Below are positions 1 to 64,000 of a stretch of DNA of 64,000 nt, one piece after another. The translations under genes were made by a program, and so were the position numbers. The stretch is taken from positions 1 to 64,000 of the IMG/VR virus record IMGVR_UViG_3300002835_000122; one strand, written 5' to 3'. Below the pieces are notes generated by a model, which made no database searches, was not told the DNA's origin, and was given only the letters and a program-made list of their open reading frames with translations. The DNA is from a virus. How positions within the stretch are numbered: the stretch's first letter is position 1; each line of letters opens with the position of its first letter.

Positions 1-633
1 TTAGAGAGCTTTAGCGGAAGGAACTCCATTGAATTCTTTGACCTTTTCACGACCGTAATCTCCAGTAGTATTTGCCTGACCATAGCCAGCAACAAATACT
101 ACAGTACTAGTGACGCCATTGAATTGACTTGGCTGAAAGAATCCGAATGAGGCCGGTGCGCCAGCAGCATCTGTGCGCTGAGCATGGCCGGTGTTCGCAA
201 AAATGTCAGCGGAAGGAACGCCGTCAAATATATAGTTATCATACAGGGCGTACGCATTAAATCTATTGTGTGCGTGTCCAAACGTTGAAGGGAATGCAGA
301 TGCGCCAGCTAAGCCTTTGTATTCTTTCGGCTTAAATCTAGCTCCATCGTAGGTAGCAGAACCATCAGGGAACGTGCCTGAAAGAGGGTGCACATATAGC
401 GTAGATCCATTAAATAACTGGGACAGGAATCTGTTTCCAGGGAATTGACCGGTGCCAGGAGCAAAATGATTGTCTGGCGCACCATCTAGAACGTGACTGG
501 TGCTATACAATGGATAGAAAGAATATGTACCAGTACCCTTGACTTTGCCGGTCATTGAGACATATGGGTTGACCATTCCAGCTGTTGTTCTGCCCTTTAA
601 TACTGGTCTGGGCCCTTGGTAAAACGTTGCCAT
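1..633 (-). CDS. Putative virion protein, 210 aa, function unknown
   Basis: I do not recognise a characterised family. The protein is rich in Gly, Phe, Tyr, Pro and Asn, has no membrane segment or signal peptide, and looks like an all-beta surface protein. A short motif of the form aromatic-x-G-(V/A)-(P/T)-S recurs: IFDGVPSADIF, FNGVTSTVVF and the C-terminal FNGVPSAKAL, with a weaker VLDGAPDN copy. The ATG at 633 is preceded by AAGGAG about seven bases away, and the TAA stop occupies the first three bases of the window, so the gene is complete. It follows the baseplate arm genes after a 63-bp gap with a promoter-like box, so it may be transcribed separately. A decoration, adhesin or tail-tip role is possible but unproven. 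Confidence 0.75.
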   Translation of the reverse strand: MATFYQGPRPVLKGRTTAGMVNPYVSMTGKVKGTGTYSFYPLYSTSHVLDGAPDNHFAPGTGQFPGNRFLSQLFNGSTLYVHPLSGTFPDGSATYDGARFKPKEYKGLAGASAFPSTFGHAHNRFNAYALYDNYIFDGVPSADIFANTGHAQRTDAAGAPASFGFFQPSQFNGVTSTVVFVAGYGQANTTGDYGREKVKEFNGVPSAKAL

Positions 634-661
634 TTATTTTCTCCTTATAAAAAGATACGTG

Positions 662-673
662 TCTTTATAGTAC
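662..673 (-). promoter_or_regulatory. Candidate late promoter -10 box (TACTATAAAG)
   Basis: The 63-bp gap between the 417-aa and 210-aa genes reads TACTATAAAG on the minus strand (core TATAAA at 669-664), about 31 bases before the start codon. The same TACTATAAAG core occurs upstream of the sheath gene (53613-53608). No good -35 hexamer is present here, which would fit a phage-modified or extended -10 type of promoter. The box overlaps a weak imperfect palindrome, so an operator or mRNA hairpin is an alternative. Confidence 0.35.
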
Positions 674-696
674 ACCTAAAATGTTTTTTTTAAACC

Positions 697-1950
697 TTAG
701 TTGTATTGAATAATTAAATCAGACAAAACTGGTGCTGTTGTGTCATTTGCCACATTTAAAGTAACTTCAATCCATACATGGTTATTTGCTCCTGGATTGT
801 CCAAACTATAGGTCCCCCCATCATCATATATGATCCTATAGTCAAAAACGTTACTAATTTGACTTAATGGAACATTATATATTTTTGGAGTAACGCTAGT
901 TATTTCATTTATAACATCACCAGATATTGGGGTGTATTTTATTATAGTTCTTCCAGTGGGTAGGAATTTATCATATCTTATATCTAGGTCTGAAAGACCA
1001 TAGGTATATATGTAATTTCCAAGCTCTGTAAAGTAATTCTTTTGATTAAACTTTACTCTTATAGCAGTAACTTCTGTTTCTGGGAATTGATAACATAGGG
1101 GGCCCGAGTTCTTTACTGAGTCTGCCCCTGAGGTATTCCATCCTCCAGGAGCAACTTTTCCGATCGCCGAAAGATCACCATCATAATAGCCATTCGAATT
1201 AAGGGGTATCCATATATCACTATTTGATAATGTTGGATCTGGCCTAGTGGTGTATTCTATTGAGAATATTTCCACACCAAATGATGGAAATGGATTTAAT
1301 TTTATTGTATTCGTTTTAGACGATCCTGCAATTTCCGAAGATACTTTTATGTACATCATCATTTGAGCACCGGTGATAGGATTGCTATTGGAAACTATTG
1401 TTCTTTTCCACACCTTATCCTGAGAGTCTAAAATGCAGTTATATATAGGTGTTGAGTCTATGGTGGCTCCATTTGTATCTACTCCAGTAAATGTAAGATC
1501 TAGCATCGCCTTGAAATAGTCGGGAACGATTTGCCCAACACCCGGCTGCCCAAATTTAAGCTTAGAGAAAGATCCGCTAGAAACCTTAGGCAGAGATATG
1601 ACATTGTATGTTGGATCAAAACTTAATAGTTCAGTTCCTGATACAGCAAAACTGCTACCGATAAAACTAGAATAATCTAGCTGTGAAAAAGAATGAATAG
1701 ATAGAGTATTACTTTCGGACTCTAGTGCCTTGATTCTGTCAGAAATATCATTAATGGCGTTTGCCAAAAAGGTGTGATCTTTAAGAACGCGCTCAAAAGC
1801 TGCCGACAACTTTGTGTCAACCATATTTGATTTATTATACAGATACACCAAATCTTGATAGTTCTCTTCTATTCTAGAATTGTAATCAGAGCTATCAACA
1901 GGGCCGTTGTACTTGTAATCTCTTTTTTTAGTTTTTAAAATGTCTGACAT
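697..1950 (-). CDS. Baseplate/arm structural protein, 417 aa (arm paralogue family)
   Basis: This is the smallest of four related large structural proteins (417, 714, 914 and 867 aa). Residues of roughly 20-85 look helical and coiled-coil forming. They are followed by a short beta motif ending ISLPKVSSG, which matches VTIPKISSG in the 714-aa protein, and then beta-rich domains. A strand pattern IRVKFNQKNYF followed by YGLSDLDI also recurs in the 714-aa protein. No enzyme motif is visible. The gene starts one base after the stop of the 131-aa gene, so translation is probably coupled. The layout suggests a trimeric or fibrous baseplate arm piece; the exact role is inferred from position at the end of the wedge cluster. 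Confidence 0.8.
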   Translation of the reverse strand: MSDILKTKKRDYKYNGPVDSSDYNSRIEENYQDLVYLYNKSNMVDTKLSAAFERVLKDHTFLANAINDISDRIKALESESNTLSIHSFSQLDYSSFIGSSFAVSGTELLSFDPTYNVISLPKVSSGSFSKLKFGQPGVGQIVPDYFKAMLDLTFTGVDTNGATIDSTPIYNCILDSQDKVWKRTIVSNSNPITGAQMMMYIKVSSEIAGSSKTNTIKLNPFPSFGVEIFSIEYTTRPDPTLSNSDIWIPLNSNGYYDGDLSAIGKVAPGGWNTSGADSVKNSGPLCYQFPETEVTAIRVKFNQKNYFTELGNYIYTYGLSDLDIRYDKFLPTGRTIIKYTPISGDVINEITSVTPKIYNVPLSQISNVFDYRIIYDDGGTYSLDNPGANNHVWIEVTLNVANDTTAPVLSDLIIQYN

Positions 1951-1951
1951 T

Positions 1952-2347
1952 TCAGTTACCGTTTTCTAATAGTGAAACTTTATAAAATAATCTAGCCAGC
2001 TTTCCGCTGAGCTTATTCATGGTGTCAACCTCAAGTAAATTTTCGGTAGCGCCTGGTGCATCTATATAAATACTTATTCCCTCTAGGGCGTAACTTGTTC
2101 CGTCTTCTAACTTTGCAACTTGGTCATAATCGTTTACGCTACCAATAAAATAATTTAACTTATTTAAAATGTCTAGATCTACCGTTGTAAGTTCATCTAG
2201 TATTCTTGAAAAATCAATTTTTAATAAATTACTTTCTAGATTCTCAGACAAACTATTTCTTGAAGATTTAAATTTAGTTCTATTAAGCTGGAATAATGGT
2301 TCTCTAATTCTATTCTTATTTTCAATTTTATTAAAAGTTATAGCCAT
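1952..2347 (-). CDS. Small baseplate-region protein, 131 aa, unknown
   Basis: This is a short, charged, mostly helical-looking protein (KIDFSRILDELTTVDLDILNKL), with a short beta stretch (YALEGISIYID) and a C-terminal helix. No known domain is recognised. It starts one base after the stop of the 714-aa gene and ends one base before the start of the 417-aa gene, so it belongs to the same translational unit. It could be a linker or a small chaperone for the neighbouring arm proteins; this is inference from position only. Confidence 0.7.
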   Translation of the reverse strand: MAITFNKIENKNRIREPLFQLNRTKFKSSRNSLSENLESNLLKIDFSRILDELTTVDLDILNKLNYFIGSVNDYDQVAKLEDGTSYALEGISIYIDAPGATENLLEVDTMNKLSGKLARLFYKVSLLENGN

Positions 2348-2348
2348 T

Positions 2349-4493
2349 TTAACCTTCTTCGTTGTGTTTAAATTTAACTCTTACACTATCTATTGACGGA
2401 GACACCAATGGATTATCTGATCTATATAGATCTGCTCTATATCGAACTGCACTAACCGGCTTAGTTACCTCTGAGTAATATTTGATTTGAGAGACTCCAT
2501 ATAAATACTGCGATGAAATTATTTCTCTAGAACCAAAAACATTATCTATTGTAAATACAAATGAAGAATTGGAAACGCGCTGTCTAAATTCATATGGATC
2601 TAGATAGCTATAATAGTCTAAAAATAAAGTTCCGTAATCAGATATTGACTTTCCAGACATTATATTAAAAGTAATTAATCCTTCAAAGTTTTTATCATAA
2701 ACAATTTTTATGAAGTTTATTCCCTTTTTGAAATCCCACTGAACATCTTTGCTTAATGTACCAGAGGGAAGATCTGCTATTAGAGTATCATTCAGATATA
2801 TTGCTAGATTAAAATCTTCTCTACTTTTTGTTACGACGTGTACTGCAGAGTTTTCTGCATCACAGTTGATCTTACCGTCCAGTAGACCAGAGCATATACT
2901 ATTAAATCCTGGACTAATAGAACTAAGCTGATTTGTTATTGGAGAACTAGTAGTTACATCTGACGTATTAGCCGTGTTTATTTTTTCACTCCACACGTTT
3001 AAGGCTTTGTATATCTCCACTGCATTTACGGATGCGGATCTAATTATTGCATAGTTCTTAAATGAGTTTATCCCAGATAAAATGAAAGGCTGCTTAATAA
3101 CTTCTACGCCGGCCACCGCTATTCTATAAACGTTTTTATTGAAATATATAGAGGTGCTAGGGTTTAATTCATTTATGTTAGCGGATGTTGTATTTAAATC
3201 GATTAGCTCAAATCCACCTTTATTCTGCCCACCGTCCTCTATAGTTTTCATAGATTTAGTTGAGGATTGTAGGTTAACCGATGTTGGATTCGAATTATTA
3301 TTTGCATTGATTGGATCAATTGCTATCCAGTTAAAGTTTTCTACCCCCACTGCAGAAGGATTATCTACCGCAACAAAATAACTTACGTCATATCCAGATC
3401 CAACTTGATGTTCTACATCTAAGGCTATGGATTCTATCGTAAGCAGTCCGTTGTCAGTTTGTGGAATTGATAGTGGCCTAGAGATTAAGGTTGCTCTCTT
3501 ATCGTGATACTTTGCTCCTATGAAAAAATCTCTTAAACCAAAATCATATATATAAGGCTTATCGGAATCATTTGAAGTTTCATCAGGGTATGTTTTAAAT
3601 AATGTTAGTTTAACTTTAGAATACTTTAGGGGGTTGAAAGTAAAGGAAAATCTATCATAATCATTTCTTGAGTCTTTAATTTTTATTTGCTCTGGAATTG
3701 AAATGTCGTTAGGGGTCATGGTGACAATTACAGTAGTTGGACTTCCGGTCAAGAGGGTTCCCTCAATCTTAGATACTGTAAAATTATTATTAATTGGAAT
3801 GTCTATGTCCATTGAAACTATAGACATATTTGCAGATTTATATCTATAGCTCCAGTATGTATCTGTTAAGCCATCTAAAACATTGTCAAAATCATTTACG
3901 GAAGAATTACTGTAAACTTCATTGCCATTTTCCAATATTGAAACCTTTACGGATTGAAGATTGACTACGGATGAAGATATCATATCAAATATGCCAGAGC
4001 TAATTTTGGGAATAGTTACATTTCCTATAGATGTATCTACGAAAGCATTCGTGAGCGACATGTCTATATTGGTTGTATTGGAAAAATTATCTATAAAAGA
4101 ATAAAAAAATCCATCTGAATTTAGATTAGAAAATATTAACTGATCGACTTTACCTTCTAATTCTCTTCTTTTTGTTTTTAAATTTGACAATCTTTTATTT
4201 AACGATGTTATTGTTGACATTAACTCATAGTTGTTTTCGTTAATGCACTCATATAGTATTTCTAGATTAAATAAAGAATTAATCATAAGCTCATTAAGAT
4301 CAGAATGACTGATAAAATTTGACAAACTTATAGCATTATAGTCTACAGAAACGGGAAGGCCTAATTTATTACTTGAAAAGTATGTATTAAATATTTTTCT
4401 AATTTCTTCTTCTGAGGGTCTATTTCCTGAAGAGTAAAATAATTTATATATGTTATTTAAAAATTTTCTCTTTTGTATTGTTGCTATATTCAT
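2349..4493 (-). CDS. Baseplate/arm structural protein, 714 aa (arm paralogue family)
   Basis: The first 80 residues or so are loosely helical. Residues of about 85-120 form a charged helical stretch (LNKRLSNLKTKRRELEGKV) that should be a coiled coil. The shared motif VTIPKISSG comes next, followed by a domain containing NVLDGLTDTYW, which looks like a discoidin/galactose-binding-type beta sandwich, and then further beta domains. These shared elements tie it to the 417-, 867- and 914-aa proteins. Its ATG overlaps the stop of the 914-aa gene by four bases (ATGA). A possible role is a baseplate arm or receptor-binding tripod component; carbohydrate binding is only suggested by the discoidin-like motif. 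Confidence 0.8.
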   Translation of the reverse strand: MNIATIQKRKFLNNIYKLFYSSGNRPSEEEIRKIFNTYFSSNKLGLPVSVDYNAISLSNFISHSDLNELMINSLFNLEILYECINENNYELMSTITSLNKRLSNLKTKRRELEGKVDQLIFSNLNSDGFFYSFIDNFSNTTNIDMSLTNAFVDTSIGNVTIPKISSGIFDMISSSVVNLQSVKVSILENGNEVYSNSSVNDFDNVLDGLTDTYWSYRYKSANMSIVSMDIDIPINNNFTVSKIEGTLLTGSPTTVIVTMTPNDISIPEQIKIKDSRNDYDRFSFTFNPLKYSKVKLTLFKTYPDETSNDSDKPYIYDFGLRDFFIGAKYHDKRATLISRPLSIPQTDNGLLTIESIALDVEHQVGSGYDVSYFVAVDNPSAVGVENFNWIAIDPINANNNSNPTSVNLQSSTKSMKTIEDGGQNKGGFELIDLNTTSANINELNPSTSIYFNKNVYRIAVAGVEVIKQPFILSGINSFKNYAIIRSASVNAVEIYKALNVWSEKINTANTSDVTTSSPITNQLSSISPGFNSICSGLLDGKINCDAENSAVHVVTKSREDFNLAIYLNDTLIADLPSGTLSKDVQWDFKKGINFIKIVYDKNFEGLITFNIMSGKSISDYGTLFLDYYSYLDPYEFRQRVSNSSFVFTIDNVFGSREIISSQYLYGVSQIKYYSEVTKPVSAVRYRADLYRSDNPLVSPSIDSVRVKFKHNEEG

Positions 4494-7234
4494 GATCTTT
4501 TGACCTTAGCTATTAGTTGATAAGAGTATATGCTTGGAGTAAAGTTTAGCTTATTCTTTTTAGTTATTTTTATTTTAACTAGAATATTTCTTACCTCTCT
4601 CGGCACTGCGGGATAAGTAAGATATGAAGCTCCGGAAAGTCTATACTCATTTAGTACTGACTGATTGAAGAACAAAACTTCTGGTATGCCTGAGAAGTCC
4701 AATTGTATAGGAGATATTTGAATCCAGTTATTGCCTCCGTCTACAGAGATGTATCCTAGTAGGGATATATTTTTTAACATAGCTTCGTCAATATTGGAAT
4801 CGATACTTAGCATCGCTGATTCCACTGGAAAGTCAAAGTTAAACGGCAGAGAAACAATCTCTAATTGAGAATTAAATATTTCTTTGTAAACTTCTATATC
4901 TCTTAGGCCTATACACCAACGTTTAGCTGGATATCTTTCTTTGGCTGATTGCACCCTAACTGAATACGTTTTTATTCTTTCTTGCGCGGTAAAAGATTTC
5001 TCGACTACAGACATTGAATTTACTGTACTTCCGTCATCCAGTAGCGTTGGACCAATATTTGTAACCGTTAAAGTTAAATTATTTTCTGGTACCGTACCAC
5101 CAAGGCTTGTTCCAGGAATAGTAATGGTATCCCCTATGGCGTAGCCGGTACCATATTGAGTCATTGTGACTGTTGTGTTTCCACTGTAACTTGCGCTTGA
5201 CCCAGTTTTAGTAATAGTAAATATTGCGTTAGTGCCAGTTCCGCTGGTGGCGCTTTGCATAACTCCAGGATAAGCTGTCGCTCTAGTTGCAACTGTTAGA
5301 GTCAAGTCATTCGCGGGTGTTGCGCCACCAAGGTTTGTTCCAAGAATGGTGATCGTATCCCCTACGGCGTAGTTGGAACCACCATTAGTTATTGTAACTG
5401 TTATGTTACCACTGTAAGCGGTGCCAGAACCAGTTTTAACAATATTAAATACTGCTCCAGTACCAGTTCCGCTGGTGGCGCTTTGGGATCTTGCAATATA
5501 GGTTGCTTCAGCCGTGACGCTGGTTCCAGAAGCGGTAAATGTTGTAGCCCCTTGAACTAGAGCAGACTTGGTAATACTGGTTCCTGTAGCAGTAAATGTT
5601 GTGCCAGCTGGAACTAGGGCAGTATGGGACATATAAAGATCCATTAAATCGTCAAAATCTTTTTGAGCTGCGTTCATTGTGTCATAGTTTTTATTTTTTA
5701 TTTCATCTTCAGAATATTCTATTGACGATAGGAAGTATGCGGTCTTAATAACATTACCTGTTCCTAGCTCAAATTCAGAGTCCCATCTTTCAAAGTAAAC
5801 TTTTTCCTGCACATTTAATGGACTAGTTAAGGTTAGTTCTATAACATAAAATTTTCTTGCTACTGGTTTCTTTTTTATTGAAACATTAATAGTTTTAGCT
5901 GCGGATCCCAGTCTAGAATACTCTGTTGGATTAGACTGTGTGGGCAGTAGGTTGTATTTGTTGTATTCAACTTTTTCGTATATATCTTTACTCAGTGCAT
6001 CTGGATTAAATCTTTCCAAATTTACAAAAGGATTATTTCTATTCGATGCTGTTGGCTTCCAGTATAAGTGTTGAATATCTATATTGGAATACTCTGGCTG
6101 TGTAAAAGAGACTTGAATTTTAAAAACTTGTCTTTCCGAAAATCTTATTGTTGCTTTATCGTAGAAGTATGATTTAGCCATTTGTAGATTTAGTGGGACA
6201 AGTGAAGACCCTATGTATATGGGAGATTTAAGAATTTGCTCTGAAACCCCATCCTTACCGTATACTATTACACTGCTAACTTCTACATATTTCATAGAGC
6301 CAAAATATGGAGTAATGTCTATGCTATTTGCAACAGCACTGCTTGAGGATGCCAATTCCAAGTCAAGAACTAAAGGCTCATTCACTTGATGGTTTGACCA
6401 ATCTACTAAATCACCCTCTCCGGTTTTTGAGCTGCTAAATTCTGATTTAAGATATTTAAATTCATTTTGTCTTGCCGGAATAGATGGCTTAGGTGATGGG
6501 TTATTTTTGTCTACATTCAATGCTTCATATTCAAAGTAACTTAAAGGATTGGAATCTTTTATGCTGGTAAGATTATTCAATGTAGAGCTATTCTCAAATA
6601 CATATTTATAATCGCTACTTTGCTCAGCGTCTAGTGACTTGACTACCTGGTGGCTATTACCTATAAATCCTCCAGAGCTTAGTACTTTTACTAAATTTGC
6701 GTTCCATTTTTGAGTAGCTGATACTGAAAGGCTCATTATTCCATTTTTAATTAATGGATTAAATCCAGCTTGTATTTTTGAGTAATCTATTGAGTCGTCG
6801 TTATCAAAAGAGTCACCAACATAAAATATGTCATCAGCTGGGCTCCTAGAATACATCTGTAGGATCTTTGCTTTTGAAGCTATTCGTTCAGAAAATCTTT
6901 TTTCATTTTCTATTTCTTTTGTAAATAAATTGAACACACTAATAGATTTAGCATTTAATGAGTCTATTTGACCGGCAGCTATGTTAATGTCTGATGCAGA
7001 GCCTTCGAAAAATAAATTAACCTTTGAAGATATGGGTGGCTCCCCCTTAATGAAGGGGTCGTACTGAGTTAGCGGTGCGCCCATTTGTTGTTGCACCTCT
7101 GTTAAGATTTTTGAATATTCACTAGCTATTTCTTCTTTGGAAAAAATTCCTCTAGAATTTACTACGTTAATTAACCTATCTACTTTAATTAAAAGCTGCT
7201 GATAAGATAGTAGGTTTGGGGATAATTGTGTCAT
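4490..7234 (-). CDS. Baseplate/arm structural protein with inserted Gly/Thr repeat module, 914 aa
   Basis: The N-terminus is helical. It is followed by the family beta region (GDSFDNDDSIDY, then NGIMSLSVSATQKW) and strands such as FKIQVSFTQPEYSN. Between about residues 538 and 729 sits a block of different character: two short GxTTFTA(T/S)GTS(I/V)T copies and then two 76-residue repeats containing SATSGTGT, TVT(I/M)T and GDTITI-GT-LGG. Such Gly/Thr repeats are seen in tail fibre and virion proteins of aquatic phages. The flanks continue the family fold, so the repeats look like an insertion. The four-base overlap with the 714-aa gene suggests coupled translation. Function: outer baseplate or arm component, with the repeats perhaps surface-exposed. 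Confidence 0.8.
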   Translation of the reverse strand: MTQLSPNLLSYQQLLIKVDRLINVVNSRGIFSKEEIASEYSKILTEVQQQMGAPLTQYDPFIKGEPPISSKVNLFFEGSASDINIAAGQIDSLNAKSISVFNLFTKEIENEKRFSERIASKAKILQMYSRSPADDIFYVGDSFDNDDSIDYSKIQAGFNPLIKNGIMSLSVSATQKWNANLVKVLSSGGFIGNSHQVVKSLDAEQSSDYKYVFENSSTLNNLTSIKDSNPLSYFEYEALNVDKNNPSPKPSIPARQNEFKYLKSEFSSSKTGEGDLVDWSNHQVNEPLVLDLELASSSSAVANSIDITPYFGSMKYVEVSSVIVYGKDGVSEQILKSPIYIGSSLVPLNLQMAKSYFYDKATIRFSERQVFKIQVSFTQPEYSNIDIQHLYWKPTASNRNNPFVNLERFNPDALSKDIYEKVEYNKYNLLPTQSNPTEYSRLGSAAKTINVSIKKKPVARKFYVIELTLTSPLNVQEKVYFERWDSEFELGTGNVIKTAYFLSSIEYSEDEIKNKNYDTMNAAQKDFDDLMDLYMSHTALVPAGTTFTATGTSITKSALVQGATTFTASGTSVTAEATYIARSQSATSGTGTGAVFNIVKTGSGTAYSGNITVTITNGGSNYAVGDTITILGTNLGGATPANDLTLTVATRATAYPGVMQSATSGTGTNAIFTITKTGSSASYSGNTTVTMTQYGTGYAIGDTITIPGTSLGGTVPENNLTLTVTNIGPTLLDDGSTVNSMSVVEKSFTAQERIKTYSVRVQSAKERYPAKRWCIGLRDIEVYKEIFNSQLEIVSLPFNFDFPVESAMLSIDSNIDEAMLKNISLLGYISVDGGNNWIQISPIQLDFSGIPEVLFFNQSVLNEYRLSGASYLTYPAVPREVRNILVKIKITKKNKLNFTPSIYSYQLIAKVKRS
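5048..5620 (-). repeat. Tandem 228-nt (76-aa) repeats inside the 914-aa arm gene
   Basis: Two in-frame copies with a 228-base period are recognisable from the matching blocks starting at 5232 and 5460 (GTGCCAGTTCCGCTGG and GTACCAGTTCCGCTGG on the plus strand). Two shorter copies of about 36 bases precede them in reading order. The block is visibly more G+C-rich and more Gly/Thr-rich than the surrounding gene. Confidence 0.85.
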
Positions 7235-7244
7235 AAGAGTCTCT

Positions 7245-9848
7245 TTATCTGAAGGTAGAATTTAACTTATCATAATAAGAATCATAATTTATTGTTTTCA
7301 TCTTTAGTACCAGGCTATCAATAGATATTGGATCTGTTGATTCAGCTATATTCTTTCTTAAGATTATTCTAAATCTTAAATCGTTAGGGACATACTGGTA
7401 GTCTACTTTAAATGGGGTATTTATATTTTTATTAAAAATGATTCCTTGACCGCTGTGAATAAATATAGTGTTATTAGTTTGAAAAAATTCATTTTTTTGA
7501 GAGCTAGAAGTATAGTTAGTTATATTTAAGGCATAAGATCCATCTGACAATTGAACCCTTACTGGAGAGTAGCCGGAAAAATTACCCGTAAAACTAGTAC
7601 CGACAGACCTGCTGTAGAATGCATTGGCGGCTGCGCCCTTATTGATATAAGGCGCATACGACAATCTTACATACGAATTAGGGTCAGTTTGTTTGAATTG
7701 TTCACCTGGACCATTTTCTGTTCCAAATGATTTAACAGATTCAAGGAATATGTTTTGTCTAATAAAATCAATTTCATTGGGCGCAGCCGAAGAATAATCC
7801 AAGGAGTAGCTAGCTATATATGTATCTACTGGATTGAAGGTTTCACTAGATAGGGTAATTGTTTTATTTGAACTAGAATAAGAATAACTAACAGATCCTC
7901 GTGGCATGAGTGTTCCGTTTTTATATATGTTAATAGAGTTAGCTATAGCGTTGAAGCGAATAGTTGCTTTTTTTGAAGCTGGATCAAAAAATAACATTTC
8001 AGACTCTATAGATGAAAAGCCATAAGGTGCTATTGGAGTCCAATCAGATTCCCTATTTGGAATCGGCTTATTGGATATCGAAAGTTCATAAGACGCTGGA
8101 GATTTAAGATCTAATTGAGAAGACATAACGGATAATGAATTTGTTGCCTGATTTATTTTTGCTTTTACTGCCGTTATTTGTCCGTCTATTGGGATTTTTT
8201 TACTAATAAAAACTGCTTTATTACTCTCCGCATTTAAAGTTTCAATTAACTCTATAGATTTTAGGGAAAAAGTATATTCATAAGAGTTTTCAGATTCTAT
8301 AACCTGTGAATTATTTACTGCATTCACGTTGGGAAATGAAATTATTGGATTAAAAAATTGATTTGTATAATCAGATATTTGATTTGAGGAATTGTATTGG
8401 CCAAATCCAGCTTGATCAAGACTACTTACAGATCTGCTGCTTATCCCCTTTTCTGTATACTTTGTATTGTCAAAAATATTTAACTTTCCAGAAAAACTGT
8501 CTAACATAGTATTCATGAGATTTATGAATATTGGAGTATTGGAGAAGATATTTCTATCTTCCATCACCAAAGAATTAAAATCTTTAATCTGATCACCTAA
8601 TGTAGAAATATAAGAATCAAACTCAGATGGGAATCTATATGTATAGTAATCATTATCTGAATATTTGTTTTTGGATAAACCAGAAACTGTATTTTTTCTA
8701 GAAAAAAACCAATAAACTATATCTTGAAATTTGCTAAATCTTTTTGTTCTATCATTAATTATTTGCTTAACAAAAGAATCTAAAACTTTTGAGTTTAGTT
8801 CTGAGACTAAAGGAGTTTTATTTGATCTTATGTAATTTGATTGATTAAATAAAAATATAATCTTTTTTACATTCTTTTTATCAAATCTTAATTCAAAGAC
8901 TCCATTAATTAATTTTGGCCGATCTAACAAAGTAGTGTAAACCTCTGCTGAATTTAAATTATTTGATTGTTCTGGAGAGTTGTGGAACAATACCACTTGA
9001 AGTAGTTGGAAATTATTAGATTCATTTGGGTTAAATCTGATTGTATCAATATTTATACTTCGTTGCAAATCAACTTCCGCAGATGTGACTGCTCCTTTGA
9101 TTAGAGTGTAATCATATTCAATATATTTTAAAGATTTTTTAATTTGAGAGTCTAATATAACTGGACTCTTAACTGTAATGCTCCATGAATCTGAGAAATT
9201 ATCATTAAACAAATTAAAAAAATCATTGTTAGTAGTTATATAATTATCGTAATTGGTTTCAATATTTATATTTTTAATATTTCTAATTATATTTTTAACA
9301 TCTTGAGAGCTACCTATCTTAAATACGCCTAAAGAACTGTCAATAAAAGCGTTCCCATTCTCCCCAAAGGCAATATTGTCCCTATCGGGAATAGTGAGAG
9401 TTACATTGTCTGATCTATAATCATTAATAAAGCTATCAAATTTTTCTATATAGTTAGCATTAAAGAGGTCGTCTTTGCCTGAAATGAATTCATAATTATC
9501 AATAAATAATTCCAATTTATCTAAGTCAGTCTGAACTTTATCTATTTCCGAAGAAAAAATATCCACCATAGATGCTAATACTAAACCGTTTGCATTTGCT
9601 GCGGAGAATAATTGTTGCTCTCTTAAGAATAAATTTCTAAATGAATCAATTAATATTTCTTTTGAGATCACAGAAAATGCTGGTATGCGAGCAGCTGAGA
9701 AATTCCTGTCGATTACATTGCTATTCATTTTGTTTATTAACGTTGGCAGGTCTGCTTTAGAGACCTTCATGTTTCTAATTAAAGAAGAAATACTAGCTCT
9801 AGTTGAGGAGGAGTATTGATTTATTGTTTCTGGTAAATAATTTAACAT
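7245..9848 (-). CDS. Baseplate/arm structural protein, 867 aa (arm paralogue family)
   Basis: It has a long helical N-terminal third (about residues 1-135), followed by the family element in the form VTLTIPDRDN and IDSSLGVFKIGSS. Beta-rich domains follow, with KKIIFLFNQSNY corresponding to FKIQVSFTQPEY in the 914-aa protein. The C-terminal part carries INIYKNGTLMPRG, a beta-hairpin type common in phage structural proteins. Asn, Ser and Lys dominate. No catalytic motif is seen. It lies ten bases upstream of the 914-aa gene and just after the PG-binding 924-aa gene, so it is probably part of the same outer baseplate assembly. Confidence 0.8.
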   Translation of the reverse strand: MLNYLPETINQYSSSTRASISSLIRNMKVSKADLPTLINKMNSNVIDRNFSAARIPAFSVISKEILIDSFRNLFLREQQLFSAANANGLVLASMVDIFSSEIDKVQTDLDKLELFIDNYEFISGKDDLFNANYIEKFDSFINDYRSDNVTLTIPDRDNIAFGENGNAFIDSSLGVFKIGSSQDVKNIIRNIKNINIETNYDNYITTNNDFFNLFNDNFSDSWSITVKSPVILDSQIKKSLKYIEYDYTLIKGAVTSAEVDLQRSINIDTIRFNPNESNNFQLLQVVLFHNSPEQSNNLNSAEVYTTLLDRPKLINGVFELRFDKKNVKKIIFLFNQSNYIRSNKTPLVSELNSKVLDSFVKQIINDRTKRFSKFQDIVYWFFSRKNTVSGLSKNKYSDNDYYTYRFPSEFDSYISTLGDQIKDFNSLVMEDRNIFSNTPIFINLMNTMLDSFSGKLNIFDNTKYTEKGISSRSVSSLDQAGFGQYNSSNQISDYTNQFFNPIISFPNVNAVNNSQVIESENSYEYTFSLKSIELIETLNAESNKAVFISKKIPIDGQITAVKAKINQATNSLSVMSSQLDLKSPASYELSISNKPIPNRESDWTPIAPYGFSSIESEMLFFDPASKKATIRFNAIANSINIYKNGTLMPRGSVSYSYSSSNKTITLSSETFNPVDTYIASYSLDYSSAAPNEIDFIRQNIFLESVKSFGTENGPGEQFKQTDPNSYVRLSYAPYINKGAAANAFYSRSVGTSFTGNFSGYSPVRVQLSDGSYALNITNYTSSSQKNEFFQTNNTIFIHSGQGIIFNKNINTPFKVDYQYVPNDLRFRIILRKNIAESTDPISIDSLVLKMKTINYDSYYDKLNSTFR

Positions 9849-9849
9849 T

Positions 9850-12624
9850 TCAACTCCAGTTATCTCCGCTCATGTTCTGAAGGTCAAAAACAACTCCAGC
9901 TGTAAGATTATTTTTAATTATATTATATATTTCTTTTTCATCAATAAAGTTATCTTTTACTTCTTCTGGCATTCTAATTATAACATATCCACCCCTTGTG
10001 TAGGCGTTTCCTTGCGCTGGATATGTGTCCCAGTAAGAAAGTATCTCATCTATATTTTCAATTGCTTCCGAATTCTGTATTGTTGATTTCACTCCTCCAC
10101 CCCTCAGTCTTAGATCTGTTAATTTTGGTTTATCTCTATTGGGATCATTAGTGACATACATAACTGCTATTGTTAAGGCAAAGGGGTCATAACTGGTTGA
10201 CAGTACATCAAAGATTGTTGAATCGTAAGTGAAGTTTACGCTTTGAGTGTAATCATGATCTAGCACTTCTATATATTCGACTGGTAGCGATGAGTTATTG
10301 CCATATCTTTTTTTGTATATATTTTTTGGAGTTAAGTATACATAAAGTGGCTTATCAAATTTAATAGTGTCTGCATTTAATAGCGGGTTTAATGGTACTG
10401 GATTTCCGTCCACATGCCTTATCAAAAGATCTTTGTTTTCGGTTGTATAGGAAACTTTAATAAAAGAACCGTTTGAAGGAACAACGGCCCGCTTAAAGGT
10501 GATAACTCCTGTTTGTGAATTAACATCTTTTATTAATCTATAAGGCACCTGCGTCCACTGGCTATCGTCTGTTTCTTTTGTGAATACTTTAACTTCACTT
10601 TTTATTATTCCAGCTATTGATGATGAGTAATTTGTTGGATGATTCCAGTTTAGGATTGGAGTTCTTCTTACCTGTATGTTTTTACTATCTAATACTGTAG
10701 GATATTCATCTATAATGTCATAATGCCCATGGCCATATATCCTAGACCAAGAAACATCTTGCTGATCTAAAGTGCTATATTGGGCTAGCAGTCTTTGGTT
10801 CTTATAATCTTTCTTCCAGTCAAACCATTGATTTGCTGAGGAGATATATATTTCTTTTGAAAAAGTACCAGAAGTAACTGGAAGCTCCCATGCATCAAAC
10901 TTTGATAGGTTTGGACTTATTGGATTGACCTTAATGGCACTTGAAGAATTATATTTAACTGAATATATTGGAACGATATACTTTAATGGAACCCTACTTG
11001 GTATGAAGGTATTGGAATTGTTGATACCAAAAAATTCACCATCTCCGGGTCTGCCATCTGCATCCAACGCACAAATTCCTATGAATATATTCTCCACGTT
11101 TCTATTAAAAGAGCTTTCTGACCTTGAGTAAAAATCAACATAGTTTAAGTAATTACCTAAAAATTCTTTTTGCTCTATGTCATAGAATCCGTATCTAATA
11201 CCATCATCTGGAAATTCATTACTTATTGAGAAAGTTCCGTACTGAAGATCCCTTTCTTCTAACTCTACTCTATTCTGAGATGGAATATCATTAATTGCAG
11301 ATCTTATTTGCCCAAGAGTAGGTATTCCAATTGGTCTACCTTCTTGATCGCAGAAAAGTAGTATTCCATCCCCATAATTTATAGTATTTTTGTCTTTAGA
11401 GGATAAGATTATGCCAGAAACGGTTCTCATATAATTAACAGATAGATCAATTGAGCTTGTGGTTATTATGGAATCCCCATAATAAGTAGCTGAAGTTTCA
11501 ATGGTTAATGTATTATTTGAATTACTAACAGATACCGGAGTTTCGCCAGTGACTAGTTGTCCACCCGAGGTAACATTACTTAACGTTAAATCAGAAAGGA
11601 CTATGGCACGGTTTGTATCTCTATCAGAAAAAGTTTTAATTCTTACTTCATTGTTTTCATAGTCTATTGTACTCAATGTCTTTGCATCGCTGGATGTAAA
11701 GGTAATAGATGTATTTACACCTTCTGTTTCGGAAGGATATTCTATTTTAGAAATATAATGAGAACCATTGCTTAACGAAGTTATGGACTTAATATTATCT
11801 AAATTATTTAAAGGAACCGTTATTGATCTACTAGGAGATACATTTTGTACTTCTCCAGATATTGAAACGCTAACGGTAATTGGAATAGGGGAATATACTA
11901 ACTCGCTTCCTGACTCAACGTAAGCTCCAGGTTGGATTATTCCATCTACGTCTATTCTTGCAATAGAAAACCCTTCAGCTTGTCCAAAGCCAGGTATCTT
12001 ATTACCAATAATGTGAACGCACATATACTTCGCATCTGATGCATTTCTACCACTCATTGGAATTGTTACTTTGCCCGAAGCTGCAGATAAATCTAATAAT
12101 TCAAGTCCGCTAAGTTTAAAAATATCAGTCTGATAAGTAGGAGACCATCCGATTGAGGCCACTTTGAATTGTCTCCATTTTGGATCTGAATCCGCTGTAA
12201 TGATAATATTATTTATTTTTAATATGCCATCTGGTATTTCAAAGAAAATAACATCTGATGCTACAGAAGGACCCACTGTCCCAGAGAAACTTATTTTCTT
12301 ATAGCTTCTGTCAGAGTTAATAGATGAGGTAGTGCCCATATTTTCTACGGCAATGATATACTTTCTTATATCTTCGGAGGCAAAGTTTTTCCAATCTTGG
12401 AACTTTTGATTGTCACTAGACTTAATGCCTAACCAAAACTTAGCTAAGTACCATTTAGTTTCACTGTCTACTTTTCCATCGCGAAATCTTTCATTATTTT
12501 TTATTTGGAAAGCTTTTACTGCGGATGCAGTTTTGGGTCCGTATACCCCATCTATAGATTTAGTATAAGATCCATCAAGAGCTAATGTATATTGTATGTA
12601 TTTTATATATTCATGTGATGACAT
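9850..12624 (-). CDS. Baseplate protein with N-terminal peptidoglycan-binding domain, 924 aa
   Basis: Residues 1-65 match the PG_binding_1 fold: IKYIQYTLALDG, then IDGVYGPKTASAVKAFQ, then a final helix with VDSETKWYLAKF. This small three-helix domain typically docks enzymes or virion parts onto cell-wall peptidoglycan. The remaining 850 or so residues are beta-rich structural domains. The C-terminus contains a conserved-looking block (TDLRLRGGG, SYWDTYP, GGYVIIRMP), which I infer to be the baseplate attachment part. No hydrolase motif is present, so this should be a wall-binding structural protein rather than an enzyme. It starts 29 bases after the 1080-aa gene, with CTCAT/AAAGAT-type spacing and a weak ribosome binding site. 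Confidence 0.82.
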   Translation of the reverse strand: MSSHEYIKYIQYTLALDGSYTKSIDGVYGPKTASAVKAFQIKNNERFRDGKVDSETKWYLAKFWLGIKSSDNQKFQDWKNFASEDIRKYIIAVENMGTTSSINSDRSYKKISFSGTVGPSVASDVIFFEIPDGILKINNIIITADSDPKWRQFKVASIGWSPTYQTDIFKLSGLELLDLSAASGKVTIPMSGRNASDAKYMCVHIIGNKIPGFGQAEGFSIARIDVDGIIQPGAYVESGSELVYSPIPITVSVSISGEVQNVSPSRSITVPLNNLDNIKSITSLSNGSHYISKIEYPSETEGVNTSITFTSSDAKTLSTIDYENNEVRIKTFSDRDTNRAIVLSDLTLSNVTSGGQLVTGETPVSVSNSNNTLTIETSATYYGDSIITTSSIDLSVNYMRTVSGIILSSKDKNTINYGDGILLFCDQEGRPIGIPTLGQIRSAINDIPSQNRVELEERDLQYGTFSISNEFPDDGIRYGFYDIEQKEFLGNYLNYVDFYSRSESSFNRNVENIFIGICALDADGRPGDGEFFGINNSNTFIPSRVPLKYIVPIYSVKYNSSSAIKVNPISPNLSKFDAWELPVTSGTFSKEIYISSANQWFDWKKDYKNQRLLAQYSTLDQQDVSWSRIYGHGHYDIIDEYPTVLDSKNIQVRRTPILNWNHPTNYSSSIAGIIKSEVKVFTKETDDSQWTQVPYRLIKDVNSQTGVITFKRAVVPSNGSFIKVSYTTENKDLLIRHVDGNPVPLNPLLNADTIKFDKPLYVYLTPKNIYKKRYGNNSSLPVEYIEVLDHDYTQSVNFTYDSTIFDVLSTSYDPFALTIAVMYVTNDPNRDKPKLTDLRLRGGGVKSTIQNSEAIENIDEILSYWDTYPAQGNAYTRGGYVIIRMPEEVKDNFIDEKEIYNIIKNNLTAGVVFDLQNMSGDNWS

Positions 12625-12653
12625 ATCTTTTAACTCTCATTTACTAGTATTTT

Positions 12654-15600
12654 TTAAGGGTTGTAACTTATGAAGGCAACGGGTAGCGACCCTAATCCAA
12701 AACTATTTAATTGTGCCAACGTTTGATTTACTAAACTTTTTACGAGCGTATTTCCATTTATTACATTTAGCCACCAAAATTTTATATTATACCTGCCGAA
12801 TTCGCCTTGATTAGATAATTTATCTATAAGAACATAATTAAATAATGCTAGGCCGGAAGCTGTCAATATGGTTCCAGTTTTATGTCGCGACAACGATATC
12901 ATGGGGGGATTGGTGCCTGCCGGTATGACCCCGCCTACGTTGCGCAAGAATATATTATCCCCGGTTAGGGGATTGTATCCGAGTCCAGATGATGCTGGTG
13001 CTGAATCTCTTAATCTAGTATCCGTTGTATCGGAGCCTGTTATCTGCGGTATTGTTGCTCCCGCTGCTGCAGCAGCACCTAGCGCACCTGCTGCAATTGC
13101 ATTAGCAAGTGCTGCCCAATCTATTGTCTGTGTAGTATCAGGGTCATCAGACTCAGTTTCGGAAGCTGTCCCACCTGAACCTTGTTTCCAAATTCCAGTT
13201 TGCCCATGTATATCTATATCTCCAGTATAAGGAAATACATTTGAACTCTCTGAAACTTTAGTGCTGCGCATTAAGTTAAGGTCATCAATGGCAGATTTGA
13301 TGCTATTAAGCTCGCCATTTACAACCCCTACTGTATCGTTTCTCTGTGCGGGGGTTACAAGCCGACTCCATGGTACTAATTTTTTACTTTCGCCATTTAC
13401 AGTTAAGGTAGCCGTTCCAGAAAGATTACAATTAAATCCGTATGGCAAATCTATTCCCTCAAAAGAGGTATACTTTGAAGACAACTTAAATGCATATGAA
13501 TTAAATCCTGAAGAAAATCCTATTAAAGAATTAAGATTTCTAGTAGAAGATGTTCCAGTAGGTCTCTCGATGAGTAGATGGGGACCAAGTCCGCCTATCC
13601 TCTGCAGCGAGGGAGAGTACTTTTGGGTATAGGCAAGCAGTGGAGAATTTCCTCCATTAGATGTTATTATCTTATGTAGAGAGTATGATGATGGTATATT
13701 TTCTGTTAAGTTTGGATCACTAATAACTTCAGCGTCTTTAAACTTCACATCAGGATTAGTGACCTCTATATAAAAAGTGACATCAGCTATATCTATCTCA
13801 GATAAAAGATTACGCTGAATACTTACTAACTTTTCTGCCATTTGTGTCTTCAAATAGGAAAAAATGCTAGAAGTATTTGAAGATGTGTCTGTAGTTAGAT
13901 TTCTAGCATAGACGCTTTCTGATGCCGACAGTGTAACAATTTCAAATAAAACTTTTTCAGAATCCTCTAATGCTGGTGAATACATTACCCAAGATGAATC
14001 CCAGTCTGTAACAAAATTAATTAAAGATGAAGCTGTTGTTATTTGTCTAGATGATTGTGACTTGCAATACATCCCGTAAGAAATTGCATTAAACAGTAAC
14101 TTAAAAGGTCCTTCTAATATTGCAGAGAAAATATTGTTGTCGTTCTCAATATTCCCGAAATGAGATGAACCACTATTATAATTCGTGACTCTCTCAGAGT
14201 ATGCTGTATCATATATCGAGTTACAATACGCTAACAAGTTAAAGGTAGTAGCTATAATATTACCTTTAGATAAGCTATCTACACTACTAGAGGCGGGGAT
14301 AATTGCCCCTATGGGATACTGTGCAGAAGTAGTAGCTCCGGCCTTAATAAAAACGTTGTCGTTTGCTAAGGATGAAAAGTATTTATAAGTTTTTGGCTGA
14401 CTAACGTTTCCATTCATTAATCTTGATCCAAATATTCCGTAATAGTCTTTTTCAAAAATATTATCCGAGAGAGACCATCCACCATTTTTATTAGAATCTA
14501 TAAGATAGTTAGCGTCTATCATGTCAACAGTGTTCGCAGTCGCTCCATCAGACATTACTAACTGAGTTCCTGCATTTAACTTTGATGCGTCGGGGCATAG
14601 TGACAGATCTAATATTAATGTACCAAATTTATTAGCGGTAAAATAATTAATTTTAGCTGCCTGATCAGGAGTAATTGCTGCGTCAGGAGACCATAATAAA
14701 ATGTCATATTGACCTATTTCAGATATCGAAATTGTGTCTATGTTTACTTTCCAGTAATTAGCTTGATTTTTGATTGTACCAGTTGTTGCTAAAGGATTTT
14801 CAAATCTTAAACGAGTAAGATTAAAGGGAGAATTTTGAAGTCTATATAGGGAGTACGCATTTATGTTTACACTATTTGAATTAGTATAGAGGACCGCCGC
14901 ATTTACAGTTTTTAGAACTGTGTTTGAATTCCTATCTAATTCGACGCCATAATTAACCTGATCAAAATTAAGGTTTCTTTTAATTCTTCCTATTAATCTC
15001 CAGTTAAAAACTTCATAAGTTCTATAGTCTTTAATGGCTTTACTGGGAACTACTACCTGATAGCCATTCTCAATGGGTTGATTAATTAAGTTTATATTAG
15101 TATATTTTTGTTCTATCTTTTTTATAGAGAAATTTTTTGAGCCATAATAGTTTGGATCTATTACAAATGACTCCTCTGGAAGTTCTTTAAAATACCTTAC
15201 TGGATTTATTGTTTCTGCGTACCGAAATTGGAATCCGGATATATTGCCAGACTCATCTGACTCAACCTTGTTATACATCAATTTTAGATTAACTGGCTCT
15301 TGTGAGTCCAAGAATACCAAAACCCTATAAGGAATTTCAGGAAGAGAGGTATTAGATTCTGTTCTAAATGGCTCTAACAAAATCTTATATCTTTTTTTAT
15401 TTGTAACTGCATTAACGTAGTCTTTTCCGGACTCATCTAATACTTTCACTCCTAAATCAACAATTACATCATCATTGATATAATCGTCTAGTGATGTTAG
15501 CGCGAATACTGCTGGTGCCACTATAAAGTATCTACTAACATAAAAATAATGGCTAAAGGAATCAGGGCTTATGGTATCGACATCTAACATTTCCGAAACA

Positions 15601-15896
15601 GTTCGCCTGTCTATTAATGAGTTACTTATGGTTATGTTCTGAGTTGCTATTGAAGATGAGCCATTGAGCCTTCTTAAAATGCCTATTTCATCTGCATACA
15701 TGATTTCTGACGAAGATGTTTCTTTAATTTTATTTTCTAGAATAGTGCTAGAAACATCTATAATAGATATATTTTTTGCTGGACTAATTGACTCCGAAGT
15801 AAACCATGACACATTTACAGCGTCTGATGGAACTCTAGTTCCTATCTTTGTTGCTTTTTCTTTACCAGATTCAGTTAAGTTATTAAATATTTCCAT
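12654..15896 (-). CDS. Large baseplate/tail protein with Rossmann-like segment, 1080 aa
   Basis: The N-terminal third consists of beta-rich structural domains. Around residues 390-440 there is a segment DILLWSPDAAITPDQAAKI followed by FGTLILDLS, an alternating strand-helix-strand pattern. It resembles the GATase-like/DUF4350-type Rossmann fold, although no catalytic cysteine-histidine pair could be assigned. Near residues 930-955 an Ala/Gly-rich helix (ANAIAAGALGAAAAAGA) follows an acidic Asp/Glu/Thr linker. The C-terminus is hydrophobic and aromatic. Its start codon overlaps the stop of the 1534-aa gene (TAATG), so the two are probably made together. A baseplate or tail-fibre-network role is inferred from context. 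Confidence 0.78.
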   Translation of the reverse strand: MEIFNNLTESGKEKATKIGTRVPSDAVNVSWFTSESISPAKNISIIDVSSTILENKIKETSSSEIMYADEIGILRRLNGSSSIATQNITISNSLIDRRTVSEMLDVDTISPDSFSHYFYVSRYFIVAPAVFALTSLDDYINDDVIVDLGVKVLDESGKDYVNAVTNKKRYKILLEPFRTESNTSLPEIPYRVLVFLDSQEPVNLKLMYNKVESDESGNISGFQFRYAETINPVRYFKELPEESFVIDPNYYGSKNFSIKKIEQKYTNINLINQPIENGYQVVVPSKAIKDYRTYEVFNWRLIGRIKRNLNFDQVNYGVELDRNSNTVLKTVNAAVLYTNSNSVNINAYSLYRLQNSPFNLTRLRFENPLATTGTIKNQANYWKVNIDTISISEIGQYDILLWSPDAAITPDQAAKINYFTANKFGTLILDLSLCPDASKLNAGTQLVMSDGATANTVDMIDANYLIDSNKNGGWSLSDNIFEKDYYGIFGSRLMNGNVSQPKTYKYFSSLANDNVFIKAGATTSAQYPIGAIIPASSSVDSLSKGNIIATTFNLLAYCNSIYDTAYSERVTNYNSGSSHFGNIENDNNIFSAILEGPFKLLFNAISYGMYCKSQSSRQITTASSLINFVTDWDSSWVMYSPALEDSEKVLFEIVTLSASESVYARNLTTDTSSNTSSIFSYLKTQMAEKLVSIQRNLLSEIDIADVTFYIEVTNPDVKFKDAEVISDPNLTENIPSSYSLHKIITSNGGNSPLLAYTQKYSPSLQRIGGLGPHLLIERPTGTSSTRNLNSLIGFSSGFNSYAFKLSSKYTSFEGIDLPYGFNCNLSGTATLTVNGESKKLVPWSRLVTPAQRNDTVGVVNGELNSIKSAIDDLNLMRSTKVSESSNVFPYTGDIDIHGQTGIWKQGSGGTASETESDDPDTTQTIDWAALANAIAAGALGAAAAAGATIPQITGSDTTDTRLRDSAPASSGLGYNPLTGDNIFLRNVGGVIPAGTNPPMISLSRHKTGTILTASGLALFNYVLIDKLSNQGEFGRYNIKFWWLNVINGNTLVKSLVNQTLAQLNSFGLGSLPVAFISYNP

Positions 15897-18800
15897 TATT
15901 CTTCCTCATAATCCGGATGCAGTAGAGAGTAATCAGATATATAGTGCGGAGTGGATCCCATCAAGCCCATTTGATATTGATCGTATCTGTTTAGTGGAAC
16001 CCATTTTGGAGGTGACCAATTCGGTGTCGAGTCATACGAGTATATAAACTCTGCGTCAGCGTGATTATAGGCAAAACGGGGCGTTGCCAATATCTGCGAG
16101 CCTTCTTGCCTATTGATCGTATATATGTTCGGTAGCGGAATATCATTCTCATAGCTATACTGGATGGCATCATATGATTCATGCCAATAGATAACATCTC
16201 CAGATATAGTAACGTCATTAGACGAAAGAACCTCTCCACTAGAAGTTAAAATAGATGTAACAGCCTCTGGACTAGAAACATTAACACGAGCAAACCAGTA
16301 ACCTGGCGTACTTGAATCATTGGCTGTAATCGCATTCGATATAGTAAATTCTCCATTAGAATCAGTATTAACTACGTAATCAGGTGTAGCAGCAAAGAGA
16401 TTCTTTAATGTTCTTCCAGTGTTCCATGAAAGTTGGATCTGATTATTGAATGGCTTATTCTTCCAATATACTTTTCCGGATATTGATAACTTGCTGATTC
16501 CATCGGCATTTACGCTGAGGTCAGATGCTGCTGCCTTAACTGATAGATTAAATGGATCATTTCTATTTACATTAAACGGGACGCTAAGGGCATAACCCTC
16601 TGAAGAGCTGTTGGGTCCACCATTTGGCGTGCTCAATCCTACTCCAACGATATTGATAATACTTTCGCTATATATTGCTGGTATGTCACCGTTGTATCTA
16701 ATTACAGATGTAGCCAAACCATTATCGCTAGTCGTGACGTATGAAGGAGTGGCCGAAATTACATCTCCCGATATAGCAAATGTCTGGCCTGGCTTTAGGT
16801 TCTTTTCATTATCGTAAGACACCAAAGATAGGTACATTAGATCTGAAGTGGAATCAGAAATATATGCTGGCGATAAATAAGCTTCCACATGAGAGAATGG
16901 ATAATCCTGATTACTCACATATATGTAGCCTTCATCTATTGGATTTGCTGATGAACTTAAAGATAGATCTATAGGATATGTATTGTCATTTATCGAATTT
17001 TCATAAGTAATATGATATACAGAGTTTGCATTTGGTGTTGCGCTAAAGTATATGACCGAATCATAGGCATCATTGACGGAATTATAAACATCATTATCGA
17101 GATACCATGCGTTATTAACTTTATACGAAACTGAATATTCCCTATCGTACACTAAGGGTGTGGCACCTTCGTCCATTGTAACTCGATTAGATTCCACAAG
17201 AATGGGCCCTGTCATTTGCTTACCAGTGTAATTATCAATAATGGATACATTCAGAATATCTTCATACGCTAAATAAATTATTTCATTGGTACTCGCGTTA
17301 ACTATTTCGCTGTTCTGAAAAGTCAGCTTTCCAGGAGTAGCGGCGTCTTCGAAAACAATATTTCTATAGCTCTGACCATTAACATCTATAAGTACGGGTG
17401 CGCCATTTCTAGGTGTATTTGAAAGGTTAATATTAAAAAATCTTCCAGTAGAAGATTCTGTTATTGGATTTGCATATATGTAGTAATCATTTTCGTCTAG
17501 ATATATCCAACCGGTATGAAGTGCTGATCGCTGCTCTTGCATTAGGAATTTATCTTTTTTCGCATATATGTCTACTGACATTTCATTTTCTTGACTGAAA
17601 GAAGAATTTAGGTCACTTAGAAGCGTGTTGCGAGATTCTACGTAAGCTTCTATTTCATCTTGTCCAGTATTCAATGTCGCATCTTTGATTATGTAAACAT
17701 CATTTTCAATAAGACCAAAAGAACTTTTGTCCAAATATATCTTACTTAAAAAAGAATCAGTATTGAAGTAGGAGTTAAATTGATTTTCGCTTGATTCATA
17801 AACATTATCTAATGAATCTATGTATCCGCTAAAAAGATTAGGAGTTGTTTGAGCTGTAAACGATTCATAGGTATCAAAATATATTGGATAATAACTCGAC
17901 GTAGCTGACTCGACTAGCAGGTAGTGTGGCGTCGCTGCGTAATTGATTGTAGCAGAATCAAAATAATCAGCTGCCCCCAAGGATACATTTGAAGAGCTAA
18001 ATGGCTCCCATAATATATTTGGAGAAGATGGAACTAAATATTGCGAATTATCATCTGGATTAATAGTTCTTCCGCCAACAACGCTCTGTTGTATGGATTC
18101 TTGCCCAAAATATCCTAGACCATTTGGAGCTTCAACGTTTACATAAAGAAACTTAGGAGTGGCGCTAGAAGGAAAAATGACTCTATCTAGCATATCATTT
18201 ACGTAAATGGACTTTGTCGAGGTACCCAAAATGGAAGGATCATTTTGCGGATTTAAGCTAAAGGTAGATTTTAATATATTGGTATTTAAAGATACTACTT
18301 TTGTTGCGTAGTTTGTAGATCCAATTTTTATGTTTGCATCTTGTGGGCGCCTATTTGGAGTGGCCATTGATGTGTAGGAATTGGCAGCTGGGTTAGTATA
18401 GTAATTTGGAGTAGCCGTAGTAAAGGAGGCCCAATAGCTTGCTGTTGCAAGCGAAGTGTCATACTTTTGAGAGACATAGTTCCATCCGCCATTTGAGAAG
18501 ACTATTTTCACTGAAGAAGCGTCATTAAAGGTAATGTTATTAGTTATGGGAGATGCATGAGTATTGAGATAGATCTGATTATATACTTTATCTTTGAATA
18601 CTACATCAGGAACTGTGTTGCCTTCCTGATCAAATATTCTAATATAGTTAAATTCAGGACTAGCAGAACTTGTAGCTGGAAATCTATTTCCAACATAAAA
18701 ATCATCTCTATTGCTATAATTTAAATTTGAATAGAATGTAGAAGGAGTAGCATAGTTGTCATGCGGCGGCATTATTATTTCATAAGTTAATCCAACTCCA

Positions 18801-20500
18801 ACATCCTGAACTACTCCAGATTTTCTTCTGCCGGCATTGTAATCCTGAACAGTTCTTAAGTAGTTAACATACCATGAATAGTCTACAAGGATTGGCGTGT
18901 AGGCGTACTCTATTCCTGTTTTATGTACTCCGGCTATAGACATTGACCCATTGAATGATATGGTAGATTTCTCTAATGATTCTAGAATGAATCTTCCATC
19001 AGAAAAATCTCCAATACCTGGCTGATAATATTCTAATAATGGAGATGTACCTACGTCATATATCGCAGGTATTCTAGAGACACCTTCCCCATCTAATCCG
19101 GAGTAGTCCCAATTTCCCTCACCCCATCTAACGTATCCTATATTGGATGGGTATCTACTATTTAGATCTTCTACTAAATCTTTGAAGATTTTTTCTGGCT
19201 TACCAGAAGGTGAAAAGTATGGTGTTGTTTTTTCTAAGTCTGAAATTTCATATATACCTGGAAAAGCTTGAGTACTGTCAGAGTTTACGTCTAGGCCGTA
19301 AGCATTCCAAATATCTAACTCTCTTCTTAGCGTTCTCTTTAGCCCGTCAGCATAGATTGCGGGAACATTCTGTGAGACATCTAATATTCTTTTTTTGTAT
19401 CTAGAGTTAGTTTCTTTATATAGTCTTTGCAAGCCTACTTTTGCGCCAAACTCATCAAAGTCATTAAAAATATTAACTGCATATTGCTCATAGGGGGACC
19501 CATTAATGAACAGTGAGGCATAGTCTCTCATCGTGAGAATTTGTTTGTCTATAGCATTGTAGTAGTAAACGTGATCTGTTATTTTACTTCTATGGAAATC
19601 CGCCAAAGAGTTAACCGGCACAACATTGACGTCATCCCCAACAACGGTTTGAATATTGGTCGGAATATTATAAGATACAGAAGCCCAGGCAAGCATGTTT
19701 TCATCTGCGCTATTAATGAAAGCGTTGATATCCCTTAGATCCATTTGCGAAACTATGTCATCTATATTTTCCTGAACTAGTGCGGTCAGAAATTTACCGC
19801 CTGTAGATTCAGGAATAGCTAGAGAGGGCGTAGCAGGCTCTAGGGAGTCATCAAATAGCTTTGTCCATGTTGGGAATCTTCTTAAGATATTTCTTGCTAC
19901 AGTCGAAACTACTGGAGATGTAGGCTCATGTATGCCTATTTCCAAATAAAATAATAGTCCTAAATTTGAAACATCTAAGTTTTCGGAAAATATTTCAAGT
20001 TCTATTTTTATCCATGGTTTAGAATTTCTGATAAATATAACATTAGAATCAAATGACAGAGAGGACTTTAACCATGGCCCATTTTCTACATCAGATTCAT
20101 GAATCTGGATATTGAAAGACGGAGTCTCAAGTCCTTGCGTATTAGTGAAAGTGTGCTTATAAGCTAGTATGTCTATTCTTGAGCTAGTGTCCAAAAAGCG
20201 TAGCAGGTCGGGCGTAGCGGGCTCATAGACTATTTCTCCAACGTTAGTTACATACACCACATTAGAGCTAAGGGGTGTAGATGATTCCTGAGAATAGGAA
20301 GGCGAAGTAACTTCGGTACCAACGTAAGTATTGTCTCCGATTAAATTAAGACCATAGCGAGACCTGGTGTAAGAGTAGTTCTTATATTGGCTATTGCTAT
20401 ACAGGTTTACGGCTCTACTTGTCCATAGGGGATTTCCTGTTAAAGCGTTAGATGTCTTGTCGAAATCTCCGCTTTTAAAAAGTAACAAGTATTGCTTCAT
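15896..20500 (-). CDS. Giant wedge/tail protein with Ig-like repeats and recurrent A-T-P motif, 1534 aa
   Basis: The N-terminal region has a tail-protein-like helical segment (NILRRFPTWTKLFDDS, then STGGKFLTALVQENIDDI), typical of wedge proteins that follow baseplate J. Beta-rich domains fill the middle. Two invasin/Big-like Ig domains occur near residues 1234-1290 (GQTFAISGDVIS, TSDNGLATS) and 1314-1407 (VNADGISKLSISGKV, TDSNGEFTI). The protein contains 23 Thr-Pro dipeptides, 13 of them exactly Ala-Thr-Pro and scattered over its length, whereas the 3732-aa hub has no Ala-Thr-Pro. The start is an ATG with GAGG five bases upstream. A TATAAATA box lies in the 63-bp gap before it, so it may open its own transcript. 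Probable role: a large wedge or tail-fibre connector. Confidence 0.8.
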   Translation of the reverse strand: MKQYLLLFKSGDFDKTSNALTGNPLWTSRAVNLYSNSQYKNYSYTRSRYGLNLIGDNTYVGTEVTSPSYSQESSTPLSSNVVYVTNVGEIVYEPATPDLLRFLDTSSRIDILAYKHTFTNTQGLETPSFNIQIHESDVENGPWLKSSLSFDSNVIFIRNSKPWIKIELEIFSENLDVSNLGLLFYLEIGIHEPTSPVVSTVARNILRRFPTWTKLFDDSLEPATPSLAIPESTGGKFLTALVQENIDDIVSQMDLRDINAFINSADENMLAWASVSYNIPTNIQTVVGDDVNVVPVNSLADFHRSKITDHVYYYNAIDKQILTMRDYASLFINGSPYEQYAVNIFNDFDEFGAKVGLQRLYKETNSRYKKRILDVSQNVPAIYADGLKRTLRRELDIWNAYGLDVNSDSTQAFPGIYEISDLEKTTPYFSPSGKPEKIFKDLVEDLNSRYPSNIGYVRWGEGNWDYSGLDGEGVSRIPAIYDVGTSPLLEYYQPGIGDFSDGRFILESLEKSTISFNGSMSIAGVHKTGIEYAYTPILVDYSWYVNYLRTVQDYNAGRRKSGVVQDVGVGLTYEIIMPPHDNYATPSTFYSNLNYSNRDDFYVGNRFPATSSASPEFNYIRIFDQEGNTVPDVVFKDKVYNQIYLNTHASPITNNITFNDASSVKIVFSNGGWNYVSQKYDTSLATASYWASFTTATPNYYTNPAANSYTSMATPNRRPQDANIKIGSTNYATKVVSLNTNILKSTFSLNPQNDPSILGTSTKSIYVNDMLDRVIFPSSATPKFLYVNVEAPNGLGYFGQESIQQSVVGGRTINPDDNSQYLVPSSPNILWEPFSSSNVSLGAADYFDSATINYAATPHYLLVESATSSYYPIYFDTYESFTAQTTPNLFSGYIDSLDNVYESSENQFNSYFNTDSFLSKIYLDKSSFGLIENDVYIIKDATLNTGQDEIEAYVESRNTLLSDLNSSFSQENEMSVDIYAKKDKFLMQEQRSALHTGWIYLDENDYYIYANPITESSTGRFFNINLSNTPRNGAPVLIDVNGQSYRNIVFEDAATPGKLTFQNSEIVNASTNEIIYLAYEDILNVSIIDNYTGKQMTGPILVESNRVTMDEGATPLVYDREYSVSYKVNNAWYLDNDVYNSVNDAYDSVIYFSATPNANSVYHITYENSINDNTYPIDLSLSSSANPIDEGYIYVSNQDYPFSHVEAYLSPAYISDSTSDLMYLSLVSYDNEKNLKPGQTFAISGDVISATPSYVTTSDNGLATSVIRYNGDIPAIYSESIINIVGVGLSTPNGGPNSSSEGYALSVPFNVNRNDPFNLSVKAAASDLSVNADGISKLSISGKVYWKNKPFNNQIQLSWNTGRTLKNLFAATPDYVVNTDSNGEFTISNAITANDSSTPGYWFARVNVSSPEAVTSILTSSGEVLSSNDVTISGDVIYWHESYDAIQYSYENDIPLPNIYTINRQEGSQILATPRFAYNHADAEFIYSYDSTPNWSPPKWVPLNRYDQYQMGLMGSTPHYISDYSLLHPDYEEE

Positions 20501-20545
20501 TTAATCCTCAGTTTAACTAAAATTATTGTTTAAATAAAATATATT

Positions 20546-20553
20546 TATTTATA
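20546..20553 (-). promoter_or_regulatory. T4-late-type promoter box TATAAATA
   Basis: The gap 20501-20563 contains an exact TATAAATA on the minus strand, about 46 bases before the ATG of the 1534-aa gene. TATAAATA is the consensus late promoter of T4-type phages and needs no -35 element. The region is extremely AT-rich, so a chance match is possible. A phage-encoded late sigma factor could not be looked for in this window. Confidence 0.4.
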
Positions 20554-20563
20554 TAGCTTATTT

Positions 20564-21733
20564 TTAATAAGTTGCAGATCCCATTATAACAGAATTTATA
20601 GTGACAGTTCCAGCGGAAACGTATTTCTTAATGCCCTCTAAAGAAAAATCTTGTATAGACAGTTCTCTGCCATCTGCTGTGAGACTTGAAACAATTGCAC
20701 TCCTAATGTAGTCAGACGATCTATTAATTTGGGCTTCAATTTGCTTTATGGATACCGAGTCTCCGATAGTTAATGAATTTAAATACCTCTTAATGAATAA
20801 AGATGCTTGATTTCTAATGCCAGAAGATAAAGTTTCAGATACACCCATAGGAATTCTAATAGTAGCACCAACTGATACTGTTACCTTTTCGGCTATTCGA
20901 ATATTCAGCTTGATACCTACTGGCTTAACTGCATTAACTGCTATTAAAACATTTTGTGGAAGATTACTTAAACCACTCGTAGCCTCTGGCACAACTATAA
21001 CATCGCAAGATCCAATTCCATACGATCCTTCTCTAATTCTTACATCCCTTACCCCTCTTACGGCAAGGGCAGCGAACCTTACTGACTCAGCACTTCCTAT
21101 GGCTTTTGACTTAATCGAGGCAATTATTCTTCTTCTAAAGTTGGAGTCAGATTCTGAATTTATATTAGAATATACTTCCTTAGGATTATTACAAAATAGT
21201 ATTACTCCAGCTGGAGAAAAGAAGTTATGCTTTGTTAGGGAGTTAACTGGAGCGACATAAGCGTTGTCGGAAAAGTTTGGTTCCACTCTACCATAGGCCC
21301 TGGTAGAGCCAATGGGTATAGTTACATCTCCAGCTAATTTAAAACCATATTGGGTAGATATGAAGTTAGATACATCGTTATATACCAATACGCCTTGCGG
21401 TATCGTAATCGAAGAACTATGAGCTTTGTCTATAAAAAATTCTATGTTGAATGATTGTCTGTCCTCAGACGCATACTCTGTTATGCTCTTTCTTGAAACC
21501 CCATACAGATCGCCAATAAGATCCAAATTTCTACCGGATGCGCTAGACAAATTACTTTGATTTATATTAAATTTTAATGCCTCATAAAGATCTGACACTT
21601 CAGAGCTAAACGCCTCAGCAAATGCCCTGGCAATAGACCCTGGATAGACTGCAGATATTCCTGCATCTTTCTGTAAAGAATTTAATATATTTATTAATAT
21701 ATCTGACTTGCTCTTAATACCGTAAACAGACAT
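20564..21733 (-). CDS. Baseplate J-like wedge protein (T4 gp6 / P2 gpJ family)
   Basis: The protein shows the hallmarks of the Baseplate_J family: an N-terminal helical region with FAEAFSSEVSDLYEAL and RNLDLIGDLYGVSR, a beta region with ITIPQGVLV, the central ESDSNFRRRI followed by GSAESVRFAALAVRGVRDVRI, and a C-terminal alpha/beta part (RIPMGVSE, LTIGDSVSI). The length of 389 aa is normal. In contractile tails this protein forms the iris-like ring of dimers linking wedges around the hub. The gene follows the gp25-like gene by three bases, the order expected for a wedge core operon. Confidence 0.93.
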   Translation of the reverse strand: MSVYGIKSKSDILINILNSLQKDAGISAVYPGSIARAFAEAFSSEVSDLYEALKFNINQSNLSSASGRNLDLIGDLYGVSRKSITEYASEDRQSFNIEFFIDKAHSSSITIPQGVLVYNDVSNFISTQYGFKLAGDVTIPIGSTRAYGRVEPNFSDNAYVAPVNSLTKHNFFSPAGVILFCNNPKEVYSNINSESDSNFRRRIIASIKSKAIGSAESVRFAALAVRGVRDVRIREGSYGIGSCDVIVVPEATSGLSNLPQNVLIAVNAVKPVGIKLNIRIAEKVTVSVGATIRIPMGVSETLSSGIRNQASLFIKRYLNSLTIGDSVSIKQIEAQINRSSDYIRSAIVSSLTADGRELSIQDFSLEGIKKYVSAGTVTINSVIMGSATY

Positions 21734-21736
21734 TTA

Positions 21737-22117
21737 TTAATCTCCTAGATTTTGACTTACTGATAAAATTATGGGCTCATCTATATCTGACACTATATGA
21801 ATATCAAACTTAATAGTATCCTTACTGGTTGGGACTGCGGTTATCTTAATATTGCGCCCCTTGAAAAGCCCCTCCCTTTGAAGGCCAGCTCGAATAAGAT
21901 TTTTTCCAAATTCCGCTGTTTCCTTTGTTTGTGGCAATCCGTAAAGTCTAGACAGATCTATACCAAGCTGAGGATATATATAAAAGTCTCCAGGCTCTGT
22001 CATCAATCTTAAGTAGATTTGTTGTATATCTTCCTGCATAGACGATGGAGTTAAGGATAAGTCTTTATTTCCATTGATGAGAAAGTCTCCATTTAAAGTA
22101 AAATATAGGTCACTCAT
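21737..22117 (-). CDS. Baseplate wedge protein, gp25-like (DUF2634/lysozyme-fold type)
   Basis: This 126-aa protein has the order typical of the gp25/gpW family: an N-terminal DLYFTLNGDFLING, a helix with SSMQEDIQQIYLRLMTEPGDFYIYPQLGIDLSRLYG, and a final beta part (IKFDIHIVSD). The acidic-to-glycine segment TEPGDFYIYPQLG corresponds to the conserved stretch that tethers gp25 to the sheath and to the J-type protein. It initiates sheath assembly at the baseplate. It overlaps the upstream 214-aa gene by eight bases and precedes the J-like gene by three. Confidence 0.88.
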   Translation of the reverse strand: MSDLYFTLNGDFLINGNKDLSLTPSSMQEDIQQIYLRLMTEPGDFYIYPQLGIDLSRLYGLPQTKETAEFGKNLIRAGLQREGLFKGRNIKITAVPTSKDTIKFDIHIVSDIDEPIILSVSQNLGD

Positions 22118-22754
22118 TAATTTCCTCTAATGCTAACTGATGTGCTTGTTCGAAAGATGCTCCATCCTTCATGAGACTTATCATGTACAGGATATGCTCT
22201 TTGGAATAGTCAGATTGATATATTTCCAATAGACCTATTTGTTCGTTTGTCAGTCCGTCTATATTATATTCTGACTGATAATTTTGCTTAAGAGGGTCTA
22301 CTGATGGAGCAAATCCATACTCACCTGTTATAGTAATGGGTTTTTGTTTTTCTTCCTGATCATATTTCTTAGCTGAATCTAAATAATAACTAACGCCATT
22401 TTGTGCAGAATGTATCAAATTATGATTTATTTTAACTAAAGTTGGCTCAATATAGGATGAGGCTGCGTAGTTAAAATTATAGCTATTCCACCTGAGGCCG
22501 TCTTCTTTTGTGTTAATTCGAACAGAATCTCCAAAAAAAGAAATAGACTTTGACCTTGCACTAATTATTATCCCTATGCCTGGCGCAGCAAAAATCTCTA
22601 TATCCCCTTGATCATTTAGCCTTATAAAACTAGATAGGTCAGGGTGACTTAAGCCTACCTCTCTGTCGGAAAACTCTTTCCTTTTTTTAATCTCAGACGA
22701 TACCGGTATGGGGGAATCTTGATAGTTTATTTTATTTATTGATTGCCTGCTCAT
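22110..22754 (-). CDS. Spike-associated baseplate protein, 214 aa
   Basis: The middle of the protein has alternating short strands (RLNDQGDIEIFAAPGIGIII, then KSISFFGDSVRINT) with the G-x-I repeat pattern of the beta-prism that follows the OB domain in gp5/VgrG-type spikes. The C-terminal third is helical and acidic (TNEQIGLLEIYQSDYS, then SFEQAHQLALEEINE). It starts in a TAATG junction with the OB-fold spike gene, so the two products may form one spike split into two chains. This is an inference from sequence pattern and neighbours; no direct family was recognised. Confidence 0.75.
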   Translation of the reverse strand: MSRQSINKINYQDSPIPVSSEIKKRKEFSDREVGLSHPDLSSFIRLNDQGDIEIFAAPGIGIIISARSKSISFFGDSVRINTKEDGLRWNSYNFNYAASSYIEPTLVKINHNLIHSAQNGVSYYLDSAKKYDQEEKQKPITITGEYGFAPSVDPLKQNYQSEYNIDGLTNEQIGLLEIYQSDYSKEHILYMISLMKDGASFEQAHQLALEEINE

Positions 22755-23122
22755 TAGTGAACCATAAACCTTGGTACTCCCGTATTGACCCTATACTGAT
22801 ATGCTCTATTGTATCCAGAATTTGTATCATCATAGTAATTGATTATGTAAGGCCTCGATTCATTATTGTCCCTAAAGCCCACTAAGCATCTTGCGCCCGG
22901 GACTGGTGCTACTACTTGAACGCCCCTTAAACTGGGGCAAATTACATCCTTGACTATATTACCTACATTTTCAGAATACTGATCTTCCAATACTACTACC
23001 GCAGTGTTGCTAATATTGCTATAGGACATGATAACTCCAGGCCTGGTCTTGGCTTTTTGCATTTCGGACAAATCAATTTGGTCCTGTATTTTTTTATCAA
23101 ACTTTGGATAATTAACTGGCAT
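22754..23122 (-). CDS. Baseplate spike OB-fold protein (gp5 N-terminal / gpV type)
   Basis: After a short N-terminal helix, the 122-aa product follows the OB-fold pattern: RPGVIMSYSN, AVVVLEDQYS, DVICPSLRGVQVVAPVPG, ARCLVGFRDNN and PYIINYYDD. The length fits an isolated OB domain that caps the central hub and carries the membrane-piercing tip. The separate lysin gene directly before it suggests that the enzyme and OB parts, fused in T4 gp5, are separate chains here. It is preceded by AAGGAG about seven bases before the ATG. Confidence 0.85.
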   Translation of the reverse strand: MPVNYPKFDKKIQDQIDLSEMQKAKTRPGVIMSYSNISNTAVVVLEDQYSENVGNIVKDVICPSLRGVQVVAPVPGARCLVGFRDNNESRPYIINYYDDTNSGYNRAYQYRVNTGVPRFMVH

Positions 23123-23153
23123 AAAAAATCTCCTTATTCATAAACTGTTATGC

Positions 23154-25442
23154 TTAATCATTTTCTAAATACTCTCCGCTTAGCCATCTATCTATGTATG
23201 CGGCAGAATTCTGGCCTTGTGTACTAGCACTTAGGGAATATACGTCTTTAACCCATTTCTTTAAAGCTGCTTCAGTGCCTCCACCATTTACGTAGACTCT
23301 TGCAGCGTCTTCAAATTTAACTGATCCCAGCCATCCATATGGGTCCTTATAGTTATCTCCCCATGCCGCAAATACATATCCGGTTTCTGGTGTAGGTCCC
23401 AATTTTGGAAAAAGGTAATATGGGGTTTGTCCGGTTACCAAAGTCCAGAACATATATGCTTGGTTTAATGGTATCCAAACCCTACGGTCAACTAGTTCTC
23501 TGAGTTTCTCAACAGCGCCGTTGTGACTACCTCGATAAAATACTTCTAATTTATATTTTTCATTTAATTTTTCATTATAATTATCTATAGTAGGGGGTTG
23601 CTCTCCCGGATAAACTGTAGTCCAATTTTTGCTTGCTAGTTGCCATCCTTGCATCCGCTCTTTAGTTGTTCCATCTGTTAATTCGTAGATCTTTGTACCA
23701 TGTGCCCCTGACACACTAGAGCCCCTCTTGATTGTTCCATTTCGATATTCCCTAAATTTACCAACACTCATATTAATCTGGAATATACCTAGAGACATAA
23801 AGTCGCCACTTAGGGTATTGGGATTGCATGAAGTTGGACAGCCTCCACCACTTTCCCTAACAGTAATTGCGGTCATAATTGCTGCGGTTTCTTTTCCGCA
23901 TACTGTAGTGCGTAGTAGTTCGTAGACTGCGTCCTGCCCTATGTTCTCTCCCCAACGACCATAATAATTTGTTGTAAGAATAGAACTAGGAGTAGTTGCT
24001 CTTGTATCGGGGAATGTGCCAATTCCGGGAATATAGATTGTTCCAGGGGGTGAAGCTGTTTCATTGGAATAGTCATCATAAATTATTCCTGCCGCATTCA
24101 TTATACCTCCAGGGCCCGTATACTTTCCTGCGCGCATTCCACTAAAACTTAGATGTATATGATTTCTGTGATTATTGTCCCTATTGTCGGCAAAAAAGTT
24201 TACATATTCTAACTCTGGTCGACTTATTTTAAATGCGCATGTACTAGCGTCACCGTTACCACTTTGGTCAATTCCATAACCGATGGCATAGTCTTGATGA
24301 ACACACATTAGATCAGGAAGTAAATACCTAGGAACTTCTACTAATGCATCTAATAACATATATAGCGCGCCATCATATATTTCTCTAGTGACTCCACCAT
24401 TTAATTTTATTGGATCTTTATTTATTTTGCCGACGGATGATATGTCTACAGCTCTTCCGCTAGAATGATCGCTCATCCATAATTCATTCTTTTCATTTAG
24501 GTCCATTCCCCACTGTCTTCCGGAATCAAAACCACCACTAAGGACTATTCCCTGCTCGTGCAAATGCAGTAGAAGTTCTATGAGTGCCGGAGCTACATAA
24601 GCGTTAGCGTCGGTTGGATTTTGCAGAATAATATCTTTAGAGATGACTCTTTGTGAAATATTTACTTTTGCATCTGGAAAATACGTATCTTCACCGTTAT
24701 ATACTGTAACGCCTTCGCGAGCAAACTCGTTAGGAATATCAAATTTAAAACTTGTGCTAAGAAAAGTACTAGGATACTTGGAACGCAATAATGCTATTCT
24801 TTCTTGATACCACCCTTTTTCTTCTTCGGTCATTTCGGAAAAAAAGGCAACATTTCTAAATCCTCCACTTTGCGATTCAGCGGAGGCTGTTTTATCGTTA
24901 GAAGACGACGTTGAGTCATTTCCTCCATCTCTGCCGCTATAATTTCCAACATTCATTTGCTGCAGGTTTGCTACAGAATTACTTACAAATGACCCACTGA
25001 AATTTTTTCCAGCTAATGAATTTGCTACAATTCTATTAATTGCATTTCCGCCTGTTAACTTAACAGTTCCAACTCCTTCGTTTGATGCAAGGGTTATTTC
25101 ATCTTCACCTTGACTTTCCGGATTGTTAACTGTCACATAATCTGGATTTTCTACAGTCCCTGCTGTAGCTATTGATCCACTCCCCGTAATTAAAGTATTT
25201 AAAGATGAAGATACACCTCTAGACATTGCTGCAATTGCATACTTCGGGCTCCTGAAAAATGCATCACCGTTAATTACGTCAGACAAAGTTCTGGTACTTA
25301 AGGTCTGGCCCACCATTGGTCGACTTATTGATGCGCTGGTATTTTTGACTGGAGTTTTTCCACCAGGGAAAAAGTCTGCGTGAAGTGAGGTGGCAAACGA
25401 CGCAGAATCAGATAGAGCTGCATTATTAAAACTAAAAGACAT
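23154..25442 (-). CDS. Tail lysin: M15-type peptidase plus transglycosylase-like domain, 762 aa
   Basis: The first 200 residues are low-complexity Ser/Asn/Gly-rich and probably anchor the protein. Residues of about 225-440 form an M15/VanY-like peptidase domain: SDHSSGRAVDI supplies H326 and D333 in the expected H-x6-D spacing, and NHIHLSF supplies H428/H430 as the remaining zinc ligand. Residues of about 505-750 look like a lytic transglycosylase/lysozyme-fold domain, with candidate catalytic E530 in VRESGGG and the SLGIFQIN motif after it. Together they could cut both peptide and glycan bonds of peptidoglycan during injection. The gene sits between the giant hub and the OB spike, the position of T4 gp5 or other hub lysins. 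Confidence 0.88.
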   Translation of the reverse strand: MSFSFNNAALSDSASFATSLHADFFPGGKTPVKNTSASISRPMVGQTLSTRTLSDVINGDAFFRSPKYAIAAMSRGVSSSLNTLITGSGSIATAGTVENPDYVTVNNPESQGEDEITLASNEGVGTVKLTGGNAINRIVANSLAGKNFSGSFVSNSVANLQQMNVGNYSGRDGGNDSTSSSNDKTASAESQSGGFRNVAFFSEMTEEEKGWYQERIALLRSKYPSTFLSTSFKFDIPNEFAREGVTVYNGEDTYFPDAKVNISQRVISKDIILQNPTDANAYVAPALIELLLHLHEQGIVLSGGFDSGRQWGMDLNEKNELWMSDHSSGRAVDISSVGKINKDPIKLNGGVTREIYDGALYMLLDALVEVPRYLLPDLMCVHQDYAIGYGIDQSGNGDASTCAFKISRPELEYVNFFADNRDNNHRNHIHLSFSGMRAGKYTGPGGIMNAAGIIYDDYSNETASPPGTIYIPGIGTFPDTRATTPSSILTTNYYGRWGENIGQDAVYELLRTTVCGKETAAIMTAITVRESGGGCPTSCNPNTLSGDFMSLGIFQINMSVGKFREYRNGTIKRGSSVSGAHGTKIYELTDGTTKERMQGWQLASKNWTTVYPGEQPPTIDNYNEKLNEKYKLEVFYRGSHNGAVEKLRELVDRRVWIPLNQAYMFWTLVTGQTPYYLFPKLGPTPETGYVFAAWGDNYKDPYGWLGSVKFEDAARVYVNGGGTEAALKKWVKDVYSLSASTQGQNSAAYIDRWLSGEYLEND

Positions 25443-25451
25443 TTATTACTC

Positions 25452-28400
25452 CTAAGTTCCGGGATTCAATGTAACTTGTTTTGGAATTAGCGCAGATTCT
25501 TCTGCGCTAATAACGGACTGTGATTCAATTAAAAGTTGCTTTGTGTATACTGTAGCTAGGTTATTGGCTACCAGTTCCCAGTTCAGACTAACTGGATGCC
25601 CATCCTCATAATACTCGTCCCAAAATATAGTAGGCCATTCATCTACTTTATTGTAAGTAGCTTCTAAGACCTTGAAGCAGACTAGGTCATTATAAAATCT
25701 ATTGAATTCTTGTTCCGGAATTCCATAATCATCTAATGCGCTAATTGACAGACTTAATGGTGGAGCATACTGAATATCTAAAGATTTAATTTTATCAAAA
25801 ATATTACTTCTTTTTATAAAAATTGGAGACTCTTTATAGAGTGAACCCAATCCTGGAAAATCTTTACCAAAGAACTCTTTAGTAACGGGGTTGTCCATGT
25901 CTGTTGTAACTATTGTTTTTCCTCGATTTAACATAAAGCACTGGTTAACAAAATCTTTTATTTGATTGATCATTGATTCTGGCTGGTAGTACCAGACAGT
26001 TCCCAGGACTCGATCGAAAACGTCTTTTGTATAATTTTGTAATCTATTTTCAGTAGCACCGGGTTCAAATTGAGCCTCAAATATAACGTTTGTATCTGCT
26101 CTGTTTGTAACTTTTATTCTTAAGACGAATACCCTATTTTTTATCTTTGCTTCCGTATACAACATAGCTCTACCTCCAGGAGTGGAAATAGGTGATATAG
26201 TTGTTCCATCGGCACCCGGCTCATTTGGAATAGACCCCACTTTTGTAAGACTTGTTTCGCCAGTATTTATTCCGTCAAAACGAACTGTAAATCTAGCGCC
26301 AGATATAACATCTTCGACATCAAACGTGTCACCGTCTTTAAACGTAGTAACTGTTACTATCACCTTAAATAAAGATGTTTGCAGATTTGCTTTTTCTGGA
26401 CCTAATCCAGTAAGACTAAGTACGCGAGCGTGCGTTAGGGCGTTTTCGTAATCGGTATATCTTACTAGATCTTTTATTTCTGTTTCTTGCCAGCCAAGAC
26501 TCTTTAGCAAGTCATCACTTCTTATGAAAGTATTTCCATCAGCGGTTTTGACTTTTGTTCTTGTGCCTAATATTCCTGGCAATAAAGCTTTAGTGTGATA
26601 TCTTCCGACGACCATGCCTTGGTTGTATGATAATCCTGCGTCCATTGGTTGACCATTTTTATTAAGATACTGGACATAGCAGCCATGCTGATCCAGTACG
26701 TTATCTCTTAACCATGTCCAACCCTTCCAGGCTAACTGGCCAACGATTGGAACTGCTCTTGCTACGCTTACGCCCACAACTTGCATAACAGTATCTGTCC
26801 CTGAAGCCTTACCCTGCCCCTTGCTTTCTATTTCTTGTCGTGCTTTATCTGGGAGACTCAGAGCGGTTTGATTTGCCATAATGTCTTTCATTAATGCGGA
26901 AGATCCGTGCGTATACTGAATTCCACCAATCATTTGAGTGCTCAGTGAATCTGCTAACGCATCTACGGAAATGTTTCCGCCCATGTTTATGCCAGTGTTT
27001 GATGCCATAATATTATCCATATAGAATCTAGTGTCATTTCTCATATTCTGCATGCTGAGCCATGAGTGGAGCCATGATGACATGAACCATCTAGAGGGAT
27101 CATTGACAGTCACTAGAGCGTTGGGTGTGACAGTAGTAATATATCCCATTTCTGAAGTGAAGTGATGTACTACTTGCTCTACTTCAAATATTCCATACAT
27201 TCTGTTGTAAACATCGGATAGATACACTAAGTCATGAGGCCTAATATCTGGATTGCCAATTAGCGTGAGTTCCCCACCATAAATATCTTTAATTGATTCC
27301 TTTAAATGAGATAGTGCTATTCTTCTTGCAGAAAGCTCATCTGGTGTGCCCTGTAATGTTTTTGCATATCCCCTAAATGTTTCTAGCGGGTGCATAAATG
27401 GGTGCAGTACTCCCAGGAAACCTGAGCCAATCATATTGTCATAATACAATCCAGTCTCTACTGTAGTTTCCGTTTGACGCTCAGATGGCGCACCCTTGTC
27501 TAACGCTACGGTAACTGGGTTTTTTCCATCTGATACTGCGGTGATAACGGTAGAAACATTGTTTAGATTCTCTTGAATTTGATTAGATATGATGTGAGAG
27601 AAAGAACTTAAGTAATGTATTCTTTGGAATGGTTGACGAATTTCTATTACCGGTTCTCCATATTCCCTAGTAAAAGGATTATCAACGGCTCTCAATAGAG
27701 AGCCAGGTCTGCCAAGTGAATAGTATATTGAATCATTTAATACTTTATTAAGAATGTGGGCTTGCTTACTAAAGTTTCCAACTTCAGAAAGTGCGTATCC
27801 CATTTGCATCATGCTCAACTTGAACATACCTAAGAGTGAGCTCAGACCATCCCCAATGGCTCCAAGTATTGGGCCTATATTTGCGCTATAAAAATCTCCT
27901 ATATCTTCATCTATTCCGCCAATAAATGTTGAAGAATTACTACCTTCTCCTTTTGTGCTAACTAATAATTTTAGGAATTTACTTTCATCTTTAGAATACT
28001 GGCTATAGGGGCTAATGAATGCTTCGAAAACTTTATCTACCGGCTTGAAAGACCATTGCCCATCTTCTCCGCCCCCACCTGCGGTAATAATTCCACGCTT
28101 TCTATCCGGCTTAAGAACTAACCAAGCCCTACCATAACCTGTACTCCAAAGCTTTTGCCTAAATAATCCAACCATTAATAGGAACAGCTGTTTAGGTGTA
28201 TTGATGACTTCAGCTAGCTTTATTGCTGCCGCTGGATCCTCTTTATTCTCAATTGAAATTGAAAGCGCGTTATTAATTACCTTTGATTCAAAAAAGTTTA
28301 ATCTAATTCCATCTAGAGATCTAGAAATGACGCTATTGAAGTACTGTATTATTCCAGCGTCTCCGCGTATTCCCTTACTTTCGTAATCTATATAGTTTTT

Positions 28401-31400
28401 TCTAATAAATTCTACAGCTTCTATTCTAGATGAGGCACCACTAAAGCCGACACCAGATCCCAAGTCAGTCGTAGTGTCTGGCTCGTTAAAAAAGTCAGAA
28501 CCTAAAAGAATAGCCAATTCATCTACTCCCGTACCATCAGTTGCGGAAAGACCAGGAATGCTTACAGTGGATTGTGAGAAATTTTGAAATGGAGTATTGC
28601 TACTTGCTCCTAGTATTCTTTTGAACTCTTTAGGAAAAGGATCAGTTGAGTCAGCGTCCAAGCCATAATGTCTAGTGAATATGGCTTTAACGCTATCGTA
28701 TGTGTGATAGCCAAATCTAAATTGGTCCCAGATATCTGCAGCTTGACTAAGGGTTCTTCCATTTCCCGCAATCACTGAAACATTGGGATCATAATTTTCA
28801 TCATAAAAAGATCTAGCCTCTACCGATATACCATCCATCGCTGAATAAACCGGAGCAAAGCCTACTCGTCCACTGCCAGTTTCTTCATTTCCTGTTGTAA
28901 GAAGCTCGGCATCTAGGCGTTTATATAATTCGCCTTTATCTAGAGCATCATAATTTAAATCTACGATTGCTTGAAAGTAGCTTGGGTTGTCACCGCTAGC
29001 AAGTATATTTCCACCATATTCATAACTATAGGAAGTGACTTCGGAATTTGTTGCAGAGTATTCTTCTAGTGAGCTATCGGAATTTTTTAAGTAACGTTCT
29101 GCGGCATCTGCTGGATACTGTGACATGTTGCCTATGTCCAAAGATGTCTTTGAAGCGGTAAACTTATTAGCATCTCCGTTGTCGTCTATAGCGAAATTAC
29201 CAAAACCAATAATATAAGAATTTTTATCTGCGTCATTAAAAAATCTTTTTACTGGTGCTGCGGCGGACGAAACAACTCCTAATGGAGTATCGTCAGGAAC
29301 AAATCCAAAAAAACAATCAACATCTCGCGGGAAAGTGCTTAGTCCTGTTTCAGCTTCTATTTTTTCCAGAAGAGAATTACCAGTGTCTGCTCTATCATGC
29401 AGTAAAATATTTGCCCACGCTGGCAGGGACTCCGCTAGCTGACTGCCATCTGCGGCTATTTTGTCATCTATTGTAGAAACAAAAGTACCCAAGTACCACG
29501 CAGCGTCAGGGGATACGACTGCGTCAACATCATCGTCACCTTCTCCCCATAGGAAATAAGCTGGAGCACAAACGACTGCCCTTCCTGTTAAGGGGCTAAA
29601 TACAAGTACTCTTCTTTTTTTATAATCCGCTGCACTCCCGTATAGATCTTCAAATTTATATACTTGTTTAAACTTTTCCAAAGAGGCGTCTACTGTGTCA
29701 GGCTTGTATGGCCATCGCATTGCTATATAAAACATCTCCTCCTCTTTGGTAGCGGGAGATCCCCATTCCTCGTATGATATAGGCTGACTTAATTCATACT
29801 CAAAACTAAAATCATCTTTATTATCTCCAGAGGAAGCTACTACGCTATTAACTGTCTGAAAATCTGTAGGTATATTTTGTGAGTAAACTGATGGCAGTGG
29901 CATTTTGCTGTACACTGTTTTATTTAGACTAATTAGATCAGACACGCCTGAGTCGATTGTTACTAGAAGACTACTAAAGCCTAAGGGCCTATCTAGTTCT
30001 AGGTTGCCAGAACTAGGCTTAATGGTAATTTTTGCTTCATTCAAAAACTCTGCTTCTAATTGCAGAAAGTATATGAGATTAGCAGAAAGTGCGGCTCCGC
30101 CTGTTGAAAAGGATTTTAAAGCAGCTTCGCTAAATCGTTCCTGTAGATTTTGCCTTTTAGACATATTTGACAATCGCGCTTCATTGCTGTCGCCATCTTC
30201 AGCTGAGTCTATAATCTTGGCTATTGGTGTAAGGGGGCTAAGCCAACCGCCGAAACCAAGTAAATCAACAACGTTAGATGTGCCTGATGCTTGATTACCA
30301 CCAATGTCGCTTAAATATTCTCCAAATAATCCACCATCTCTAACTTCGTAAGATTTTTTGTCAAGAATTGTATCTTCTGATATTGTATAGTACGGGTATT
30401 GAAATCTTGGGGGAATATTTTCTATTTGCTTATGTTCTTGAGTTATACTTGCATAGGTTTTTTCTCCGCCGATTGGTAGGTGAAAGCCCATTTTAACCGT
30501 ACCTGCACTAACTGGTAGCTGAGATAGAATGATATTATTACCATCTGCGTCTTTGCTAACTCTTTTTGTAGCTAACTGTGAGTTAAAGTTTAGTAGTTTT
30601 CCTGTTAATCTTTTTGTGGGAGCGTATATTCCAGTAGAGGAAGCCTGATCTTTTGCTAGCGTAGCCATGAAATCGCTAAGTTCTGAAGATCTTTTAAAAG
30701 CTTCGTAATCGGCAAGTGAATTTGCTTGCCTATTAACATTGTCCATAACCATCTGTATATCTTCATCCGCACTTCTGTGCTTTGGGTAGCCGGGAAGGTC
30801 TAATTCATTAGCTTTCTTCACACTTGGGAAACCCGTAGTCACTGGAACTACGCCAGAAGTATATAACCAATGCGGCTTTCCATAGAAAATAGTAGACCTA
30901 TCCTCAAAGGGTCTAACTGCTACTATGTAATTTGGTAACAGCCTTGCACATATCTGGAAAAGATCCCATACGGTTCGCATGTATGTTTGTGCGCGGAATG
31001 ACACTTCATCAAATCCGCTTAAGTCATCATCAGCATTGGGGGAAATGATTCCCATTGTTCTGAATACATTAGTGCCACCTCTACCTCTCAGTAGCCCCAT
31101 AAGTGCTCCGCCTCCGGCGAGTCCTGCGACAGCATTAACTCCTGGTATGGCAGCAATTCCAGCTGTTAATCCACCCAATAGAACATTCTTTACGGCTCCT
31201 GCTCTTCCTTCTGCTGAAACTAACTTATTATCCTCAACAATAGAATCTATGGTATTACTGGAAGACACCGAACCATTTTGAGCCTCTGTGATTAACCTAT
31301 TCCATGATCTATCGGTACCAGCTTCCAAATATCTTTGACCAGCTAAAGTTTTGCCATCGTCTTCTACTAGCGATGATGCTGTCGACCAACCATCATCTAG

Positions 31401-34400
31401 GTCTCCTCCTAGGAATTGTGCAAATCCCGTTCCATTTCCAGGATAAATATTTCTTTTATATAATTCAAGATCTACCTCTGCGCAAAAGTTGGACATTAGT
31501 TGTCCCATACTTGTCATTATGGTGCCGTCTCCAAAAAATGTACTAACGGGATTTCTTTGGAATATATTTGTTGATAATTTAAATGTTGCTGCATTAGCTG
31601 CTCCGCCCAAGTCACCCCGTCCCACATTGGAGTAGGCATTGGAAACAACATTTCTCAGTCCATCGGCTCTTTGTTTTTCAACTTCGTTAATTGGTTCATA
31701 TAGCATTGTGCCGAAGTGTCTAATTCCAAAACGATTCTCGGAAAATATAGTTCCATTTGTTGCTCTAGCTAAAGCCTCTCTTGTTCTGGATGCGCCCATG
31801 CTCAAAAGCCTAACCATTAAATCTCTTGGTTCAGAAAGATACATTCCAGTATCTACTCCACCATCAATTTTTCCAGAGTCACCCTTTTTATTTGTTGAGT
31901 TAACAATAGCGCCAAGTTCAATTGCGTCAGATTGGGCAGTGACAGTAACTATTTCGCCTTCTTCAACGTTGGTTATGACTCCGTTAAACAAAGTTTGCAA
32001 AGAATTTGGATTTGATCCATAGCCTCCTCTGAGGTGAACTCTAACTCCTGGCTTTAATCTTATATTATTAATATCAACTACGTAGTCATTTCTCATTCCT
32101 GAGACAATATTTTTAGCTACATTTAAAGTCCTGTCTAAGATAGCGCTAATTCCATCCGCATAGCTCAACGGATCGCTATTGAAGTCGTCATTTCGCGCAT
32201 TAAATATATCTGTAGATGGGCGTGTTGTTAATTTTGAGTACATATTTGAGACTCTTAATATTAAGGTATCTCCCAGTAAATCTTCAGATGATACAACTGA
32301 AAAATCTATAACAGATTGAAGACCATAGAAATTATCAAAAAGTTTGACTCCTGCAAACATTCCCCCTTCGTCTATCAGCCATAACATGTAGGTCGGAAAT
32401 GCTCTAAGCATTCGGCCAGATATGTCTCTGTACTGAACATCATTTAACATCTTTTCCATGTGATTATTAAATGAGCCGTCGTAAGCTTTTTGGTATTCAG
32501 ACAATGGCTGAGCTCCACTAATTCCAGTCAAAGATTTATCACAACCAACGTCTGGAGTTTGCATGTCTTTCGTGTAATTGCTTTCAATTTTTTTTGCGCC
32601 ATCAGATTCAATTTTAACATTAGTTCCATCTGCTGTCAGATAAAATCTTCCATTATCTTTATTTATATATCCGAAATGGGACCCCAAAACGGTATACATA
32701 ATTGCAGGTATCTCTTTAGGGTCATTTACTTCTGGATTAGCTAGTGGCATCAAATATATCATTTTATGAAATTCAACTTCGTCTGGATCAAAACTGACAG
32801 ATTCCTCTTCGGCCAGTTTGCTAGTCGCTAATATAGTTTTAATCATATTTTCTGTCGCTGCATTTGTCACCCCCACATTTCCTATGACAAATGGTGATCC
32901 ATTAATTTCTTCAAAAACTGGGTCCGCCTCAGAGGATTGCGAAGCTAGAAATAGGTAATCAGTTAACAGAGTACTTTTTGAAACGTCAGCGTTTGCTTCG
33001 TTAATTACTTGTTGAAAGATAGAAACAAAATTATGTGGACTAATTCCAGATTGATTTACGTAATCTATTATTTCGTTAATTAAATCTTCGTTAGTCTGTA
33101 CTCTTGCGTCTACTGCGGCTGCGTTAGTTGCGTTAGTTACTGAATATCTTCTAAGGAAATTCCTAACTGTATTTTTTACAGATTCAATTTTTTGTTCAAT
33201 TGCATCGGCTGATCCCTTAAAGAAGTCATCAGAGCTATCAAAAGTGAAATTTTTAGTTAAATCTATCTGGATAGTGGTATTATTTATGATATCGCGATCA
33301 AACATTTCAAAACTTCTAAAATAGAAATCTGGATCTAGATTGCCAACGATATCTCCTTCCGTATTTTTGACGCCCAATGGAAGGTCTGGATAGGCGTTAA
33401 ACGATCCCCATAGCTGCTTCATTCTCAGGAAAGGGTTTCTCTTTGTACCAAAATGCTCAATCAATTCCGTCTGTTGCTTTGAGGACATTTTTTCTCTTTG
33501 CTGTTGGAATATATCAAAGTCCACTAAGCTCAACTGTACTGCATAGACATGAGGAAAGTTGGGTATGGTGTCAACCTTATAGTTAAGGGGAAGAACATAT
33601 TTGATTCCGCATAAAGCTGTTATGATATTTTTTATTCCTAGAAATCCTATAACACCAGTAGAGTGCTCAAGTCTAGCTAACGCATTAGTATGATCAAATA
33701 CTGATCTAATTTTTAATAATTCTTTTTCGCCAAAAACAGTCATCGATATATTAATGTAACTGTCCTTGCCCCCAATGTACTGATAACTTGGTTCGTCTTG
33801 CATTTGGATCTGTAGCTTTGCTAGATTATTCCCCATTGATATACTAACGCCATTTACTATGGCGGTCTTTGGGTCAAGATCTACTCGATTCATTGGAACT
33901 TCCCACTCATTGAACTGGTAGTCTCCATCTTTTAATCTTGTTGCTTCCATCATATTTTTGATGAAGCCGTCAGTAAAAAATCTTTCATACAGATTGACCT
34001 GAAAGGCTTCAGTAACTTGCTGTGCAATTTTTTCTCTATCTGGTTCTACTCCAGCGCTTTGTGTCTGTCTGACAAATTCCTCATCAATAAGTTTTTCCAA
34101 AATAGTTCCAGACGAACTAGCTCTTTTGTGAAGTTCTTTTTTGATATTGTTTAAACTACCCTGAGCTAATATTCCATCAAAAAAGTATGACTCTGCCGTA
34201 CTAGGGTATTGTTCGAAGTAACCGTTTACTCCCCGAAGTTCTATCTTTTCTTGATAATCTAAGAACCATCTTTTTTCTTCATTATCTAATCTTGTATTGT
34301 TATTAGATATAAACGATTGCGCTAGGTAAAGGTAAACTTTTTTATATTGATCAGTAGTCGAGATGCCAGCTGTCAAAATATCAATTGCACCTTTAGCCAT

Positions 34401-36650
34401 ATTATTGATAGATTTCGGAAAGTTTGATTCGGTAGCCATTGAAGCAATATCTTTAATATCTTTTATTAAAGGAGTCTCCAAAGTTCTTTCTATTCCAAAT
34501 GAATTAAGAAGTTTATCCCATAGGCCGGAAGCTGTATCGTTTAATATTTTTTCTTGTTCACTTCTAAAGGAAGTGTTGTCTGGTAAGAATATTTTTGTCT
34601 GTGTCTCAGCCGGAGTAAATAAAGTTATATTACTTCCGTCTCTCCATTGTGAGATAATATTAGTTGATAACACATCATTTTCAAAAGAATTTTTTCTTTC
34701 GAATTCAAAATCTTCCTGCTGTTCCATTAAACCAGATACGTCTACACCTATATGTGTTCCATAGTCAATCACATCCACGTTAGCTGTGTCCGAAGGCTTA
34801 TTGTCAGACGTCTTTAATAGGAAGCTTTCATTGACATATTTGTGCATTTCTCCAGCGGCTTTGCCCATATACTGACGATATTTACCCCAGTGTATCGCCT
34901 GATTAAAATCTTTTAACATCGGCAGGAATGGCTTGTGATTAAAGTGGACCATTTCCAAATCAATGACTAAAGCAAATGGATAATTTGGAACTGTTGATAC
35001 TGACATATTGGAAAGTCCAACAGCAGTAATTCCATGTATTGAGTTAAGGTATTGGTTTTTTATTGGTAATATTGGCGAGTACTTAAAGGCTGCAACCAAA
35101 CCCCTGAGAGAAGAAAGAAATTTATCTATTTTTGCTTCATCATCTCCACCATTTTTGAAGTTAATTGTAAAGCTTTCGTCTAGACTTATTGTTGCCGCGT
35201 TGTCTATTGACAAGCCCCATATCTCTTCATAGTTAGGAAAGAAGAGCCGCATAGAAATAATAGTTTCCTTATAACCTGCGTTAAACTTAGGAGTATTTTT
35301 TTGTCTAATAGCTCCACCAGTTAATGATCCTGTTTTGTAATTAGAATTAACACTAATTGAAATCGGAGGAACGTAGAAATTTGCCGCGCCTAATCGAAGA
35401 TGAAACATATCTGGTTTTCTAGGTGGAATGTTTTCCCTAAAAGGAAAATCTTCAATTGCTTTTTTAATTTGTTGTGCGGTATTTTTTATCTGAAAAGCCA
35501 AGGTAAATATTGGCCTATTATCTTTGGTGACTCCAAAAGCTCTTTCTAAAGATATAATTGCATCGGCTTCATTATTCAGTGTGTCTTCTGATCCACCACC
35601 TTGACCGTTATTGGAGTAGTCTCCGACTGCTGCTAGAGCATCAAAGACAAAGGTAACTAGGCCTGGAAAATAAAAATTAATTATTGAAAATGATATTGGA
35701 TCTTTTTGAAGATTATAAACTACTTCACTTAATAATGTTAACCACGGCGTATCTATTGCCGGATCAATATATTCATCTATTGATCTTTTAACTGTTGCAA
35801 CACTCTGCAGTCTTTTTTTTGCAAAATTGCTCATTTCATACGCAAATGATGCTAGATAAAGTAGTCCTGTAGACTCCAACTTTGAGTAAACGCTTTTTGT
35901 TGCATCTTCGTTTAAAGTTGCAACATCGTTGTTGCTATTAGTTGAAAGAACCCTTAGCGCCTTAATTCTAACTTCTTGACTTGCACTACCCCCTCTTGTG
36001 TATTCGAAGAATCCGTCTACTGCAGATTCTACATCCATACTGCTACTAGCTCTGAATATAAAATTACGAATATTTGCATAAGCTTGATCTTCACTGTAAT
36101 TATCTTCTAATTCTTTTTCATCTTCAGAAGATCTAGATTGCTCAGCGTTAGATATTTCAATTAGAACTGTGTCATCAATATCTCTTCCATTTGCAGTGGT
36201 ATTCCATAGTTGCAATCTGGATAATACTTTACCTGCTAAAAGCTTTGTGGTATTGGGATAATAGCCAGAGTATGCATAATTTGCAATGAAATGATAGATT
36301 ACGGCATCTTCGCTGCCTAGATTCGGATTAGGAATGTTGATTGAATTTTCGACATAAGTATTGTATTCCGGTACGACGATTGATGTCTCCGTAGGTATTC
36401 CAAATATAAAAGTAGAAACGGCTATTCTATAGGCAACTAATGAATAGTTATCGTTTTCACCATACTCAAGAAGGTTTTTACCCTTATATTCATGTACAGC
36501 TAAACCACCTGGCGAACCATCATTAAAAAATCGAGATAATTTATCAGCACTGGTGCTTGGATCCGATAGTAATTGTGTTACCTCTTCATATAAGCTAGGA
36601 TGCTCAACAATGTATTTTAGTACATTTTTAGATATTGTATTAATTGCCAT
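25452..36650 (-). CDS. Giant multidomain baseplate hub protein, 3732 aa
   Basis: An 11.2-kb uninterrupted frame. Visible segments: residues 410-595 and 923-1054 are two diverged copies of a hub-type domain (STVPNYPFALVIDLEM versus DTIPNFPHVYAVQLSL). Around 1534-1580 is a gp27/gpD-like beta segment (LKPGVRVHLRGGYG, then LFNGVITNVEEGEIVTVTAQ). A Gly/Ala hydrophobic stretch lies at 1823-1857, and a second hub-like beta domain at about 3127-3180 (DIRPHDLVYLSDVYNRMYG). A staphylococcal-nuclease-like domain spans about 3425-3580. The ATG at 36650 has AGGAAAG upstream. Its place between the tape measure and the lysin/spike genes, and the hub-like domains, make a central hub and injection-tip role likely. 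Most of the chain is unassigned. Confidence 0.85.
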   Translation of the reverse strand: MAINTISKNVLKYIVEHPSLYEEVTQLLSDPSTSADKLSRFFNDGSPGGLAVHEYKGKNLLEYGENDNYSLVAYRIAVSTFIFGIPTETSIVVPEYNTYVENSINIPNPNLGSEDAVIYHFIANYAYSGYYPNTTKLLAGKVLSRLQLWNTTANGRDIDDTVLIEISNAEQSRSSEDEKELEDNYSEDQAYANIRNFIFRASSSMDVESAVDGFFEYTRGGSASQEVRIKALRVLSTNSNNDVATLNEDATKSVYSKLESTGLLYLASFAYEMSNFAKKRLQSVATVKRSIDEYIDPAIDTPWLTLLSEVVYNLQKDPISFSIINFYFPGLVTFVFDALAAVGDYSNNGQGGGSEDTLNNEADAIISLERAFGVTKDNRPIFTLAFQIKNTAQQIKKAIEDFPFRENIPPRKPDMFHLRLGAANFYVPPISISVNSNYKTGSLTGGAIRQKNTPKFNAGYKETIISMRLFFPNYEEIWGLSIDNAATISLDESFTINFKNGGDDEAKIDKFLSSLRGLVAAFKYSPILPIKNQYLNSIHGITAVGLSNMSVSTVPNYPFALVIDLEMVHFNHKPFLPMLKDFNQAIHWGKYRQYMGKAAGEMHKYVNESFLLKTSDNKPSDTANVDVIDYGTHIGVDVSGLMEQQEDFEFERKNSFENDVLSTNIISQWRDGSNITLFTPAETQTKIFLPDNTSFRSEQEKILNDTASGLWDKLLNSFGIERTLETPLIKDIKDIASMATESNFPKSINNMAKGAIDILTAGISTTDQYKKVYLYLAQSFISNNNTRLDNEEKRWFLDYQEKIELRGVNGYFEQYPSTAESYFFDGILAQGSLNNIKKELHKRASSSGTILEKLIDEEFVRQTQSAGVEPDREKIAQQVTEAFQVNLYERFFTDGFIKNMMEATRLKDGDYQFNEWEVPMNRVDLDPKTAIVNGVSISMGNNLAKLQIQMQDEPSYQYIGGKDSYINISMTVFGEKELLKIRSVFDHTNALARLEHSTGVIGFLGIKNIITALCGIKYVLPLNYKVDTIPNFPHVYAVQLSLVDFDIFQQQREKMSSKQQTELIEHFGTKRNPFLRMKQLWGSFNAYPDLPLGVKNTEGDIVGNLDPDFYFRSFEMFDRDIINNTTIQIDLTKNFTFDSSDDFFKGSADAIEQKIESVKNTVRNFLRRYSVTNATNAAAVDARVQTNEDLINEIIDYVNQSGISPHNFVSIFQQVINEANADVSKSTLLTDYLFLASQSSEADPVFEEINGSPFVIGNVGVTNAATENMIKTILATSKLAEEESVSFDPDEVEFHKMIYLMPLANPEVNDPKEIPAIMYTVLGSHFGYINKDNGRFYLTADGTNVKIESDGAKKIESNYTKDMQTPDVGCDKSLTGISGAQPLSEYQKAYDGSFNNHMEKMLNDVQYRDISGRMLRAFPTYMLWLIDEGGMFAGVKLFDNFYGLQSVIDFSVVSSEDLLGDTLILRVSNMYSKLTTRPSTDIFNARNDDFNSDPLSYADGISAILDRTLNVAKNIVSGMRNDYVVDINNIRLKPGVRVHLRGGYGSNPNSLQTLFNGVITNVEEGEIVTVTAQSDAIELGAIVNSTNKKGDSGKIDGGVDTGMYLSEPRDLMVRLLSMGASRTREALARATNGTIFSENRFGIRHFGTMLYEPINEVEKQRADGLRNVVSNAYSNVGRGDLGGAANAATFKLSTNIFQRNPVSTFFGDGTIMTSMGQLMSNFCAEVDLELYKRNIYPGNGTGFAQFLGGDLDDGWSTASSLVEDDGKTLAGQRYLEAGTDRSWNRLITEAQNGSVSSSNTIDSIVEDNKLVSAEGRAGAVKNVLLGGLTAGIAAIPGVNAVAGLAGGGALMGLLRGRGGTNVFRTMGIISPNADDDLSGFDEVSFRAQTYMRTVWDLFQICARLLPNYIVAVRPFEDRSTIFYGKPHWLYTSGVVPVTTGFPSVKKANELDLPGYPKHRSADEDIQMVMDNVNRQANSLADYEAFKRSSELSDFMATLAKDQASSTGIYAPTKRLTGKLLNFNSQLATKRVSKDADGNNIILSQLPVSAGTVKMGFHLPIGGEKTYASITQEHKQIENIPPRFQYPYYTISEDTILDKKSYEVRDGGLFGEYLSDIGGNQASGTSNVVDLLGFGGWLSPLTPIAKIIDSAEDGDSNEARLSNMSKRQNLQERFSEAALKSFSTGGAALSANLIYFLQLEAEFLNEAKITIKPSSGNLELDRPLGFSSLLVTIDSGVSDLISLNKTVYSKMPLPSVYSQNIPTDFQTVNSVVASSGDNKDDFSFEYELSQPISYEEWGSPATKEEEMFYIAMRWPYKPDTVDASLEKFKQVYKFEDLYGSAADYKKRRVLVFSPLTGRAVVCAPAYFLWGEGDDDVDAVVSPDAAWYLGTFVSTIDDKIAADGSQLAESLPAWANILLHDRADTGNSLLEKIEAETGLSTFPRDVDCFFGFVPDDTPLGVVSSAAAPVKRFFNDADKNSYIIGFGNFAIDDNGDANKFTASKTSLDIGNMSQYPADAAERYLKNSDSSLEEYSATNSEVTSYSYEYGGNILASGDNPSYFQAIVDLNYDALDKGELYKRLDAELLTTGNEETGSGRVGFAPVYSAMDGISVEARSFYDENYDPNVSVIAGNGRTLSQAADIWDQFRFGYHTYDSVKAIFTRHYGLDADSTDPFPKEFKRILGASSNTPFQNFSQSTVSIPGLSATDGTGVDELAILLGSDFFNEPDTTTDLGSGVGFSGASSRIEAVEFIRKNYIDYESKGIRGDAGIIQYFNSVISRSLDGIRLNFFESKVINNALSISIENKEDPAAAIKLAEVINTPKQLFLLMVGLFRQKLWSTGYGRAWLVLKPDRKRGIITAGGGGEDGQWSFKPVDKVFEAFISPYSQYSKDESKFLKLLVSTKGEGSNSSTFIGGIDEDIGDFYSANIGPILGAIGDGLSSLLGMFKLSMMQMGYALSEVGNFSKQAHILNKVLNDSIYYSLGRPGSLLRAVDNPFTREYGEPVIEIRQPFQRIHYLSSFSHIISNQIQENLNNVSTVITAVSDGKNPVTVALDKGAPSERQTETTVETGLYYDNMIGSGFLGVLHPFMHPLETFRGYAKTLQGTPDELSARRIALSHLKESIKDIYGGELTLIGNPDIRPHDLVYLSDVYNRMYGIFEVEQVVHHFTSEMGYITTVTPNALVTVNDPSRWFMSSWLHSWLSMQNMRNDTRFYMDNIMASNTGINMGGNISVDALADSLSTQMIGGIQYTHGSSALMKDIMANQTALSLPDKARQEIESKGQGKASGTDTVMQVVGVSVARAVPIVGQLAWKGWTWLRDNVLDQHGCYVQYLNKNGQPMDAGLSYNQGMVVGRYHTKALLPGILGTRTKVKTADGNTFIRSDDLLKSLGWQETEIKDLVRYTDYENALTHARVLSLTGLGPEKANLQTSLFKVIVTVTTFKDGDTFDVEDVISGARFTVRFDGINTGETSLTKVGSIPNEPGADGTTISPISTPGGRAMLYTEAKIKNRVFVLRIKVTNRADTNVIFEAQFEPGATENRLQNYTKDVFDRVLGTVWYYQPESMINQIKDFVNQCFMLNRGKTIVTTDMDNPVTKEFFGKDFPGLGSLYKESPIFIKRSNIFDKIKSLDIQYAPPLSLSISALDDYGIPEQEFNRFYNDLVCFKVLEATYNKVDEWPTIFWDEYYEDGHPVSLNWELVANNLATVYTKQLLIESQSVISAEESALIPKQVTLNPGT
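25911..26378 (-). other. Staphylococcal-nuclease-like (SNase/TNase) domain in the hub protein
   Basis: Residues of about 3425-3580 of the 3732-aa protein follow the SNase pattern. The DGDT motif is at 3439-3442. RFDGINTGE places R3457 and E3465 in the exact R-x7-E spacing of catalytic R35 and E43 of staphylococcal nuclease. DVFDRVLG puts R3547 where R87 lies (D-x3-R). The calcium ligand corresponding to D21 is present (D3441), but the D40 position is Asn (N3462) and P42 is Gly. The fold call is well supported; activity is uncertain because of the Asp-to-Asn change. Confidence 0.8.
33489..35423 (-). repeat. Diverged internal duplication of hub domains A and B
   Basis: Domain A (about 34866-35423) and domain B (about 33489-33884) of the hub gene share the order K-(E/D)-(T/S)-x-I-(S/N)-(M/I)-S/R, a helix, then G-I-x6-8-V-x-T-(V/I)-P-N-(Y/F)-P and a final strand ending V-x-F-(N/D). 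Identity is low, so this is an old protein-level duplication, not a DNA repeat. Confidence 0.65.
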
Positions 36651-36659
36651 TGTACTTTC

Positions 36660-37109
36660 CTATTTAAACATCATATTGTTACGAATAATAGTTCTAAGTC
36701 TATCACTTGAAGAGTCTTTCATTGTAACAGAAGTATAGTTATCTATTATACTAGACTTTGTTTCTGTTTTGAATGAATCTAGAGTAAAATTTTGTTTTTT
36801 TGTTTGCAGGTCCTTATTGTACCTAGCTTGCTGATGTCTTTTTCCGCTATATCCACTACCATTCATCTGGATATGCGCACTTGGGGCATTGTCTAGTCCC
36901 TCTTTGGAATATTTGATTTTGTCAGATTTCCCTGATGCCTGCATTTTTTGACGCGATTCACCAATCACATTTTGCGATGGGGTTTTGCTTGAGACTATCT
37001 TTGCTGCGTATTTGCTTGCCGTTAAGGATCTATGGGACGTATCTTTAGGCTGTTTGGCAGCAGCGCTTAGGGCTTTATTTTGGTCCTTGACATTTAAAAT
37101 CATATACAT
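36660..37109 (-). CDS. Small basic protein between tail protein and hub, 149 aa, unknown
   Basis: The product is rich in Lys, Ser, Gln and Asn, basic, without clear hydrophobic core segments, and probably partly disordered (QPKDTSHRSLTASKYAAKI, RHQQARYNKDLQTKKQN). No family is recognised. The start ATG at 37109 has TAAGG six bases upstream that overlaps the stop region of the 1593-aa gene, which suggests translational coupling. It ends nine bases before the hub gene. It could be a tape-measure or hub assembly factor, or a DNA-contacting tail plug; neither is shown by the sequence. Confidence 0.7.
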   Translation of the reverse strand: MYMILNVKDQNKALSAAAKQPKDTSHRSLTASKYAAKIVSSKTPSQNVIGESRQKMQASGKSDKIKYSKEGLDNAPSAHIQMNGSGYSGKRHQQARYNKDLQTKKQNFTLDSFKTETKSSIIDNYTSVTMKDSSSDRLRTIIRNNMMFK

Positions 37110-37115
37110 TCAACC

Positions 37116-40100
37116 TTAATAAGATCGGGCCATCGATTGATATGGGTCTCTTGCCACATCCGGGATTCTATTATACATAGTACTGTTAATGTTCCCATTA
37201 GTGAGTCCTGATGCTGCTGCACTAAATTTTTGTATTTGATCTCTATCGCCAAATAAGGAAACCTTATAATTCATGCCCGCAGTAAAACCTTGACCTCTTG
37301 CCTGCGGAATTTCTGACAATCTTTTTGGATAGTCAGACTCATAGGCTGATCCTCCTGGCAAAAGCGGTGGACCGGACATGGCTTCCTGCGTATGATCTTT
37401 TTTGTTTTGATATAAAAAGCTAGCTGCTACAGCTATTCCAGTAGCTATCGCTGCATTGCGAACTCCGGGTTTAGCAAACTGCTCTGCTAGATATTGTTTG
37501 TTCATTCTTTTGTACATTGATTCCGAGGCAGTTGATTTCTTTACTTTTGACAGATCTCTGAGAGTATCTGCAACAACTCCAGGAGTTGTTTCTGTTATAT
37601 CATCTGCGGATTTAAGAATATTACTTGAAGCTAAATCTCCGTTTAAAAAGGCTGCAGCTTCCTTATCCAGCTGTGCATTTACTTCAAATATAGTTTTATT
37701 TTTTAACGCTCTAGCTATTTGCTGCTCGTCCATAGAGCCTGGTCCTTGATCAACTTTACCTTTTATAAGTGATGAAATAACGGAAGAATTATTGTCTGTT
37801 CCAAAAAAGCCATCTGCAAAATCTAGGTCCAATACATCTTCCATAATACCTGCTTTTTGGGCGTTGGACAATCGATTTTGAGTAAAAATATCATCAATAT
37901 ATTGTCTTAGTTGAAGGTTCTTAGTTGACTTTTCGTATGTAGCCTTTTGTTCTGACATTTTCATATATCTACTAAGGAGATTAAGGCTTTCATTGTCTAT
38001 ATTTGTTGATGCGTCTGGAAGTTTTGTAAAAAACTCTGGAGCTATTTTTCTTTTTAATCCGCCATATTGAAGGGCGCTAGTCATTTCGTACCCAGATATG
38101 CCCATTGATTTTTGAACTTGTTGAAGATTCTCTAGTAAATTAGTTCCCAATTCTACTTTTCTTATTTCTAATGCTACTCTCGATGCCTCTGGAGCGAAGC
38201 CACTTTCTATCTCGTCAGCTAAACTTTGCACTGCTTTTATTCCTGCTTGATTTTCGTCTAATATTTTTTCTGCTGCAATTCGTGATCTTTCACTTGTTCT
38301 AGATATCAGTTCTTGTTCTTGGGTGATCTGGGCATTTCGCCCTAGTCTCGCCATTGCTTCTAAATAATAGTTTGAAGTATTAGCTACATCTATTATTTTA
38401 GAAAGAGAACCTTTGGCTATAATTCCTCTAGCTCTTAGGACTTCTTCTATCTTCTCATATTGCTTAGATGTTACGGCTTCATTAATATCGGTCAAGTCTG
38501 CAGTGTTATCTGCTTCAAACATTCCTGCTGATAGCTCTTCTGCGAAATTTATAAGATCATTTTGATTCATTTTTCCACTAACTAAGAGGGCTTCATCTAG
38601 TATGAGTTCAGCGCCGTGTTTTTGTTTTAAATAGCCAAACATTTTTCCATACTGTTTTATTGTTTTGTCGCCAAAATCATTTAGGTTAGTTTCTTTTCCA
38701 TACAATTCTTCTAGTACTTTTGCCCCTAAGTTTGGATCCATGTTCGCAAGCTTGGTAGTTTCTTGCAGTAGCATTCGTCCAGATGTAAAAGTTTGTGTCA
38801 TGTCAATGACGGTTTCAGCTGGAGTAAAAGCTAACATTAGCTTCTTACTTATTAGGTCTTGTTGTATGCCAGGAATTGTCCCTAGTATATCTTCCATCTG
38901 CCTAAGGCCATGTCCGACCACAGTAGCTCTATTAATGTACTGTCCAAGGATATTTGTATTTTCTATTGCTGAGTCAATGCTTTTACTTATGAAGGTCTTT
39001 CCTAGTGCAGATTGCAGTTGCTCCGGGCTAATCTTTAATGCATTGACTGTATCGTAAAACTTTTTTGATAGGTCTTTTATCTGATCTTGAGATATAGAGC
39101 TTCCGCTTCTTAATCTGTTTAATTCTTTTGTCATTTGTTGAAGTTGACTTTTTTGCGATCCACTTATTATGCCCTCTAGGCCTGATAAGACTTCTTCTTC
39201 GAGTGGCATTTCTGCCACTTTTGCCACTAGCCTCTGGAACCCAAGTGACATTAGTCCTGGATCTTGGTCACCTAAAGCGATTAATTTTGTTGCAGAAAGA
39301 TTCTCTATTCTATTTTCGCCTGATTTTAATACTCCCAGTTTTTGAAAAAAGTTTCTATTGAAATCTCGCATGATTCCGCCGCTTAATCGATCATTAACAT
39401 CAATGGTCAGTTGTTCTAGTCTATCCATCATCTTTTCATTAAAGAAATCGTCTGACATGCCCATCTTATGAGTTAATGGGTTGATTCCTTGAAGCGAAGT
39501 GGATAACAGTTTGTATTTCTCATCTTCTTTAGCCATCTCATTTAAAGTCTTCATAAAGAATCTATTGCCACCAAATATTTCACGATAGCTTTCTATATCT
39601 TCAAATCTAGTAAGGCCGATAACTTCACCCATTGAAGTAGGTTGACGTACCATAGCGGCACCTAGTCTGCGCTTACCTTCGGACATATATGTACCCAATA
39701 TGGGCAATCCCTTATCGTCTAAGTCGAAACCACCAAGTGCGTGATAGAACTTTCTAATATCATTTTCGTGGAATAAAATATTGTGATTAGAAACTCTAAA
39801 CTTTACGATATCGGCAGAGATTTCATCACCAGCTTCACCTATTTTTACACCCATCATTGGCTTTCCTGACAATATCCTTGTTCTGTCGATATCAATTGAC
39901 TTTCCTGATAGCGTCTTTCTTCCGGTGGTTCCAGTCATTGCATTTGCTTCCGAGTTAAGAGCAAATCTGTACACATCACCAACCACTGGAAGTCTTTGTC
40001 CATTTTTTGTCTTATACAACTCAGCTTCATAGTATTTTTTTAATAGGTTTAAATATTCTGGAGAATCATTAATGCTTATGCCACTTCTATGTAGATCTAA

Positions 40101-41897
40101 AATTCTTTGCGCAAAGTCTCTGTTTAACATTTTTGAAAATTGTTGAGGTTCCGTAAAGTGTTCTATGTCTTGTTGTGCTAGCTGCTTGATTCCTTCCAAA
40201 ACCTTGCTGTCATCCGTCAATCGACCAGTTTCCAATATACCCCTAAACTCGTTAAGCACATTATCTCGATAGGCTTGAGCCAGTTTCATATCTTCTGTGT
40301 TTCCAAATATTGCATCATGGAAAGCGGCGAGCATTGGGTCCATGTATACTCTAGAGGTGGATTCAGCTAATCCGCTTAGATTTAAGACAGGAGTACCAGC
40401 TGCTATTCCTGTGTCTTTCTTTAGTCCACTAATTGATGTTATGATTGCATATTTATCAAATCTTTTTGAAAAATTCTGAAATTGAGCCGCTGACTTTCCG
40501 GAATAGTTTGTTCCCCCAATTTCCACAGAACTTCTAACCGTAACCTGAGATAAACCTATAGCCTCTCCGTCTTTTCCTATCTTTAGCTCAGACAACTGCC
40601 TTCTTAATTCAACTTTACGAATCATTGACGCTTCATCTCTACTATTATCTAGGCTCTCCAATTCTTTTTTTATGGCTAGCCTAAGATTCGCTCCATGCCT
40701 TATGTTTATTAGAGATGAACCATCTCGACCTTTTTCTAATTCATCCAGTAGGCTCTTAATGACTTCTTGTGTATTACCATCATATTTTTCTGAATTCTTT
40801 AAGAACTCTTTCATTTTACTAGTGCCGAATACTCCCTCGGCTGCGTCTAAGTTTCCATCTCTAATAGTCTCCGTCACAAGATCTCTTAATGAATTATTTA
40901 TTTTATTAAAATCTAAACCTGACATACTTTTTTTACGTGATTCAATTATTTCCTTTAATACTTCATCAACATAACTTTTTGCTTCTTCAACTGCTGTTCC
41001 GCCACCCTTATACTGAAAAGATTCTTTCATAAATGCTCTTACGTCAAATTGTTTTGTTCCATCGGCAAAGTTCTTAGCGGTGTCCTGATCAAAACCTAAG
41101 GCTATTGTCTCAAAAACACTGTCCATAGCAAGAGTTGCTTGTGAGAATTCTTTGGCTATATCTGCAGACGCAGTAGACATAGGCTTACCCAGGAAAGACT
41201 TCATAAGGTCTCCGGCTATGGAAATATCTCTTGTAGAAAGAATGCCCTTTAATCTTTTTGGAAGCTTTGCAAACAGTTTAGATAGCCCTGCATTTCCGCC
41301 TCTCAATGCCTCTTCTAGTTCGTCTGGAGTGAATAGAGGTCTTCCGCCTTTGGACATTGCTTCTAGGGTTTCCTCCATTGATAATATTCGATCACCCTGG
41401 CGAAGACTAAGTGCCATTCCACCCTCATCAGTAGGAAATATTAATCCAGCGTTTTGATTTTTCATGTCCTGAAGGAATTTTCCAATACTTGTAGAGCCAG
41501 CTTCTGCTTTATGAATTTTGATTTGAGCACCGTATTGCTGATCTCCAGTCAACTTTAGTGCTTCATTAATATCCATGAGCACCTGCCCGTAACCCCTGTA
41601 CGTGGAAGGGCCAAGAGTTCCTGGCTCAATGTTTACCATTTCGGTCAATCCAAAGCTAGATACATACTCCGCAACCTTTTCTATTGAATCGGATATGAAC
41701 TGTGCTGATTGGCCTGCCTTTAGCCTTAGGGGGTCAAAGTAGGTTGATTTAAATTTTAACTTTCCGTCAACATTAACAACTTCTATCAATCCCTTTTGGC
41801 CAAGATAGCTTTTACTTAAAGCCTGTTTGGCTAAAAGTAATTGTCTCTCCATTGGCATGGGAGATAGGTACGACTGAATATAATCAGATACAGACAT
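37116..41897 (-). CDS. Large tail protein following the tape measure, 1593 aa
   Basis: The protein is mainly alpha-helical, with long charged helices over most of its length (for example LSQVTV-flanked coiled coils near 430 and SRTSERSRIAAEKILDE near 1200), as expected for a tape-measure-type or tail-interior protein. A single hydrophobic segment lies near the C-terminus (about 1483-1500, NAAIATGIAVAASFLY), followed by a Pro/Gly-rich tail. It begins in a TAATG junction with the 2212-aa gene. It may be a second tape-measure chain or a protein expelled from the tail to help DNA cross the membrane. No enzyme motif was found. Confidence 0.75.
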   Translation of the reverse strand: MSVSDYIQSYLSPMPMERQLLLAKQALSKSYLGQKGLIEVVNVDGKLKFKSTYFDPLRLKAGQSAQFISDSIEKVAEYVSSFGLTEMVNIEPGTLGPSTYRGYGQVLMDINEALKLTGDQQYGAQIKIHKAEAGSTSIGKFLQDMKNQNAGLIFPTDEGGMALSLRQGDRILSMEETLEAMSKGGRPLFTPDELEEALRGGNAGLSKLFAKLPKRLKGILSTRDISIAGDLMKSFLGKPMSTASADIAKEFSQATLAMDSVFETIALGFDQDTAKNFADGTKQFDVRAFMKESFQYKGGGTAVEEAKSYVDEVLKEIIESRKKSMSGLDFNKINNSLRDLVTETIRDGNLDAAEGVFGTSKMKEFLKNSEKYDGNTQEVIKSLLDELEKGRDGSSLINIRHGANLRLAIKKELESLDNSRDEASMIRKVELRRQLSELKIGKDGEAIGLSQVTVRSSVEIGGTNYSGKSAAQFQNFSKRFDKYAIITSISGLKKDTGIAAGTPVLNLSGLAESTSRVYMDPMLAAFHDAIFGNTEDMKLAQAYRDNVLNEFRGILETGRLTDDSKVLEGIKQLAQQDIEHFTEPQQFSKMLNRDFAQRILDLHRSGISINDSPEYLNLLKKYYEAELYKTKNGQRLPVVGDVYRFALNSEANAMTGTTGRKTLSGKSIDIDRTRILSGKPMMGVKIGEAGDEISADIVKFRVSNHNILFHENDIRKFYHALGGFDLDDKGLPILGTYMSEGKRRLGAAMVRQPTSMGEVIGLTRFEDIESYREIFGGNRFFMKTLNEMAKEDEKYKLLSTSLQGINPLTHKMGMSDDFFNEKMMDRLEQLTIDVNDRLSGGIMRDFNRNFFQKLGVLKSGENRIENLSATKLIALGDQDPGLMSLGFQRLVAKVAEMPLEEEVLSGLEGIISGSQKSQLQQMTKELNRLRSGSSISQDQIKDLSKKFYDTVNALKISPEQLQSALGKTFISKSIDSAIENTNILGQYINRATVVGHGLRQMEDILGTIPGIQQDLISKKLMLAFTPAETVIDMTQTFTSGRMLLQETTKLANMDPNLGAKVLEELYGKETNLNDFGDKTIKQYGKMFGYLKQKHGAELILDEALLVSGKMNQNDLINFAEELSAGMFEADNTADLTDINEAVTSKQYEKIEEVLRARGIIAKGSLSKIIDVANTSNYYLEAMARLGRNAQITQEQELISRTSERSRIAAEKILDENQAGIKAVQSLADEIESGFAPEASRVALEIRKVELGTNLLENLQQVQKSMGISGYEMTSALQYGGLKRKIAPEFFTKLPDASTNIDNESLNLLSRYMKMSEQKATYEKSTKNLQLRQYIDDIFTQNRLSNAQKAGIMEDVLDLDFADGFFGTDNNSSVISSLIKGKVDQGPGSMDEQQIARALKNKTIFEVNAQLDKEAAAFLNGDLASSNILKSADDITETTPGVVADTLRDLSKVKKSTASESMYKRMNKQYLAEQFAKPGVRNAAIATGIAVAASFLYQNKKDHTQEAMSGPPLLPGGSAYESDYPKRLSEIPQARGQGFTAGMNYKVSLFGDRDQIQKFSAAASGLTNGNINSTMYNRIPDVARDPYQSMARSY

Positions 41898-44800
41898 TAT
41901 CTAACACCGGCATTAATATCAATTTGCTCCGATCCAAAAGGATTCATAACTGGAATAACAGACCCTGATACTCCCATGCCACTCATGAGTGATCTCAATC
42001 TTGATGCGGTGTCTGTTTGAGATCCAGATCCACCACCAAATCTAGGATAGCTAGGATTAGATAAACTAGCTTCTTGTAGCTGTTGAGGATAGTAACCCAT
42101 TTGCGACATTTCTAGACCCATACTTTGACCAATTTTTATTTTAACTTGATCCATACTAGTGTTTGGGTGCCAACCCTCCCAGCTTTCATCTGGTAGTTCA
42201 TGTCTAGCAAAGTAGTCACTTAACTCTGGCCTCTTCTCTACATCCATACCCCAGGCTGCTTCATATATTCTTCTTTCAAGCCTTCCTGCTGTATCTAATA
42301 TTCTTTTTCTTTCCTCTACAGGAGCATTAATCATAGCTTTAAAATGTTCTCTTTTTCTTTTGGGTATAGATAGAGAAAGCGATTCTATATCAGTTCCATA
42401 TTTACCTGAATTTATATCTTCTATTGGAGCGCCGTACATTGTTCTCTTAGCGGCTGATTCATACTGGAAGGCTGCTCCTTTATCTCCAGCCATGTTAGCC
42501 ATCTTAGCTAATCTAGTATTTTTAGTATAATTTAAGATGTCTGCGTATTCTTCGAGCGCAAGTTCTTTTTTTCTAGTTCTAGGCATAAACTGTTCTCCAG
42601 TGATGGCCTCATTCGCTGAATGAAATGATGAGACGGTAAGCCCTGTTATCGCTCCTAATGTGGACATCACCAATTTACCCTTAGAGGTTTCTCCAAAAAA
42701 TGAACCAGCTACTGCTAAGGTTGCCGTTGCAGCTATCGGGTTTCTATTTGCAGCCTTATTTATCATGGGTTCTATAAAGCTTTCGAATGGCCTTTGCCAT
42801 TCCGGGAAGGTTGCCCCGTATACGTTATTTCTTTCCCAATCCTCAGTCGCAGTTTGTTTGTTTATAAACTTCTTATTAATAAAAGTATCTCTATGGGCCA
42901 GCATTTCGCCCATCCTGCCAAGAGCGTGGAGATTTGGATTAATGCCCATTTGCTCTGGAGTACTATTCTTGTATTTATATTCAGTAAATTCTTTTTTCTG
43001 TTGTAATGACGCTGCTCGTTCTCTGAGCTCTTGAACCTTTAATCTATCTGCGGGGCCGTCCACCATCGAGTCTATGGTTTTATCTAGTGATCTGAATTGC
43101 TTGGAATACGGGGCAACATCGCCAAGTATCTTGTATTGATCCATAATTCCATAACGACCAGAGGCGTCAGAGCTAAGTCTATTTAATCTTTCGTAAGCTA
43201 CTCCAGGTAGTCTTAGTTCCCCTTCTGGGACTTTTGCAAACGGGTCACCTGTAGTGAAATCGGTAAAATATTCTGATCCAGGAAGAAATGGATATTGTCT
43301 TCCCATCGTATTTTTAATTGGGTTTATATAATCAACGCCAGATCTTTCTTTAGGTATAAATCTTCTTGTTATTTCAGAAAACTCTATAGAACCTATTTGA
43401 CCTCCACCTAACATGGGAACGTCTCCTAGGCCTCCTAGATTCAGATCCCAGAATTGTCTTCCAGTTCCATATGCCTTAGAAGCTGATTGTAGTACTGATC
43501 TTTGAGGTGTAAAATCTCTTTGGCCTAATCCAAAACTTTCTCGCATACTGCTTGCTGCGAAACCATAAATTCCTAACATTTCTTGAGCTCTGTACCCAAA
43601 TTCTTGTGCTTGGATTTGCGGATTGCCAACACTCAACGGACTGCCAGCGGGTACGATTCGTTGAGGCATGATTCCAGGTACTTTAGGTGGGCCATAAGCC
43701 ATCTGCATGTATTGATTATTTATTCCTGATATTGTATTTCTAGTTTCATTCCTTGCCGTGTTAAGAGATCCAGCCCTTCCGGCTAACATTGCGTTAGAAG
43801 ACGCCTGTGCGCCGTTTGGAGGGCCTCCAAAGCCACCCATGGCCATTCCACCAGCGACTCCGCCCATACCGCCGAAAACGCCACCTCTACCACTAATGTA
43901 TGGATCTGCATTGTATGCTCCAGATTGACCGGCTGGCACATAATTAGCTAAGCCGGCTGCTACTTCCTGCTGGTGCATCATTGTTTGAGGTTTTAATATT
44001 TTGCCGACAGTAGCATTTAAGGCTGGAACAAGCGGTCCGAATGGTCCACTGAAATATTCGCCCGATACAGGATATGGTCTATCTTCAAAATGCTTCCGCT
44101 CATAGCGATATGGATCAAATGGTCTAAGCGGAGAAATGTCAGTATGGAACAATGCTCTTTCTATTGGGCTCCCCATATTATCTGAGGTAAACATTGCTCC
44201 AGCTTCTAATTTTCTGTATATACTTGGGCGGTAATACATAATTTTTCCACCCATAAATGGAGTATTGCCTAACGGCCAAAACCGACCTTGTCTAATGGCG
44301 ACTTCGCCCTCAAATAATTGTTCTTTCTTTTCTTCAAAATTCATTCCACCGGGAGTAATCCCAGAACCAAGAGCTTGTAAATTTCCTACTGCTTTAGCAG
44401 CTCCGCCGATGAAGAATGGCGAGTAAACTCTTTCTCCTCTATCATCCTTTTCGTTTACCATGCCACCGATAGTTCTGTCAGCCGTCATTATCCCTAGGCC
44501 AGCGCCATATAGTGGCAGAACTCTTTTGGTCACCATTCCACTTGTAAATAAGCTTAAGGGAGAACCATATTGTGAAACATCAAGTTGTAGGCCAATGGTT
44601 CCAAAGTATTTATTTAACCTATCAATACTATGTGACACTGCTGTGGATGCACTGGAGTAGCTTTCTCGGCTACTGTAGGTGTTAATGCCTGTAACACTTT
44701 TCAGTGCGCCTAGTGGATTTCTAGCAAAAACGGTTCCAAAAGTTGGAACTAAAAGAGCATCAGAGCCTGGGCCCATAGATGAACCAAGAACGTCAGTAGC

Positions 44801-47800
44801 TGATTCCGATATTCGGTAAGGTGATGTGCTAAGTCTTGGGTATAATGCTTTTTTAATTAATCCAGACTTTCCCACTTCTCCTATTCTTTGTGAGGTTCCA
44901 GTAATGAAAGGATCTAGTAAACCTCCAGCACCTTTGTCTCCAGCTTCTCTGAGAACATCTGTGGCGTTTCTTAATGCACCTCTTTGTACTGCTAATTCAC
45001 TCAGCCCAGCTTTATTAGCTCTCATGGAACTTAAGTTGAATAATGTTGAGAGTCCGGCAGCTTGTGCTTCTGCTAGTTGACCAGGTGGCAGCTGTTTAGC
45101 CATTGAGGTAATAATTTCATTCATCTGAATAAAAGTATTAGAAAAATTTCGCCCTGCTGCACCGGCTGAGCTCGATGCCAATAGCTCATTTCTTTGAACT
45201 AGATATTTATATATCTCGTCTTTAAGTGCATCTTCCCTTGTTAATATTGATGGGCTTGTCGATCTGATATGAGATCCCGAAAGTAAGTCATCTTTTTCTA
45301 AAAGCCTTCTAACTCTTTCGCCCATTTGATATAGGGTCTGAGTTTCGTAACCCATCTTTCCTATTGTTGAAGCGTCGTGCTTTGCTGCCTGAAGCACATC
45401 GTGAGCAAACTTCTGAGTATCTTGAATATTATTAAGTGAAGAAACTCTTCTACCATTGAACAATCCTATGCCGGCATCCTCGAGGCGCGTCATTATTTTT
45501 CTAGGCATTGCGCTCTTAAAAGATTGTTCTCTGAAGTTTTCAAATGCCCTTAGCATTTGTCCTTCGGTGATCATTTCCTGCTTAGTTCCTGGAGACACAG
45601 CTGTAGCTGCGCCAGTATCATCTGCAAAGTTTAATTTGAACTGCTTGCCTTTAACTTCCACTGTTTCGTTTTTAAGAAGGCGCGCAAAAAAAGCTGGGTT
45701 TTCTGGATCAGTTTTTCTTTTTGCAAATCTCGACAGCATCCGGCCTATTGAATTGGGTTGCTCATAATCAATGTCAAATCTCTGCCTGAGAGCCAGTTCT
45801 CTTTCTGGGCTAACTCCAAGCCTCTTTAGTAGATTTGATCTATTTTTTCCATCAGCAAATTCTATTTCGTTAAGCGACTTAGCCTTACGCTCTGAGGCTG
45901 CATTTCTAGCAGACCTCGAAAGCATTTCGTTACTTCTTCTTGAAAGTGGCCTGTAGAAACCTTGTAGCTCCTTTGCTTCGAATTCATCCGTAAGCGATCC
46001 CTGCTTAAAGGCCATTACATTGCTTTTACTTTTACCTCCACCATATGATAAAAAGAAGTCTGCGCCTTCTTCTCCCTTGGGAAGGAAGGGTTGAGATATC
46101 TTGCCCTGTTGTATTTGAAAAAATGTGCGTCCTGACATTTCATCAAACGAACCCTTTCCAAACATTCGTGCTGGATTAAAGTTAACTATAGGAATCTTTA
46201 AATCATTGGCTAAAAAGTTGCCAACGTTTGATACAGATTCTTTTAATCCAGAAAAATCTAATACATTTCCAGATCGAGTAGTATATATTCCTTTCATTAC
46301 GGAAACGCTAGATGATGTAGTCGTCGGATCCGCTAAGGCCATCCTCTTGGAAATTTCACCAAGTGCGACTTGTTCTTCTGCCCTGAGACCTGTAAATAGA
46401 CCTTTGCTAACTCCCTCGTCTAGAGTCATAGCTTTCAGGCCAAATACATTAAAACCGCTACTAAATATACCTGTACTTATTTGTTTTTCTCTGACCAAAA
46501 AACTTCTTAGGCCATCCAAATTGTCGGTATCTAAACCTCTTTTTCCTAACCTTTCAGCCAGTATTGCGTTAGATACCTCTCTGCCATTTGCATCCTTTAA
46601 ATTAATACCTAATCTTTGTGCTGATCTTTTAATTAGAAAATCTTTTTGGGAAACTGATAGATTATTTAAGTCCGCAAAGTCTTCGAAGTTGGCTTTTTTA
46701 GTTTTTAGAACTTTTGCTGCTGCTCGAGGAATTCCATTTTCTAGTAAAGAGTTCCATCCCTTTTGTGCCTTTGACATTATTGCGGCTTGAAATTCTTTTC
46801 CTTCAAATATTCTATTAGTATTTTCTATAGATGTTTTCAGGGCGTCTGTACTAAGAAAGCCTCCCTCAATCGGATCATCTACTGTTGTTGAAAATCTTTT
46901 TAATATTTCATTAAAAGCGTCATCGCCTTCTTTGATGATTTTAGTTTTGCCAATAGTTACTTTTCTGCTAGTTTCCGTAGCTGAACTACTAACGCTTATG
47001 TCATCTATAAATTTTTCTAAAGTTTCAGAAAATTTCTGTCGATTAGAATTAGGTGCTAAGTCTAATATTTGCCTTTGAAGTAGCCTCTTATATTCTAACT
47101 GCTCTATTGACCTATGGAACTCCGAACCACTGAACGACTTACTGCCGACTCCCCCGTCTCCTAGAGTAGCTATTCTATTAGCTAGTTTAGACGTTCCGCT
47201 GGAAAAGTTTGCCTGCACCGTCTTTATAATGCCCGTTAGATCATCAGATGTCATGCCATCTTTACGTAGTGCCCCGCCCTTACGTAGTGCTTCATCAAAG
47301 CTTAACGCTTTATTTACTACGTCATATCCAATTCCAGTTTCTCTGAATTTATTTACACCCTGATTGACTGCTCCGCCAATCCCTCTTAGTCCGGGTATTA
47401 AATCTACATAACCAAAATTGCCATCTGCTCCATCGCCAAATGCTAATCTTCGACCAAATATGGCAGCCCTTTTTAGGGTATTATCATCAGCAGAGTTTGC
47501 TAAGGCCTCTCTAGCTTTAGAGTTTCTTACGCTATGCAGGATTTGATTTATATTGGGTCGTTCTTGATAATACTTAGCAGTTGCTGCTCTAATGCCTGCT
47601 GAAGTTTGAGAAGAAACTTTTAAAGCCTGGTTTGTTATTTTGCCTAAATCATGACCAACCTCTCCAAGAATATCATCTAAGTCAGTAAATCTCTGAGCTG
47701 CTTTTGTCTTAAAGGAACTAACCCCAGACGACCTTGCGACATCTCCCATCGATTGTCTAAAGTTATGAAGAGATGATCTTGCGTTACCTGCTGCTGCACC

Positions 47801-48535
47801 GGCTGCCTCAAACGGCAGTATCATTGTAGCTAAGGCTATTGATGATTCTTTAACAAAATCTGTAACAACATCTACTGGATTATACCAATTGACTTTAGGC
47901 TTATCTTCTCTTCCCCCAAAGATCGGGTCCACTAAGGCTTTTTGTCCAACATATAGTGCTGGCAATTCATATGGCATGCGCCTTGCAGAGGCGACCATTC
48001 TGGTTTGTATAGAGTCCCTAAGGGACCAAATTGCTGCTGGCTCACCTTCAATGCCCTTGCCGGCCTGATTGAGTTCTGCGGTAGTAAAATAATTTCCTTG
48101 GTCAGTTAACTTTGTTTGACCTGCAGTTAGCCTGCCGTTGCTTTCAAAAACTAGTTTACTGTATGGGTCTAGCTGATCTGGATCCGCTCCGTCTATAGCT
48201 CTATTGACGCCACCTAGTTGGTCCAACTCTTTTCTGAGTCCAGTAAGGCTTTTTACCGTCCTTGAGGAAAAGCCTTCTGGATTGATAGATGCATGATCCT
48301 GAAGCGTTTTAGCTAGCTTCAAGCCACCTTCTTTGGTGACCTTGCTAAGGACGAACATTGCTCCCAGAGTTGCTGCGCTTGTTGCAAAGAACCTTAGTAC
48401 TGGATGGCCATTTAAGGCCTTGCTTACAAAGCCAGAGTTAGGAGCATCACCTCGCTCCTCATCATTCATTGTTGGTAGGTCTCTAGACGTTACATTGTAA
48501 CCTAAGTTTTGTATGGGTCCTGGATCTCTTACCAC
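41897..48535 (-). CDS. Tail tape measure protein, 2212 aa
   Basis: It lies directly after the paired tail-assembly chaperones, the canonical place of the tape measure. The chain is long and largely helical. A hydrophobic segment at residues 45-64 (FFATSAATLGAMFVLSKV) and a pair near 1925-1965 (AATATLAVAGSFFG, STLGAITGLTVSSF) are typical tape-measure membrane-active stretches. Around 1408-1440 is an aromatic block (RQGRFWPLGNTPF, then MYYRPSIYRK), and around 1549-1579 a Gly/Met-rich linker. The start is GTG at 48535, with AAGGAA five bases before it; an ATG does not fit the spacing. If the helical tape rule of about 1.5 angstrom per residue holds, the tail would be around 330 nm, unless the 1593-aa protein shares the job. 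Confidence 0.82.
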   Translation of the reverse strand: MVRDPGPIQNLGYNVTSRDLPTMNDEERGDAPNSGFVSKALNGHPVLRFFATSAATLGAMFVLSKVTKEGGLKLAKTLQDHASINPEGFSSRTVKSLTGLRKELDQLGGVNRAIDGADPDQLDPYSKLVFESNGRLTAGQTKLTDQGNYFTTAELNQAGKGIEGEPAAIWSLRDSIQTRMVASARRMPYELPALYVGQKALVDPIFGGREDKPKVNWYNPVDVVTDFVKESSIALATMILPFEAAGAAAGNARSSLHNFRQSMGDVARSSGVSSFKTKAAQRFTDLDDILGEVGHDLGKITNQALKVSSQTSAGIRAATAKYYQERPNINQILHSVRNSKAREALANSADDNTLKRAAIFGRRLAFGDGADGNFGYVDLIPGLRGIGGAVNQGVNKFRETGIGYDVVNKALSFDEALRKGGALRKDGMTSDDLTGIIKTVQANFSSGTSKLANRIATLGDGGVGSKSFSGSEFHRSIEQLEYKRLLQRQILDLAPNSNRQKFSETLEKFIDDISVSSSATETSRKVTIGKTKIIKEGDDAFNEILKRFSTTVDDPIEGGFLSTDALKTSIENTNRIFEGKEFQAAIMSKAQKGWNSLLENGIPRAAAKVLKTKKANFEDFADLNNLSVSQKDFLIKRSAQRLGINLKDANGREVSNAILAERLGKRGLDTDNLDGLRSFLVREKQISTGIFSSGFNVFGLKAMTLDEGVSKGLFTGLRAEEQVALGEISKRMALADPTTTSSSVSVMKGIYTTRSGNVLDFSGLKESVSNVGNFLANDLKIPIVNFNPARMFGKGSFDEMSGRTFFQIQQGKISQPFLPKGEEGADFFLSYGGGKSKSNVMAFKQGSLTDEFEAKELQGFYRPLSRRSNEMLSRSARNAASERKAKSLNEIEFADGKNRSNLLKRLGVSPERELALRQRFDIDYEQPNSIGRMLSRFAKRKTDPENPAFFARLLKNETVEVKGKQFKLNFADDTGAATAVSPGTKQEMITEGQMLRAFENFREQSFKSAMPRKIMTRLEDAGIGLFNGRRVSSLNNIQDTQKFAHDVLQAAKHDASTIGKMGYETQTLYQMGERVRRLLEKDDLLSGSHIRSTSPSILTREDALKDEIYKYLVQRNELLASSSAGAAGRNFSNTFIQMNEIITSMAKQLPPGQLAEAQAAGLSTLFNLSSMRANKAGLSELAVQRGALRNATDVLREAGDKGAGGLLDPFITGTSQRIGEVGKSGLIKKALYPRLSTSPYRISESATDVLGSSMGPGSDALLVPTFGTVFARNPLGALKSVTGINTYSSRESYSSASTAVSHSIDRLNKYFGTIGLQLDVSQYGSPLSLFTSGMVTKRVLPLYGAGLGIMTADRTIGGMVNEKDDRGERVYSPFFIGGAAKAVGNLQALGSGITPGGMNFEEKKEQLFEGEVAIRQGRFWPLGNTPFMGGKIMYYRPSIYRKLEAGAMFTSDNMGSPIERALFHTDISPLRPFDPYRYERKHFEDRPYPVSGEYFSGPFGPLVPALNATVGKILKPQTMMHQQEVAAGLANYVPAGQSGAYNADPYISGRGGVFGGMGGVAGGMAMGGFGGPPNGAQASSNAMLAGRAGSLNTARNETRNTISGINNQYMQMAYGPPKVPGIMPQRIVPAGSPLSVGNPQIQAQEFGYRAQEMLGIYGFAASSMRESFGLGQRDFTPQRSVLQSASKAYGTGRQFWDLNLGGLGDVPMLGGGQIGSIEFSEITRRFIPKERSGVDYINPIKNTMGRQYPFLPGSEYFTDFTTGDPFAKVPEGELRLPGVAYERLNRLSSDASGRYGIMDQYKILGDVAPYSKQFRSLDKTIDSMVDGPADRLKVQELRERAASLQQKKEFTEYKYKNSTPEQMGINPNLHALGRMGEMLAHRDTFINKKFINKQTATEDWERNNVYGATFPEWQRPFESFIEPMINKAANRNPIAATATLAVAGSFFGETSKGKLVMSTLGAITGLTVSSFHSANEAITGEQFMPRTRKKELALEEYADILNYTKNTRLAKMANMAGDKGAAFQYESAAKRTMYGAPIEDINSGKYGTDIESLSLSIPKRKREHFKAMINAPVEERKRILDTAGRLERRIYEAAWGMDVEKRPELSDYFARHELPDESWEGWHPNTSMDQVKIKIGQSMGLEMSQMGYYPQQLQEASLSNPSYPRFGGGSGSQTDTASRLRSLMSGMGVSGSVIPVMNPFGSEQIDINAGVR

Positions 48536-48549
48536 GTTTTTTCCTTAGC

Positions 48550-49179
48550 TCAGCCTGAACCCCACAGCTTTTGAGCAATGGGGTCTTGATAAGCTGCTTC
48601 TCCTTCTTTCTTAGAAAGATTATGACGAGCAGCTGAAACTTTTTGTTTTTCTACTTCTTCTTGTGGGTCAATCAATTGCAAAGTCAAATTGGTTGGCTCC
48701 ATGCCATTCATGTTCTGTTTAATTTCAATTATTTTTTCTGAAAGAGCTACATTTTCAGCTAATTCAGAGAATGTCATATTCTCTAAATCATCTGGAGTAT
48801 ATGTAGATATAGTAGCGAGAACAAAGGCTTTCATTAAATTCTTAACTTCTGTAGCTTGATATCTTTTTTCTTCAAGAACGCTTTTAGCTAAGGATACGGT
48901 AAAGAAACCTGATATATCTAATATCTCTTGAGACAATGAAGAAACTGCCCCAGGAGGTATTGACATTAGGTCAAAATCTTCTGGATGGATAATAGCGTAT
49001 GACAAGATTAAGTCTTCCATATCTGCGGAAGAAAAACCATCCAAACCTTGTAGGTATAATATTTTATTATATTCTTTAAAGGTTAGTTCTCTAAAAACTA
49101 AAGATTGACCTTTAACGTCAACGCTGTAGATATTTCCATATTTACTTTTTAAAGCAAATACTAACTCTGGATCTATCAT
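48550..49179 (-). CDS. Tail assembly chaperone B, 209 aa
   Basis: This is a paralogue of the preceding 184-aa protein. Shared features are YGNIYSVDVKGQSLVFREL/F-KEYNKI (YGDIYVTSITYDKHIVWRVL/AEYKQI in the other) and a later helix ending SQEILDISGF (AQEVLEASGF). The C-terminal third is a charged helix rich in Glu, Lys and Gln. Genes in this position, between tube and tape measure, encode chaperones that coat the tape measure during assembly (gpG/gpGT type). The ATG lies in the same frame as the upstream gene, separated only by TAA CAT. There is no Shine-Dalgarno at proper distance (AGAGG is 17 bases away), so expression probably depends on reinitiation or readthrough. Confidence 0.82.
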   Translation of the reverse strand: MIDPELVFALKSKYGNIYSVDVKGQSLVFRELTFKEYNKILYLQGLDGFSSADMEDLILSYAIIHPEDFDLMSIPPGAVSSLSQEILDISGFFTVSLAKSVLEEKRYQATEVKNLMKAFVLATISTYTPDDLENMTFSELAENVALSEKIIEIKQNMNGMEPTNLTLQLIDPQEEVEKQKVSAARHNLSKKEGEAAYQDPIAQKLWGSG

Positions 49180-49182
49180 ATG

Positions 49183-49737
49183 TTACAGCTGTCTTACCTC
49201 TAGCGCCACGAAGCCCGAAGCCTCTAGTACCTCTTGAGCAATCAGGGATGGAAGGCCAGCCATAAATCCAACAGCGTTGTTCTTATCAAACTTTGGATAA
49301 AGCATACACAGTTCAGATATGGTCTCTTCATTCCAGAGATTAGCTTCTGCTGTGGTTAATTGTCCTGCCTGAACTAACTGTTCCATTTTCTTAACTATCT
49401 GCTTATATTCAGCGCGATTCAAAACTCTCCACACGATATGCTTATCGTAGGTAATGGAAGTGACGTAGATATCGCCGTACTGCTTTTTCCAGTCTTTGAC
49501 TGTGCCAGCTAATGGCCCACCATTCCAGATTGCTTCTTCGTCCGGAACATCTTCTATATCTTGATAGTCAACATTTACTTCTGGATCTTCTGTGTCTTCT
49601 AAGTTAGGAGAATATCCCGATAAAAGGTCACTTGCCTTTGGGTCATCCGATAACTCTAAGTCTACAGTAGTAGTTTCAAAGTCTTCTCCAGATTCAATAT
49701 CTAAATTTTTAATAACAACTTTTCTCTTGGAATCCAT
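49183..49737 (-). CDS. Tail assembly chaperone A, 184 aa
   Basis: The first 65 residues or so are acidic and probably disordered (DDPKASDLLSGYSPNLEDTE). The remainder is the domain shared with the 209-aa neighbour (YGDIYVTSITYDKHIVWRVL, then a helix pair and LIAQEVLEASGF). Position before the tape measure and the paralogy support a tail-assembly chaperone. It is the first gene after the best promoter in the window (49794-49766), so it heads a transcript covering the tape measure and hub. The start ATG has AGAGAG upstream at a normal distance. Confidence 0.82.
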   Translation of the reverse strand: MDSKRKVVIKNLDIESGEDFETTTVDLELSDDPKASDLLSGYSPNLEDTEDPEVNVDYQDIEDVPDEEAIWNGGPLAGTVKDWKKQYGDIYVTSITYDKHIVWRVLNRAEYKQIVKKMEQLVQAGQLTTAEANLWNEETISELCMLYPKFDKNNAVGFMAGLPSLIAQEVLEASGFVALEVRQL

Positions 49738-49765
49738 AATTACTCTCTTTCATTTCAATTAATTC

Positions 49766-49794
49766 ATTATATCATATAATACTTATTTAAGCAA
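49766..49794 (-). promoter_or_regulatory. Sigma70-like promoter TTGCTT-17-TATAAT
   Basis: On the minus strand TTGCTT (49794-49789) is followed after 17 bases by a perfect TATAAT (49771-49766), in the 101-bp gap before chaperone A. The start codon is about 29 bases downstream of the -10 box. This is the closest match to a housekeeping promoter seen in the window and would allow host RNA polymerase to start the tape-measure unit. Confidence 0.7.
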
Positions 49795-49838
49795 GCACTT
49801 TTAGCGCTTAAAAACTGAGTCGCATTCCTTATTGACTC

Positions 49839-50780
49839 CTACCTTCTCTGTAAATTGCCCACTGTAGATGTCGTTGTTGCCGCAGCTGCAGCTGCTTCTG
49901 CTCTTGCAGAAAGGTTAGAGACCACGCTAGATTTAACAAACGAAATGTTGCTTTCGGTGAAGTAGTGATCTCTTGCCATGAATTGGTAACTTTCGCCAAT
50001 AGGCTGACCACCCGGCCCGTATGCTATTGACATATTTGTTAAATTTACTTCCTGTATAACTATCTTCATGGGCTTAGTGATTCCATCCGAATTAACGGTT
50101 CTTTGATTGACATCAGAAATCATCATTCTGTCTATGTTGTCGGAAATATTAGTATCTTCGGATTGATATACATTTAATGGAGACAGTGCCACTTCTTCCA
50201 ATCCATATACTATAATTAGATTGAATGGTGGATGGGCGCTAAATATATTTCTGTTGGAATTTTGTATATTCTTAGCAAAGGGATCATCTGTCATTCTGTC
50301 TAGCTGACCTCTAGCCCAATACTTCTCTACTAACTTTTCTTCTTCTTCTGTTTCAAAACTAGATCTTAAGTCAGATATTGTTCCATTAGTTGAACCGTTT
50401 TTTCTTTCCGTAAGAGCCCTAACAGCGGCTGCTTTTTCTAAAAGCTCTGTCATTCGTCTTGGATACTTGGAAAACATTGTTATTTCTCCGGTAATAATTC
50501 TAGTGCCGTACATCATAGCATCGTAGTTATAGGACCAGAATCCATATAATGGCTGCTTTTCTTGTCTTACGTTAAAAGCAAAATTGGCAATATCTAGTTC
50601 ATCTTCAGGGGAGAATAATCCGTCGATATATATTCGGATATCTTCTCCGCTGAAATAATAATCATAATAATTACTAAAGCGTAGATCGCCCTGTTTTCCG
50701 CCACTCCATACGGCATCTATTGTTCCATGAAGTGGGTCAAATTCTCTTATTTTGTTATTGTCTATGTTTCTAATTGTCAT
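49839..50780 (-). CDS. Tail tube paralogue 3 (extended), 313 aa
   Basis: This is a diverged third copy of the tube family. YYFSGEDIRIYIDG, NVRQEKQPLYGFWS, YGTRIITGEITMF and YQFMARD align with FSGADIVATFGG, VTREKAPIYTMGS, GKRGIAGSLIFTVF and TYVAREL of the 220-aa tube. A helical, acidic insertion of about 70 residues (ETEEEEKLVEKYWARG) separates the two halves, and an Ala/Thr-rich tail ends the chain. It overlaps the 261-aa gene by four bases. Likely roles are tube initiator, baseplate-proximal tube ring or tube terminator. Confidence 0.78.
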   Translation of the reverse strand: MTIRNIDNNKIREFDPLHGTIDAVWSGGKQGDLRFSNYYDYYFSGEDIRIYIDGLFSPEDELDIANFAFNVRQEKQPLYGFWSYNYDAMMYGTRIITGEITMFSKYPRRMTELLEKAAAVRALTERKNGSTNGTISDLRSSFETEEEEKLVEKYWARGQLDRMTDDPFAKNIQNSNRNIFSAHPPFNLIIVYGLEEVALSPLNVYQSEDTNISDNIDRMMISDVNQRTVNSDGITKPMKIVIQEVNLTNMSIAYGPGGQPIGESYQFMARDHYFTESNISFVKSSVVSNLSARAEAAAAAATTTSTVGNLQRR

Positions 50781-51562
50781 TCTGGAGGCTTTACCTGAGT
50801 TGTATTATTTTCGTTCTTTTTAGGATTATATTTCTTTTCATAGTATTCTTCTTCATTTAAGGAAGCTAGCTCTTCTACTATAAGATCGCCAAATATATTT
50901 GAACCAATATTTAAATCTCTTGATTTCATTGCCTGTGTATATGTCGGATCAGTGGGCACTAAACTATCATTCGGCATCTTGATAAGTGGCTGGATTCCTC
51001 TTGCCATATATGTATATGTCTGCTCTGTTATCAAGTCATCTATGGATAGTGTTTGACCTTCGTCAACTATAGTAACTCCAAAAATTTTCATCTTAGCCCC
51101 AATTCCATATTCATTAAAAAATGTAATGACAATATCGAATGGTGGCAACATATCTGCAAGCGGAGCAAAAAAGCCTTGCTTCCTGGCTAGGTATTCTCTA
51201 AACTGCTTTATTCTATAGAAAGCATACTCGTTAAAAACGGTAAATATTAAACTTCCGGCAATCGTTCTTCCACCCTTAACGAAACCCCTGACATTTACAT
51301 GGCCCAATGTTCTTATGGGGGAGTTCTCTCTGTGTATAGAGTATGAAATAGTTTGAAGTTCACCGAGAGTTATTACGTCGCCGACAGCTTCAACGTTACC
51401 TGTTTTACCTATCACTGGAACTATCATAGTCGCTACTGCGTCTGCTCCAGAGAAGGACATATTTGACATGTATTTATCAAAGTCGAATAAGTCAGTACCA
51501 GCGTTTTCTTTATTCTCTTCTTTTTTTGTCAACTTAAAAGGGAATGTTTGCCCTCGTGTCAT
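50777..51562 (-). CDS. Tail tube paralogue 2, 261 aa
   Basis: It shares with the 220-aa protein FSGADAVATM, a strand ending ISYSIHRENSPIRTLG, GGRTIAGSLIFTVF, PPFDIVITFFNEYG and YTYMARG. Extra residues at the N-terminus and in the first loop (IGKTGNVEAVGD) and an Asn/Glu/Lys-rich tail distinguish it. The TAGGAG ribosome binding site lies immediately after the U-tract of a strong terminator, so its expression probably depends on readthrough and should be lower than that of the 220-aa gene. This fits a minor tube or baseplate-tube adaptor. Confidence 0.82.
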   Translation of the reverse strand: MTRGQTFPFKLTKKEENKENAGTDLFDFDKYMSNMSFSGADAVATMIVPVIGKTGNVEAVGDVITLGELQTISYSIHRENSPIRTLGHVNVRGFVKGGRTIAGSLIFTVFNEYAFYRIKQFREYLARKQGFFAPLADMLPPFDIVITFFNEYGIGAKMKIFGVTIVDEGQTLSIDDLITEQTYTYMARGIQPLIKMPNDSLVPTDPTYTQAMKSRDLNIGSNIFGDLIVEELASLNEEEYYEKKYNPKKNENNTTQVKPPE

Positions 51563-51571
51563 ATGTTTCTC

Positions 51572-51615
51572 CTAAAAATAAAAAGGTGCATGGAAGAAGC
51601 CTCCCATGCACCTTT
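51572..51615 (-). terminator. Intrinsic terminator after the 220-aa tube gene
   Basis: On the minus strand a perfect 12-bp stem (AAAGGTGCATGG pairing with CCATGCACCTTT, arms 51615-51604 and 51593-51582) with a 10-nt loop is followed by TTATTTTTAGG. It lies 19 bases downstream of the stop of the tube gene. Confidence 0.9.
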
Positions 51616-51634
51616 CACATAAAATTACACTCTA

Positions 51635-52297
51635 TCAGGGTCTGATAATTGTGGTGTTCAATCCTTCAGGCGGAATGCCTACCAGATTAGTCGGATCGAC
51701 AAGAGTATCATTTCTGATGACATACATGGGACCAAGCTCACGAGCTACATAGGTCATTGTTTCTTCAATAACGATATCGTCCATTGATGCGCCCGAACCT
51801 TCGTTCAAAAGTTCGCAACCATAGATTGATCTTACTGCAGCTTGACCGTATTCGTTAGCAAAAGTCACGGTAATGTCAAATGGCGGAATCTGATCAGCGT
51901 AGTAAGGAACTTTTCTTACGACGCCAGTCTTCTGCTCGTTGACATCAGCAATACCTCGTCTGTGACCATTGTCGCCAGGTAATGTATTGTGGCTTCTTGT
52001 GTAGAAGTCCATGGGTCTGTTTTGTGTATAGTTTTGTTCCAACATCTTATAAAGCGCGGGACGATCAAACACTGTAAAGATTAAAGAGCCAGCTATTCCT
52101 CTTTTGCCTCTTGAGAAAGAGCGAGGATTAGGTGAACCCATAGTATAGATTGGAGCCTTTTCTCTAGTGACAGAGAACGTAATGCCTGATAAGGCACCGA
52201 TCTCTACTCCACCAAATGTGGCTACAATGTCCGCTCCTGAGAACGTGGTGTAAGTATTGAGATACTTATTAACTGATGTATATTCTTCTGCTGCCAT
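51635..52297 (-). CDS. Major tail tube protein candidate, 220 aa
   Basis: Compact and the shortest of the three tube-like proteins, with no extra insertions. Motifs are FSGADIVATFGGVEIG, SFSRGKRGIAGSLIFTVF, PPFDITVTFANEYGQAA and EETMTYVAREL, a tail-tube pattern that I also associate with large contractile phages of Gram-positive hosts. It follows the sheath gene by 26 bases with a strong GGAGGG site and is followed by the strongest terminator in the window, as expected for an abundant protein. It should polymerise into the inner tube that the sheath drives through the envelope. Confidence 0.85.
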   Translation of the reverse strand: MAAEEYTSVNKYLNTYTTFSGADIVATFGGVEIGALSGITFSVTREKAPIYTMGSPNPRSFSRGKRGIAGSLIFTVFDRPALYKMLEQNYTQNRPMDFYTRSHNTLPGDNGHRRGIADVNEQKTGVVRKVPYYADQIPPFDITVTFANEYGQAAVRSIYGCELLNEGSGASMDDIVIEETMTYVARELGPMYVIRNDTLVDPTNLVGIPPEGLNTTIIRP

Positions 52298-52323
52298 TTA
52301 AGTTACCCTCCTAGTCGGTAAAT

Positions 52324-53562
52324 TTATAGACTAATGGCCACTCTGACTTCGATCTCTTTGAGTTCGAAGGCAGGTGTTAAAATAAGGTCTACAACCGCCT
52401 TGTTTTCGTTCGGGATATAAGAGACTGTGAAGTCACTACCGAGCAAGGCTCCTACTATTTGCATACCTCTCAAGCCAGAAGTAATTGCTGTTTCCATCGA
52501 ATTTCTTGTTTGAATATTTGATGGCTCACCAACGAATCTCTGGCAGGCTTGTCTAACAACTGAGGTAGCATCATTTATGATTCTCTTAGTTGATAGTCTA
52601 GTGTAATCCGACGTAGACCATCCAAATGTTAGTCCATCTCCGAATACTGGGATCTTGTTAAAGTTAATAACAACAGTGTTAATACCCTTAGCCGATAAAG
52701 CTGTTTGCTGTGTTCTCGTAGGCGAGTATCTTACTGATTCAACATTATAAACAGCCTTGTTAACGATTGAGCTGTATGAAGGCAATATGCTCATTGTAGC
52801 AGCGAGGTGTGCTGCGCCGTTTGCATAGCCAAAGTCAGTTGTTCCAGAAACGTAATTAACTGGCTTGATTTCTGCAGCAACGACGACTACATACGGTCCA
52901 GTCTCCTTCAACAGGTCGCTGGCGTCTCTGTCGGGAAGATTGGTAAGAGCCAAATGCGTGTTTGTGTTTCCTGGAGTCATCGTTTCCGAAGCTCCATCGT
53001 AAGACTTGACACCCATAACTGCTATGCAAGGATTAATATTTTCCGAAATATCTTTAACTTTTACCGAAACCTTATATGCCCAGTTATAGTCTACAGTAGC
53101 AGAGTTATCTGCGTAGAAGGCACGGGTTGTGTCACTGGGTGAATCCGGCGTTGCTGCCCATTCACTAGGGCGACCACCACGACCCCACGGAACAATAATG
53201 TCGGGGATGCATGATTCTGCTGCAATAAATATATCATTAAAAATGTCTACTCCGTTATTGGTAACGGCACCGGTAGATGGGACAAATACGGTATCCTTTG
53301 GCAACGGAACGATATAAATTCTTCCCGCTCCACCAATAATAAGCTCAAGAAACGCTCTGTGTGCATCTGAGCCATTACCAAAAGCCGTGATAACGTCTGC
53401 TTCGTTGGAGGCCCGGACAACATCAAGATCTGATATTCCACCAGTTCCACTAGCTGTACTCCGCTTTGCTATTGCAACAATTCTAGGACCAGCTGGCGTG
53501 TCCTGACGTGAGACGCTATAAAAGCGATCTCTGATTAAAGTTCTTACTCCAGGTATAGCCAT
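52324..53562 (-). CDS. Tail sheath protein, 412 aa
   Basis: The N-terminal part (AFGNGSDAHRAFLELIIGGA followed by IYIVPLP) and the C-terminal part match the sheath pattern. The latter comprises RLSTKRIINDATSVVRQACQ, then RFVGEP, an NSMETAITSGL helix, a GSDFTVSYI strand and VDLILTPAFELKEIEVRVAI. Its size is small for a sheath, suggesting few extra outer domains. It lies directly before the tube gene, the usual order. GGAGG lies eleven bases from the ATG, and a promoter-like element (TTGTTT-18-TATAAA) lies in the gap before it. It forms the contractile outer cylinder. Confidence 0.9.
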   Translation of the reverse strand: MAIPGVRTLIRDRFYSVSRQDTPAGPRIVAIAKRSTASGTGGISDLDVVRASNEADVITAFGNGSDAHRAFLELIIGGAGRIYIVPLPKDTVFVPSTGAVTNNGVDIFNDIFIAAESCIPDIIVPWGRGGRPSEWAATPDSPSDTTRAFYADNSATVDYNWAYKVSVKVKDISENINPCIAVMGVKSYDGASETMTPGNTNTHLALTNLPDRDASDLLKETGPYVVVVAAEIKPVNYVSGTTDFGYANGAAHLAATMSILPSYSSIVNKAVYNVESVRYSPTRTQQTALSAKGINTVVINFNKIPVFGDGLTFGWSTSDYTRLSTKRIINDATSVVRQACQRFVGEPSNIQTRNSMETAITSGLRGMQIVGALLGSDFTVSYIPNENKAVVDLILTPAFELKEIEVRVAISL

Positions 53563-53607
53563 TTTATTTTTTATCCTCCAAATTTCAAAACTCTATTTGA
53601 ATCTTTC

Positions 53608-53637
53608 TTTATAGTAACACATAACTTATAAAAACAA
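53608..53637 (-). promoter_or_regulatory. Promoter candidate TTGTTT-18-TATAAA before the sheath gene
   Basis: In the 114-bp gap 53563-53676 the minus strand reads TTGTTT (53637-53632), 18 bases, then TATAAA (53613-53608) within TTACTATAAAG. The start codon of the sheath gene is about 46 bases after the -10 box. The same TACTATAAAG core stands before the 210-aa gene. Confidence 0.55.
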
Positions 53638-53676
53638 CTACAAACTTAATTTTGGGGATAATTAATATATACCATT

Positions 53677-54540
53677 TTACTCATTGGGTGTTGCACCTTG
53701 GAATAGATCTATGACATTGCCTTCTGTTCCAGTATAGTTTGGTGTCGCTAGTTGATTTTTAAGCAGATCTTTTTCATAGGCCATCCATGTTCTTGCGTCA
53801 ACGACAATTTTTTCAATTCTATTATTAGCTATTGCAAACGTTTTTTCAGTAGTTAACATATATGTGACGGTTCTTTTATGTATATCCTTGCCGTCTCTGT
53901 TTATCTCTGAGTCTGATAATCTTCTAGAATATACTAATTCAGATGCGCCTGCGGCTTTAAAAATTGAAGTATATTCCAACATAAAATCTTCAAAAGCTTC
54001 CATGACCTGATCACATAGGACCGCTGCATCGAGATCATCTCTGGTTGTCGTGCTATTTGGCCCTTGGAAAGTTCCAACTTTACTCATTACTGTAAAACCT
54101 ACAACGTTTTGAAATTTTTGACCATAGATTGTTACCGAATTAGAAAGTACATTTTGACGCATTCTTGGCTTTGGCTCTGTGGTGTGGGATTTTCTTAGTT
54201 CTAAATGATAACCAATTATTGCTGGAAAGTCATCTAGTCCAACACTCGTAGAGGACGGGGCTGATGAAAGATCTCTTGTGGAGTTTTCAATGCCTCCAGA
54301 GTCACTATACGTGACAGATGATTCTCTGTTTATACTCAATGGCAGTATCGGTATTGTTGGGTAGCTTTCTTCCCACATTTTTTTAACTAAACTAACAAAC
54401 TCTAGGTAAGTTAGATTGCCAGTATATACTTCTTCAACTCCATCGCTATCTAACCTGCGATAGCCAGGAGCCTGTAGAGCCGGTAAACCGTATCTTGCGT
54501 TTTCGGAAAAGTGAGGAAAATCTCTATTTAAATAGCTCAT
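53677..54540 (-). CDS. Tail terminator / neck protein candidate, 287 aa
   Basis: The central part has a helix LCDQVMEAFEDFMLEYTSIFK, a strand ELVYSRRLSDSEIN and a second strand (VTYMLTTEKTFAI), a layout reminiscent of tail-terminator proteins such as gp15/gpU. Two Ala-Thr-Pro triplets occur near the C-terminus. It sits between the two sheath-like genes and one base after the 532-aa gene, in the neck region. Role by position: capping tube and sheath and joining them to the head. The family assignment is tentative. Confidence 0.72.
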   Translation of the reverse strand: MSYLNRDFPHFSENARYGLPALQAPGYRRLDSDGVEEVYTGNLTYLEFVSLVKKMWEESYPTIPILPLSINRESSVTYSDSGGIENSTRDLSSAPSSTSVGLDDFPAIIGYHLELRKSHTTEPKPRMRQNVLSNSVTIYGQKFQNVVGFTVMSKVGTFQGPNSTTTRDDLDAAVLCDQVMEAFEDFMLEYTSIFKAAGASELVYSRRLSDSEINRDGKDIHKRTVTYMLTTEKTFAIANNRIEKIVVDARTWMAYEKDLLKNQLATPNYTGTEGNVIDLFQGATPNE

Positions 54541-54541
54541 A

Positions 54542-56140
54542 TTACGCTCCTGGTCCAGCTGCTAGTGAAAAATCTATTCTTTTTAGCCCAAAGGCTGAAA
54601 GTAATTCGACCTCAAAAATGAAAACACCTCTTTGTGTCTCTGATACTTGGACATTAAATGCGAAGTCATTTATTATTGAATTTCTTTTAAGTAGTTGTAA
54701 GAATTCTCTAGTTTCAGAAACTATTTGATCAAAAGCCATAATATCAAAATGTGATAATGCTATTCCTTTTATTTCACTAACAACTAGAGAGACTAATCTC
54801 ATTTGCGCTAGTTTCGTAAAGGTTGAATACTGATTAGCCATCGTGTATTCGTTAGTCAAGTACACTTCAAAAGGTACTGCTCTTCTCGTTTTCTTGCCAC
54901 GATATAATGTATTAATTCCAATATTTTCTAATCTCTGGTATTCTGCCTGAGTAAGATCGTTACCAAATAAAGACATGGCGCCTGGAACTCGACTTCTAAT
55001 CAAAGCCTTATTGAGCGGAGAATCTGATACCATTCCAGCTACCGCCGCTGCAGCGCCAGAGACATAGCTTAGCTTTATCTGAGGATGCTGGAAAACCATT
55101 TCTCCATAGACTGGCACTATGTATCTGCCTTTATCTGAGGATATTTGACCTGTAGCCTGATTGTATACGGTAAATTTATCAGTAAATATAGGATTCTGCT
55201 CAAGTATATCTATGTCTGATGACTTTATTCCATTAGTTTTAGATCCTATAATTCCTATCTGTACGTTTCCTGTATTATTGTGGAAATCTGAACAATAATT
55301 TGCTAGCTGCGTAACGAAGTCTACTGAACCCGTTTCGATAATAGATGTTTCCAGTGGGACTATTATATCTACAAAATCTAAATCTATTATATCTTCATAG
55401 GTTTGTTCAAGTCTTTCATAATATTTTTCATAAAAAGTTTGAGAACTAGGAGTTGCTTGATCTCGATTGAATGCTGTAGTAGATATGAATCTTCCCTCAT
55501 AACTTTGAACATATTCTATCATTGGCGCAGATGCGCATATCATTATGTCTCTTGCCCCGCAGGAGTATGCGTCTAAAACTCCTCGCAAAAGTGGACTGTC
55601 AAGATCTGCTTGGAGCAAATCTACTGCTTGCTGTATGGAGTTAATTTTTACTGGATAGTTTAATTGCACACCATCAGCGTGCCCTATTAGTAGAATCGTG
55701 CTCGTATTATTTCTATTTAATTGCTGATATGTCGGCTTATAGTTTATAACGCTAGACTTAGGGGAGGTTATAGTTGCCGGAGATAATGTATTGGTAGATT
55801 GTTTTACCTGAAAAACTGAGCCTATATTAATGTCTCTTGCTGAACTGTTAGTTCTCGCTAAAACTGTGTAGTTATATTCATATAGGTTTTGAGGAACAGT
55901 ATAATGGAATGTATATTCTCCATTGGAGATTTTTTCGATTCTATTGCCGGTAGCTTCTGGATCTTGATCTAAATAAAGATATGGACCATCAATTATTGGC
56001 CCCGCTCCGTTGTCGCCTCTAACAACATATACACTTATGTCTACTGGGGTAGCCAAACTCGTTGGATCATAAATTGTTCCATCAAAATCTGTAAACACAA
56101 ATTTAAATTGGGCTGTCTGCCCCTTGGATAAAACTAACAT
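54542..56140 (-). CDS. Second sheath-like protein with N-terminal Ig-like domain, 532 aa
   Basis: Residues of about 1-115 form an Ig-like beta sandwich (GQTAQFKFVFTDFDGTIY, later NGEYTFHYTVP). The rest is sheath-like, with a Rossmann-like middle (DIMICASAP, VDIIVPLET), SQAEYQRL-type helix and LENIGINTLYRG, and a C-terminal strand set (DFAFNVQVSETQRGVFIFEVELL, shortened here to its first half, followed by GLKRIDFSL). The start is placed at the ATG at 56140, just after the upstream stop and with AGAGAGAAG before it. An upstream in-frame ATG at 56173 would overlap the preceding gene. It may be the sheath terminator ring at the neck or a co-sheath. Confidence 0.82.
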   Translation of the reverse strand: MLVLSKGQTAQFKFVFTDFDGTIYDPTSLATPVDISVYVVRGDNGAGPIIDGPYLYLDQDPEATGNRIEKISNGEYTFHYTVPQNLYEYNYTVLARTNSSARDINIGSVFQVKQSTNTLSPATITSPKSSVINYKPTYQQLNRNNTSTILLIGHADGVQLNYPVKINSIQQAVDLLQADLDSPLLRGVLDAYSCGARDIMICASAPMIEYVQSYEGRFISTTAFNRDQATPSSQTFYEKYYERLEQTYEDIIDLDFVDIIVPLETSIIETGSVDFVTQLANYCSDFHNNTGNVQIGIIGSKTNGIKSSDIDILEQNPIFTDKFTVYNQATGQISSDKGRYIVPVYGEMVFQHPQIKLSYVSGAAAAVAGMVSDSPLNKALIRSRVPGAMSLFGNDLTQAEYQRLENIGINTLYRGKKTRRAVPFEVYLTNEYTMANQYSTFTKLAQMRLVSLVVSEIKGIALSHFDIMAFDQIVSETREFLQLLKRNSIINDFAFNVQVSETQRGVFIFEVELLSAFGLKRIDFSLAAGPGA

Positions 56141-56142
56141 TT

Positions 56143-56514
56143 TTACTTCTCTCTTGTGGCTCCGACAGTCCAATAGTTTATTTTGCCGAACCTACCTCTA
56201 ACTGCAGTGACCGCAGCTATGCTGAACATCGTATAATTTTTACTTGATTTTAAAGAATAATTTTCATATATTCTATCCCCTTCTTTAGGGAAGATATTTT
56301 CTTCAAAATAGTATACTGCGTCGTAGTTGGTTAAAATTCCTTGTTGAGTTTCAGTAGAAGAATTTGCATTGGTGATACCAGACTGACCAACCTGACGTGT
56401 TGTTACTCTTTCAAATTGATCAAAGTGATTACCGTTAGGAAGAATTCTTTGTATATATACATCATGTCCCCATTGCCTAAGTATACGATTAAAGGATTTC
56501 TTTGCATCAATCAT
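56143..56514 (-). CDS. Head completion / head-tail joining protein, 123 aa
   Basis: This small protein begins MIDAKKSFNRILRQWGHDVYIQ, continues with beta strands (NYDAVYYFEENIFPKEGDRIYE) and ends YWTVGATREK. The pattern and position resemble the small beta-barrel head-completion and tail-attachment stoppers of tailed phages (Gp16-, gpFII-like). The start is placed at the ATG at 56514, which overlaps the stop of the 294-aa gene as ATGATTGA and has AGAGG ten bases upstream. An in-frame ATG at 56550 would need a 44-base overlap. It belongs to the neck assembly. Confidence 0.78.
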   Translation of the reverse strand: MIDAKKSFNRILRQWGHDVYIQRILPNGNHFDQFERVTTRQVGQSGITNANSSTETQQGILTNYDAVYYFEENIFPKEGDRIYENYSLKSSKNYTMFSIAAVTAVRGRFGKINYWTVGATREK

Positions 56515-57391
56515 AACTTCTGAAGCCTCTCTTCGGCATCGGGTCATCATTTATATTAGTTGTTCCATTTGGATCGTATAATTCTCTGCCAGACGGATAT
56601 ACAATTTTATCAGTTAATTTGCTGTCATACATAGACAGGCCTGGTAGATTTTTGGGCTGGAATCCTCTTGGGCCAACTTTTGCTGCTAGCATTTCTTTTC
56701 TTAGTGCAGCAGCTATCTGACACCATGTCGTAGCATTGTCTCTGGTTACTCTATTCCTTGGTATGGATTTATTGGTAATGCTTAAATCGCCAAGTGTTAA
56801 AGACATTTCGTCGTCACCACCTAATCCATAGGTTCTCGAGAGCTCACAGGCTGTTGCAGCCTTTATGTATTCAAGAACTGTAAATGACAGATTCGATCCA
56901 TCTTCTGCGTCTAAAAGATTATAAATAGCCTTTACTTCTGTTGAATAATTATAAATTATTTCACCTATTTCAAGAAGCGAGGCGTCTGGGAAGTAAGCCA
57001 GAAGAGACTCAGGGTCCAGATATAAAGGAGTAACATCTGGCGCAAAAGTTATGCTCTCGTCACTTTTTAATATAATGGTAGGCTGATATTCTTCTACCGT
57101 AGAGCTAACATATAGTTTTTGCTCTACTACTACAGTATTAGAGTTAGCTAATATGCCAGTAAATTTAACAGTATATGCGCCAGCTATAGTGGGAGTGTAA
57201 TCATAATAAAAAACTGAACTAGATATCTGACTAGAGGTTCCTGAGTTTACAGTTGTATTAGAAGAGTTTTTTATTATTACTTGTGGATTTGACGCAGGGG
57301 ATAGTGCTATTTCATTTCCATCTGCATCAATGTCTTTAAACTTTACAGTTATTCTTACCGTATCACTGACTACAACTCTATCTGTTGACAT
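56507..57391 (-). CDS. Head-tail adaptor with N-terminal Ig-like domain, 294 aa
   Basis: Residues of about 1-100 form an Ig-like domain (VRITVKFKDIDADG, then FYYDYTPTIAGAYTVKFTG) of the same type as in the second sheath-like protein. The remainder is helical: LLAYFPDASLLEIGEIIYNYS and VLEYIKAATACELSRTYG, with TTWCQIAAALRKEMLAAKVGPRG. This fits a portal-adaptor (gp6/gp15-like helical bundle). It precedes the head-completion gene with an eight-base overlap. It would sit below the portal with the Ig domain displayed at the neck or collar. Confidence 0.78.
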   Translation of the reverse strand: MSTDRVVVSDTVRITVKFKDIDADGNEIALSPASNPQVIIKNSSNTTVNSGTSSQISSSVFYYDYTPTIAGAYTVKFTGILANSNTVVVEQKLYVSSTVEEYQPTIILKSDESITFAPDVTPLYLDPESLLAYFPDASLLEIGEIIYNYSTEVKAIYNLLDAEDGSNLSFTVLEYIKAATACELSRTYGLGGDDEMSLTLGDLSITNKSIPRNRVTRDNATTWCQIAAALRKEMLAAKVGPRGFQPKNLPGLSMYDSKLTDKIVYPSGRELYDPNGTTNINDDPMPKRGFRSYD

Positions 57392-57406
57392 CTTTTACCT
57401 CTTAGT

Positions 57407-57859
57407 TTAAGCGTTAGACATAATAGTAACGTTAATTGTTCCAGCTGAGTTATCTTCCAGAGTGATACTTTGTGCGTTAGAGACAGCGTATGCTTCATTC
57501 TTATTTATCGACACTGCTATATATCCGGAGCTATATATTTCTTCACTATTCAAAGTTGAAATAGCGTAGGCTTCAGCGTTTATCTTAGTTATCTCTGAGG
57601 ATCCGTAACCATCAAACATTGCAAAAGTCATATAGGATGACGTCTCAGTGTTTTCTATTACTCCGCTTGGAGTAATAACGGAATGACTATTAACAAAAAC
57701 TAATGTGCTGTCTACGGATGGTGGCGATATAACAATAACGCCTAATATGTTTAAGCCACCAAAATTAGTAGTTAATCCAAAAGACTGAGGAGAAACTACA
57801 TATACACCACTGTAATTGAAATGATCTTGATTATAGGTTATATCCCCATTGTAGAGCAT
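57407..57859 (-). CDS. Putative structural protein, 150 aa, unknown
   Basis: Beta-rich, Ser/Val/Ile/Tyr-rich, no hydrophobic helix or motif recognised. A short element recurs: INAEAYAIST in the middle and NKNEAYAVSNA near the end. AAGGAT lies six bases before the ATG. It lies between the fibre-like gene and the head-tail adaptor. It might cap or fasten the fibre, but this rests only on adjacency. Confidence 0.68.
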   Translation of the reverse strand: MLYNGDITYNQDHFNYSGVYVVSPQSFGLTTNFGGLNILGVIVISPPSVDSTLVFVNSHSVITPSGVIENTETSSYMTFAMFDGYGSSEITKINAEAYAISTLNSEEIYSSGYIAVSINKNEAYAVSNAQSITLEDNSAGTINVTIMSNA

Positions 57860-57872
57860 CTAAATCCTTTTA

Positions 57873-59996
57873 TCAGAATGTTCCACAATCGAATGTTATA
57901 CCATCTATGGAACCGCCGGTAATTGAAACGTTATTAGAAGCTTGCGTAGCAATTGATCCCAAACCTAAGGTTGTTCTTCCGCCTGCTGCATCTACATCGT
58001 CGACTAATGATCTACCGAATGAAGAAAAATCTGCAAGGGCTGCAGTGCCAGAACCCGAGAAGTAGGGAAGCTTATCTGCTGCTGATGTTAAACCAGCAAT
58101 GGCTGCAAGTTCTGCATCATAAGCTTGAACATTCGTACCAATTACAAGTCCGAGAGTGGTCCGAGATGCGGCAGCGTCAGCGTCAGCAATGATTGCTCGG
58201 CCATGTGCTGAAAAGTCAGTTACTGCCGCAGTGCCAGAACCAGTAAAATAAGGCAGCTTATTAGCAGCTGACGTTAGGCCAGCAATTGCAGCAAGGTCGG
58301 CGTCATAGGCTTGTACATCAGTGCCAATAGCTAGGCCAAGAGCAGTTCTAGCTGCTCCAGCATCTGTGGCTCCAGTTCCACCATTAGCTATTGCTATGGT
58401 TGTGCCATTCCAAGTGCCAGTTGCAATTATTCCAACTGAAGTAAGGCTTGAGGCAGTGACTCCTGAGCCAAGAGTTGAACCAGAAAGTACAGAAGTTCCT
58501 GCAATTAACAATGACTTGCCCGTCAGAAGATTAAGATTTTCTGAAGAAGTCCATGCATCAGTTGCGTCAACCCAGTTAAAAGTCTTGTCTGTATCACCCT
58601 TGAGAGTGATGCCACCACCATCAGCACCTGCGTCTGTCGGAGAGGCGCTTGAGCCAAGTTCAAGATTCTTATCGTCAACAGTTACAGTAGTTGAATTGAT
58701 TGTAGTGGTTGTGCCGTTAACTGTTAGATCGCCTGAAAGGACAAGGGAGGTGCCAGTGGCAGCACCAATGTTTGGAGTTACAAGTGTTGGCGTATTAGCA
58801 AATACTAGAGCACCAGTACCAGTTTCGTCAGATATAATTCCAGCAAGTTCTGATGATGAAGTCGCTGCAAAGGCTGAAAGCTTATCTGCAGTAAGTGCTA
58901 CAGTACCAGTTGCATCTGGAAGCGTGATTGTGCGGTCTGCGGTTGGATCTGTAACAGCAAGAGTTGTTTCGTGGGCATCAGCTGTTGCACCTTCGAAGAC
59001 CATGCTTCCACCATTAAGTGTAAGTCCTGCAAATGTTACACTTGCAGAGGTTGCTACATCTTGACCAATAGACAATGAGTGAGTTGTCCCCTCACCTGTT
59101 GTTGCTGCAGAAGAGGTAACACCAGTTCCACCAGTTATTGTTGCTACATAACTTCCTGAAGTATTAGTTCCAAGCGCAATTTCTATAGTTGTCGAACTTG
59201 CTGCAGTTAAACGACCCTGAGCGTCAACCGTGAAGCTACCGACTGATGCAGCACCGCCGTATGAGCCAGCTGTTACTGTAGTGTTGTCAAGATCTAAAGT
59301 AAGTGTGTCAGTTGCAGAGGCCACCGATGTTAGGCCTATGCCACCAACTATAGTGAAGGTATCCCCACCAGCAATTGTTAAATTGTCACCGTTGTCTGCA
59401 TCTACTGTAAATGAAGTAGAAATAGAAGCTGTCCCTGCTGCAGACAAACGGCCTTGAGCGTCAACTGTGAAAGTTGGGATTGCACTAGCTGAACCATATG
59501 AACCAGCAGTAACTGTTGTATTGTCAAGATGTAGGGTTATGGTATTTGTAGATGATGCTATTGATGAAAGCCCAGTTCCACCAGATATAGTTACGGTTTC
59601 TGCGTCATCGATTGTTTGTGAAGATCCCGAATCACCTGCTAAAGTAAAGTTGTATGTAGATGCAACTACAGCGCTATCTACATATGCTGTTGTTGCTACG
59701 GATGTTGAGTTGTTTCCTGCTGTTTGTGTCGTTGCAGTTGCAGAACCGCCAAGAGCTAATGTACCAGAAAATGTTTTATTTCCTGTAATAGTTTGAGTGC
59801 CGGACAAGCCTACATAGGCACCAGGGCCAGCAATGGCTTGAACTGTCGTTGCAGTTCCTCCTGCTCCACCTGTTCCTTTACCGTAATAAAGAACGTCATC
59901 AGCTTCGTTGTATGCTAGTTCTGCGTTTTCTAAACTTGAGGGTGCGCCGGCTGCACCACCAGATGCTCTTCTTTTGATTCTGATCGTATTAGCCAT
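57873..59996 (-). CDS. Repeat-rich fibre-like virion protein, 707 aa
   Basis: The N-terminus [20 protein letters not shown] with [20 protein letters not shown] is characteristic of fibre-type proteins found in cyanophages and other aquatic phages. Two 79-residue repeats follow (both with [10 protein letters not shown] and [10 protein letters not shown]), then [18 protein letters not shown]-type strands, and near the C-terminus two 62-residue repeats ([28 protein letters not shown]). Gly, Thr, Ser and Ala dominate, and the gene is richer in G+C than the flanks. The gene lies among head and neck genes, far from the baseplate, so a head- or collar-attached fibre is possible as well as a tail fibre. 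Confidence 0.85.
57969..58340 (-). repeat. Two 186-nt tandem repeats at the 3' end of the fibre-like gene
   Basis: Copies at 58340-58155 and 58154-57969 encode 62-residue units beginning LGL(A/V)IGT(D/N)VQAYDA. A truncated third copy starts at 57968 (LGLGSIATQ). A separate pair of 237-nt repeats lies around 59290-59527, shown by the matched [10 protein letters not shown] coding blocks. Confidence 0.85.
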
Positions 59997-59998
59997 GA

Positions 59999-60337
59999 TT
60001 AAAAATTTCCTCCATCGGTAAGGTTTTCTTCAGGGTGATTAACCCAAACTGAACCATTGTAACGCAAAACGTTACCTGTGCTCACTGTTGTAATAGTAAC
60101 GTCAGTCAATCCATTTAAAACTGATTGAGTAGTAATTGCGGTTTCTGCAGATATTATTCTATCTTTGACTGTTAAATGACTGCCCGCTGGATTTAATCCT
60201 ATAACTGTTTGTATGGCTTCAATGGCATCGTTTGCATTAGCGTGTTGTTGATGGTGAGGTACTGTCGCTGAATTGAGTGGGTCAGACGATGTAGGATTAA
60301 TCAATATGTCTAATGCTGCGGGATACTGGGTGGCCAT
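59999..60337 (-). CDS. Small fibre-associated structural protein, 112 aa
   Basis: The N-terminal half ([31 protein letters not shown]) and the C-terminal [16 protein letters not shown] resemble pieces common in phage fibre and head-fibre proteins. The second half looks like a fibre-tip or trimerisation segment. AAAGGAT lies six bases before the ATG. It immediately precedes the 707-aa fibre-like gene, whose ribosome binding site GGAGGAA lies inside its 3' end, so the products are probably translated together and may assemble together. Confidence 0.75.
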
Positions 60338-60346
60338 AAAAATCCT

Positions 60347-60757
60347 TTATAAACTAAATATTTTGTATTGATCATTACTCCAACTAATTGTTACCGAGAT
60401 AGGATCAGTAGTAGCTGACACTGGAAGTCCAGTGGCTGTATCTATATAGGCTAGAAGCCTTGATGTGGCTCGAACGCCAGTATCTTTATATAATACTAAG
60501 TACGCAAAACCACTATTTCCATAATTCTCTATTGTTATGTTATCTGCGTCAAAAACCCCAGAAGTTGTTGCTTTTCCGGTCAATAAAGTAGTTGTTGCTG
60601 CGACCGAAGCTTCGCTAATGCTTGATAAAAATTCATGCGTACTTAGATTTACTGTATAGGTATTTTTTACTAGTGCAACTTTAATATTATTATCAGTCAA
60701 GTCAAATAGGCCCTCTAGTAGACCCTCTTTACCTTTTGCGTATAATGCATTTGCCAT
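60347..60757 (-). CDS. Common phage structural protein, 136 aa
   Basis: The pattern MANALYAKGKEGLLEGLFDL, VKVALVKN-type strand with YTVNLSTHEFLSSI, a SGVFDADN turn, LVLYKDTGVRATSRLLAYID and TGLPVSATTDPISVTI corresponds to a beta protein that I recognise as widespread among tailed phages but without a firmly assigned role. It begins in a TAATG junction with the 257-aa gene. Its place after the capsid gene suggests a head accessory or decoration function. Confidence 0.8.
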   Translation of the reverse strand: MANALYAKGKEGLLEGLFDLTDNNIKVALVKNTYTVNLSTHEFLSSISEASVAATTTLLTGKATTSGVFDADNITIENYGNSGFAYLVLYKDTGVRATSRLLAYIDTATGLPVSATTDPISVTISWSNDQYKIFSL

Positions 60758-61530
60758 TATAGTCCTACCTCTGCTGATACAATTACCCTGTATTTATAGC
60801 CTGATTCAAAGTAATTTTTTCCATCAACATAGTAAACGGGAGTTGCATCATCTGACGGAAAATCAATATATACATCTGGCTTCCATGAGTGCATGGAGAC
60901 TTCTGATGATACATTTTCCCATCTTGAGGGAGTCTTTTGGATTTTCTTACGTTGAGCTTTAAAGTATTTTAATGTCAAAAAGTTTGATGCTGGACGAGAA
61001 CTGAATGATACTGTGACTCTTCCATTGTTCTCATCATTATTTAAATAAAAGTCACCATTAGAAGGATTAGTTGATTCTATATAGAAATTAGGATTCTTTG
61101 CTAGTATCTGATATCCAGTTTCTATATCAGCTCTTACTGATTTATCCTCTATCAGCACTTCGTTAAGCACTGTTGCTTGGCTCTCTTGTAGAATTGAAGG
61201 AGTTGCCGAATTAGTTTGACTAGTAAAGCTAATTTTTTCCTCAGCAACTGTTAGCCCAGATGAGTCAACTAAGTTAGTGACCCTGACTACATAGTCGGTA
61301 TTGGAACTTAATACTACATCCCAGTATAAAGTTAAAGTTCTACTTATCTGATTATAATCAGTAATTGTATTTATTGTTCTAAATGGAGAAATTGTCTGAA
61401 CAGGTGTAGCTGAATCTGTTTGTACAATAAAATTAGCATTTATTAATGATGCTATCTTGATTGTTCTGCCAAATTTAATATTTACTGTATTAACAGTAAC
61501 TGTAGCGCTATCTATCAAATACAAAGCCAC
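60757..61530 (-). CDS. Ig-like structural protein, 257 aa
   Basis: The start is GTG at 61530 with GGAG eight bases upstream. The first 105 residues form an Ig-like/FN3-like sandwich (VNIKFGRTIKIASL, LTLYWDVVLSSNTDYVVRVTNLVD, ISFTSQ). A second beta domain follows, ending GYKYRVIVSAEVG. Three Ala-Thr-Pro triplets are present, more than in most other proteins here. It is the first gene after the capsid terminator. A capsid-surface or collar component is likely by position. Confidence 0.75.
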   Translation of the reverse strand: MALYLIDSATVTVNTVNIKFGRTIKIASLINANFIVQTDSATPVQTISPFRTINTITDYNQISRTLTLYWDVVLSSNTDYVVRVTNLVDSSGLTVAEEKISFTSQTNSATPSILQESQATVLNEVLIEDKSVRADIETGYQILAKNPNFYIESTNPSNGDFYLNNDENNGRVTVSFSSRPASNFLTLKYFKAQRKKIQKTPSRWENVSSEVSMHSWKPDVYIDFPSDDATPVYYVDGKNYFESGYKYRVIVSAEVGL

Positions 61531-61580
61531 TCAACACACTCCATAATTATAATCCTGAACTAATAGTAATAAATTAATTC

Positions 61581-61619
61581 AATAAAAAGCAAAGGGGCAG
61601 TAGATTTCTCTACCGCCCC
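61581..61619 (-). terminator. Intrinsic terminator after the major capsid gene
   Basis: The minus strand folds GGGGCGGTAG (61619-61610) onto CTACTGCCCC (61603-61594), a 10-bp stem with one G-U pair and a 6-nt loop, followed by TTTGCTTTTTATT. It lies 46 bases beyond the capsid stop codon and separates the capsid unit from the genes after it. Confidence 0.9.
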
Positions 61620-61664
61620 CAGCTTTAGGGTAATTTGTAACTATAACGACCCTAAGGTTTTTTA

Positions 61665-62729
61665 TCAGCTTAAGGCTACGTCGTTTGTAACTTGAACTTC
61701 GTAGTTACGGCTGAGTCTGACGTTCTTAGCAACTGTAATACCCTCACCGTCGCCCAGCATTACGATGTCGTAACGCTCCTTCATCTTGAGTGCACGAAGA
61801 TCGCGACTCGGATCGTCGAACTGATCAGTGCTCATATCGTCCTTGACGAGAAGAGTACCGACTTCATTACGGTCGATGAGGAAAAGGTCTGACTTAGCTG
61901 CTGTTGCGCCACTCTTAGCTGTGAAGCTAACGAAAGGCGAAACAAGAACATTCAAGCCCATTGGAGCTGTCGCGTTCAGTGCACCTTCCGGTGACTGAGG
62001 ACGATATCCCCAACTTGTACCTACAGAAGATGCTGATCCACCAGCGTGGAAGATGGAATCCTTAAGGAATACCGACCACATCAATGGGTGCAGAATGAAA
62101 TCTGTTGGGATATGATTTTCAGCCATAAGGATAGCGGCCATGTCCACAATGTCATCCCAGGTAATTGTCAAGTTGGCTGCGCCATCAATATTTCTACCTG
62201 TTGTGTCATCATAACTACCACTATCGTTATCGAATGCAATTGTAGCTGCATCCTTGAAACGGCTAAGAGCAATCTGCTCTTTCAAACGAGCCATAGCACG
62301 GCCGGCTGCGCGAACATGTAAACCAACAATGTCCCAAAGTGAATCAGCGATGACTTCCTCTGTAAAGGATAGCTTAACGCCCTTCTTTGAAACTTTGCCT
62401 TCTACCTGCTTTGCGAAAGCGAGTGCTTGCTCTGGATACTCTTGTCCTTCTGGGATCTCTGCTGCTTGAATAGCGTTGACTGCGGGGAACTCCAAAGAGC
62501 GTCCCTTACCGAGACGAACAGTGGAAAGCAATGGAGTCACAAGTAGTTGTGGCTCTGCTGCTTCTTTAAGCGTACGCGAAAGAACTTTGGGGAAAAGTGC
62601 TGCTGCGTCTGGTGACGCAAAAGCTTCCTTAATTGTTACTCTGTTGTCTGCATCTATGTACCCGTCCTCAGTCAATACTGCTTCCCAAGCTGGGAGACCC
62701 GAGAGGAGCTCTTGGATTGTCTTACTCAT
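61665..62729 (-). CDS. Major capsid protein, HK97 fold, 354 aa
   Basis: The pattern of HK97-type capsid proteins is clear: an N-terminal helical arm (IQELLSGLPAWEAVL), VRLGKGRSLEFPAVNAIQAAEIPEGQEY (elongated-loop/backbone strand, cut here), KKGVKLSFTEEVIAD, the spine helix GLHVRAAGRAMARLKEQIALSRF, TWDDIVDMAAILMAENHIPTD with ILHPLMWSVFLKD, and C-terminal P-domain strands with KSDLFLIDRNEVGTLLVKDDM. The AGGAGG site lies twelve bases before the ATG. Following decoration and scaffold genes and preceding a terminator, it has the usual place of the most abundant virion protein. Confidence 0.93.
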   Translation of the reverse strand: MSKTIQELLSGLPAWEAVLTEDGYIDADNRVTIKEAFASPDAAALFPKVLSRTLKEAAEPQLLVTPLLSTVRLGKGRSLEFPAVNAIQAAEIPEGQEYPEQALAFAKQVEGKVSKKGVKLSFTEEVIADSLWDIVGLHVRAAGRAMARLKEQIALSRFKDAATIAFDNDSGSYDDTTGRNIDGAANLTITWDDIVDMAAILMAENHIPTDFILHPLMWSVFLKDSIFHAGGSASSVGTSWGYRPQSPEGALNATAPMGLNVLVSPFVSFTAKSGATAAKSDLFLIDRNEVGTLLVKDDMSTDQFDDPSRDLRALKMKERYDIVMLGDGEGITVAKNVRLSRNYEVQVTNDVALS

Positions 62730-62779
62730 CGTAGGATTATTCCTCCTGTGTTAATGTTTCTTTTGTATTAATATTAATA

Positions 62780-63544
62780 TTAGAGTGTCAGATTGACGCG
62801 GAAAGCACCAATGACATTATGTACGTCCAGGTTGGCCCGGATACCTAACTTACCACTGTAGGTGCCTGCACGAGTAAGCTCGTAAACAGTCTTTAATGCA
62901 CCCGGATCAGAGGGAAGTTGCATATAGCTGAGTAATCCATCATCGAAGTTGGTAGCAAACTGCTCAACTTCAACAACCTTACCCACTTGCAACCATGGAT
63001 AGGCACCAGCAACAGTTGTTGATGCTGCGAATGCCACCGGACGACCCATGTGATCGGCTCGGATTAATGAACCAACTGTTACATCGGCGTTAACATGTGT
63101 AACCATTGGGTACTCTACGTAACCATGTGTGATAAAGCCAGCGCCTTGTGAGGTGCCTTTATCGAATGGTCTGTAAAGATCATATTGTGCGCAGCCAATC
63201 GGAACTGAATAGGCGCCCACCGAAATTGTGTCAGTTGAACCAGTGGTCGAGCTAGGGGTAGCGCCATCAAGCGGATCCCAGCTAGGCATAACGTCGCCCC
63301 AACCTTGACTTGCACCAGATCCGTTAGCGGGAACAATGCGAGCATCGCCGTTTGCGTCTGCAACTACTGAAAGAATTGTACCCTTGGGGATGACGATCTC
63401 AAAACGATCATCTTCACTGTCATTGTACCATGTAGGAAGACCGGGATGGGGCAGTAAATAGGCTGCGGGGGCAATGCCCTCAGAAACTACAAACCGGCCT
63501 GCACCAGTCTTACTATGAACCTTGCGGAACTTTGCTAAACTCAT
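62780..63544 (-). CDS. Putative capsid decoration protein, 254 aa
   Basis: It lies between the scaffold and the major capsid gene. The chain is beta-rich: FEIVIPKGTILSVVAD, DARIVPANGSG, GCAQYDLYRPFDKG, VTVGSLIRADHMGRPVAF and a C-terminal strand (VIGAFRVNLTL). The early part, with a Pro-Ala-Asn turn, recalls head decoration proteins, but a family match cannot be confirmed by eye. The AAGGAG site is spaced six to seven bases from the ATG. A minor capsid or assembly factor is the alternative. Confidence 0.75.
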   Translation of the reverse strand: MSLAKFRKVHSKTGAGRFVVSEGIAPAAYLLPHPGLPTWYNDSEDDRFEIVIPKGTILSVVADANGDARIVPANGSGASQGWGDVMPSWDPLDGATPSSTTGSTDTISVGAYSVPIGCAQYDLYRPFDKGTSQGAGFITHGYVEYPMVTHVNADVTVGSLIRADHMGRPVAFAASTTVAGAYPWLQVGKVVEVEQFATNFDDGLLSYMQLPSDPGALKTVYELTRAGTYSGKLGIRANLDVHNVIGAFRVNLTL

Positions 63545-63562
63545 TTTTTATCTCCTTAAATA

Positions 63563-64000
63563 TTAAAGTTTACGTCTACCCATGAGGGCATCTACTAGTA
63601 CTTGTTCAAAAGATTCGTTAGGATCCGTAGAAGTCTTTGTATTTTCCTCTTTATCAAGAGTAAGTACATTTTCTTCAGAGCTAACTTCAGCTTCAGATGT
63701 CACTTGCGGCATTGTCATATAATCAGAAATGCGCTTGTTAATCTTTGACGGAGCTTTAGCTAGATCTCTCAAAGAGTCTGCCAAAGAAGCAGCTGTGCGT
63801 GAAGCATGCTCGCCTATCAGGTTTTCTCTTTCATCTGCGGATTCGAAACCAAGACCGATCTTAGTGTCGACAACTCTTTCTACTAGAGTTCTATGCAATG
63901 CGCTTTTGAGCTTTGCATTTTCTTCTTCAAGAGACTTGATAGATGCCTTCAAGAGGTCAATATCTTGCTCAACGCCCTCTTTGTTGTCGCTGAGATTATT
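63563..64000 (-). CDS. Capsid scaffold / prohead core protein, C-terminal 145 aa (partial)
   Basis: The frame runs open to the right edge of the window, so the 5' part is missing. A TTG at 63952 is internal and not a convincing start. The visible chain is highly charged and helical (KSLEEENAKLKSAL heptads at the beginning), with Glu/Thr/Ser-rich linker and a final helix EQVLVDALMGRRKL. Acidic coiled coils ending in a basic helix are typical of capsid scaffolds that bind the inside of the capsid protein and are removed during maturation. Its position directly before decoration and capsid genes agrees. Confidence 0.8.
   Translation of the reverse strand, partial: NNLSDNKEGVEQDIDLLKASIKSLEEENAKLKSALHRTLVERVVDTKIGLGFESADERENLIGEHASRTAASLADSLRDLAKAPSKINKRISDYMTMPQVTSEAEVSSEENVLTLDKEENTKTSTDPNESFEQVLVDALMGRRKL

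Follow-up and report, generated by a model that had tools for sequence, protein, structure and literature searches.

A divergent staphylococcal-nuclease-like domain at the C-terminus of a giant phage baseplate hub protein

Tail tips carry peptidoglycan and polysaccharide hydrolases; does the giant baseplate hub of a freshwater phage carry a nuclease, and is that nuclease a working enzyme? The stretch of DNA analysed, here termed the window, is 64,000 nucleotides of a 76-kb virus record that is itself a fragment. A first-pass annotation had noticed the residue pattern of staphylococcal nuclease (SNase) near the end of the hub protein. Should a conserved tail-tip nuclease prove real, a phage would at the start of infection also face nucleic acid, as a barrier or as a target.

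The hub gene and the domain at its end

The hub gene and its relevant parts are placed as follows.

25452..36650, minus strand: giant baseplate hub gene, 3732 aa (open reading frame list and profile matches)
31656..32453, minus strand: conserved hub core, residues 1400-1665, the query for the family survey
27042..27341, minus strand: residues 3104-3203, a conserved hub domain preceding the nuclease-like one (PHROG_52 and homologue conservation)
25956..26378, minus strand: SNase-like core (OB barrel), residues 3425-3565 (AlphaFold, Foldseek, hhalign)
25638..25955, minus strand: residues 3566-3671, a lineage-specific, mostly helical insert that follows strand 5 and precedes the C-terminal helix (alignment and model)
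25545..25634, minus strand: residues 3673-3702 within PTIFWDEYYEDGHPVSLNWELVANNLATVY, putative C-terminal SNase helix motif (no other stretch of alignment A3 is as highly conserved)

The hub matches PHROG_20474 (E 2e-118) and also PHROG_8809; its residues 3104-3175 match PHROG_52, 'tail protein' (E 9e-4), and residues 3104-3203 are conserved in Moorella and Bacillus hubs as well. The homologue in Bacillus phage KLEB27-3 is annotated as 'putative baseplate protein', the matching BFVD structure carries the name 'Baseplate hub protein', and a baseplate wedge gene lies near the hub gene. Homology to annotated hub and baseplate proteins, combined with this baseplate gene neighbourhood, marks the product as a probable myovirus baseplate hub of the gp27/gpD type. 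Within it, window positions 34851-35453 and 33306-33953 (hub residues about 400-600 and about 900-1115) appear to be two copies of one module, which match each other weakly in several homologues. Elsewhere in the window, a 914-aa open reading frame (4490-7234) matches domain I of tail sheath Gp18 over a short length (E 8.5e-6, slightly below cut-off) and also matches a virion structural PHROG.

All the residues quoted by the first-pass annotation are exactly where it put them: DGDT at 3439-3442, R3457, E3465 and D3543-x3-R3547. The full spacing pattern turned up in 19 of 20,000 shuffles of the hub protein and on its own is suggestive evidence only; this rarity, taken with recurrence of the motif region in more than 40 distinct homologues, argues that the motif is not due to chance. 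Searching viral contigs with the hub C-terminus gave 61 loci, 32-95% identical, and the motif region is covered by all the distinct C-terminus relatives in the alignment except the interrupted L059. The hub frame of L059/L171 is broken around 10250, directly before a canonical SNase part (218-aa open reading frame), probably by assembly indels; gene splits considered there and at L044, L054, L027, L028, L048 and L052 were judged to be assembly frameshifts instead and were left unrepaired.

Profile comparisons divided between the window copy and its relatives. The window domain sequence alone found no Pfam match, falling short of the gathering score, and the best E among single homologues was about 0.1 (two homologues), but PHROG_452 was matched by 23 of the 29 aligned relatives (best E 9.6e-6); this profile is equivalent to an SNase model, since its strong loci are those of PF00565, and both profiles hit one set of 8 among 14 control genomes. 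Comparison by hhalign gave 97.0% probability (E 8.7e-11) with N-terminal hub SNases and 96.6% with cellular SNases, against 1.0% for a reversed-column alignment and 0.3% for an unrelated hub-core domain. The profile check of the domain that had been proposed thus came out negative for the window copy with PF00565 and positive through PHROG_452 and hhalign. Searches of PDB sequences with phmmer and hmmsearch found no related entry, and the C-terminal 515 aa had zero tblastn matches among 50,697 phage records, isolates surfacing only through the rest of the hub.

AlphaFold models were made of the core (mean pLDDT 76.6) and of residues 3395-3732 (mean pLDDT 76.9, pTM 0.75). In both the predicted order of elements is E-E-E-H-E-E-H, giving the SNase arrangement, an OB barrel whose strands 3 and 4 are separated by a helix and which is followed by C-terminal helices. 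By sequence, R3457, E3465 and R3547 are in register with SNase R35, E43 and R87. For both models Foldseek returned staphylococcal nuclease first in PDB (E 4.6e-4 for the core, 2.4e-4 for the C-terminus), bearing out the SNase fold that the first-pass annotation had anticipated, and the top 50 PDB matches were exclusively SNases and SND1; TM-scores were moderate (about 0.45-0.56), as expected of a divergent copy with long loops. The viral structure library ranked a 'Baseplate hub protein' best, then nucleases and TNase-like proteins.

Sequence profiles, predicted fold and residue conservation all support the presence of an SNase-like domain within the hub, and hub residues about 3425-3565, with the putative helix at about 3673-3702, are confirmed as a divergent SNase domain. 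That a short motif has been matched by chance in an unrelated domain, as the lack of a Pfam match for the window sequence alone might suggest, is accordingly very improbable: the agreement of profile, fold and family conservation largely refutes it. With the SNase/thermonuclease family (PF00565, PHROG_452) the domain shares OB-barrel topology, DGD-T, R35, E43, R87 and the C-terminal helix motif; it differs in having no Pfam match, Asn at D40, a helical insert and a location inside a 3732-aa structural protein. We prefer to call it 'SNase-like', rather than a member of PF00565, because of the missing Pfam match and the Asn.

The domain had been placed at 25911-26378. Its core does lie there, but no stop occurs at about 25911, and the helix motif (25545-25634) is found beyond the insert, which spans about 110 aa in the window hub, is largely helical in the model and is far shorter in L158, L163 and L164. 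When these compact relatives are aligned, the hub end at 3673-3702 (PTIFWDEYYEDGHPVSLNWELVANNLATVY) lines up with the C-terminal helix region of SNase, and alignment and motif together suggest that these residues form that helix. With the helix motif so placed, the SNase-like domain is the C-terminal domain of the hub, reaching almost to its end.

Active-site residues across the family

Thirty divergent homologues, down to about 30% identity, were aligned over the active site. In 25 of them D19, D21, T22, R35, E43 and R87 all belong to a set of 16 invariant columns, with Asn (19) or Asp (6) at position 40; the other five (L029, L028, L037, L038 and L054) make up what we term the degenerate clade.

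26325..26336, minus strand: DGDT motif, residues 3439-3442 (SNase D19, D21, T22); D21 in 30/30 homologues, T22 in 25/30
26280..26282, minus strand: R3457 (SNase R35); 30/30 homologues
26265..26267, minus strand: N3462 (SNase D40 position); N 19, D 6, I 5, Ile confined to the degenerate clade
26256..26258, minus strand: E3465 (SNase E43); 25/30, S or T in the degenerate clade
26010..26012, minus strand: R3547 (SNase R87); 25/30, K or D in the degenerate clade

Conservation in homologous hubs, which the first-pass annotation had made a condition of its proposal, is therefore found for R35 throughout and for E43 and R87 with exceptions that, as far as placed, are one clade: the members of the degenerate clade that were placed on trees group together in both trees, with support 99. 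Just three of the 16 invariants differ in every one of the five (T22 becomes E, E43 becomes S or T, R87 becomes K or D), position 40 being Ile, while W3677, D3678, Y3680, N3690, W3691, R3511 and G3460 are kept, as is the WDEYY/NWELV motif. Loss of the catalytic set jointly, with retention of the fold, is what would be expected if the set is the active site in the other lineages.

Position 40 in SNase is a Ca2+ ligand. Of the Ca2+ ligands the window domain has D21 and carries Asn at position 40, a reading of N3462 that both the sequence and the homologue alignment uphold. Asn here may alter Ca2+ binding but is not by itself a sign of decay, since it is present in 13 of 13 stand-alone canonical SNases examined from related phages, and Asp occurs in some of the close hub homologues. 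The C-terminal SNases of L158, L163 and L164 look canonical (e.g. IDGDT..LRFSGIDTQE..YERVLGTIF), and by eye the residue set is the same in 11 further relatives whose domain carries an insert of 85-185 aa, where their sequence is complete. An intact-looking active site is thus well supported.

SNase-like hub domains with an insert of 85-185 aa in the loop after E43 were seen in L116-L133, L144, L159 and L169.

N-terminal and C-terminal versions, and separate SNase genes

The survey by hub core search took in 80 viral and 8 genome loci. In the window's large clade the SNase domain is at the hub C-terminus; it is N-terminal in Moorella phage MTATph1, Bacillus phage KLEB27-3, L094, L098, L099 and L178, MAG-derived phages included, N-terminal with long inserts in L100, L102-L104, L120, L132, L138 and L141, and apparently degenerate at the N-terminus of L101, L110 and L128. 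No SNase domain was present in 11 hubs examined (L105-L109, L111-L114, L176, L181). The hubs of MTATph1 and vB_BauM_KLEB27-3 thus share with the window a homologous core and an SNase domain, and differ in the N-terminal position of the latter. The MTATph1 domain passes the PF00565 cut-off (E 8.7e-9, 36.2 bits against 21); the nearest NCBIfam model, at E 8e-7 and a score far under its cut-off, is a calcium-activated nuclease. Annotated only as an endolysin, the Moorella phage hub (L092:11089-17766) has, by eye, a lysozyme-like part besides its N-terminal SNase, and its C-terminus gives a weak VanY/M15-like match (E 0.0026). The position label needs few changes on the hub-core tree, which argues that SNase position is inherited within clades; the two versions may stem from two captures or from one relocation, long branches meeting on the tree.

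An N-terminal SNase-related domain was reported in 2007 on the hub homologue BtI1 by Hardies et al. (PMC2147016), who call its use obscure. BtI1, a homologue of Bacillus phage 0305phi8-36 gp147, resembles the window protein in being a large hub with a T4 gp27/P2 gpD-like part and an SNase-related domain, but carries the latter N-terminally, whereas the window's is C-terminal with an insert of about 110 aa; the section on BtI1 gives neither conservation nor structure data for the SNase part (PMC2147016). This paper is the sole report of a tail- or virion-borne SNase found in the open-licence literature. GBSV1-NSN was rejected as a precedent, its authors finding that phage nuclease not homologous to known nucleases (PMC2390534). 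A nuclease domain in a tail tip, which the first-pass annotation had called unexpected, is so not wholly, given BtI1 and the Moorella, Bacillus and MAG-derived versions. What is new here is a C-terminal variant of a known, unexplained hub-SNase arrangement, and the unexplained remark of 2007 becomes a widespread, testable pattern.

A small stand-alone SNase open reading frame, mostly of about 130-157 aa, occurs in 9 of the 10 related records searched first and in 7 more searched later; none occurs in the 76-kb window record, which is a fragment. In L063-L070 and L187-L193 a separate canonical SNase gene lies away from the hub (PF00565 E about 1e-13 to 1e-17). On the tree the stand-alone SNases examined cluster as one clade (99) and the C-terminal hub domains stand separately (91); recent transfer of the hub domain from the phages' stand-alone SNase is thus unsupported, the deep part of this tree being weak because of long branches. 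Since related phages have a separate canonical SNase gene as well, nuclease function need not reside in the hub.

What the hub domain may do

What was computed directly is the fold and the pattern of active-site residues, maintained across the family and lost jointly in one clade; the best reading is a tail-borne, probably Ca2+-dependent nuclease. We favour, by a modest degree of confidence, the view that in most lineages, the window's included, the hub SNase domain works as a metal-dependent phosphodiesterase at the far end of the tail, which faces the cell; against it count Asn40 and the missing Pfam match in the window, and the several hubs that have no SNase. Such a domain would face outward on the virion, like T4 tail lysozyme, and would depend on Ca2+, as SNase does, cutting DNA or RNA met during adsorption and penetration; its targets could be extracellular or biofilm DNA, or nucleic acid at the host surface or in the periplasm. 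SNase requires Ca2+ at levels typical outside the cell, from which we infer a gate: the enzyme would be active outside the cell and almost silent in the cytosol, so that the phage's own genome would be spared once inside. Generalised to the large phages of this hub family, as a tail-tip SNase at either terminus that is catalytic across deep divergence and acts as a Ca2+-gated nuclease during entry, the proposal is tentative and on balance doubtful. A tail-borne entry nuclease function has not been assigned to any phage tail in the openly searchable literature; the present pattern suggests that many large phages may bear, on the structure that makes first contact with the host, an enzyme that cuts DNA or RNA. 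By analogy, the T4 gp5-gp27 tail lysozyme hub and VgrG-effector fusions also bear an enzyme domain on a tail-tip hub, their enzymes being, unlike the window's, a peptidoglycan hydrolase or other effectors and not SNase.

Alternatively the SNase fold might be non-catalytic: as with the SN domains of Tudor-SN, it would be an OB module of the tail tip that binds nucleic acid or has a structural role. The degenerate clade, which keeps the fold residues and WDEYY/NWELV while having lost T22, E43 and R87, implies that a non-catalytic role exists at least there; further points in favour of this reading are the Asn that the window has at position 40, the large inserts in the loop after E43 in L116-L169, and degenerate SNase-like domains in another giant open reading frame. 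As a general account it is nevertheless unlikely, though it deserves weight: outside that clade the D21/T22/R35/E43/R87 set is invariant to about 30% identity, which is hard to explain unless those residues do catalysis or ligand binding. The 'structural remnant' that the first-pass annotation had entertained fits one side branch well, and only that, the active-site set being kept elsewhere (25/30). An effector injected with or before the DNA, cutting host nucleic acid in the manner of VgrG C-terminal effectors, would account for placement behind a hub domain at the C-terminus, as in VgrG-toxin fusions (PMC3482391); a shallow look saw neither release site nor partner inhibitor, a hub-bound SNase would face low cytosolic Ca2+, and a separate SNase gene can do intracellular nuclease work, and we regard this possibility as quite improbable. 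For the cell-facing nuclease that we favour the family is a natural experiment, most lineages having the intact site and one having kept the fold and lost the site, and it includes testable isolates, KLEB27-3 and MTATph1.

A degenerate SNase-like domain was also seen in another giant open reading frame of Gram-positive-type relatives (L184, L195-L201, L203 and L215, at about 1500-1740 of each). It is mostly under the Pfam cut-off and lacks the catalytic acids (e.g. 'NPIKLAGV..SIRAVVYSNGLNVNKTMVKRGLA'); the open reading frame that contains it is about 1860-2200 aa long and lies upstream of the hub.
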